36,407 nucleotides of DNA from Betaproteobacteria bacterium (GTDB lineage: Bacteria > Pseudomonadota > Gammaproteobacteria > Burkholderiales > Casimicrobiaceae), in contig VBCG01000152.1 of assembly GCA_005881895.1 (NCBI GenBank), positions 1 to 36,407 of the forward strand. The letters run 5' to 3'. This document shows, piece by piece, positions 1 to 36,407 of the stretch. Position 1 is the first letter of the stretch. Each line of letters opens with the position of its first letter. The notes beneath the pieces are model-generated. The model did not search any database and was not told the DNA's origin. It was given only the letters and a program-made list of their open reading frames with translations. Both the position numbers and the translations under genes were made by a program.

Positions 1-2
1 AA

Positions 3-668
3 CAAGGGCTCGAAATCGCCGATATGCTGGTCCGCTCGGGCAGCGTCGACATCATCGTCATCGATTCCGTCGCGGCGCTCGTGCCAAAGGCCGAAATCGA
101 AGGCGAGATGGGCGATCAATTGCCCGGACTGCAGGCGCGGCTGATGAGTCAGGCGCTGCGCAAGCTCACGTCGAATATCAAGCGTGCCAACGTTCTGGTC
201 GTCTTCATCAACCAGATCCGAATGAAGATCGGCGTGATGTTCGGCAATCCGGAGACAACGACGGGCGGCAACGCGCTCAAGTTCTATGCGTCGGTGCGGC
301 TCGACATTCGCCGTATCGGGTCGATCAAACGCGGCGAGGAGGTCGTCGGCAACGAAACGCGCGTGAAGGTCGTCAAGAACAAGGTGTCGCCGCCATTCCG
401 CGAGGCGCTGTTCGATATTCTCTATGGCGAAGGTATTTCGCGCGAGGGTGAAATCGTGGAATTGGGCGTGACGCACCGCGTGGTCGAGAAGTCCGGCGCG
501 TGGTACGCATACAAGGGCGAAAAGATCGGCCAGGGCAAGGACAATGCGCGCGATTTCCTGAAGGAGCATCCCGACATCGCTGCGGAAATCGAAGCCAAAA
601 TACGCGAAACGGTCGGCGTTCCGACGCCATCGCGGATCAAGATTAGCGGCAACGGCGCCGACACATAG
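3..668 (+). CDS. recA: RecA recombinase, 5'-truncated by window edge
   Basis: This is the C-terminal two thirds of RecA, the ATP-dependent strand-exchange and LexA-coprotease filament protein. The frame is open from base 3 (reading [10 protein letters not shown]), so the gene enters from outside the window and Walker A is not visible. Visible landmarks are Walker B ([12 protein letters not shown]), the L1 DNA-binding loop ([18 protein letters not shown]), the [14 protein letters not shown] strand and the L2 loop ([17 protein letters not shown]). The C-terminal domain follows, with [13 protein letters not shown]. The C-terminal tail is short and not strongly acidic. The LPGLQARLM and [11 protein letters not shown] wording is the betaproteobacterial type as I remember it. 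recX starts 6 bases after the stop, as expected for a recA-recX transcript under SOS control, but the promoter and LexA box lie outside the window. Confidence 0.97.
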
Positions 669-674
669 TCCGTC

Positions 675-1160
675 GTGGCGGGTCGGGCGACGTTGGGAAA
701 ACAGCAACTGTCGCTCAAGGCGGCCGCGATCCGCCTACTCGCGCGCCGCGAATACGCGCGTGCCGAGCTTCACGCGCGCCTCCTTGCCCGCGGCGCGACA
801 CGCGACGAAGTCGAGCGCGTGCTCGACGAGCTGGAACAAAACGGCTATCTATCGGACGCCCGCTTCGCGCAAGCATTGGTCGCGCAAAAGGCGGGTCGTT
901 ATGGCCGGCGCGCCATCGCGCATCAATTGAGGCAAAAACAGGTCGCACCCGCCGCGGCCGTCGATGCCCTCGCATCGATAGCGCTCACGGACGAAGTGGC
1001 TGACGCGACGGCGCTGTGGCAGCGACGCTTTGGGGTTTTGCCTAAAGATGATCGCGAAAAAGCTCGCCAGGTGAGGTTTTTGCAAGCGCGCGGCTACAGC
1101 ATCACGATAGCACTCAAGGTGCTACGGCACGTGGCCGCAGGCGACGAGACAATGGAATAG
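675..1160 (+). CDS. recX: RecX regulatory protein
   Basis: This 161-aa protein is a RecX, the small helical modulator that binds RecA filaments and limits their extension and ATPase. It has the usual tandem three-helix repeats. The first reads SLKAAAIRLLARREYARAELHARLLARG, the second covers VERVLDELEQNGYLSDARFAQALVAQKAGRYGRRAIAHQLRQK, and the third is degenerate and ends KVLRHV. Length matches proteobacterial RecX. The start is GTG at 675, only 6 bases after the recA stop. There is no good Shine-Dalgarno, which suggests translation coupled to recA. Synteny with recA makes the call secure. Confidence 0.93.
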   Translation: MAGRATLGKQQLSLKAAAIRLLARREYARAELHARLLARGATRDEVERVLDELEQNGYLSDARFAQALVAQKAGRYGRRAIAHQLRQKQVAPAAAVDALASIALTDEVADATALWQRRFGVLPKDDREKARQVRFLQARGYSITIALKVLRHVAAGDETME

Positions 1161-1196
1161 CCCCACATACCGCTTCATCTCGCGCGTGGTCGTCTT

Positions 1197-1226
1197 TTGA
1201 GCGGAACGCGCCAATCGCGTTAAAAT
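1197..1226 (+). promoter_or_regulatory. Probable sigma70 promoter of alaS
   Basis: The recX-alaS gap contains a TTGAGC hexamer at 1197-1202 and TAAAAT at 1221-1226, separated by 18 bases. TAAAAT matches the -10 consensus at five of six positions, and TTGAGC shares TTGA with the -35 consensus. The site lies about 60 bases upstream of the alaS ATG and would let alaS be expressed independently of the SOS-controlled recA-recX unit. This is a consensus match by eye. Confidence 0.5.
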
Positions 1227-1287
1227 CCAACGTTTTGATTTCTTTAGGTACGTTTGGTCGCCGGACGCACGGCTGCCGGGTTCGCGT

Positions 1288-3918
1288 ATGAAAGTCGCCG
1301 CAATTCGCCGCAAGTTCATCGAGTACTTCGTCTCGAAGGGGCACACGCACGTCCCCAGCTCGCCGCTCGTTCCGGCGAACGACCCAACGTTGCTCTTCAC
1401 CAACGCCGGGATGGTCCAATTCAAGGACGTATTCCTCGGCATTGACAAGCGATCGTACGTGCGCGCGACGACCGCCCAGCGTTGCGTGCGGGCGGGCGGC
1501 AAGCACAACGATCTCGAAAACGTCGGCTATACGGCGCGGCACCATACGTTTTTCGAGATGCTCGGCAATTTCAGCTTCGGCGACTATTTCAAGCGCGACG
1601 CGATCCATTACGCGTGGGAGCTTTTGACCCGGCAATACGGCCTTCCGCCGGAGCGTTTATGGACGACCGTCTACATCGACGACAACGAAGCGTACGACAT
1701 CTGGACGAAAGACATCGGCGTCCCACCCGAACGATGCGTGCGCATCGGCGATAACTTGGGCGGCAAGTTCGCCAGCGACAATTTCTGGCAGATGGGGGAC
1801 ACCGGTCCCTGCGGTCCATGCTCCGAGATTTTCTACGACCACGGTCCCGGGGTTTTCGGCGGCCCGCCCGGATCGCCCGATGCGGAAGGCGATCGCTATA
1901 TCGAAATCTGGAATCTCGTGTTCATGCAGTTCAACCGCGATGCAAGCGGGGCAATGGCGCCGTTACCGCGGCCCTGCGTCGACACGGGTCTCGGCCTCGA
2001 GCGCCTTGCCGCGGTACTGCAGCACGTTCATTCGAACTACGAGATCGACCTCTTTGTCGATCTGATCGCCGCTGCCGCGCGCGAAACGCGTGCGAAGGAT
2101 CGCGACAGCGCGTCGCTCAAGGTCATCGCCGATCACATCCGCGCGTGCGCGTTCCTGATCGTCGATGGCGTCATTCCGGGCAGTGAAGGTCGCGGATACG
2201 TGCTGCGGCGGATCATTCGCCGCGCAATCCGTCACGGCTACAAGCTGGGGCAAAAAAAACCGTTCTTCCATCGGATGGTCGACGATCTCGATTGCACGAT
2301 GGGCGATGCCTATCCGGAGCTTACAAAGAACAAAGACCGCGTCGCGCAAGTGCTCCGGACCGAAGAAGAGCGATTCGGCGAAACGATCGAGAACGGCATC
2401 CGGATTCTCGACGAGGCGCTCGCCAAGCTCGCCGCTGGCGGCAACCAGGTTCTCGACGGCGCAACGGCGTTCACGCTCTACGATACGTTCGGTTTTCCGC
2501 TCGATCTCACCGCGGACGTGTGTCGCGAGCGCGGCGTGACGGTCGACGAAGCGGGATTCCATCGTGCGATGGAGGCGCAACGCGACCGCGCGCGCGCTGC
2601 GTCGCAGTTCAAGGCCGGCGAGTCGCTTACCTATGCGGGACCGAAGACGCGTTTTCGCGGCTATGAGACGCTGTCCGATGAAGGGCGGGTCGTGGCGTTG
2701 TACGAGGGCGGCGCTGCCGTCGACACGCTGATCGCCGGTGAGCGCGGGTTTGTCGTCCTCGACAAAACGCCTTTCTATGCGGAAGCGGGCGGTCAAGTCG
2801 GCGATCGCGGCGAGCTCACCAAAGGCGGCGCGTGCCTGACGCTGTTTAGCGTCGAAGACACGCAAAAAATTCAACCCGATGTCGTCGGCCATATCGGGGA
2901 AATCAAGACTGGCGAGCTGAAAGTCGGCGACACGGTCGCCGCTACCGTCGACGAGGACGCGCGCGGACGAACGATGCGCAACCATTCGGCGACGCATCTG
3001 ATGCACAAGGCTTTGCGCGACGTGCTCGGTCCACACGTTCAGCAAAAGGGATCACTCGTCGATCCGGAACGTACGCGCTTCGACTTCGCGCACAACGCAC
3101 CGTTGACCGACGAGCAAATTCGCCGGATCGAAACGCTCGTGAACACCGAGATCCTCGCGAACGCGCCGACGACGGCGCGGGTGATGCCGATCGACGACGC
3201 GCGCAAGCAGGGTGCGATGATGCTGTTCGGCGAAAAGTACGGCGACGAAGTCCGCGTCCTCGACATTGGCACGTCGCGCGAATTGTGCGGAGGCACGCAT
3301 GTCTCGCGCACCGGTGACATCGGATTCTTCAAGGTCCTGAGCGAAGGCGGCGTCGCATCGGGCATTCGCCGGATCGAGGCGACGACCGGCCGCGGTGCGC
3401 TTCAATATGTGCAGGAACAGGAGGCGCAGCTTGCCCGCGCAGCGCAGTTGCTGAAGGCGCCGGTCGCCGAGCTCGAGGCACGCATTGCGCAATTGCAGGA
3501 GAGCGCGAAAGCGACCGAAAAGGCGTTGGCGCAACTCAAAGCCAAATCGGCGGCCAGCATGGGACAGGATTTGGCGGAGAACGCGGTCGACGTCAAGGGC
3601 GCGAAGGTGCTTGCGGCGGCGCTCGACGGCCTTGATGCCAAGGCGTTGCGCGAAACGATGGACAAGCTCAAAGACAAGCTCGGCAGCGCCGCGATCGTGC
3701 TCGGCAGCGTTGCCGACGGCAAAGTCACGCTGATTGCCGGCGTGACACAGGACTTGACGGCGAAAGTGAAGGCCGGCGAGCTCGTCAATCATGTCGCGCA
3801 GCAAGTCGGCGGCAAAGGCGGCGGCCGTGCCGATATGGCGCAAGCCGGTGGCACCAATCCGGCTGCGCTTCCCGCAGCGCTCAATTCGGTCCGCGACTGG
3901 ATCGCAGAGCGCCTGTGA
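1288..3918 (+). CDS. alaS: Alanyl-tRNA synthetase
   Basis: This 876-aa class II synthetase charges tRNA-Ala in the cytoplasm and clears mischarged Ser/Gly-tRNA-Ala in its editing domain. The N-terminal catalytic core has [15 protein letters not shown] and the [17 protein letters not shown] motif. Next comes the tRNA-recognition domain. The editing-site zinc ligands are visible as HSATH (H566, H570) and CGGTH (C667, H671). A coiled-coil (about residues 700-760) and the DHHA1-type C-terminal domain ending [15 protein letters not shown] follow. Length is that of a complete bacterial AlaRS. The start at 1288 gives the canonical [20 protein letters not shown] opening. Its TGA overlaps the GTG of the next gene, implying co-translation. 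Confidence 0.98.
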
Positions 3919-4967
3919 CGGCGGACGCGCAGTCGCCGCAATTCGCGAGCGACAACAACGCTGGCATTTGTCCGGAAGCGCTCGCTGCGCTCGTCGAAGC
4001 GAATCGGGGCCACGCTCCCGGTTACGGCGACGACGACTGGACACGCGCCGCGGCCAACGCGATCCGCGCCGCGTTCGACACCGATTGCGATGTGTTTCTC
4101 GTGTTCAACGGCACGGCCGCGAACTCGCTCGGGCTCGCGTCGATTTGTCACAGTACCGACGCCGTCATTTGCCACGCCAATTCTCATGTCAACGTCGATG
4201 AGTGCGGCGCGCCGGAGTTTTTCAGCGGCGGCGCCAAGCTGTTGACGGCACAAACGCCGCACGCGAAGCTCATCCCCGACGCCATTGCGGCACTCGCAAC
4301 GCCTGCGCACGATGAGCACGGATCGCGACCTCGCGCGTTGGCGCTCACGCAAGCGACCGAGTTCGGCACCGTCTACACGCCGAAAGAGCTCCGTGCACTC
4401 TGCGAAATGGCGCACGCACGCGGATTGAAAGTCCAGCTCGACGGCGCGCGCTTCGCCAATGCGGTCGCGTCTCTCGACTGTGCGCCGGCGGACATCTCTT
4501 GGCGTGCCGGCGTCGATCTGCTGAGCCTGGGCGGCACGAAGAACGGTTTGCCGTTCGGTGAAGCGATCGTGTTTTTCGATCGCGCGCTCGCCGACGAATT
4601 CCTGCGCCGCCGCAAGCAGGGCGGTCAGCTCGCGTCGAAGATGCGTTTTCTCGCCGCGCCGTGGTCCGCGATCATGAACGACGGCGTGTGGCTCAAGCAT
4701 GCCGCGCACGCTAACGCGATGGCCCGCCGACTCGCCGTCGCAATCGAAAACCTGCCGGGTGTCAAATTGATCGCACCGGTCGAAGCCAACGGCGTGTTCG
4801 TCGACCTGCCGGTGCGTGTCATCGAGGCGGTGCGCGCCAAAGGGTGGCGTTTTTACAACTTCGTCGGCGCGACGGGCGTGCGGTTCATGTGTGCCTGGGA
4901 TACGCCACTCGAGGCCGTCGATCGCTTCGCCGCCGACATCGCGCAGGCGGTTCGGGGATCCGCTTAA
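3915..4967 (+). CDS. Low-specificity L-threonine aldolase / beta-eliminating lyase family PLP enzyme
   Basis: This 350-aa fold-type I PLP enzyme resembles low-specificity L-threonine aldolase, which cleaves threonine or allo-threonine to glycine and acetaldehyde. It opens with the typical [17 protein letters not shown]. The FNGTAAN cofactor loop sits near residue 65, H91 is in the position that stacks on the PLP ring, and LDGARF (D176, R179) is followed by the Schiff-base lysine in SLGGTKNG (K209). The GTG start at 3915 overlaps the alaS TGA (GTGA), so translation is probably coupled. Substrate specificity cannot be read from sequence. A related beta-eliminating lyase activity is possible. 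Confidence 0.87.
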
Positions 4968-4985
4968 CAACAACAGGAGCTCCGG

Positions 4986-5414
4986 ATGGCACTGCGCGAC
5001 GGCGTTACGCTCGACATACTGAATCAGCGCGGTACCGGCCGATTGCCGGGGCTGGTTGGATTTCGTGTTACGGCATTCGACGAAGGCCGGATCGACGCGG
5101 AGCTGGACATACGCCCCGATCTGCTCGCCCCCAATGGTTACCTGCATGCAGCGACAGTGATTGCGCTCGCCGACACGGCCTGCGGTTACGGGTGCGTCCT
5201 TAACCTTCCCGAAGGCGCGACCGGGTTCACCACCGCCGAGCTCAAGAGCAATTTCATCGGGACGGCGCTCGAGGGCACAATCGCGACCGTTGCCCGTGCA
5301 GCGCACCTGGGGAATTCGACCCAGATCTGGGACGCGGTCGTGACGCGCAAGACCGATCACAAGACGATCGCGTTGTTCCGCTGTACGCAGCTCGTGCTGT
5401 ACGCCAAGCGCTAA
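4986..5414 (+). CDS. PaaI-type hotdog-fold thioesterase
   Basis: This 142-aa single-domain protein is of the PaaI/YdiI hotdog thioesterase type, whose members hydrolyse acyl-CoA thioesters in the cytoplasm. It shows GRLPGLVGFRVTAFDEGRIDAELDI, then the substrate-site segment LLAPNGYLHAATVIALADTACGYG, and the back strand TTAELKSNFIGTALEGTI. The His in YLHA and the Asp in LADTA fit the catalytic positions of this family. The ATG at 4986 follows a good ribosome-binding site (AGGAG, 7 bases upstream). It lies 18 bases after the aldolase-like gene and is probably the last member of that transcript. The physiological acyl-CoA is unknown. Confidence 0.85.
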   Translation: MALRDGVTLDILNQRGTGRLPGLVGFRVTAFDEGRIDAELDIRPDLLAPNGYLHAATVIALADTACGYGCVLNLPEGATGFTTAELKSNFIGTALEGTIATVARAAHLGNSTQIWDAVVTRKTDHKTIALFRCTQLVLYAKR

Positions 5415-5521
5415 GCATACTGAGCCCATCGCAATCGGCCGAACGGTGAATGGCCGCGGCGATCATCGAGTCGTAAAGTCAGCAGCTGCCGCCGCGAGCG
5501 CGTTGCGCTGGGCGGCCTCTG

Positions 5522-7954
5522 ATGCGCTCGCCCGTTACTCCGTTCCTCGCGTTCTTCGCCGCCGGTGTCGTAGCGCTACAAATGTGCGCGGCGCTTCCCG
5601 CGTACCCGTCGGCGTTGGCGACCGTGTCGGGAGCCGCGTGGATCGTCGCATTGGCCGTGGTTCGGCGAAACGACTGGCGGCGATCGCTCGCGCTCGCCAT
5701 CTGTGCAGCGTTGTTCGGATTCAGCTATGCCGCTTGGCATGCAGAGATGCGGCTCGCCGATGCACTTCCATCGCAATGGGAGGGCGTCGATCTCCGCGTC
5801 ATCGGGATCGTCGACGACCTGCCGCAGCCGGTTGACCGCGGTGCGCGCTTCACGTTTGCAGTCGAGCGCATTCTGACCGATGACGCGATCGTTCCCGCGC
5901 ACCTCTCGCTCGGTTGGTACGCGCAACGCGCCAAAGGCGACGAAGCGCAGGATATTCCGGCCGTGCATGCAGGCGAGCGCTGGGCGCTGACAGTTCGCCT
6001 CAAGCGGCCGCACGGCAACGTCAATCCCGCGGGCTTCGATTTGGAAGCGTGGTTGCTCGAGCACGATCTTCGCGCGACCGGATACGTACGTCCCGACGTC
6101 AACAACGCGCTCGTCGACGCATTCGTCGGCCGACCCAACGATTACATCCAGCGTGCGCGCGAGTCGGTACGCACGCGGATCATGACAGTTCTCGATGGGC
6201 AGCCCTATGCCGGCGTGCTCGTCGCGCTGGCAATCGGCGACCAACGCGCGATTCCGGAAGTGCAATGGCTCGTGTTCAACCGGACCGGCATCGCACACCT
6301 CGTCAGCATTTCGGGGTTGCACGTGACGGTGTTCGCCGCACTTGCCGGCGGCCTGGCGTTCCTTCTCACGCGACGGAGCATCCGAATCACGACGCGAATC
6401 CCGGCGCGCAAGATCGCGGCGGTCGTGGGTGCGACGTTCGCGTTTGCCTACGTGCTTCTTGCGGGCGCCGAAGTACCCGCCGTGCGTACGCTGTTGATGC
6501 TGTGGGTCGGCGCTTGCGGGCTATGGCTCGGCCGTCCTGGCACTGCGGCCGTCGTATGGCTGTGGTCGCTCGTTGCCGTGTTGCTTTGGGATCCATGGGC
6601 GTCGCTCGCGCCGGGGTTCTGGCTGTCGTTCGGCGCCGTCGGTTTATTGCTCTTCGCCGGTTCCGGGCGATTGGCATCGAAACCTGCGTCGTCATCGTTG
6701 GAACGAGTCAAACGGACGTTGCGCGAAGGCACGCGCACGCAATGGGTCGTGACGATCGGCCTCGTACCCGCGACGCTCGCGTTGTTCCAGCAATTCTCGC
6801 TCGTCTCGGCGCTCGCCAACGCCGTTGCGATCCCGGCGGTCACACTCGCGATCGTCCCGCTCGCGCTTTCCGGCATCGTGCTGCCTCTCGACGCTATCTG
6901 GCTTGGTGCGCATGCGCTGCTGTCGTTGCTGATGGCATTTTTGCAGACGCTGGCCGCCTTGCCGTCGGCCGTTTGGGTCCAGCACGCGCCGGCCGTGTGG
7001 ACCGTGGTCGTCGGTACGCTCGGCGTTGTCCTGCTGGTTGCCCCGCGCGGCATTCTGGGACGATGTCTTGGCGTCGTCTGGTTGTTACCCGTTTTTCTCG
7101 TACGGCCCGCGCCGCCGCCGGCAAACGCCTTTCGTCTCACGACGCTCGATGTGGGGCAGGGGCTTGCGGTCGTTGTCGAAACGGCGCGACATGCGCTCGT
7201 CTACGACACCGGACCGCGCGTCGGTGACACGATCGATGCAGGAGGACGCATCGTTGCGCCTTATTTGCGCGCGACGGGCATCGGCGCGCTCGACGCGCTG
7301 GTGGTCAGCCATCAAGATCTCGATCACGCCGGCGGCGCATTGTCATTGCTGCAGACCGTTCCGGTAAACGTACTGTGGTCGTCACTTCCGGTCGAGAGCG
7401 CAATCGTTACGCGCGCGTCGCTGCGAGGTACGGCATGGCGCTGCACGGCCGGACAATCGTGGCACTGGGATGGCGTCACGTTCACCGTTTTGTTCCCGCC
7501 GATGTCGCAATACAGCGAGCGGGGCGTGAAGACAAACGATCTGTCGTGCGTGCTGCGCATCGATTCGCCCTATGGCAGTGCGTTGTTGACCGGCGACATC
7601 GAGGCAGTGAGCGAGGCGTGGCTGTTGCGCGAGAATGCGGACGCTTTACGCGCGGACGCTTTGGTCGTTCCGCATCATGGCTCGAGGACGTCATCGACGC
7701 CCCCGTTCGTCGCCGCCGTCGCACCGCGCATTGCCGTATTCACACCGGGTTACCGCAATCGCTTTGGGCATCCGCGCGCTGAAGTCGTCGCCCGTTATGC
7801 GCGCACGGACGCACGTCTGTTCCGCACGGATCTCGATGGCGCGGTAATCCTCACATTCGCGCCTGATGTGACGCAGGAAGCGATCGTCCAGCGGGAAATC
7901 CAGCGTCGCTATTGGTACGACCCGCCGCGAGTGTCGGCTACGCCGCTTCAGTAG
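5522..7954 (+). CDS. comEC: ComEC/Rec2 DNA uptake channel
   Basis: This 810-aa inner-membrane protein is a full-length ComEC, the channel that passes single-stranded DNA into the cytoplasm during natural transformation. Domains in order are an N-terminal helix pair with a soluble OB-like DUF4131 region (about 1-200), the multi-helix Competence domain starting with HLVSISGLHVTVFAAL (about 255-270), and a C-terminal metallo-beta-lactamase-like domain from about residue 540. That last domain contains LDVGQGLAVVVE, SHQDLDHAGG (H597, D601, H602), LTGDIE and VPHHGSRTSS. The gene is intact. The start lacks a strong Shine-Dalgarno. It ends two bases before the convergent M14-type gene. Other competence genes are not in the window, so competence itself is not shown. 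Confidence 0.93.
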   Translation: MRSPVTPFLAFFAAGVVALQMCAALPAYPSALATVSGAAWIVALAVVRRNDWRRSLALAICAALFGFSYAAWHAEMRLADALPSQWEGVDLRVIGIVDDLPQPVDRGARFTFAVERILTDDAIVPAHLSLGWYAQRAKGDEAQDIPAVHAGERWALTVRLKRPHGNVNPAGFDLEAWLLEHDLRATGYVRPDVNNALVDAFVGRPNDYIQRARESVRTRIMTVLDGQPYAGVLVALAIGDQRAIPEVQWLVFNRTGIAHLVSISGLHVTVFAALAGGLAFLLTRRSIRITTRIPARKIAAVVGATFAFAYVLLAGAEVPAVRTLLMLWVGACGLWLGRPGTAAVVWLWSLVAVLLWDPWASLAPGFWLSFGAVGLLLFAGSGRLASKPASSSLERVKRTLREGTRTQWVVTIGLVPATLALFQQFSLVSALANAVAIPAVTLAIVPLALSGIVLPLDAIWLGAHALLSLLMAFLQTLAALPSAVWVQHAPAVWTVVVGTLGVVLLVAPRGILGRCLGVVWLLPVFLVRPAPPPANAFRLTTLDVGQGLAVVVETARHALVYDTGPRVGDTIDAGGRIVAPYLRATGIGALDALVVSHQDLDHAGGALSLLQTVPVNVLWSSLPVESAIVTRASLRGTAWRCTAGQSWHWDGVTFTVLFPPMSQYSERGVKTNDLSCVLRIDSPYGSALLTGDIEAVSEAWLLRENADALRADALVVPHHGSRTSSTPPFVAAVAPRIAVFTPGYRNRFGHPRAEVVARYARTDARLFRTDLDGAVILTFAPDVTQEAIVQREIQRRYWYDPPRVSATPLQ

Positions 7955-7956
7955 TC

Positions 7957-8916
7957 TCAGGCAACAAAACGGCCCAGCCGTACGGCCGTCTCGCCGCGGC
8001 GCGGGCGTCGCGCAGGCATGATGAGCACGCACTCGTCATAGGGCGTGCGGATTTCGCGTTCCCCGTCCCGCGCGAGCAGCGTTCCTTGCTTCGCGACAAC
8101 ATCCAATCCCGCGACCGGAATCACGAAGCCGAAATCATCGGTAGCAATGGTCACGACATCGGTGACTTGAATCGCGCGTTGCGCCGGCAACGGCTCTCGA
8201 TCGAGCCGCTCGTCGAGAAATTCCGGCGACGCTATGCCGAAGTGGCGCAGGAAACGCAGCGCCGCCTGCATCGCAACCGCGGGGGACGCGTGCTCCCAAT
8301 GCTGACCGCATTCGATCAACAGCGCGCTACGCGGATCGGCGGGATCGTCGAAAAAAGCATAATCGCGCAAGCGCCGACCGGCCCTGTGTCCCTCGTCGAT
8401 CACGATGTGCTCGGGCAGCGCGACGCCGTATGCAAGCTCGAGACCTTTCCGTTGGCGGCCGGCCAGGCCGAGCGGCGGACAGGGATCGGTCATCGAGTGC
8501 AAGTCGAGCAGAAAATCGGTCGCGTCGTAGCACGGCCGCAGCGTGCGTGCACGGGTAAGCTCACGCGATTGCCGTGGTCCATCGAGCACGTCAGGCGTCC
8601 ACAGCCGATTCAGATCTTCATCGATGCAGCGCGAAGCAAACGGATCAGCGGCATCGAACGCGAGATACGCTTCGACGTTCGCAAAAATGAGCGTCAACGT
8701 TCCGCGGACCGGCCGAAACGCCCATTCCAGCAATTTAGCGAGCGCGATCGCACCACATACCTCGTTACCGTGCGTCAGCGCCTGGAGCGTGACCTGTGGG
8801 CCGGCTCGCTTGGACTCGAAGCGCCAGGCGTAAGGAATGCCCGTGTTTCCTCTCTCCCAAGGCGAAAGATCGGGGAAGCTGATCTCGATGGTGGGCGGCG
8901 CCGTGGGCGGGCGCAT
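7957..8916 (-). CDS. Succinylglutamate desuccinylase/aspartoacylase-family metallopeptidase (M14-like)
   Basis: This 319-aa zinc hydrolase belongs to the AstE/aspartoacylase branch of the M14 carboxypeptidase fold, which removes acyl groups from N-acyl amino acids. Zinc ligands are visible as THGNE (H49, E52) and DLHS (H140). The catalytic glutamate fits E202 in LLIECGQHW. A C-terminal beta-domain (about 240-319) is typical of the family. No arginine-succinyltransferase pathway genes are adjacent, so AstE function is not supported by context and a broader deacylase role is possible. It lies 29 bases downstream of the minus-strand ArgE-like gene and is probably co-transcribed with it, giving a pair of amide-bond metallohydrolases. 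Confidence 0.83.
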   Translation of the reverse strand: MRPPTAPPTIEISFPDLSPWERGNTGIPYAWRFESKRAGPQVTLQALTHGNEVCGAIALAKLLEWAFRPVRGTLTLIFANVEAYLAFDAADPFASRCIDEDLNRLWTPDVLDGPRQSRELTRARTLRPCYDATDFLLDLHSMTDPCPPLGLAGRQRKGLELAYGVALPEHIVIDEGHRAGRRLRDYAFFDDPADPRSALLIECGQHWEHASPAVAMQAALRFLRHFGIASPEFLDERLDREPLPAQRAIQVTDVVTIATDDFGFVIPVAGLDVVAKQGTLLARDGEREIRTPYDECVLIMPARRPRRGETAVRLGRFVA

Positions 8917-8945
8917 CGTTCGCTCGGTGTCGAAAAGCGCCGCAG

Positions 8946-10163
8946 TTACGCGACGCAGATATGGTCGGCAAGCCGACGCATGAACGATTCACAGCGCGCG
9001 AGTTGCTCGACGCTCACCCATTCGTTTGGCTGATGCGCTTGCGCGATGTGTCCGGGTCCGCAAAGCACGGCAGGAATTGCAGCGGCATGGAACAACGGCG
9101 CTTCGCTTCCGAATGACACCTTGCCGAAGTCGTGACTCCCGTTGCACGCGCTGCCGAGCGCGATGATTTCGCTCTCACCCTGAGTGTCGAGACCGGGCAT
9201 CGTCGACATCGGATCGAACGCGATGTACGTATCGGGATCGACCGCATGCATGCAAGGAACAAGCGTTGCCGCAAACGCCTTGACATCGGCGAAGAACGCC
9301 GTTGGGTCGTCGAACGGCAAGTGGCGGATTTCAAAATCGAACGAGCAGTCGCGCGGGACGATGTTGAGCGCGGTGCCGCCGCGGATCACGCCGACGTGCG
9401 CCGTCGAATACGGTACGTCGTAGGCATCGTCGCGTCGTCCGTCGCGGAATTGGCGCGCCCGCTCGCTGATGTACCCAACGATCGCACATGCGATCTCGAC
9501 TGCGTTGACTCCGTGCGGCGTGAGCGAGGAATGCGCTTCGCGGCCGCGCACGCGGCAGCGCCAGCTCATCTTGCCCTTATGTGCCACGACGAGTTGCATG
9601 CCGGTCGGCTCGCCCACGATGCAGCCCGCCGGTGTCCAGCCTTTCGCGACGACATCGGCGATGAGCCGGCGCACACCAATGCACCCGATCTCCTCGTCGT
9701 ACGACAGCGCGAAATGCAACGGCCGCGCGAGTCCGCGACGTACGAACTCCGGCACGAATGCCAGCCCGATTGCCGAAAAGCTCTTCATGTCGGCCGCGCC
9801 GCGGCCGTACAGACGTCCATCTTTCAGCGTTGCCTCGAAGGGCGGCGTATCCCATGGCTGGCCGTCGACGGGAACCACATCGGTATGACCCGACAACACG
9901 ATACCGTTGGTCGTCGCATTGCCGTCGCGGGCGGGCAGCGTCGCGAACAGGTTGGCCTTGCGGCGCGAATCATCGAACGTGAGCGCCGCTGACGCGCCGA
10001 ATGACTCGAGATATTTCCGCGACCACTCGATCAGCGCGAGATTGGATTCACGACTCGTGGTGTCGAAGGCGATCCATTGCCGGATCAGCGGTAGTCCAAC
10101 GAGCGCATCGACGTCGACATCGGCGTCGGACCATCCGGCATCCTTCGTCACGAGGGTATCCAC
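8946..10163 (-). CDS. argE: Acetylornithine deacetylase-like M20 metallopeptidase
   Basis: This M20-family dizinc amidohydrolase is closest to ArgE, which deacetylates N-acetylornithine in arginine synthesis. Visible metal-site motifs are LSGHTDVVPVDGQPW, YGRGAADMKSF, LSYDEEIGC and GEPTGMQ, with a dimerisation lid domain around AHSSLTPHGVNAVEIA and a C-terminal GGPGH-type segment (CGPGHIAQAHQPNEWV). The start is uncertain. GTG codons at 10163 and 10151 both precede the conserved LIRQWIAFDTTSRESN by 20-odd residues. I chose 10163 (405 aa), since a further-upstream ATG would overlap the divergent MscS gene and add non-conserved sequence. In an organism that recycles acetyl groups through ArgJ it could act on another N-acyl amino acid, so the symbol is tentative. 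Confidence 0.85.
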   Translation of the reverse strand: MDTLVTKDAGWSDADVDVDALVGLPLIRQWIAFDTTSRESNLALIEWSRKYLESFGASAALTFDDSRRKANLFATLPARDGNATTNGIVLSGHTDVVPVDGQPWDTPPFEATLKDGRLYGRGAADMKSFSAIGLAFVPEFVRRGLARPLHFALSYDEEIGCIGVRRLIADVVAKGWTPAGCIVGEPTGMQLVVAHKGKMSWRCRVRGREAHSSLTPHGVNAVEIACAIVGYISERARQFRDGRRDDAYDVPYSTAHVGVIRGGTALNIVPRDCSFDFEIRHLPFDDPTAFFADVKAFAATLVPCMHAVDPDTYIAFDPMSTMPGLDTQGESEIIALGSACNGSHDFGKVSFGSEAPLFHAAAIPAVLCGPGHIAQAHQPNEWVSVEQLARCESFMRRLADHICVA

Positions 10164-10311
10164 TGTTGGCGCGTACCTAGCGCGATTGTAGCGCCGTTTG
10201 TAATAGACAGCTGTAAGGATTACCCGAGCAAGTTCTTCCTCTAGAAAACCACCGAACGACCGGCCGCAGGCGGCGTCTAAATGTGTCGCGCCATCAATAG
10301 GTCCTTCGAAC

Positions 10312-11133
10312 ATGGAAGCCCCTCAACTGGTCCGGGAACTCGATCGCTTCGACGTGCGGCTTTTTACACTGGGCGGCACGCCGATCACGCTGTGGGACAT
10401 CGGCTTCGTCGTGGTCGGATTGATCGTCTTGTTCTGGTTCAGCGGCTTTCTCACACGCTGGCTCGATCGCCGCCTCGCCGGACATACGCATCTCGAAGCA
10501 ACGACGCGACATACGATCGGCTTGCTGGTTCGCTATACGACGCTGGTGATCGGATTCATGATCATCATGCAGGCGGCCGGCATCAATCTGACGACTTTCA
10601 CCGTCATCGCAGGGGCGATCGGCGTCGGCGTCGGTTTCGGCCTGCAGAATATCGTGAGCAACTTCGTCAGCGGATTGATCGTGATGTTCGAGCGGCCCGT
10701 GAGGCTCGGCGATCGCGTCGATATCGGCGGCATCGAGGGCAGCGTGGTCGAAATCGGCGCCCGTGCGACGACGGTGCTGACAAACGACAACGTCGCGGCC
10801 ATCGTGCCGAATCAGAAGCTCATCACCGAGACCGTGAAAAATTGGCGGCACGGCCACGGCGTTGGGCAGCTTCGCCTTGCCATCGCTGCGAAGTACGCTA
10901 ACGATCTCAACACGGTCCGTGACGCGATGCTGACCGTTGCGGCAGCGAATCCGGACGTTTTGCGGGACCCGGCACCGGTCGTCAGACTGACAACATTGAG
11001 CGGAGGAGCGATCGGGTTCGAGCTTCGCATACACACGTCGCTCGGCATCCCCAGCCATCCCGACTTGCTGAGCGCATTGCAGTTTGCGCTGATGCAGGAG
11101 CTCGCTAGCCGAAAAGTGGCGCTCAAGGAGTGA
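10312..11133 (+). CDS. Small-conductance mechanosensitive channel, MscS family
   Basis: This 273-aa inner-membrane protein has the minimal MscS architecture. Three hydrophobic helices (about 27-47, 68-90 and 93-125) are followed by a beta-domain and an alpha/beta C-terminal domain. The pore helix TM3 is recognisable from its small-residue pattern (VIAGAIGVGVGFGLQNIVSNFVSG). Next comes the diagnostic FERPVRLGDRVDIGGIEGSV and IVPNQKLITETVKNW. Length is close to E. coli MscS (286 aa). Family members open on membrane tension and release osmolytes after hypo-osmotic shock. It is divergent from the ArgE-like gene and 6 bases upstream of the secreted dehydrogenase-like gene, with which it is probably co-transcribed. 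Confidence 0.93.
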   Translation: MEAPQLVRELDRFDVRLFTLGGTPITLWDIGFVVVGLIVLFWFSGFLTRWLDRRLAGHTHLEATTRHTIGLLVRYTTLVIGFMIIMQAAGINLTTFTVIAGAIGVGVGFGLQNIVSNFVSGLIVMFERPVRLGDRVDIGGIEGSVVEIGARATTVLTNDNVAAIVPNQKLITETVKNWRHGHGVGQLRLAIAAKYANDLNTVRDAMLTVAAANPDVLRDPAPVVRLTTLSGGAIGFELRIHTSLGIPSHPDLLSALQFALMQELASRKVALKE

Positions 11134-11139
11134 GCCGGC

Positions 11140-12273
11140 ATGCGTTTCGACTTCACGAAGAAATCATGGCGCTTTATTGCCGTCGTTGCGACTCTCAGCG
11201 TCAATATTGCAGCAAGCCAATCATGCGCTGCCCAATCGCCCACGCTGGATCAGATCAAGCTTCCTCCGGGGTTCTCGATCGAGCTCGTTGCACGCGTACC
11301 GAGTGCGCGCGCGATGACATGGGGTGACCGGGGCACGCTGTTCGTCGGATCATCAGCAGGGAACGTTTACGCACTCACGTTCGCGGCGCCAAACGCCGGC
11401 GGCCAGGCGAGCGTCCATACGATCGCATCGGGATTGCGCGATCCCGGAGGTGTCGCGTTTCACAACGGCGCGCTATTCGTTTCCGCCGTCAGCCGCGTTC
11501 TGCGTTTTGACGACATAGAACATCGGGTGCAATCGCCGCCGGAACCGGTCGTCGTAACGGACAAGCTGCCGTCGGACGGACATCACGGGCGCAAATTCAT
11601 CGCCTTCGGCCCCGACGGCAAGCTGTATGTGAATGTGGGCGCGCCGTGCAACATCTGCGAGCCCGACCCCGAACGCTACGCGCACATCGAGCGAATGAAT
11701 GCTGACGGCTCCGGCCGCGAAACCGTTGCGCGAGGCGTGCGCAATTCGGTGGGCTTCGATTGGGATCCGCGCACGAAAGAGCTTTGGTTCACCGACAACG
11801 GCCGCGACATGCTCGGCGACGATGTGCCGCCCGACGAGCTCAATCATGTCACGAAAGTACCGCAGCATTTCGGCTATCCGTATTGCCATGGCGGCGATAT
11901 TTCCGATCCGGAATTCGGCAAGCAACATCCGTGCAGCGAATTCGTGCCGCCGGCGCGAAAGCTGGGTCCGCATGTCGCATCGCTCGGCATGCGGTTCTAT
12001 ACCGGGACGCAATTCCCGACCGCGTTTCGCAATCAGATTTTCATCGCCGAACACGGATCATGGAACCGCAGCCAGAAAATCGGCTATCGCGTCACGCTGG
12101 TCCGGCTCGACGCAGCCGGCAAAGCGGTCGCATACGAACCGTTCGCGGAAGGCTGGCTGCAGGGTGATCGCGTCTGGGGGAGACCGGCAGACGTGAGCGT
12201 CGCGCCGGACGGTTCGTTGTTCGTATCGGACGACACAGCCGGGGCGATTTACCGGATTCGATATCGCGGGTAG
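11140..12273 (+). CDS. Secreted sorbosone dehydrogenase-like beta-propeller (PQQ-dependent sugar dehydrogenase family)
   Basis: This 377-aa exported protein resembles the glucose/sorbosone dehydrogenase six-bladed propellers, which use PQQ to oxidise sugars in the periplasm. A signal peptide covers about residues 1-31 (basic start, hydrophobic FIAVVATLSVNIAAS, likely cut near SCAAQ). Family segments include IKLPPGFSIELVA, GRKFIAFGPDGKLYVNVGAPCNICEPD, GVRNSVGFDWDPRTKELWFTDNGRDMLGDD and FIAEHGSWNRS. Paired cysteines (CNIC, and C in YPYCHGGD with the later HPCSEF) suggest disulfides. The PQQ site cannot be confirmed by eye, and many relatives have no tested activity. It starts 6 bases after mscS. 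A two-hairpin region lies downstream. Confidence 0.82.
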   Translation: MRFDFTKKSWRFIAVVATLSVNIAASQSCAAQSPTLDQIKLPPGFSIELVARVPSARAMTWGDRGTLFVGSSAGNVYALTFAAPNAGGQASVHTIASGLRDPGGVAFHNGALFVSAVSRVLRFDDIEHRVQSPPEPVVVTDKLPSDGHHGRKFIAFGPDGKLYVNVGAPCNICEPDPERYAHIERMNADGSGRETVARGVRNSVGFDWDPRTKELWFTDNGRDMLGDDVPPDELNHVTKVPQHFGYPYCHGGDISDPEFGKQHPCSEFVPPARKLGPHVASLGMRFYTGTQFPTAFRNQIFIAEHGSWNRSQKIGYRVTLVRLDAAGKAVAYEPFAEGWLQGDRVWGRPADVSVAPDGSLFVSDDTAGAIYRIRYRG

Positions 12274-12293
12274 CGCATGACGTCTCTTCTAAG

Positions 12294-12351
12294 AGCGGCG
12301 TGAGCCGCTGCGCTCAGGGCTTCGACGTGGCGCAAATCACGTCGTCGAAGC
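12294..12351. other. Two consecutive hairpins downstream of the dehydrogenase-like gene
   Basis: The first is a perfect 6-bp stem closed by a GTGA tetraloop (AGCGGC-GTGA-GCCGCT, 12294-12309). The second is an 8-bp perfect stem (GCTTCGAC 12319-12326, GTCGAAGC 12344-12351) with further GTG/CAC pairing inside. Neither is followed by a T-run on either strand, so they are not classical intrinsic terminators. They may protect the mRNA 3' end or be a decayed repeat. The rest of 12352-12510 is GC-rich, low-complexity sequence in which I see no gene. Confidence 0.4.
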
Positions 12352-12516
12352 GGGACAGCCCGCCGCGGCCGTGAGCGTCGACCCAACGCCGCCGACACGG
12401 CCGCGCCGCCCGCGCCGCCCGCTTCGCCGACTGCGCCATAGGCGCCCCTCGCGCAGCAGCTCACCCCGCTTCGACGCGCTGTGTGATCCGCTGCGTTCGA
12501 CACAAACAAATGACAC

Positions 12517-12547
12517 AAAAAATTCGCCGGCACGAAGCCGGCGAATT
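12517..12547 (-). terminator. Intrinsic terminator of the Tyr/Pro-rich exported protein gene
   Basis: An 11-bp perfect inverted repeat (AATTCGCCGGC 12521-12531, GCCGGCGAATT 12537-12547) encloses a 5-base loop. An A-run at 12517-12522 becomes a U-run on the minus-strand transcript. It begins 25 bases after the stop codon of the minus-strand gene ending at 12572. This is a textbook Rho-independent terminator. Confidence 0.85.
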
Positions 12548-12571
12548 CACGTGAAAAAGTTAACGGTTGGC

Positions 12572-12862
12572 TCACCAGCGGTACCCGTAGTAGGCGGGAC
12601 CGTAGCCGTATGCGTACGGCCTATAGACTGGTACCGGACGGTACACGACCGGAGGTGGCGCGTAGTAATACGATCGGTAATAAGGCCTGTAATAGGGCCT
12701 GTAATAAGGACCATAGTAATACGGTGAGCCCGCGCTTATGGCGACGCCAGGGACACCGATCGAAACGCTCCATGAATCACGCGCCGACGCAGCAGGTGCG
12801 ACGGCAAGGCCCACTGCCAACGTGCCGGCAAGGGCGGATGCAAGAACAATTCGTCGGAACAT
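12572..12862 (-). CDS. Small exported Tyr/Pro-rich protein (PXPV-repeat-like)
   Basis: This 96-aa predicted secreted protein has a signal peptide, FRRIVLASALAGTLAVGLAV, with cleavage near APAASA. The mature part starts RDSWSVSIGVPGVAISAG and becomes a low-complexity tract of YYYGPYYRPYYRPYYR and VVYRPVPVYRPYAYG units. The repeat style resembles the small PXPV-repeat proteins common in Burkholderiales, whose role is unknown. The start is set by a strong AAAGGAG 8 bases before the ATG at 12862. Longer in-frame starts lack one. It is a stand-alone gene with its own terminator (12517-12547), divergent from the ABC binding protein gene. Confidence 0.8.
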   Translation of the reverse strand: MFRRIVLASALAGTLAVGLAVAPAASARDSWSVSIGVPGVAISAGSPYYYGPYYRPYYRPYYRSYYYAPPPVVYRPVPVYRPYAYGYGPAYYGYRW

Positions 12863-13097
12863 ACGTGTCTCCTTTCCCATTATTAATAGACAAGCGCCCG
12901 TTGGGCAGGTTCCGGTGTTTTTTGGGGCGTAGTCTGAACCACGAGCCCAAAAACGCCCCATGGAAGCAGGGCGTTGACGGCCGATGGCGACGTTGCTTTT
13001 TGTTACAACCGCGGCCCATGCGCTATTCTTCCGATAGGCATCGACAAGCGATAGTGCGATGCTTCATAACCGGGCGCGCTATCCCGAGGTAATACCC

Positions 13098-14687
13098 ATG
13101 CTTTCCATGCTCCGCTTCCTGGCCGGTCTCGGCACGTTCGGCGTCGCGCTCGCTGCGGTCGCCGCCAACTTGACCATTGGCCTCGGCACCGATGTCACGG
13201 CAATCGACCCCCACTATCACAACCTGACGCCGAACAATAATGTCGCGGCGCACATCTACGGTTACCTGGTCGAGCGCAATGAAAAGTCGCAGCCGATCCC
13301 GGGCCTGGCTACCGAATGGAAAACGCTTGATCCGACGACGTGGGAATTCAAGCTGCGCAGAGGGGTCAAGTTCCACGACGGCAGCGAATTCACCGCCGCC
13401 GATGTCGTCGCGTCGATTGAGCGCGTGCCCAAAGTTCCCAACAGCCCTTCGCCGTTCACTGCATACACCAAACAGATCCAGAAAATCGAAGTCGTCGATC
13501 CCTACACGATCCGCTTCAAGACCGCGACGCCTTATCCGTTGATGCCGACCGACTTGACGCAGGTCGCGATCATCTCGAAGCAGTTCGCCACCGCATCGAC
13601 CGAAGACTTCAACAGCGGTAAGGCAGCGATCGGGACCGGTCCGTACAAGGTCGTCAAGTATGTGAAAAGCGACCGACTCGAGCTTGCACGCAATGACAAT
13701 TATTGGGGTGTCAAGACGCCGTGGGAAAAAGTGACGCTCCGGATACTTCCCAACGACGCGACGCGCGTTGCCGCATTGCTGTCGGGCGATGTGCAGGTGA
13801 TCGAGAACGTTCCGACGTCCGATGCGGCGAGGATGAAGTCCGATAAGCACGTTTCGGTTTTCCGCGTCGTCGCCGATCGTCTGATTTATCTTCACTTGGA
13901 CAGCGATCGCGACGTCTCGCCGTTCGTCACCGATAGGGCTGGCGCGCCGCTCGCGAAAAATCCGCTCAAGGATCCGCGCGTGCGCAAGGCCTTGTCGAAG
14001 GCGATCAACCGGCCGGCGATTGTCGAGCGCGTGATGGAAGCCGAGGCACTTCCTTCTGGACAGCTCGTGGCTGATTTTCTGTTCGGCTCGACAAAGAATC
14101 TTCAACCGGAAAAGTACGATCCCGAAGGTGCAAAAAAGCTGCTCGCCGAGGCAGGCTATCCAAACGGCTTCGGCATCACGATCCATGCGCCGAACAATCG
14201 CTACGTGAACGATGCCAAGATCGCGCAGACCGTCGCGCAAATGCTGTCGCGTATCGGCGTCGACACCAAAGTCGTCACGATGCCGTCGGCAACCTACTTC
14301 ACGCAGGCGACCGACCTCAAGTTCAGCTTCATGTTGCTCGGCTGGAGCACGGGCACCGGCGAAGCGTCATCCGCATTGAAGGCGCTGTTGATGACGTACA
14401 ACCGCGACAAGGGATATGGCACCGCCAACCGCGGCCGCTATTCGAACAGCAAGGTCGACGCGCTGACCGAAGACGCGCTGCAGACCGTCGATGACGTCAA
14501 GCGCGAAGCGTATTTGCAGCGCGCAACCGAGCTCGCGATCAATGACACGGGGATCATTCCGCTGCATTTCCAGGTGAACCTGTGGGCGACGCGCGACGGC
14601 ATCACATATACCCCGCGCGTGGACGAGCAGACGCTCGCGTGGAAGTTCAGGCCGGCGGGCTCGAAGGACGTGCTGGCGGGACGCTGA
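13098..14687 (+). CDS. Peptide-type ABC transporter substrate-binding protein (SBP_bac_5)
   Basis: This 529-aa periplasmic binding protein belongs to the DppA/OppA family. A signal peptide occupies about residues 1-24 (LRFLAGLGTFGVALAAVAA). Family motifs include VAAHIYGYLVERNEKSQPIPGLATEWK, WEFKLRRGVKFHDGSEFTAADV, GTGPYKVVKYV and DPRVRKALSKAINRPAIVERVM, with a C-terminal DTGIIPLHFQ. The ATG at 13098 follows GAGGT at a normal distance. An upstream in-frame ATG at 13059 would put a charged stretch before the signal peptide. No permease or ATPase gene is adjacent, so it is an orphan component here and must work with a transporter encoded elsewhere. The ligand (peptide, amine, opine or glutathione type) cannot be predicted. 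Confidence 0.9.
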   Translation: MLSMLRFLAGLGTFGVALAAVAANLTIGLGTDVTAIDPHYHNLTPNNNVAAHIYGYLVERNEKSQPIPGLATEWKTLDPTTWEFKLRRGVKFHDGSEFTAADVVASIERVPKVPNSPSPFTAYTKQIQKIEVVDPYTIRFKTATPYPLMPTDLTQVAIISKQFATASTEDFNSGKAAIGTGPYKVVKYVKSDRLELARNDNYWGVKTPWEKVTLRILPNDATRVAALLSGDVQVIENVPTSDAARMKSDKHVSVFRVVADRLIYLHLDSDRDVSPFVTDRAGAPLAKNPLKDPRVRKALSKAINRPAIVERVMEAEALPSGQLVADFLFGSTKNLQPEKYDPEGAKKLLAEAGYPNGFGITIHAPNNRYVNDAKIAQTVAQMLSRIGVDTKVVTMPSATYFTQATDLKFSFMLLGWSTGTGEASSALKALLMTYNRDKGYGTANRGRYSNSKVDALTEDALQTVDDVKREAYLQRATELAINDTGIIPLHFQVNLWATRDGITYTPRVDEQTLAWKFRPAGSKDVLAGR

Positions 14688-14762
14688 ACGACATTAGGTC
14701 CGGTAAGCAGTTCTTTCCACGCATTTCTGCAACCTAACCATCATCCTGCGGCACGGCTAGCA

Positions 14763-15518
14763 ATGCGGCTCGCCGATAAGATCGCGATCGTTACCGGCGC
14801 CGGCTCCGGGTTCGGGCGCGGCATCGCCACGCGATTCGCCGCCGAGGGCGCGAAAGTCGTCGTCAACGACATTCATCAAGCGCATGGCCGCGAAACGGTC
14901 GACGCCATCGTCGGCGCGGGCGGCGTCGCGAAGTTTTTCGCCGGCAATGTTGCGGTCGACGCAGACGTCAAAGGCTTGGTCGATTTTGCATTGGCCGCTT
15001 TCGGCGGGCTGACAACGATCGTCAACAATGCGGGAACGACGCACCGCAATCAACCGATGCTCGACGTCACCGAGGCGGAGTTCGACCGCATTTACGCCGT
15101 CAACGTGAAAAGCCTGTACCTGACTGCGCGACACGCCGTTCCGCATTTTCGACGTCAGCGCGATGGCGCCTTCATCACGATTGCATCGACCGCCGGCGTA
15201 CGCCCGCGTCCGGGTCTCACCTGGTACAACGGCAGCAAGGGCGCTGCAATCGTCACATCGCGTTCGATGGCAGCGGAGCTCGCGCGCGACAACATCCGCG
15301 TCAACGTCATCAATCCGGTGGCCGGCGAAACGGCGATGCTCGCGGACTTCATGGGCGAAGACACACCGCAGAAACGCGCGCAATTCATCGCGACGATTCC
15401 GCTCGGCCGCTTGTCGCAACCGTCGGACGTCGCAACGGCTGCGGTGTTTTTCGCGTCCCATGAAGCGGCGTTCATCACCGGCGCCTGTCTCGAAGTCGAC
15501 GGCGGTCGTTGCGTGTAA
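14763..15518 (+). CDS. Short-chain dehydrogenase/reductase (SDR), classical type
   Basis: This 251-aa cytoplasmic oxidoreductase has the classical SDR layout. The cofactor loop TGAGSGFG begins at T11, and an Asp after beta-2 (VVVND, D36) suggests NAD(H) preference. NNAG is at 88-91, the catalytic triad reads S142, Y155, K159 (WYNGSKGA), and the C-terminus ends GACLEVDGG. Members of this group reduce or oxidise 3-oxoacyl or secondary alcohol substrates, and the substrate here is unknown. The gene is followed after 6 bases by the stump of a Bcr/CflA transporter, with which it was probably co-transcribed before that gene was lost. Confidence 0.9.
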   Translation: MRLADKIAIVTGAGSGFGRGIATRFAAEGAKVVVNDIHQAHGRETVDAIVGAGGVAKFFAGNVAVDADVKGLVDFALAAFGGLTTIVNNAGTTHRNQPMLDVTEAEFDRIYAVNVKSLYLTARHAVPHFRRQRDGAFITIASTAGVRPRPGLTWYNGSKGAAIVTSRSMAAELARDNIRVNVINPVAGETAMLADFMGEDTPQKRAQFIATIPLGRLSQPSDVATAAVFFASHEAAFITGACLEVDGGRCV

Positions 15519-15524
15519 TTGCCA

Positions 15525-15629
15525 ATGCTAAAGCCCGATTCACCGGCGATCCCGCTGATGCTGGGCGCGCTCATCGCGATCGCGCCGCTCGCGATGGACA
15601 TCTATCTGGCGTCGATGCGATCGATGTAG
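15525..15629 (+). pseudogene. 5' stump of a Bcr/CflA-family drug-resistance MFS transporter
   Basis: Thirty-four codons start at an ATG 6 bases after the SDR stop and read MLKPDSPAIPLMLGALIAIA then PLAMDIYLASMRSM before TAG. The hydrophobic run followed by PLAMDIYLASM matches the first transmembrane helix and the conserved (S/A)xDMYLPxxP entry of Bcr/CflA efflux proteins, which are normally about 400 aa. Everything after helix 1 is missing. The TAG is one base before the end of the convergent CoA-transferase gene, so a deletion probably joined the two. The homology is recognised by eye over about 25 residues. Confidence 0.65.
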
Positions 15630-15630
15630 G

Positions 15631-16839
15631 TCAAGTCACGCCGCGCTGCCTGAGATCCGCGAGCGCCGCGTCGTCGTAGCCGAGCGAGCGCAAGACTTCG
15701 GCGGTGTGCTCGCCGAGTTTCGGACCGCCATCATCGAAGTCACCCGGCGTATCCGACAACTTCGGCACAACGCCCGGCACTTTCAGCCGAGAGCCGTCGG
15801 CCAGCGTAATTTCGCGGATCATTGCGCGCGCGGCATAGTGCGCGTCGGCCACGATATCGCGAATCGAATAGATCTTCGACGCCGGCACATCGGCTTTGTC
15901 CATCGCCGCCAACACTTCGTCCGGCGAACGGGCGCGTGTCCATGCCTCGATTTCGCCATCGAGCCACTGCTGGCGGAGCGCACGACCGTCGTTCTGCGCC
16001 AACGATGCGTCGCCGGCGAGATCATCGCGCCCCATCGCGAGACAGAGCCGCTTGAAAATCGAGTCGCCGTTCCCCGCGATCAGCACGAAGCTGCCATCGC
16101 TGCATAGATACGCGGACGTCGGCGCGATGCCCGGAAGAATCGAGCCCGTCCGCTCGCGCACCACGCCGAACGCGTCGAATTCCGGCAACATCGATTCCAT
16201 CACGGAAAACACCGACTCATAGAGCGCGACATCGACAACCTGACCCTTGCCGGTTCGATGACGCGCCTCGATCGCGAACATCGCGCCGATCACGCCGTAG
16301 AGCGCCGACAGCGTGTCGCCGATTGAGACGCCGACACGCGACGGCGGCCGGTCCGGTGTGCCGGTCACGTAGCGAAGACCGCCCATTGCTTCGCCGATCA
16401 CGCCAAATCCCGGCCGGTGTCGATAAGGCCCCGTCTGCCCGTACCCTGATATGCGCACCATCACCAGACCCGCGTTGACGCTCGACAGCGATTCGTAATC
16501 GAGCCCCCATTGCTCGAGCGTGCCCGGGCGGAAATTTTCGACCAGGATATCGGCGCGCTCAATCAACTTGCGCGCGATCGCCTGACCTTCGGGCTTGCGC
16601 AGATCGAGCGTCACCGAACGCTTGTTGCGCGACTGCACGTGCCACCACAACGACGTGCCGTCTTTCAGGTAGCGCCATTTGCGCAGCGCATCGCCGACGC
16701 CGGGCGGCTCGATTTTCACGACATCGGCACCGAATTCCGCCAGGATCTTGGCGCAGAACGGCCCGGCGATCAGCGCGCCCATTTCGACGATTTGCAAACC
16801 TGCCAGAGGGCGGCCTCGATCGGGCCGGGACGCTGTCAC
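15631..16839 (-). CDS. Class III (CaiB/BaiF family) CoA-transferase
   Basis: This 402-aa enzyme transfers CoA between carboxylic acids through an enzyme-bound mixed anhydride. It has the N-terminal LAGLQIVEMGALIAGPFCAKILAEFGADVVKIEPP, RNKRSVTLDLRKPEGQAI, ENFRPGTLEQWGLDY and RISGYGQTGPYRHRPGFGVIGEAMGG. The catalytic Asp fits D175 in VSIGDTLSALYGVIGAM. Length is typical for a full monomer of the interlocked dimer. The start overlaps the upstream unknown gene by 4 bases (ATGA), so the two are translationally coupled. The nearby TRAP carboxylate transporter and SDR suggest a role in organic-acid catabolism. The acid pair cannot be predicted. Confidence 0.92.
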   Translation of the reverse strand: MTASRPDRGRPLAGLQIVEMGALIAGPFCAKILAEFGADVVKIEPPGVGDALRKWRYLKDGTSLWWHVQSRNKRSVTLDLRKPEGQAIARKLIERADILVENFRPGTLEQWGLDYESLSSVNAGLVMVRISGYGQTGPYRHRPGFGVIGEAMGGLRYVTGTPDRPPSRVGVSIGDTLSALYGVIGAMFAIEARHRTGKGQVVDVALYESVFSVMESMLPEFDAFGVVRERTGSILPGIAPTSAYLCSDGSFVLIAGNGDSIFKRLCLAMGRDDLAGDASLAQNDGRALRQQWLDGEIEAWTRARSPDEVLAAMDKADVPASKIYSIRDIVADAHYAARAMIREITLADGSRLKVPGVVPKLSDTPGDFDDGGPKLGEHTAEVLRSLGYDDAALADLRQRGVT

Positions 16840-17330
16840 TGCCGCACTATGATCTGTTGCTCGATTTCGGACACGATCGGCGTTGCGCCATCGATACCCA
16901 TACGCTTCACGAGCACCGCCGCGACGTCGCGTAACAGGTCGTGTAGTTCGTGCAAGTTCGCGGCTTTTTGCAGACGCATCATAAGGCCATAGCCGCGAAA
17001 GCCCAGATGGCTGTTGATTGCGTCGCTCATCATTTGCTGCGCTCGGAGGTAGCGCTCGACGTCGGCTTCGCTGCGCTGCGGCTCCATCGCGCCGTTGACG
17101 GCAGCGCTCGGCGCGGAGAACTTTGGCGCAACCAGCCCCTGAATCGCGAGCGTTTCAAAGGCTTGATCGTCAAGCCCCAATGCGCGTGCCTTTTCGAGCA
17201 CGTTGGCAACCGTGCGATTGCCGTCGATCATGATGAGGAGACTCCGCAGCGGAAGCGGGAGGTTCAGGTGGCGTTCCCTGAGCTCGCGCACGCCCAGCTC
17301 GGTCTTGGTGTAGATGTCGCTGCTGTGCAT
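16836..17330 (-). CDS. Uncharacterised 164-aa protein coupled to CoA-transferase
   Basis: I do not recognise a named family. The protein is soluble, with no signal peptide or membrane helix. Residues 10-70 (ELGVRELRERHLNLPLPLRS then LLIMIDGNRTVANVLEKARALGL and FETLAIQGLV) look like a small helical or winged-helix module. Residues 75-90 form a Pro/Ala-rich linker. Residues 90-164 are mostly amphipathic helix (ADVERYLRAQQMMSDAINSH; LQKAANLHELHDLLRDVAAV). The gene ends inside the CoA-transferase start (ATGA overlap). It is divergent from the TRAP genes across an 86-base gap holding a conspicuous hairpin. A regulatory or sensory role is a guess only. Confidence 0.75.
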   Translation of the reverse strand: MHSSDIYTKTELGVRELRERHLNLPLPLRSLLIMIDGNRTVANVLEKARALGLDDQAFETLAIQGLVAPKFSAPSAAVNGAMEPQRSEADVERYLRAQQMMSDAINSHLGFRGYGLMMRLQKAANLHELHDLLRDVAAVLVKRMGIDGATPIVSEIEQQIIVRQ

Positions 17331-17340
17331 CGAAATAGAG

Positions 17341-17371
17341 TCTCGTGGGGGCCGAGAGGCCTTTCACGAGA
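17341..17371. promoter_or_regulatory. Near-perfect dyad/hairpin between divergent TRAP and unknown-protein genes
   Basis: TCTCGTG (17341-17347) pairs perfectly with CACGAGA (17365-17371). Inside, GGCC-GAGA-GGCC (17350-17361) forms a second perfect stem with a GNRA-type tetraloop, and G-U pairs join the two. Only one base is left unpaired. No T-run follows on either strand, so it is not a terminator. It sits 45 bases before dctQ and 10 bases before the divergent gene, a position suited to an operator or a 5'-UTR structure. Confidence 0.5.
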
Positions 17372-17416
17372 ATAAAGCAATACTTATACCAAAAAAGGAA
17401 GAGAATCGGCGCGGCC

Positions 17417-17953
17417 ATGCCCATCGAGCGACCCTCCGGCGGACGTTTAGCGCGATTCGACGCGGTTTTCCTGCGCGCCAATCGCGCTTTGCTGATCCTG
17501 TTGCTCGCAGCGATGGCGCTGATGGTGTTCGCGAACGTCGCGCTGCGTTTCCTCACGAACCACTCGATCCTGTGGGTCGAAGAGGTGTCGCGTTACGCGA
17601 TGATCTGGCTGACTTTTTTGGGCGCCGGGCTCGTGCTTCGTCACGGCGGGCATATCGGGATCGACACATTGCAAGAGCGACTCCCAAAGTGGGCGCCAAC
17701 GCTTCGCGCAATGATCTTTGCGCTGGTGCTCGGCTTTTGCGCGTTCATGGCATGGATCGGCGCGCGGTACGCGACGCTCACGTGGCACCAAACGACGCCC
17801 GTGCTGCAAATACCGGTCGGTTTCGTCTATCTCGCGCTGCCGGCCGGGTTCGTGCTGCTGATCATGCACCTGTTGCTGATGGCGGCACCTTATGTCCGCC
17901 GCAGCGAATTCATTGTTGACGCCGAATTTGATCCGGACGCGGCGAAGCTGTGA
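17417..17953 (+). CDS. dctQ: TRAP transporter small membrane subunit (DctQ-type)
   Basis: This 178-aa inner-membrane protein with four hydrophobic helices (about residues 25-45, 60-78, 100-120 and 140-160) is the small subunit of a tripartite ATP-independent periplasmic transporter. The family-typical LWVEEVSRYAMIWLTFLGAG and LRHGGHIGIDTL segments are present. The ATG at 17417 gives a normal DctQ N-terminus; a longer ATG at 17345 would add a Lys/Arg-rich, non-conserved lead. Its TGA overlaps the GTG start of the large subunit. Family members carry carboxylates or sulfonates driven by sodium, together with the large subunit and a periplasmic binding protein. Confidence 0.92.
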   Translation: MPIERPSGGRLARFDAVFLRANRALLILLLAAMALMVFANVALRFLTNHSILWVEEVSRYAMIWLTFLGAGLVLRHGGHIGIDTLQERLPKWAPTLRAMIFALVLGFCAFMAWIGARYATLTWHQTTPVLQIPVGFVYLALPAGFVLLIMHLLLMAAPYVRRSEFIVDAEFDPDAAKL

Positions 17954-19233
17954 TCGCCGTTCTGTTCATATCGTGTATGGCGCTCCTCGCGCTGGGCGTG
18001 CCGGTGGCGTTCAGCTTGGGCGGTGCGACAATCGCGGCGATCGTCTACGGCCATTTGCCGCTGATCGCGTTGCCGAAATATCTCTTTTCCGGCATCGACG
18101 TGTTCGCGTTGATGGCGGTGCCGTTTTTCATTCTGACGGCGGAGTTGATGACCGGCGGATCGCTTTCGGAAGTGCTGCTGCGTTTCGCGTCGCAATTCGT
18201 CGGACGTTTTCGCGGAGGCCTCGGCCACACGAACATCCTGACGATCACGTTTTTCTCGGGCATCAGCGGATCAGCGCTGGCGGATGCCGCGGGTCCCGGC
18301 GCGATCATGATCCGCATGATGAAAAAGGACGGCTATCTCGCCGAATACGCCGCCGCGCTGACGGCCGCGGTGTCGATTCTGGGGCCGATCATTCCGCCGT
18401 CGATCAGCATGATCATCTACGCGATTGCGTATCCGGATATCAACCTCGTCGGCTTGTTGATCGCCGGTATCGTCCCGGGCATCGTCATTGCCATTGCCAT
18501 GGCCGCCATCAACCATTCGATATCGGTGCGGCGCAACTATCGCGGCCTGAACGAACGCTTGTCGGCATCCGATTACCTTCGCAACACATGGCGCGCGCTG
18601 CCCGCGCTTGTGCTGCCGGTGCTGATCCTCGGCGGCATCGCTTCGGGGGCGTTTACGCCGACGGAAGCGAGCGTCGTGGCGGTGTTCTACGCGCTGTTCG
18701 CCGGCCGCGTGATCTACCGGACGCTGACGTGGCCGATGCTGCCGTCGATTCTCGCGCGCTCGGCGCTGATGACGGCCGCCGTGCTGATCATCGTCGCGAT
18801 GTCCGCCGCTTTTGCATGGGTATTGACGATCTCCCGTGTGCCGCAGGAGTTGACGGCATTCATCGTCGACTTGAAATTGAGCCCGATCGCGTTCCTGCTC
18901 GCCGTCAATCTGCTGCTGCTGGCGTTCGGCATCTTCATCGAGCCACTGCCGGGAATTGTCGTGCTCGTGCCGATTCTCGCGCCAATCGCGCATGCGCTCG
19001 GCATCAACGATCTTCAGTTCGGCATCGTCGTGATCGTGAACCTGACGATGGGCATGATCACGCCGCCGGTCGGCGGGCTTTTGTTCGTGACGTCCGTCGT
19101 CGCCAAAGTGCCGCTCACGCGAATGGTGCGCGAGCTGTGGCCGTTCATGTGGGCGCAGATCGCCGTGCTGATCGTGCTGTCGTTCATTCCTGCGCTGTCG
19201 ACGTGGCTGCCCGGCGTGTTCGGCTATTTGTAA
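17950..19233 (+). CDS. dctM: TRAP transporter large membrane subunit (DctM-type)
   Basis: This 427-aa, roughly 12-helix inner-membrane protein forms the transport channel of the TRAP system. Typical DctM segments are visible: ALGVPVAFSLGGATIAAIVY, MAVPFFILTAELMTGG, ITFFSGISGSALADAAGPG, LTAAVSILGPIIPPSISMIIY and VNLTMGMITPPVGGLLFVTS. Length is standard. It starts at GTG 17950, overlapping the dctQ stop. Its 3' end overlaps the convergent dctP-type gene by 10 bases. Confidence 0.95.
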   Translation: MIAVLFISCMALLALGVPVAFSLGGATIAAIVYGHLPLIALPKYLFSGIDVFALMAVPFFILTAELMTGGSLSEVLLRFASQFVGRFRGGLGHTNILTITFFSGISGSALADAAGPGAIMIRMMKKDGYLAEYAAALTAAVSILGPIIPPSISMIIYAIAYPDINLVGLLIAGIVPGIVIAIAMAAINHSISVRRNYRGLNERLSASDYLRNTWRALPALVLPVLILGGIASGAFTPTEASVVAVFYALFAGRVIYRTLTWPMLPSILARSALMTAAVLIIVAMSAAFAWVLTISRVPQELTAFIVDLKLSPIAFLLAVNLLLLAFGIFIEPLPGIVVLVPILAPIAHALGINDLQFGIVVIVNLTMGMITPPVGGLLFVTSVVAKVPLTRMVRELWPFMWAQIAVLIVLSFIPALSTWLPGVFGYL

Positions 19234-20198
19234 TTCTTGATCTTGTCGATGTTCTCTTGCCCGAAGCGTTTCGAGAAATCGTCGTAGACGGGCTTCAGCG
19301 CCGCCTGGAATTTCGTCTTGTCCAGCGTATCGACGACCGCCATCCCCTTCGCCCGCAAGTCGCCGACCGCGCGTTTTTCGTCTTCGTCGATGCGCGCGCG
19401 ATTTGCCTTGACCGCCTCCCTGGCGGCTGCGGAGAACGCTTGTTGGTCCGCCGCCGACAGCTTGTCCCATTGCGCCTTGCTCATCAGGATCAGCGCGGGA
19501 GAGTAGACGTGTCCGGTCAGCGATAGATACTTCTGCACCTGCTCCAATTTCGCGGCGGTGATCACGGAGAGTGGATTTTCCTGTCCGTCGACGGTGCCTT
19601 GCTGCAAGGCGGTGAACACTTCGGTGAAGGCCATCGGCGTCGGCAGAATGCCGAACTGCCGATAAGCCTCGATGTGAATGGGATTCTCCATCGTCCGCAT
19701 CTTGAGACCCCTGAGATCGTCGGGCGTATTGACCGGATGCTTGTTGTTCGTCATGTGGCGAAAGCCGTTCTCCCCCCACGCGAGCGCTTTGATGCCTTTC
19801 GCATCGAATTTGGTGAGCAGATCCTGCCCGATCGGACCATCGAGCACGGCACGAGCATGCGCGTAATCGTGGAACAGAAACGGTATGTCGAGAATGGCGA
19901 CTTCCGGCACGAAGTTCGGCACCGGACCGGTCGATGTCATCGTCAGATCGAGCGTGCCAAGCTGAATGCCTTCGATCGACTCACGCTCGGCGCCCAACGC
20001 TCCGGCATAGAAATTCTGGATCTTGTAGCGGCCGTTGGTTCGCTTCTCGACCTCGCGCGCGAACGCGTCGATGGCGACGCCGTAATGCGAATTCTGAGCG
20101 ACGGAGATGTTCATCTTGAGCGCGGTCTGCGCGTACGCTCCTTCCGCTGTCACGATGGCCATCATCAACGCGAGCGCCCATCGGTAAAACGTACGCAT
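19224..20198 (-). CDS. dctP: TRAP transporter periplasmic solute-binding protein (DctP-type)
   Basis: This 324-aa exported protein has a signal peptide ending near AEGAYAQ (cleavage about residue 23). DctP signatures include ISVAQNSHYGVAIDAFAREVEKRTNGRYKIQ, the substrate-site strand TLDLTMTSTGP, and LRGLKMRTMENP, whose R168 matches the arginine that salt-bridges the ligand carboxylate. The domain-crossing FTALQQGTVDGQENPL follows. It is encoded convergently to dctQM, an uncommon arrangement, but is almost certainly their partner. The ATG at 20198 follows GGAGG, and a TATAAT box lies about 30 bases upstream on the same strand. The ligand is likely a small organic acid. Confidence 0.95.
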   Translation of the reverse strand: MRTFYRWALALMMAIVTAEGAYAQTALKMNISVAQNSHYGVAIDAFAREVEKRTNGRYKIQNFYAGALGAERESIEGIQLGTLDLTMTSTGPVPNFVPEVAILDIPFLFHDYAHARAVLDGPIGQDLLTKFDAKGIKALAWGENGFRHMTNNKHPVNTPDDLRGLKMRTMENPIHIEAYRQFGILPTPMAFTEVFTALQQGTVDGQENPLSVITAAKLEQVQKYLSLTGHVYSPALILMSKAQWDKLSAADQQAFSAAAREAVKANRARIDEDEKRAVGDLRAKGMAVVDTLDKTKFQAALKPVYDDFSKRFGQENIDKIKNYK

Positions 20199-20227
20199 GA
20201 ATCCTCCGGATGCGTCAAAGTCGCGCG

Positions 20228-20233
20228 ATTATA
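20228..20233 (-). promoter_or_regulatory. Consensus -10 box of dctP
   Basis: Reading the minus strand, a perfect TATAAT lies at 20233-20228, about 30 bases before the ATG at 20198, with GGAGG between. The expected -35 position holds only a weak match (CTGTCT-like), so the promoter may need an activator. It shows that dctP has its own promoter, separate from dctQM. Confidence 0.5.
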
Positions 20234-20319
20234 GCCAGTCAGGCACGGGCAGACAGTGGAATAGGGACGGTGGCCCGCATGTTTACCATCACCCGTCGTC
20301 GCATCTCTGGAGGATAGTC

Positions 20320-20973
20320 ATGACACGTGCCGGCTGCGCCGTTGTTGCATTCATCGCGTTCCTTGGATTCGGGATTGACGCCGGCGCGCAGTCGCAGGCG
20401 GCGAACATGAGCTTCTTCGTCACCAGTGTTGGATCGGGCAAGGGCGCCGACTTCGGCGGCCTCGAGGGCGCCGACAAGCATTGCCAGGCGCTCGCGACCG
20501 CGGCAGGGGCAGGTAGCCGGACGTGGCACGCCTACCTCAGCACGCAGGGGGCGCAGGCCGTCAATGCGCGCGACCGCATCGGCAACGGCCCATGGCAGAA
20601 CGCCAAAGGCGTCGTCATCGCGAAAGATGTGACGGAGCTTCACGCCACCAACAATCTGAACAAGCAGACCGCGCTCACCGAAAAGGGCGAAATTGTCCCA
20701 ACGAGCGACGAAGGAACGAACAAACATGACATCCTGACCGGCACGCAACCGGGTGGCACGGCGTTCCCGCCCGGTGAGGACAAGACTTGCGGCAACTGGA
20801 CGAAGAGCGGCGAAGGATCCGCAATCGTCGGTCACCACAATCGGACCGGAACCAACCCCGATCCGGTTGCGAACGTCTCGTGGAACTCGTCGCATCCGAC
20901 GCGCGGCTGCAGCGACGACGGGCTGAAGAGCACGGGAGGCGCAGGCTTGCTTTATTGTTTCGCGATGAAGTAG
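20320..20973 (+). CDS. Secreted DUF1554-like protein
   Basis: This 217-aa predicted exported protein has a signal peptide of about 23 residues (CAVVAFIAFLGFGIDAGAQS). The mature part starts NMSFFVTSVGSGKGADFGGLEGADKHCQALA, which matches the opening of DUF1554 domains: a flexible Gly-rich strand, then (G)ADxxCQ. Four cysteines in DKHC, DKTCGNW, RGCSDDG and LLYCFAMK suggest two disulfides, and the fold is likely C-type-lectin-like. The RBS GGAGG before the ATG at 20320 fixes the start over a longer in-frame ORF. It is divergent from dctP. Function is unknown; a cell-surface or periplasmic binding role is plausible. The family name is recalled, not searched. Confidence 0.75.
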   Translation: MTRAGCAVVAFIAFLGFGIDAGAQSQAANMSFFVTSVGSGKGADFGGLEGADKHCQALATAAGAGSRTWHAYLSTQGAQAVNARDRIGNGPWQNAKGVVIAKDVTELHATNNLNKQTALTEKGEIVPTSDEGTNKHDILTGTQPGGTAFPPGEDKTCGNWTKSGEGSAIVGHHNRTGTNPDPVANVSWNSSHPTRGCSDDGLKSTGGAGLLYCFAMK

Positions 20974-21109
20974 CGACTTCGCGCCCTCGCGTTACGGGTC
21001 CATCGCCGCCATTCACGACCGTGTAAAGGTCGCGATCCCGCCCCGGAGTAAAATCGATGGTTGATCGCAGCGACCGAGCTGAATCTCTCGGCGGCCGCGG
21101 GGCGTACCC

Positions 21110-22564
21110 ATGCTTGATCCGACCGTTCATGCCGCGCTCGCGGCCATTCTTCCACCGTCGGCCTTGCTGACGACGCAGGAGGAAACGAAGCCCTATGAGT
21201 GCGACGGGCTCACGCTCTACCGCGAGGTCCCCGGGGCGGTTTTGCTACCCGACAATGAAGGTCAAGTCGTCGCGATTCTGCGCCGCTGCCACGAGTTGTC
21301 GGTGCCGGTGGTCGCGCGCGGCGCGGGTACCAGTCTTCCAGGCGGCACGCTGCCCGTAGCGGCCGGTGTCGTTCTTTCGCTCGCCAAATTCAAGCGGATT
21401 CTTTCGATCGACCGCGATGCGCGGACAGCCATCGTGCAACCGGGCGTGCGCAATCTCGCGATCACCGAAGCGGTCGCGCCTTATGGCCTTTATTACGCAC
21501 CCGACCCATCGTCGCAAATCGCCTGCTCGATCGGCGGCAATGTCGCCGAGAATGCGGGCGGCGTTCATTGCCTGAAATACGGTCTCACCGTGCACAACAT
21601 TCGCCGAGTGCGCGGCGTGCTGATCAGCGGCGACGTGGTCGAATTCGGCTCGGATGCGCTCGACTCGCCCGGTTATGACTTGCTGGCCCTCATCACGGGA
21701 AGCGAAGGATTGCTTGCTGTCATCACCGAAATCACTGTCAAGCTCCTGCCGAAGCCGCAGCTCGCAAAGGTGGCACTCGCCGCGTTCGCAAGCGTCGAGC
21801 AGGCCGGTTCAGCGGTGGGCGCCATCATTGCGGCAGGCATCGTTCCCGCCGGGCTCGAGATGATGGACCAACAGGCAACGCGCGCAGCCGAAGCGTTCGT
21901 ACACGCGGGATATCCGCTCGATGCCGCTGCGATGCTGCTGATCGAAACCGACGGCACGCCCGAAGAAGTCGCCGGTGAAATGGAGGAGATCAAGCGCGTG
22001 CTCGCGGCCGAGCGCGCGACGGAAATCCGCATCTCGAGCGACGAAGCGGAGCGCGCTCTATATTGGTCTGGCCGCAAGGCCGCGTTTCCTGCGGTCGGCC
22101 GCATTGCACCTGACTACTATTGCATCGACGGCACCATTCCGCGCGCTGCGCTTGCGCACGTGCTGCGGCAGATCGCCACGTGGTCGACGGAATACGGCCT
22201 TGCCTGCGCGAACGTGTTCCACGCCGGTGACGGGAATCTGCATCCTCTGATCTTGTTCGACGCCAACAAGCCCGGCGACAAGGAACGTACGATCGCATTC
22301 GGCGATCAAATTCTGGCGCTCTGCATTGAAGTCGGCGGCACGATCACGGGCGAGCATGGCGTTGGCGTGGAAAAATTGGGTGGCATGTGCGCGCAGTTCG
22401 CGCCGGCGGAGCTCGAACGCTTTCGCAGCATCAAGACTGCGTTCGACCAACAGGGCCTGCTCAATCCCGGCAAGGCCGTACCCACGCTCGCTCGCTGCGC
22501 CGAGTTCGGTCGCATGCACGTTCATCACGGCAATCTTCGCCATCCGGATCTTCCACGCTTTTAG
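21110..22564 (+). CDS. glcD: Glycolate oxidase FAD subunit GlcD
   Basis: This 484-aa flavoprotein of the VAO/GlcD family is the catalytic subunit of glycolate (or D-lactate) dehydrogenase, which passes electrons to the respiratory chain. The PCMH-type FAD domain spans about 40-220: VVAILRRCHELSVPVVARGA then GTSLPGGTLPVAAGVVLS, SIGGNVAENAGGVHCLKYGLT and ITGSEGLLAVITEITVKL. The C-terminal cap carries HAGDGNLHPLILFD and GEHGVGVEKLGGM, ending LNPGKAVPT. It leads a run of genes containing glcE and glcF, which together make the GlcDEF complex. The ATG at 21110 is the only sensible start; the RBS is weak. Confidence 0.93.
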   Translation: MLDPTVHAALAAILPPSALLTTQEETKPYECDGLTLYREVPGAVLLPDNEGQVVAILRRCHELSVPVVARGAGTSLPGGTLPVAAGVVLSLAKFKRILSIDRDARTAIVQPGVRNLAITEAVAPYGLYYAPDPSSQIACSIGGNVAENAGGVHCLKYGLTVHNIRRVRGVLISGDVVEFGSDALDSPGYDLLALITGSEGLLAVITEITVKLLPKPQLAKVALAAFASVEQAGSAVGAIIAAGIVPAGLEMMDQQATRAAEAFVHAGYPLDAAAMLLIETDGTPEEVAGEMEEIKRVLAAERATEIRISSDEAERALYWSGRKAAFPAVGRIAPDYYCIDGTIPRAALAHVLRQIATWSTEYGLACANVFHAGDGNLHPLILFDANKPGDKERTIAFGDQILALCIEVGGTITGEHGVGVEKLGGMCAQFAPAELERFRSIKTAFDQQGLLNPGKAVPTLARCAEFGRMHVHHGNLRHPDLPRF

Positions 22565-22579
22565 GAACGCGCAAACAAC

Positions 22580-24001
22580 ATGAGCACGATCGTAGAACGC
22601 TCCGGCCGACCGGAACCTGAAGCCGTTGACGACATCGTTCGGATGCTCACGCGCGACTACGGCGAGCGCGCAGTGGTGAATCGGGCGATTCGCGAGCAGC
22701 ACGCACATGGTGAAGGGATGGCTGATTCGGGATTGCCGGACGTCGTCGTACTTCCGCATTCGAACGTGGAAGTCGCAGCGATCGTCCGCCAATGTCATGT
22801 CGCGCGGATTCCCGTGATCGCGTTCGGCGTCGGCACGTCGCTCGAAGGGCATGTTGCGGCCGTCTACGGCGGGGTTTGCGTCGATCTCACGCAAATGAAC
22901 CGTTTGCTCGAAGTGAATGCGGAGGACCTGGATTGCCGCGTGCAAGCCGGCGTGACGCGTGAGCAGTTGAACGCCGACCTCAAAGGCACCGGACTGTTCT
23001 TCCCCATTGATCCCGGCGCGAACGCGACCATCGGCGGCATGACGTCGACGCGCGCATCGGGCACCAATGCCGTTCGCTACGGCACGATGCGCGAAAATGT
23101 TTTGGGCCTCACGGTTGTGACCGCCGATGGATCAATCGTGCGCACGGGCGGCCGCGCGCGCAAGTCGAGCGCCGGCTATGACTTGACGCGTCTGTTCATC
23201 GGCTCCGAAGGCACGCTCGGCATCATCACCGAGATCCAGCTCCGGTTGTACGGCATTCCAGAAGCGATCTCCGCCGCCGTCTGCCAATTCCCCGATCTCA
23301 AAAGCGCCGTCGATACGGTGATCATCGCGATGCAGGTCGGTATCCCTGTCGCGCGGATCGAGTTGTTGGACGACGTGCAGATGGACGCATGTATTCGCTA
23401 TTCGAAGCTCGACAAATACGAAGCGAAGCCGACACTGTTCTTCGAGTTCCACGGCACCGATGCGGCTGTGCGCGAGCAGGCCGAATCGATGCAGTCGATC
23501 GCCGCCGAGCACGGCGGCAGCGCGTTCGAATGGGCGACGAAGCCCGAGGAGCGTTCGCGGCTGTGGAAGGCGCGGCACAACGCCTACTACGCCGCGCTTG
23601 CGCTGTCCCCTGGCAGGCAAGCATTTGCGACCGACGCCTGCGTTCCGATTTCGCGGTTGACCGAATGCGTGCTCGCAACCCGCGCGGATGTCGAGGCGTC
23701 CGGATTGACCGCACCAATCGTCGGACATGTCGGCGATGGCAACTTTCATCTCGTCGTCCTGTTCAATCCGAACGATCCGCTCGAGCGCGAAAAAGCCGAA
23801 AGCCTTGCGCAGAAAGTGAGCATGCGCGCGATCGCGATGGGCGGCACATGCACGGGCGAGCACGGGATCGGCATGCACAAGCTCGATGCCCTCGTCGCCG
23901 AGCATGGCAATGCGGTCGAGCTGATGAAGACGCTCAAGCGCGCGCTCGACCCGCGCAATATCCTGAATCCGGGCAAAACGGTTCCGTTGGCGAATAGCTG
24001 A
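22580..24001 (+). CDS. FAD-linked oxidase, D-lactate dehydrogenase (cytochrome)-type
   Basis: This 473-aa second GlcD-like flavoprotein lies 15 bases after glcD. The FAD domain has VVVLPHSNVEVAAIVRQCHV, FGVGTSLEGHVAAVYGGVCVD, TIGGMTSTRASGTNAVRYGTM and FIGSEGTLGIITEIQLRLYG. The C-terminal domain carries WKARHNAYYAALAL, VGHVGDGNFHLVVLFNP and GEHGIGMHKLDAL. Length and motifs fit the DLD/cytochrome-c-dependent D-lactate dehydrogenases rather than GlcD proper. Presumed reaction: D-lactate (or another D-2-hydroxy acid) to the 2-oxo acid. Its position between glcD and glcE suggests shared regulation, and possibly shared use of the GlcEF electron-transfer subunits. Confidence 0.88.
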   Translation: MSTIVERSGRPEPEAVDDIVRMLTRDYGERAVVNRAIREQHAHGEGMADSGLPDVVVLPHSNVEVAAIVRQCHVARIPVIAFGVGTSLEGHVAAVYGGVCVDLTQMNRLLEVNAEDLDCRVQAGVTREQLNADLKGTGLFFPIDPGANATIGGMTSTRASGTNAVRYGTMRENVLGLTVVTADGSIVRTGGRARKSSAGYDLTRLFIGSEGTLGIITEIQLRLYGIPEAISAAVCQFPDLKSAVDTVIIAMQVGIPVARIELLDDVQMDACIRYSKLDKYEAKPTLFFEFHGTDAAVREQAESMQSIAAEHGGSAFEWATKPEERSRLWKARHNAYYAALALSPGRQAFATDACVPISRLTECVLATRADVEASGLTAPIVGHVGDGNFHLVVLFNPNDPLEREKAESLAQKVSMRAIAMGGTCTGEHGIGMHKLDALVAEHGNAVELMKTLKRALDPRNILNPGKTVPLANS

Positions 24002-24025
24002 CCTTCAATTACTCGTCACTTCTCC

Positions 24026-24706
24026 ATGTATACGCTCTACATCGGCAACAAAAATTATTCATCGTGGTCGCTGCGGGGATGGCTCGCGACCAAGCTGTCG
24101 GGCGCGCCGTTTCGCGAAGTTCTCGTGCAGCTGCAAGGTGTCGGGCCCAATCCGGCACACGCCGCGTATTCGCCGTCGGGCTATGTGCCGTGCCTGCACG
24201 ACGGCGACACGGTTGTCTGGGACACATTGGCGATCGCCGAATACCTTGCCGAGCGGCATCCAGGCATGTGGCCGTCCGATCCAGCCGCGCGTGCGTGGGC
24301 GCGGTCGATCTCTGCGGAAATGCATTCGGGGTTTTCTACGCTTCGCAACGATATGACGATGTGCATCCGCGAGCGACTCGATGTGCGGCCATGGTCGGAC
24401 GCGCTTCTATCGAGCATCGAGCGCGTGGAGTCGATTTGGAACGAGTCGCGGCGGCGCTACGACAACGCCGGCGATTTTCTCTGCGGCCCATTCTCGCTTG
24501 CCGATTGCTTTTACGCGCCGGTGGCTTTTCGTTTTCAAACCTACGGCGTCGAACCGAAGGGGGCTGCGTCGGCTTACCTGGAAACGTTGCTGGCGCATCC
24601 CTTCGTACGCGAATGGGAAAAGGCGGGGCTCGCGGAAACGACGGTCATCGAGCTCGACGAGCCACGCGTCATTTATCGCGACAAGCTGGCCGCGCGACCG
24701 ATCTGA
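24026..24706 (+). CDS. Glutathione S-transferase family protein
   Basis: This 226-aa GST has an N-terminal thioredoxin-like domain (residues 1-80) opening YTLYIGNKNYSSWSLRGWLA. The serine in YSSWS (about residue 12-13) is in the catalytic position for the Ser-type zeta/YfcF-like group. The Pro before beta-3 (SGYVPCLHDGD) and the glutathione-binding WDTLAIAEYLAE follow. The C-terminal helical domain includes the N-capping SLADCFYAPVAFRF. It lies between the D-lactate dehydrogenase-like gene and glcE with small gaps, so it is part of the operon. A role in glyoxalase-type or isomerase chemistry on operon metabolites is conceivable but not shown. Confidence 0.9.
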   Translation: MYTLYIGNKNYSSWSLRGWLATKLSGAPFREVLVQLQGVGPNPAHAAYSPSGYVPCLHDGDTVVWDTLAIAEYLAERHPGMWPSDPAARAWARSISAEMHSGFSTLRNDMTMCIRERLDVRPWSDALLSSIERVESIWNESRRRYDNAGDFLCGPFSLADCFYAPVAFRFQTYGVEPKGAASAYLETLLAHPFVREWEKAGLAETTVIELDEPRVIYRDKLAARPI

Positions 24707-24711
24707 TTCGG

Positions 24712-25788
24712 ATGGCGGATCAGGCACTGGCCGCGTTGCAGGATCGCATACGTGCGGCCGCGGCGGCAATGCAGCCGCTGGTCATTTGCGGCGGCGGCAC
24801 GAAGACATTCTACGGTGAAGCCTGCGTTGGCGAGCGAGTGGAGACGACGACAGTTGCGGGCATCGTTGCCTATGCTCCCAACGAGCTCGTGATCACCGCA
24901 CGCGGCGGAACGCTGCTCGCCGAAATCGAACTGGCGATGGCGGAGCATCAACAATACCTCGCATTCGAGCCGCCGCGCTTCGCCGCCGGCGGAACGTTGG
25001 GTGGCGCGATCGCAACAGGTCTCTCGGGCCCGCGGCGCCCGTATGCCGGCGCTGCGCGGGACTTCGTGCTCGGCCTGCGCATTGTTGATGGGACCGGCGA
25101 AGCCCTCACGTTCGGTGGCCGCGTGATGAAGAATGTCGCCGGCTTCGATGTGTCGCGGTTGCAAACCGGCGCGTTGGGGACTCTCGGCGTCATCACCGAA
25201 GTCTCGCTCAAATGCCTGCCGCAATCGAAAGCAGAAGCGACCGTCGTGCAGGCGTGTGCAGTCGACGAGTCAATACGGCGAGTGAACGTTTGGGGCGGCA
25301 AGCCGCTGCCGTTGTCGGCGACGTGCTACTGGAATGGACGATTGTGGGTGCGCCTTTCCGGCGCGGAGTCCGCCGTATCGGCGGCGATGCAGAGCATCGG
25401 CGGCGACCGCATCGAGCACGCGCAGGAATTTTGGGAGAGCGTCCGCGATCATGCGCATCCGTTCTTCGTCGCTGCGCAGCGCGAGGACAAGGCGCTGTGG
25501 CGCTTATCGGTCAAGTCGACGGCGCCGCATGCTGATCTTGAAGGCGAGCAACTGATCGAATGGGGCGGCGCGCTGCGCTGGCTCGTGACCGCGAAGGATG
25601 CGGATCGCGCGCCTATACGCGTGTGGGCGAAGTCATCGGGCGGCCATGCGACGCTCTTTCGAGGGGGCAACCGTTCGGGCGTGTTCACGCCGCTCGATGC
25701 GACGATCGCCACACTCCACAAACGGCTCAAGGCGACGTTCGATCCACACGGCATTGTGAACCGCGGCCGTCTTTACGCAGACTTCTGA
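24712..25788 (+). CDS. glcE: Glycolate oxidase FAD-binding subunit GlcE
   Basis: This 358-aa protein has a shortened VAO-type FAD domain, which is typical of GlcE. Landmarks are MQPLVICGGGTKTFYGEA, LAFEPPRFAAGGTLGGAIATGLSG, MKNVAGFDVSRLQTGALGTLGVITEVSLKCLP, and the C-terminal VFTPLDATIATLHKRLKATF with FDPHGIVNRGRLYADF. It lacks the large C-terminal cap of GlcD, as expected. The ATG at 24712 is 5 bases after the GST stop. A much longer upstream open frame exists but is antisense-like shadow within the GST gene. The stop overlaps the glcF start (TGATG), so GlcE and GlcF are translationally coupled. Confidence 0.93.
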   Translation: MADQALAALQDRIRAAAAAMQPLVICGGGTKTFYGEACVGERVETTTVAGIVAYAPNELVITARGGTLLAEIELAMAEHQQYLAFEPPRFAAGGTLGGAIATGLSGPRRPYAGAARDFVLGLRIVDGTGEALTFGGRVMKNVAGFDVSRLQTGALGTLGVITEVSLKCLPQSKAEATVVQACAVDESIRRVNVWGGKPLPLSATCYWNGRLWVRLSGAESAVSAAMQSIGGDRIEHAQEFWESVRDHAHPFFVAAQREDKALWRLSVKSTAPHADLEGEQLIEWGGALRWLVTAKDADRAPIRVWAKSSGGHATLFRGGNRSGVFTPLDATIATLHKRLKATFDPHGIVNRGRLYADF

Positions 25789-27023
25789 TGGAAACGAATC
25801 TTGCGCCGTTCATTCGCGATACGCCGGAAGGGCGCGAGGCTGATTCGATTCTGCGCGCCTGTGTGCATTGCGGCTTTTGCCTGGCCACGTGTCCGACTTA
25901 TCAGTTGCTCGGTGACGAGCTCGATGGTCCACGCGGACGCATTTATCTGATGAAGCAAGTCCTCGAGGGCGCCGTGCCGACGGCGACGACGCAGCTTCAT
26001 CTCGACCGCTGTCTGACCTGCCGCGCCTGCGAAACGACTTGCCCATCGGGCGTGCAGTACGGCCGGCTCGTCGACATCGGCCGCAAGATCGTCGACGAGC
26101 GTGTCGGCCGCAAGCCTGTCGACGCTGCACGGCGCTATTCGCTGCGCAAGAGTCTGCTGTCGAAATCAGTGTTCGGCACTGCGCTTGCAGTCGGGCGGTT
26201 CGCCAAAGGCTTGCTGCCGCGCGAAGTCGGGGATTGGATTCCTGCAGAGCAACCGGCAGGTGCATGGCCGTCGCCGCGCCACACGCCCAAGATGCTCATC
26301 GCACGAGGGTGCGTGCAACCTGTGCTCGCCCCGAACATCGACGCGGCGATGGCGCGCGTTCTCGACCGAATCGGCATTTCGGCGGTGCAGATCGAGGCCG
26401 GCGGATGTTGCGGCGCGCTGCCGTATCACTTGAGCGAACACGACTATGCGCGCGCGATCGTTCGCCGCAACATCGACGCGTGGTGGCCTCACGTCGAGCG
26501 CGGTGCCGAGGCGATCATCGTCACGGCGAGCGGGTGCGGTGTCATGGTCAAGGATTACGGGCACGTCATGGCGCAGGACGCGGCATATGCCGAGAAGGCC
26601 GCGAAGATCGGCGCGCTCGCGCGCGATCCGAGTGAAATTGTCGGCGCCGCCTGGGACCAGCTTGCGGCGAAGATCGCACGTACGCATGCGACAACCAAGC
26701 TCGCGTTTCACTCGCCGTGCACGTTGCAACATGGGATGAAGATCCGCGGCCAGGTCGAACCGGTGCTCGAAGCGCTCGGATTCAACTTGACGCCGGTCGC
26801 CGATGCGCATCTTTGCTGCGGCTCGGCCGGCACCTATTCCGTGCTGCAACCGGAGCTTGCCAATGCGCTCAAGGCCAACAAGCTACGTGCGCTCGAAGCC
26901 GGTGGCCCTGCGCAAATCGCGACGGCCAACATCGGCTGCCTGACGCACCTCGCATCCGGCACGCGCACGCCGGTGCGGCATTGGATCGAGATCCTCGACG
27001 AGCGATTGGCGCTCAATGCATGA
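25788..27023 (+). CDS. glcF: Glycolate oxidase iron-sulfur subunit GlcF
   Basis: This 411-aa protein has two ferredoxin-type 4Fe-4S motifs: C25-x2-C28-x2-C31-x3-C35 (CVHCGFCLATCP) and C75-x2-C78-x2-C81-x3-C85 (CLTCRACETTCP). Two cysteine-rich CCG domains follow, with GGCCGALPYHLSEHD and HLCCGSAGTYS. This is the layout of GlcF, which takes electrons from the flavin subunits and hands them to quinone or cytochrome. The ATG at 25788 overlaps the glcE TGA. The stop overlaps the next thioesterase gene by 8 bases. Length agrees with E. coli GlcF (407 aa). Confidence 0.95.
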   Translation: METNLAPFIRDTPEGREADSILRACVHCGFCLATCPTYQLLGDELDGPRGRIYLMKQVLEGAVPTATTQLHLDRCLTCRACETTCPSGVQYGRLVDIGRKIVDERVGRKPVDAARRYSLRKSLLSKSVFGTALAVGRFAKGLLPREVGDWIPAEQPAGAWPSPRHTPKMLIARGCVQPVLAPNIDAAMARVLDRIGISAVQIEAGGCCGALPYHLSEHDYARAIVRRNIDAWWPHVERGAEAIIVTASGCGVMVKDYGHVMAQDAAYAEKAAKIGALARDPSEIVGAAWDQLAAKIARTHATTKLAFHSPCTLQHGMKIRGQVEPVLEALGFNLTPVADAHLCCGSAGTYSVLQPELANALKANKLRALEAGGPAQIATANIGCLTHLASGTRTPVRHWIEILDERLALNA

Positions 27024-27483
27024 CGTGCGACAAGAGGCGCGACAAGAGGTCCGTCCATCGACGCGCTCGCGCGCCGACTTTCCGCATTTCATCGCCATCC
27101 CGACGCGATGGATGGACAACGATGTTTACGGGCATGTCAACAACGTCACGTATTACTCGTACTTCGACACCGCGGTCAACGAGCACCTGATTTGTTTCGG
27201 TGGTCTCGATTTTGCCAACGCGTCGGCCGTTGGCCTTGTCGCAGAAACGAGATGCACGTTTCGCAAGGCGCTGTCGTTCCCGGACACCATCGATGCCGGG
27301 CTCGCCGTGACGAAGCTCGGCAAGTCGTCCGTGGTCTACGAGATCGCGCTGTTTCGCCTAGGCGATGCCGAGCCGGCCGCGCTCGGCCGCTTCGTGCACG
27401 TGTGGGTCGATCGTGTTTCGCAACGGCCCGTGCCGATCCCTGCGCGCATCCGCGCGGCGCTCGAACCGCTTGTCGTGCTGTGA
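27016..27483 (+). CDS. 4HBT/YbgC-type acyl-CoA thioesterase
   Basis: This 155-aa hotdog-fold thioesterase has the 4-hydroxybenzoyl-CoA thioesterase signature. PTRWMDNDVYGHVNNVTYYSYFD carries the catalytic Asp (D in WMDND), followed by VAETRCTFRKALSFPDTIDAGLAV and RFVHVWVDR. The N-terminal 20 residues are extra and basic, and they include a short tandem repeat in DNA (GCGACAAGAGGCGCGACAAGAGG). It overlaps glcF by 8 bases, so it belongs to the same transcript. Whether it acts on a 2-hydroxyacyl-CoA linked to the pathway is unknown. Confidence 0.87.
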   Translation: MHDVRQEARQEVRPSTRSRADFPHFIAIPTRWMDNDVYGHVNNVTYYSYFDTAVNEHLICFGGLDFANASAVGLVAETRCTFRKALSFPDTIDAGLAVTKLGKSSVVYEIALFRLGDAEPAALGRFVHVWVDRVSQRPVPIPARIRAALEPLVVL

Positions 27484-27529
27484 TTCAACGCGCGCTCAAC
27501 GATGCGCCGGTTTTGGCGCGTGCGCTTGA

Positions 27530-28030
27530 ATGAACCTCCGCGTCGGCAACGGTTTTGATGCGCACGCGCTGGTCGAAGGTCGCGCGCTCGTCATCGGCGG
27601 CGTCACGATTCCGCACGATCGCGGTCTCGCGGGTCATTCCGACGCCGATGTTCTGCTGCACGCGATCAGCGATGCGATCCTGGGAGCGTTGGCTCTCGGC
27701 GATCTTGGGTCGCATTTTCCCGCTACCGAGCAATGGAAGGACGCCGACAGCCGCACGTTGCTGCGGCACGTCTTTTCGCTCGCGTCGGATGACGGTTATG
27801 CGGTAGGTAACGTCGACGCGACGGTGATTGCGCAGGCGCCGAAGCTCGCTCCCCATATCGACACGATGCGCGCGAATATCGCGCACGATCTTGCATGCGA
27901 CCCGGCACGCATTTCCGTCAAGGCGACAACGACCGACCGGCTCGGAACGATCGGACGCGGTGAGGGGATTGCGGCGATCGCGATCGTTCTGCTGATCGCT
28001 GGTGGCCTGTTACAGGACACTAGCCAGTAA
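27530..28030 (+). CDS. ispF: 2-C-methyl-D-erythritol 2,4-cyclodiphosphate synthase IspF
   Basis: This 166-aa trimeric zinc enzyme of the MEP isoprenoid pathway converts CDP-methylerythritol 2-phosphate to methylerythritol cyclodiphosphate. The zinc ligands are visible as GFDAH (D10, H12) and H44 in [15 protein letters not shown]. The substrate segments [18 protein letters not shown] and [17 protein letters not shown] are present; the common Glu after TTT is Asp here. Length is slightly above the usual 157-160 because of a short C-terminal extension. The usual upstream partner ispD is absent from the window. The 3' end overlaps the convergent histidine kinase gene by 11 bases. Confidence 0.95.
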
Positions 28031-29336
28031 TCGGCAACCTGACCCGCGCGACCGTGCCGCCGCCATCGCGCCGCAGCAGGTCGAAGCTGCCGCCGTGCAA
28101 TCGCGTGATCCGGTCGACGATCGCCAGACCCAGACCGGCGCCCGCCGCGCCATCGCCGCGTGTGCGCGCGGCCGACGCGCGCGTGAACGGCTGCTTCAAG
28201 CGCTCGGCTTCGCCGGCCGGAATGCCCGCGCCGCGATCGGCAACATCGAGGACGACATGGTCGCCATTGCGAGTTGTCGACACATCGACCGGCGGCGCGC
28301 CGTAGGCGAGCGCATTGTCGATCAGGTTCGATGTGAGCCGCGACAGCGCTGTCGCGCGAAGCGGCATCGGCGGCAACTCACCGGGAGAAAGCCGAACATC
28401 GTGGCCGGCATTCGCATAACGATCGACGCATGCGGCGACGATGCCGTTCAAGTCCTTCTGCTCCAGCGCGCTCTGGCTGTCATCGCGCGCGAAGTCCAGA
28501 AACTGGCCGATGATCCGATCCATCTCTTCGATGTCGGCGACCATGCCGACGCGCGTCGCTTCGTCGCGCGCGCTCATCTCGACGCCGAGACGCAGCCGCG
28601 CGAGCGGCGTTCGCAGGTCATGCGAGACGCCGGCGAGCAGCACCGCGCGGTCGCGCTCGATCTGGCGCAGGTTGCCGATCATCGCGTTGAAGCCGTGATT
28701 GACGGCGGCAAATTCCGACGGCCCCGATTCGGGGAGCGGCAGCGGCGTTTCACCGCGGCCGACGCGCTCGACGGCGGCGTTCAACTCGCGCAACGGCCGC
28801 GCGAGGTAACGAGCGAAGGCGAATGCCGCTGCGAGCAGAACTGCGATGACGATCGCCGCCCAGGTGGCGGCGCGCCATGGGATGTCCTCGTCGGGCGGGC
28901 GCGGCGGGATCGGGAAGCCGACCCAATAGCCCGCGTCACCGGCCTTGACGTGCACGAATAGTTGGCCGAGGCGCGGCGCGATCCGAAGCGATGTTTCCGG
29001 GCCGATTTCATCTTGCAGGCGCTTCTCGAGGTCTCGCATCGCCGGCCCTTGCGGCGTCGGCCCGCCGACCAGTGGCCGTTGCGCTTCCGGAATGATTCGA
29101 ACGCCGTATTCGCGTCCGAGTCGGCTCAACGTTTCGCGCCGTTGCGGCTCGTCCGCGCCTTCGAGCGCAGCGCGCAGCGCCTTAAGCTGCACGATCTTCG
29201 TTTCACTAAACTGCTTGGCGATCAACGCCGCGCGATCGTGATTGAACAGCAACGCCGTGGTGAGTGCGGCAAGTCCCACGACGACGATCAGCAGAAGAAC
29301 GAGCCGCCCGAACAGCGAGCGCGGCCACAACGTCAC
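28020..29336 (-). CDS. EnvZ-like sensor histidine kinase
   Basis: This 438-aa inner-membrane kinase has TM1 at about 11-31, a periplasmic loop to about 155, TM2 at about 156-176, then HAMP ([22 protein letters not shown]). The dimerisation helix carries H239 in [16 protein letters not shown]. The ATPase domain has the N-box [11 protein letters not shown]1 DRGAGIP and G2 [12 protein letters not shown]. The [15 protein letters not shown] wording and size are EnvZ-like. It starts at GTG 29336, overlapping the response regulator stop (GTGA), so the pair is translationally coupled. The periplasmic sensor region is not recognisable, so the signal is unknown. The adjacent Spy-like gene hints at envelope stress. 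Confidence 0.92.
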
Positions 29337-30118
29337 GGGCTGTCGCCTTCAGCGCTGGTCGCCCCCGTCGCCGTTGCCGCACGCTCGGCGTCGGCGTTGC
29401 TTTCATCGGGAACGTACACGTAGCCGAACCCCCAGACCGTCTGGATATAGCGGGGATTGGCCGCGTCCGGCTCGACCAGCTTGCGCAGCCGAGATACCTG
29501 CACGTCGATCGCGCGATCGAACACTTCATGATCGCGACCTCGCGCGAGCAGCATCAGCTTTTCGCGCGCGAGCGGTTGGCGCGGGTGCTGGACGAATACC
29601 TTGATCAGCGCAAACTCGCCGGTGGTGAGCGACGTCGTCTGTCCATTGCGCTCGAGTGTGCGGGCGGCCAGATCGAGCACCTGCGCGCCGAATCGGATGC
29701 GGCCCTCCTCGGTCGGTGCGCCCATCGCGGCGCGCTCGCCGTGGCGGCGAAGCACTGCGTGAATGCGCGCCACGAGCTCGCGTGGATTGAAGGGTTTCGG
29801 CAAATAGTCGTCGGCGCCCATTTCCAAGCCGACGATTCGATCGACGTCCTCGCCTTTCGCCGTCAGCATGATGATCGGCACCGTCTCGCCGGCGCCGCGC
29901 AGCCGGCGGCAAACGGTCAATCCATCTTCGCCCGGCAGCATCAAGTCGAGGACGACGAGATGCGGCGGATCGCGCTGCAATTTCTTGTCGAGCTGACTCG
30001 AATCTGCTAACGCTGACACTTGGAATCCCTGCTCGGCGAGATATCGCGTCAACAGATCGCGCAGCCGCACGTCGTCATCGACAACGAGAATCTTCGGTCC
30101 GGGCGGTTTGGCGCTCAT
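29333..30118 (-). CDS. OmpR-family response regulator
   Basis: This 261-aa cytoplasmic regulator has a receiver domain (about 8-125) with acidic D14-D15, phosphoacceptor D58 in VVLDLMLPGEDGL, the conserved T (MLTAKGE) and K (LPKPFNPREL). The winged-helix DNA-binding domain (about 145-240) includes LTTGEFALIKVFVQHPRQPLAREKL and IDVQVSRLRKLVEPDAANPRYIQTVWGFGYVY. A 20-residue Ala/Glu-rich tail follows. I chose the ATG at 30118, which gives the standard SAKPPGPKILVVDDD start; the longer open frame upstream covers the promoter region. It is divergent from the Spy-like gene, which is a likely target. Confidence 0.93.
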   Translation of the reverse strand: MSAKPPGPKILVVDDDVRLRDLLTRYLAEQGFQVSALADSSQLDKKLQRDPPHLVVLDLMLPGEDGLTVCRRLRGAGETVPIIMLTAKGEDVDRIVGLEMGADDYLPKPFNPRELVARIHAVLRRHGERAAMGAPTEEGRIRFGAQVLDLAARTLERNGQTTSLTTGEFALIKVFVQHPRQPLAREKLMLLARGRDHEVFDRAIDVQVSRLRKLVEPDAANPRYIQTVWGFGYVYVPDESNADAERAATATGATSAEGDSP

Positions 30119-30181
30119 TGTCGTTGCTGGGCGAGCTGTTGTTAGCTTAGAGCGCGTCGATTGCAATACAACGGTCGCACG

Positions 30182-30199
30182 TTGTAACGGATTGTAACG
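30182..30199. promoter_or_regulatory. Tandem direct repeat, possible response-regulator box
   Basis: TTGTAACG occurs twice, at 30182-30189 and 30192-30199, exactly one 10-bp step apart. Within it, GTAAC-N5-GTAAC resembles the CpxR box (GTAAA-N5-GTAAA) and the general OmpR-family pattern of two direct half-sites per helical turn. It lies 63 bases upstream of the OmpR-type gene and 150 bases upstream of the divergent Spy-like gene. Confidence 0.5.
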
Positions 30200-30348
30200 C
30201 CCGCCGTCGCGCGCAATGTCCGGTTGCAATGGTGGTTGCTCGATCGCTGAACCGAGCGACACAATGCCACCCTAACGGTTCGAGTCCGCCGGATTCGCTT
30301 GGCACGCCGACGGAATTTTTCGAGTTCACTCAGGAAAGGCCTTGCATC

Positions 30349-30831
30349 ATGAACAACTGTTTAAGGAAACGCGTTGCGGTATGGGCGGCTGCCGCGTTCA
30401 TCTCACTGTCGGGCGCTGCAGCGTTTGCGCAGCCAGGACCGCATGGTCATCATGGCGGCGATGCTTCATTCGGCATTGCGGCGCTCAAAGGAAAACTCAA
30501 TCTCAATACGTCACAACAGACGATGTGGGATAACGCGGTCGCGCAAACCAAAACCGCGCACGACACGGGCCGCGCCAACATGCAACAGATCAAGGACGCG
30601 ATGACTGCCGAGCTCGCCAAGGCGGAACCCGACCTCGCCGTCGTCGCCGCCGTCGCCGACAACGTGCAGGCTTCGAACAGCGCGTTGCGCAAGCAAGTAC
30701 GCAATACGTGGCTCGCGCTGTACGCGACGTTCACGCCGGATCAGAAGGCCATCGTGCGCGATACGTTGAAACAGCGGATGGCGCGGATGGAAAGCTTTCA
30801 TCAAAAGATGCTCGAGCGCCGCGGCCGGTAA
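30349..30831 (+). CDS. Spy/CpxP-family periplasmic protein (LTXXQ motif)
   Basis: This 160-aa exported all-helical protein has a signal peptide of about 27 residues (VAVWAAAAFISLSGAAAFAQ) followed by a His/Gly-rich patch (PGPHGHHGGD). The helical core carries two LTxxQ-like motifs, LNTSQQTMWDNAV and FTPDQKAIVRDTL, as in Spy and CpxP. Those proteins are periplasmic chaperones or stress sensors induced through CpxR/BaeR. The ATG at 30349 has AGGAAAGG upstream. The gene is divergent from an OmpR/EnvZ pair and ends in a good terminator. The His-rich stretch might bind metal. Role in envelope stress is inferred from family and context. Confidence 0.87.
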   Translation: MNNCLRKRVAVWAAAAFISLSGAAAFAQPGPHGHHGGDASFGIAALKGKLNLNTSQQTMWDNAVAQTKTAHDTGRANMQQIKDAMTAELAKAEPDLAVVAAVADNVQASNSALRKQVRNTWLALYATFTPDQKAIVRDTLKQRMARMESFHQKMLERRGR

Positions 30832-30876
30832 GCGCGGTGCGCCGCATACGATGCGCATAAGGTCGGTTCCTCGAAG

Positions 30877-30912
30877 GAGCGCGGCGCATAAAGCGTCGCG
30901 CTCTTTGTTTTT
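30877..30912 (+). terminator. Intrinsic terminator of the Spy-like gene
   Basis: GAGCGCGGCGC (30877-30887) pairs with GCGTCGCGCTC (30893-30903) over 11 positions with one G-U pair and a 5-base loop, followed by TTTGTTTTT at 30904-30912. It begins 46 bases after the stop codon. Confidence 0.85.
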
Positions 30913-30998
30913 GGCCGTCTCCCACGGCTGATGAGGCCTTGCCGGTTGAGGAAATCCGGCAGGCAAGTCCGTTCGTCGGAGCAGCTGGCGAGAATTGT

Positions 30999-31135
30999 GA
31001 TATGACAAAGGCGGACCTCAAGATGTATGGTCGTAAAAACAGACACTTACCTAGGCCAATCTTGATGTCATCCGCATTAAACGCCCTATTTAGGCACCGC
31101 TCGTCGACGATAGATAAAAACGAGTTGTAAGTCCA
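30999..31135. other. AT-richer intergenic stretch with potential RNA structure
   Basis: The 423-base gap between the Spy-like gene and the DUF5648/DUF1800 pseudogene contains this visibly AT-richer block. GCGGA (31011-31015) with TCCGC (31071-31075), and TCAAGAT (31018-31024) with ATCTTGA (31059-31065), can form a 5+7-bp stem with an internal loop. A short CTCGT/ACGAG pair follows. A 63-codon ORF across it lacks a Shine-Dalgarno and any recognisable sequence. It could be a small RNA, the 5' leader of the gene at 31255, or foreign DNA. The remaining gap sequence (31136-31254) shows nothing I can name apart from the RBS at its end. Confidence 0.3.
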
Positions 31136-31254
31136 ATCCTGAACCGGAATAATCCCCGATGGCGATATCGAGGTAACCGCCCTTCATGGGCCAAGCCGCC
31201 GATCGACGCCAGGAGCCCCGGGGAGCTCCAACGGAAGGGCTAGCGAGGGGAGCG

Positions 31255-32396
31255 ATGGGGGCGCACACGAAAGCGACGACGATGCTGGGCCGGGTGCAAC
31301 GCTGCGCCCGCGCCGGGCAACGCTTCGTGTTCGCAGCGGTTCTGGTCGCGCCGTTGCTGCATGCAAGCATTGCGTGCGCGGCCGACGCGTCCGCGGTCTA
31401 CCGCTTCTACAACACGCGCACTGCGACGCACTTCTACATGATCTCCGCCAGTGAACGCGACGCGGTGATTGCGCAATATCCGTGGTTCACCCCCGAAGGC
31501 GTCGCGTTTTACGCCTATACCTCGTCACAGCTTGACACGTCGCCCGTTTACCGCTTCTTCAACAGCCAGCTCGGCACGCACTTCTACACGATCTCCGAGG
31601 CGGAAAAGAATTCCGTGCTCGTGAACTACCCGGTGTTCACCTACGAAGGCCCGGTGTATTACGCGACTACGACAACGGGTGATGGACGAGCACCGCTTTA
31701 TCGCTTCTACAACACCCGGACCGGCGCGCATTTCTACACTACCAGCGCCGAGGAGCGCGACCACGTCGAGCTGACATGGGCATGGTTCACGTACGAAAGT
31801 ATCGGGTATTACGTCTACACGAGCAGTACGCCGTCGATGGGTAATCCCGGCCGCGGTAGCGTCGCAACGGCGGATGCATGGCGACTGCTCGATCAGGCGA
31901 CCTTCGGTGCGTCGCAAGGTGAAGCGGCGCGCGTACCGAGCCTCGGCATCGCGGGTTGGATTGATGACCAGTTCGCCCAGCCGGTCTCCGGCTACCCGGA
32001 TTCGAAGTACAACAAGATCCAGCTCACCCGAACACCCGACTGCACGACCACGGCGCCCGACGGCACCACCTATCCGGCGAGCTCAGCGGAAGCGATTTGC
32101 GTGCGGGATCATCTGACGCTCGCGATGCTCCAGCGCGATTTTTTCACCAACGCCGTGAACGCGCCCGACCAGTTGCGGCAACGCATCGCGTGGGCGTTGC
32201 GTCCGGCGTCGAGGGCGACTTGTCATACGCGTACGTGATGTCGCGCTATCAAGGGTTGATGTTCAAGCATGCGTTTGCCGTCGATCAAGTGGGCGCAACG
32301 CTCGGCAAATGGTTCGGAATCGCCGGCGTCGATCTCAACACGATTTTTCCCAATCTCGGCCGCTTCGCGACGGCCGATCTCGGATTCATGGCCTAG
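31255..32396 (+). pseudogene. Broken DUF5648-DUF1800 gene fused to the 3' end of a DUF1501 gene
   Basis: The ATG at 31255 follows a good GAGGGGA. A signal peptide (FVFAAVLVAPLLHASIACAA) precedes three tandem 50-residue repeats starting at V48, V98 and L148 (YRFYNTRT.THFY pattern, DUF5648-like). Then comes a DUF1800 N-terminus (DAWRLLDQATFGASQGE ... VNAPDQLRQRIAWAL). The frame runs off into RPASRATCHTRT and stops at 32238. The lost DUF1800 sequence resumes in another frame near 32199 (ASGVEGDLSYAYVMSRYQGL then MFKHAF). At about 32277 it jumps to AVDQVGATLGKWFGIAGVDL and NTIFPNLGRFATADLGFMA, the C-terminus of a DUF1501 protein. DUF1800 and DUF1501 genes are usual neighbours, so a frameshift plus a large deletion explain this remnant. 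Family names are recalled. Confidence 0.75.
31396..31830 (+). repeat. Three tandem 50-codon DUF5648-type repeats
   Basis: Units begin at 31396, 31546 and 31696. Each encodes (V/L)YRF(Y/F)N, then THFY or AHFY, a helix with SxxE(R/K), a W/F-P/A-x-FT(P/Y)E strand and a closing YYxYT. The period is exactly 50 codons between starts. Such repeats are found at the ends of secreted proteins, and their ligand is unknown. Confidence 0.75.
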
Positions 32397-32416
32397 CGCG
32401 TACGCCAACGATCAAC

Positions 32417-32474
32417 GGTCCCGCGGCTGGAATTTTCCGGCGCCGCACACCCCCCCGCGGCCACGCGCGGGACC
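32417..32474. other. 9-bp inverted repeat after the pseudogene
   Basis: GGTCCCGCG (32417-32425) and CGCGGGACC (32466-32474) are perfect inverted copies 40 bases apart, in a C-rich stretch containing CCCCCCC. No T-run follows. It may be a remnant of the DUF1501 gene's terminator. Nothing else is recognisable between 32397 and the palindromic element at 32508. Confidence 0.3.
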
Positions 32475-32507
32475 ACCCTTTCCTCCTCCCGCCGCAGGGT
32501 CTCCAGT

Positions 32508-32832
32508 CCAGGAACCTCTGAATAAGCCCCACGCGGGCGCGACAGGATGCTGGCCTGGGATGATGGCGCGAAGCAAGGCGCAGCAAATAGTAGGCGACTA
32601 TTTGCAAGCGAGATGGTCGACGAAGGTCGTAGTTCGTACTACGAACCGAGGAGACCGGCAAAGCAGACGCCGCATTCTCGCGCCAACCCCTTTGGGAGGG
32701 GCTGACCGGGGGCGCTGGCTTTGTCGCTCGGCTTGCAAATAGTCGCCTACTATTTGCTGCGCCTTGCTTCGCGCCATCATCCCAGGCCAGCATCCTGTCG
32801 CGCCCGCGTGGGGCTTATTCAGAGGTTCCTGG
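32508..32832. repeat. Palindromic element: two perfect 102-bp inverted arms around a 121-bp centre
   Basis: The left arm (32508-32609) starts CCAGGAACCTCTGAATAAG, and the right arm (32731-32832) is its exact reverse complement over all 102 bases by my reading. Within each arm lies a nested 9-bp hairpin (GCAAATAGT, 5-base loop, ACTATTTGC). The 121-bp centre has no repeat of the arms but includes a short CCCCT/AGGGG hairpin and an imperfect TTCGTA/TACGAA dyad. There is no transposase gene. ORFs through it are palindrome artefacts. I found no target-site duplication in the flanks. It looks like a MITE-type or composite palindromic repeat sitting at a deletion scar, 63 bases before the pcm start. 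Confidence 0.85.
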
Positions 32833-32895
32833 CGTGCGCAGGCGATCGCCGAGGCGCACAATAGGATGAGCATCATTTCCCCGACGGAGGTCGCC

Positions 32896-33660
32896 ATGGG
32901 GAAGACAAAACTTCGGATCGCACTCGCCGCGTTCGTGGCGCCGCTTATCACGCCTTTTCAGGCGACGCCGGCAACCGACGACGACTTCAACCGCGAGCGG
33001 CAACGGATGGTCGTGGACATCGCGGCGATGGCGAAGTCGACGAAGCGCGAGACCGGTCGAGAGCGCTTCGCGGATCGTGTCATGGACGCGATGGCGAAGG
33101 TACCGCGCCATCGCTTCGTGGCGGAGACGGCGGCACGTTCCGCTTATCGCAACGAGCCCCTCCCCATCGGGGAAGGGCAAACGATTTCGCAACCGTACAT
33201 CGTCGCACTGTCGACCGATTTGCTCGATCCACGGCCTGAAGATGTCGTACTCGAGATCGGCACCGGCTCGGGTTATCAGGCAGCGGTGCTAAGCGAGCTC
33301 GTCAAGGAAGTCTATTCGATCGAGATCGTCGAGCCGCTCGGCCGTTCTGCGGCGGAACGACTGAAGACGCTCGGCTATCGCAAAGTCGAAGTACGCATCG
33401 GTGACGGCTATCAGGGATGGCCCGAGCACGCGCCGTTCGACGGCATCATTGTGACGGCTGCCGCGCCCTTCATTCCCGAGCCGCTCATCGAGCAACTCAA
33501 GACCGGCGGGAAAATGGTGATTCCCGTCGAAAGCGGGGGCGGAGGACAGCAAATGCTGCTGGTGGAGAAGCGCGCCGACGGCACGATCGCAAAGCGGGTC
33601 GTGCTGAATGTGGCCTTCGTACCGATGACCGGAAAGGGTATTCAAGAACGACGGCGTTAA
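32896..33660 (+). CDS. pcm: Protein-L-isoaspartate O-methyltransferase with signal peptide
   Basis: This 254-aa SAM-dependent methyltransferase repairs isoaspartyl residues by carboxyl methylation. Motifs: VPRHRFVAETAARSAYRNEPLPIGEGQTISQPY, SAM-binding VLEIGTGSGYQAAVLSEL, YSIEIVEPLG, and IGDGYQGWPEHAPFDGIIVTAA with KTGGKMVIPV. The N-terminus differs from standard cytoplasmic Pcm (about 210 aa). GKTKLRIALAAFVAPLITPF then QATPA looks like a cleavable signal peptide, followed by a 40-residue charged helix. The ATG at 32896 has GGAGG 5 bases upstream; an alternative ATG at 32866 would not remove the hydrophobic segment. Export would be odd for a SAM enzyme. The palindromic element lies directly upstream. 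Confidence 0.9.
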   Translation: MGKTKLRIALAAFVAPLITPFQATPATDDDFNRERQRMVVDIAAMAKSTKRETGRERFADRVMDAMAKVPRHRFVAETAARSAYRNEPLPIGEGQTISQPYIVALSTDLLDPRPEDVVLEIGTGSGYQAAVLSELVKEVYSIEIVEPLGRSAAERLKTLGYRKVEVRIGDGYQGWPEHAPFDGIIVTAAAPFIPEPLIEQLKTGGKMVIPVESGGGGQQMLLVEKRADGTIAKRVVLNVAFVPMTGKGIQERRR

Positions 33661-35006
33661 CGCCCGATGCGTTTGTTCGCGTACCGAACGACCACGAGCG
33701 CCGCGACGCCGGTCATCATCAGCCATAGGGCGATGTGCACAGCGTCGTTGGTGGCTGCGTAGGCGACGCTCGAATAAAACAGGAAAGCGCAGGACACGCA
33801 GAACACGAGCGGCGTCAGCGGGTAGAGCGGGACGACGAAAGGCCGCACGGCAACCGGATCGCGCGCACGTAGCACGAATAGCGCGACTCCGACCAGAAAC
33901 AGGAATGCCCAGAACACGGGTGCCGTGAAATTGACCATCGCCTCGAAGCCGTCGAACTGCATCGCGCCAAATGCGATTAGCGAGAGCGCAATCGCTGCCT
34001 GCAGCAGATAGGCGACGACGGGCGCTGCGCGCAGAACGTTCCAGCGGCCGAGGTACTCGAGCGCCGGCCAATCGCGTCCGATTGCATAATCGCCGCGCGC
34101 GCCGACAATCATCGTCGCGTTGATCGACGTCAGCGTGGCAATGGCAACGAAAACCGCCAGCGCGTTCGCGCCTGCCTGACCGAATGCGCGCGCCATCAAA
34201 TCGGCGGCAGGCGTTTTAGATTCGGAGAGCCCCGCAAATCCGAGCCCGTTCAGCAACGCCGCGTTAACGCCGAGGTAACCGACTGCGATGATCGCGAGAC
34301 TTGCGAGAAGGGCGTCGACGATCGCCCGCCGGCCCTTCAACTCGCGTGCGATGTACGCGGCTTCGCTCCAGCCGCCGTACGTCAACAGCACAAAGATCAT
34401 CGCGCCGCCGAGCTTGCCGAGCTCAACCGACGTCGCGAACGGCGGTGGATCGAAGTGAACGGTTGAAGGCGCCACGACGCCGGCGAGCACGACCGCGACA
34501 AGTCCCGTCACTTCGATTGCGGTAAGAACATTTTGCGTGCGTACCGATACGCGCAAGCCGACGATATTGATCGCCGTCAGCGCGATGACGATCAGCGCGG
34601 CCCACCACGCGGTCGAATGCGTCCCGAGCGACACGATCGTCGAGACATAATCGCCGAAGACGAACGCGAGCAACGCGATTGCACCCGTGATAATGACCGT
34701 CGCGCGTGCCCATCCATAGAGAAAGGCGACGTCGCGCCCGAACGCGCGCGTGAGGAAATGGTAGTCGCCGCCGGCGTCGGGGTACGTCGTTGCGAGCTCC
34801 GCGTAACACAGCGCGCCGATGAAAGATAGTGCGGCGCCGAGCACCCAAACCGTGAGCGTCCATCCGCTGTCGCCGGTGATGCTGGCGATAACGGACGGCG
34901 TCTTGTAGATGCCCGCGCCGATGACGATGCCGACGATGATCGCGATCGCATCGACGCGGCGGAGCAGCCGCTGCGGCGTGGCGGACGATGATGATTCATG
35001 CGTCAC
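33657..35006 (-). CDS. APC-family amino acid permease
   Basis: This 449-aa inner-membrane transporter of the amino acid-polyamine-organocation superfamily has about 12 hydrophobic helices. TM1 carries the substrate-binding break IVIGAGIYKTPSVIA. Further family segments are ALSFIGALCYAELATTYPDAGGDYHFLTRAFGRDVAFLYGW and LLTYGGWSEAAYIARELKG, the latter at TM6. Length is typical. I chose GTG at 35006 (VTHESSSSATPQRLLRRVDAIAI), because the open frame upstream overlaps the kinase gene and is not conserved in style. The RBS is weak, so the start is uncertain. The stop overlaps the pcm stop at the GTTAAC palindrome. The gene lies 22 bases after the minus-strand hybrid kinase gene and may be co-transcribed with it. 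Confidence 0.88.
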   Translation of the reverse strand: MTHESSSSATPQRLLRRVDAIAIIVGIVIGAGIYKTPSVIASITGDSGWTLTVWVLGAALSFIGALCYAELATTYPDAGGDYHFLTRAFGRDVAFLYGWARATVIITGAIALLAFVFGDYVSTIVSLGTHSTAWWAALIVIALTAINIVGLRVSVRTQNVLTAIEVTGLVAVVLAGVVAPSTVHFDPPPFATSVELGKLGGAMIFVLLTYGGWSEAAYIARELKGRRAIVDALLASLAIIAVGYLGVNAALLNGLGFAGLSESKTPAADLMARAFGQAGANALAVFVAIATLTSINATMIVGARGDYAIGRDWPALEYLGRWNVLRAAPVVAYLLQAAIALSLIAFGAMQFDGFEAMVNFTAPVFWAFLFLVGVALFVLRARDPVAVRPFVVPLYPLTPLVFCVSCAFLFYSSVAYAATNDAVHIALWLMMTGVAALVVVRYANKRIGR

Positions 35007-35028
35007 GCGCCAAAGTGTATCGCTGCCG

Positions 35029-36407
35029 CTAAACGACGAGCGTTTCGACCGCGACGAGTGCAAGCGCAGCGGACTTGAGCGTCGCTGCGACGACCGGTTT
35101 AGGCAACAGGGCGAGTCCGGCATCCAGCACGCGGCGCTCCGCCGCGCTGCCGGTGTCGCCGGAGATGATAAGCGCGGGGATGGCGGCACCGAATTCATTG
35201 CGCAATCGGAGCACCGCATCGACGCCTGACGCGCCGCCCGCCAGACGGAGGTCGGCCACGATCAGGTCGGGATAACGGGCAGTGTCGCCGCAAGAAGCCA
35301 GCAACGAGTCGACGTCGGCGCCGCCGGCCACCGCAGCGCCCCACGCGCCGAACAACACGCGCATTGCGTCCACCGAGGCCGCATCGTCGTCGACGACCGC
35401 GATCAGCGCGCCGGCGAGCGCATGACGAGCAGGCGGAGCATTGAGCATATGCCGGCGCGGCGGGGGCCCGATTTGTGGCGGCGCCCGCTGTGCCACGATC
35501 GCAAAGCGTGATCCGTTGCCGAGTCGCGAGACGATCGTCACGTCGTGCCGAAGGACATCGGCAAGGCCGCGAACGATCGCAAGGCCGAGCCCCATGCCGC
35601 CGTCCGCTTTGTCGGAAACGATATTGTTTCGAACTTGATAGAACTCCTCGAAGATCCGCGTCTGATGCTCGACGGCAATGCCGACGCCGGTATCGACGAC
35701 TTCAACGGCGACACGCGCGCCGCGCCTTCGTGCGCCGACGACAATCCCGCCTCGGCGCGTATAGCGCACCGCATTGGAAACCAGGTTGCGGAGGATGCGC
35801 GCGAAGAGCGCGGGATCGCTGTCGATGGCGAGATGCGTCGGCACCATTGCGAAGGAAAGACCGCGGCCGGCGGCCTGCGGCGCGAATTCGACGGCGATCT
35901 GCGCTAGCAGCGGTGCGAGCGCCACACTTTGCCGTTCCGGCCGCAGAACGCCTGCTTCCAGACGCGACAGGTCGAGGAGTTGCGCGAATTGCAGGTCGAG
36001 CGTCTCGGCGGCCTGTTGGACGCTGCCGACGAGGCCGCGCCACTCGGTCTCCTTTGCGCGCGCCGCGAGCGCGGCAACGTAGAGCCCGAGCGCGTGCAGC
36101 GGTTGGCGGAGATCGTGACTTGCCGCTGCGAGAAGCTGGCTTTTCGCGCGATTGGCGCTTTCGGCGGCACCACGCGCTTCATGCGCTGCACGGGTGTTCT
36201 GGCGGAGCTCCGCGATCAGGTCGACATTTTCGTAGCGCATCGCGAGCGATTGCGTCAGCACGTCGTTCAAGCGATGCCCGAATCCGACGACGAACAAGAG
36301 CACGACGGCCATTACGAACGCGGTGAACAAATGCACCGAATCGGCGACCAGCGCGACGCGCACTATCAATGGAACCAACGCCGGCAGAACAAAACCGTAG
36401 AACGAAG
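35029..36407 (-). CDS. Hybrid sensor histidine kinase with C-terminal receiver, 5'-truncated by window edge
   Basis: The frame is open to the last base of the window, so the protein begins outside; the visible part is about 458 aa. It starts inside a membrane domain (LVPLIVRVALVADS; FTAFVMAVVLLFVVGFGHRL), then a coiled-coil linker (MRYENVDLIAELRQNTRAAH ... ESANRAKSQ). The phosphoacceptor helix is LLAAASHDLRQPLHALGLYV. The ATPase domain has LVSNAVRYT, DTGVGI and GGMGLGLAIVRGLADVL. A receiver domain (IAVVDDD, LIVADLRLAGG with the phosphoacceptor Asp, and LLPKPV) follows. The ASHDLRQPLHAL wording marks the NahK/ErcS-like hybrid kinases. Output partner is unknown. The adjacent APC permease may be a regulated neighbour. 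Confidence 0.92.
   Translation of the reverse strand, partial: SFYGFVLPALVPLIVRVALVADSVHLFTAFVMAVVLLFVVGFGHRLNDVLTQSLAMRYENVDLIAELRQNTRAAHEARGAAESANRAKSQLLAAASHDLRQPLHALGLYVAALAARAKETEWRGLVGSVQQAAETLDLQFAQLLDLSRLEAGVLRPERQSVALAPLLAQIAVEFAPQAAGRGLSFAMVPTHLAIDSDPALFARILRNLVSNAVRYTRRGGIVVGARRRGARVAVEVVDTGVGIAVEHQTRIFEEFYQVRNNIVSDKADGGMGLGLAIVRGLADVLRHDVTIVSRLGNGSRFAIVAQRAPPQIGPPPRRHMLNAPPARHALAGALIAVVDDDAASVDAMRVLFGAWGAAVAGGADVDSLLASCGDTARYPDLIVADLRLAGGASGVDAVLRLRNEFGAAIPALIISGDTGSAAERRVLDAGLALLPKPVVAATLKSAALALVAVETLVV

Follow-up and report, generated by a model that had tools for sequence, protein, structure and literature searches.

How does a locus without a transposase come to carry a long inverted repeat that contains no mismatch? 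We asked this of a 36,407-nt contig from a genome labeled Betaproteobacteria bacterium (hereafter the window, meaning the whole stretch of DNA analyzed), in which an earlier note, made from the letters alone, had described a perfect 102-bp inverted repeat. A repeat search of the window reproduced its coordinates, length, and identity: the left arm (32508-32609, + strand) and the right arm (32731-32832, - strand) are each 102 nt long, are 100% complementary and enclose a 121-nt center. A nested 9-bp hairpin (GCAAATAGT..ACTATTTGC) is present in both arms, as had been noted, at 32583-32605 in the left arm and 32735-32757 in the right arm. A chance origin of the arms is ruled out, as a perfect match of 102 bp far exceeds chance. 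Three open frames that overlap the element gave no Pfam match at E values up to 1, in agreement with the reported absence of a transposase. The flanking bases, TCCA and TGGC, differ from each other, so that here, as reported, no target-site duplication is present.

The mobile element proper runs from GGAACC to GGTTCC at 32511-32829 (319 bp, GGAACCTCTGAATAAG to CTTATTCAGAGGTTCC). The three bases outside it on each side, CCA and TGG, lengthen the inverted repeat of the window. Searching the draft genome to which the window belongs (4.29 Mb, 260 contigs) with this element returned partial matches on three other contigs, and full copies beside that of the window were found in contigs C41 (334 bp), C95 (280 bp), and C130 (273 bp). 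Since the same type of end and the same interior recur in these three copies and in relatives, we interpret 32511-32829 as a copy of a MITE. It is short and non-coding, has terminal inverted repeats (TIR, GGAACCTCTGAATAAG) and lacks a transposase, and the family is present at several loci, with four full copies in the window's own genome and many in some relatives. The earlier proposal of a MITE-like mobile family, with similar ends elsewhere in this genome and in relatives, is thus upheld. Judged by the ends and interior that it shares with the family, the window element is a non-autonomous MITE of the IS5 family. In the same genome (G000), a solitary GGAACCTCTGAACAAG end was also seen at C83:43723 (L013) and C141:102 (L015), in near-identical stretches at contig ends. 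By eye, a rubredoxin-like gene follows in C83 and an apparent further insertion sequence in C141; this assembly may combine strain variants.

To describe the distribution of the family, we combined three scans. Family matches were found in seven of 61 genomes, the window's own included (six of 60 relatives). In these seven, chosen for their prior match, we counted forward and reverse occurrences of a 16-base end pattern at ≤1 mismatch, with the reversed pattern as control. There were 18 forward and 17 reverse matches in G029 (control 0 and 1), 17 and 16 in G031 (control 0 and 0), 6 and 2 in both G000 and G034, 5 and 3 in G052, and 1 and 1 in both G020 and G013 (controls 0 and 0 throughout). 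A scan of 84,980 species for both ends at a spacing of 220-250 recovered 22 contigs from 13 genomes; it overlaps the set of relatives, agreeing with it for G029 and G031, and identical sequences were counted once. The carriers, with labels as recorded, were Betaproteobacteria metagenome-assembled genomes (MAGs), a Rhodocyclales MAG, a Nitrosospira MAG and two Nitrosovibrio strains, together with Gynuella, Thiomicrorhabdus, Gammaproteobacteria, Mariprofundaceae, and Acidobacteria MAGs; for the MAGs, binning errors may have affected some labels. Among 399 genomes drawn from the order, a strict spaced pattern matched one, which is a low bound since this pattern scored 0 in the window's own genome despite its four copies. 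Distant blastn searches returned no plasmid-borne family copies. In the Thiomicrorhabdus genome (G065), the end was matched 35 times forward and 34 times in reverse at ≤1 mismatch. Nitrosovibrio strains Nv6 (L117 4622-4893) and Nv4 (L127 5942-6214) agree with each other in the 12 bases on either side of the element, which suggests that this insertion is older than the split between the two strains.

We assembled 63 distinct members using end patterns in which each end could carry ≤2 substitutions. The loci had themselves been retrieved mainly through ends of this kind, so that diverged ends are under-represented among the members. The copy in C95 was entered by hand (indel), and two entries at L142, of 99 bp and 154 bp with a common right end, are each counted. 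Most members (42 of 63) are 260-289 bp long. Longer copies also occur: those at L129 and L152 (346 bp) exceed the usual length, and three copies in G029 (L169 70-488, L170 83-516, and L171 83-503) are 419-434 bp long, with an additional GC-rich insert of ~150 bp at an apparent hairpin tip.

The assignment to IS5 rests on the insertion target and on complete insertion sequences with the same end. Identical 4-mers border 29 of the 63 members on both sides, and 27 of these 4-mers are YTAR, which is the published IS5 duplication motif (as given in excerpts of PMC10359306). Counted singly, 85 of 126 family flanks are YTAR versus a background of 0.67% in nine loci. The family thus shows both the duplication and the target expected of an IS5-derived MITE. 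The window copy, between TCCA and TGGC, does not, and an exact YTAR duplication is absent at all four full copies of its genome. Complete insertion sequences (IS) lie at L165 11110-12305 and, in the opposite orientation, at L166 724-1919. One end of each, GGAACCTCTGAACAAGTC, is identical to the family end over 18 bp, and each is flanked by CTAG/CTAG or CTAA/CTAA duplications and contains a 324-aa transposase frame. The L165 transposase matches NCBIfam IS5_4 (NF033581) at 349 bits (cut-off 140) as well as Pfam DDE_Tnp_1 and DUF772. Related IS with one similar end were present at L159 1368-2540, flanked by CTAA/CTAA in a Rhodocyclales genome that also carries the MITE, and at L102 166-1343, where the flanks, CTAG and TTAG, are both YTAR and differ from each other. 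Unlike the MITE, these IS are 1173-1196 bp long and encode a transposase of 323-327 aa, and the second end in L165, L166, and L159 is of the GGAAGGTCTGAA type. The outer ends that had been called IS-terminus-like and left without a family can now be placed in IS5 by the 18-bp end, the YTAR duplication and the IS5_4 transposase. The MITEs would be moved in trans by IS5-group transposases that recognize GGAACCTCTGAAYAAGTC. Since we detected no IS5-group transposase in the window's own genome, its MITE copies may be stranded.

IS5-type MITEs as such are already known. The nearest described relative that we found is MITEPsy1 of Pseudomonas syringae pv. phaseolicola (excerpts of PMC3189936), a 100-bp element without a transposase that was shown to transpose in vivo, probably originates from the IS5-family ISPsy2 according to its authors, and makes a 4-bp CTAG or YTAA duplication; well conserved copies were reported only in P. 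syringae. Its ends, GGAAGGTCTGAAAAAGCC and GTATCCTCTGAAAAAGCC, are close to the GGAACCTCTGAAYAAGTC of our family. The window element is nevertheless not a MITEPsy1, as it is 319 bp long and its interior is colinear with the 280-bp C95 copy, so that only the ends and the type of target agree; most members of the family are likewise well over twice the length of MITEPsy1, and the excerpts of that report describe neither a two-hairpin cloverleaf nor long perfect arms. Elements of about the size of MITEPsy1 (89-99 bp), with similar ends, occur at L142 1501-1599, L150 1420-1518, and L164 7514-7602, bordered by identical TTAA or CTAA duplications. MITEAba12 of Acinetobacter (excerpts of PMC6382973) is also short and non-autonomous with short imperfect terminal repeats; it is linked to ISAba12, and a resident IS is presumed to mobilize it. 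It differs in length (113 bp), in its 9-bp duplication, and in that the IS tabled with it have ends of the GGCTTTGTTGC type. Among the matches listed in searches of the open-access literature by end sequence, IS5 MITE, structure and host, there was no description of a family of ~270 bp whose two-hairpin fold is conserved among distant bacteria.

To define how a normal member folds, we aligned 14 sequences representing the 34 members with lengths of 255-290 bp; the measure of identity by which they were selected yields 0.60 on shuffled sequences. The RNAalifold consensus contains one terminal stem, two long hairpins (A and B) and a 2-pair stem between the hairpins. Standard pairs fill 90.7% of cells over 70 pairs, and both sides have changed in 50 of these. 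The covariation score was 0.466 versus 0.158 in shuffles and at most 0.123 with partners slid, although part of the excess over the slid versions is expected because the structure was derived from the same 14 sequences. We also compared close relatives, using 19 disjoint pairs of members at 80-98.5% identity. In these comparisons, 25 base pairs had changed on both sides yet remained paired, a one-sided change had broken 61, and a two-sided change had broken 10; the corresponding ranges with partners slid were 4 to 7, 104 to 123, and 4 to 11. Under this consensus model, the two-hairpin fold is preserved over both short and long times. Preservation need not imply an RNA function, since template switching can yield compensating changes in a single step (excerpts of PMC8794818). 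Palindromy of the whole element was rejected as a family trait, with z above 3 in just 19 of 42 members.

The window copy departs from this plan. Measured from GGAACC, its perfect terminal repeat spans 99 bp, compared to 3-25 bp in the other 62 members. The long perfect arms on which the earlier note built its case are not a feature of the family, as only one of 63 members, this copy, has them. We aligned the element with its nearest copy, that in C95, a normal member of the same genome. Positions ~32608 to 32829 (+ strand), which include the right arm, are colinear with C95, and we interpret this stretch as the native part of the element and the right arm as its native end; ~65-70 bp within the left arm match nothing in C95. 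When we compared the interior of the left arm with both halves of nine chosen relatives, it was closer to the reverse-complemented right half than to the left half in eight. In a wider test of 50 members, the right half fitted better in 36, the left half in 12, and two were ties; among the 17 members most similar to the native part, the right half fitted better in all. Right-half and left-half scores were 70 versus 23 for C95 and 90 versus 21 for L022. The 12 contrary members are mostly distant with low scores either way, and include L008 (25 versus 19) and L112 (29 versus 28). As orientation in the 50-member test was set by the native part, which favors the right half, we place the weight on the low left-half scores of near relatives.

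The colinear remainder, together with an interior that matches the inverted right half, makes it probable that a copy of the right end has overwritten the left end. We therefore interpret the left arm, with its nested hairpin, as an inverted copy of the right arm, in which the same hairpin forms the tip of hairpin A. Our preferred reading, which we hold with reasonable though not full confidence on the strength of these alignments, is that the window copy is an IS5-family MITE whose left end was replaced in this way, most likely by template switching, to leave identical arms. The suggestion that recent copying or conversion lay behind the identity of the arms was thus probably right. The arms differ at 0 of 102 positions and the element differs from its nearest matches by ~10-20%, so overwriting, as reconstructed from this one copy, would be younger than the split between copies. 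If the word length of the assembler was below 102 bases, the orientation of the center would not be fixed, and only the names left and right would swap.

Hairpin B was examined for traces of the replacement. Its tip hairpin, CGTAGTTCGTACTACG, is retained at 32628-32643 and is colinear with C95. The inner half-stem, CGCCGCATTCTCGCGCCAACCC, lies at 32668-32689 (+ strand), and its original partner strand seems to have been replaced. The local match score of the half-stem was 16 in the window copy, compared to 29 in C95, 34 in L023, 29 in L125, 24 in L005, 19 in L022, 14 in L008, L035, and L031, and 12 in L025; the duplex energy was -27.5 kcal/mol, with 27 of 50 members stronger. An orphaned half-stem thus failed as proof of overwriting, since the half-stem still pairs within the range of relatives, and this outcome slightly lowered our confidence in the reading. 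A TGCAAG motif, considered from C95 as microhomology at the junction, was dropped because L023 and L025 have GAATGCGAGACG there. The overlap at the inner junction is ~2 bp (GC). With up to four candidates scored per genome, we found no relative that carries the same insertion before the change, whether as an empty or an unaltered site.

According to the overwriting model, the MITE inserted first and the left end of the window copy was replaced later. The replaced part would have comprised the terminal repeat and the distal half of hairpin B (~60 bp), and the replacing copy would be the inverted outer right end, consisting of the terminal repeat and the distal half and tip of hairpin A (~100 bp). 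The most likely route is a template switch during DNA synthesis at the imperfect terminal repeats, followed by copying of the opposite arm to just beyond the tip of hairpin A and a switch back, which would create two perfect arms in one step. We favor template switching because it fits a copied tract that begins in the terminal repeat and stops at a hairpin tip. There is precedent for template switching that perfects inverted repeats (excerpts of PMC8794818 and PMC8604942): in quasipalindrome mutations, imperfect repeats become perfect in one step as one arm is copied onto the other (these excerpts and those of PMC7202029). Unlike those mutations, the tract in the window is ~100 bp long, lies inside a mobile element and changes the size of the replaced arm.

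We weighed three other explanations. One is that the repeat arose during assembly, either because the arms of a normal or slightly imperfect element were merged in the graph or because two MITE loci were joined at a common end; the identity of the arms, or the pairing of the flanks, would then be unreal. The genome is a draft, and contig borders typically fall at repeats; in addition, the window copy lacks a target-site duplication, and matches to pcm and the downstream transporter gene lie on different contigs in G002, G015, G021, G038, G041, and G046. However, a plain fold-back chimera would run into the flank, and the repeat ends 3 bp outside the element on both sides. The earlier note had proposed searching this genome with the arm. 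With the element as query, related copies appeared on other contigs, yet the 102-bp arm was found at no second locus of the assembly, the other genome matches being 80-89% identical. We consider an artefact unlikely.

These identities also bear on a second explanation, in which the left end came from another copy, either by homologous recombination with a similar MITE in the opposite orientation or by a transposase pairing like ends of sister copies. The family is multicopy, and both ends of a member appear to be of a type that one transposase could recognize. What makes exchange between copies less likely is that the search turned up no second copy nearly identical to the arm: matches elsewhere in the genome are 80-89% identical, compared to 100% over 102 bp for the right arm of the element itself. 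As the genome is an estimated 96% complete, such a copy could be absent from the assembly. We rate this origin as quite unlikely.

The third explanation, that the long hairpin was selected as an RNA or DNA device such as a terminator or processing site upstream of pcm, is highly improbable: the fold is stable (energy z -31.5, 30 shuffles) and, should pcm begin at the ATG at 32896, the element would be 66 bp upstream of it, but promoter-like sites numbered 0, terminator-like sites one weak example (shuffle average 0.3), Rfam gave no family at its cut-off, and no relative had a MITE match adjoining a pcm match among up to four candidates scored per genome. A known structured RNA was also rejected, as the best Rfam match in this stretch of the window, the viral Rev response element, reached 21 bits (E 0.0003) against a cut-off of 104 bits and probably reflects the long GC-rich hairpin; ten loci gave no Rfam match at the curated score. 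No role in pcm expression or other host function of the element is indicated.

The element had also been linked to a gene-fusion scar beside it. The scar itself is real in comparison with two relatives, G009 and G008, but its junction, at ~32276, is ~235 bp from the element. Neither a part of the element in the deletion nor its insertion at the scar is supported, as the last part of the second gene and some intergenic DNA lie between the junction and the element start at 32511. At 31186-32396, the start of a DUF5648-DUF1800 gene (Pfam) is fused near 32276 to the end of this second gene. The piece of the second gene had no Pfam match in 32097-32393, and we take that gene to be DUF1501-like. The two pieces are ~2.5 kb apart in G009 and G008, so a deletion likely produced the fusion. 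The reading frame of the fused gene seems to be shifted near 32205.

Thus, the window copy is one member of a little-known IS5-type MITE family and was probably altered by a single later copying event. A broader reading, which we offer tentatively and regard as possible rather than probable, is that the cloverleaf MITEs of ~270 bp form a widespread, structure-conserved family in which, across proteobacterial classes and perhaps also in Acidobacteria, the two-hairpin fold has outlasted the sequence. Recurrent template switching from arm to arm, rather than selection on RNA, would then maintain the fold and may even have founded it, and the window copy would show in a recent case how the hairpins of the family are made and repaired. 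If overwriting of the left end is the correct account, the window copy separates two sources of inverted repeats: the short, imperfect ends would date from insertion, and the long, perfect arms from copying at a later stage. A caution would follow as well, as covariation in mobile hairpins can stem from template switching and need not prove that the RNA has a function.
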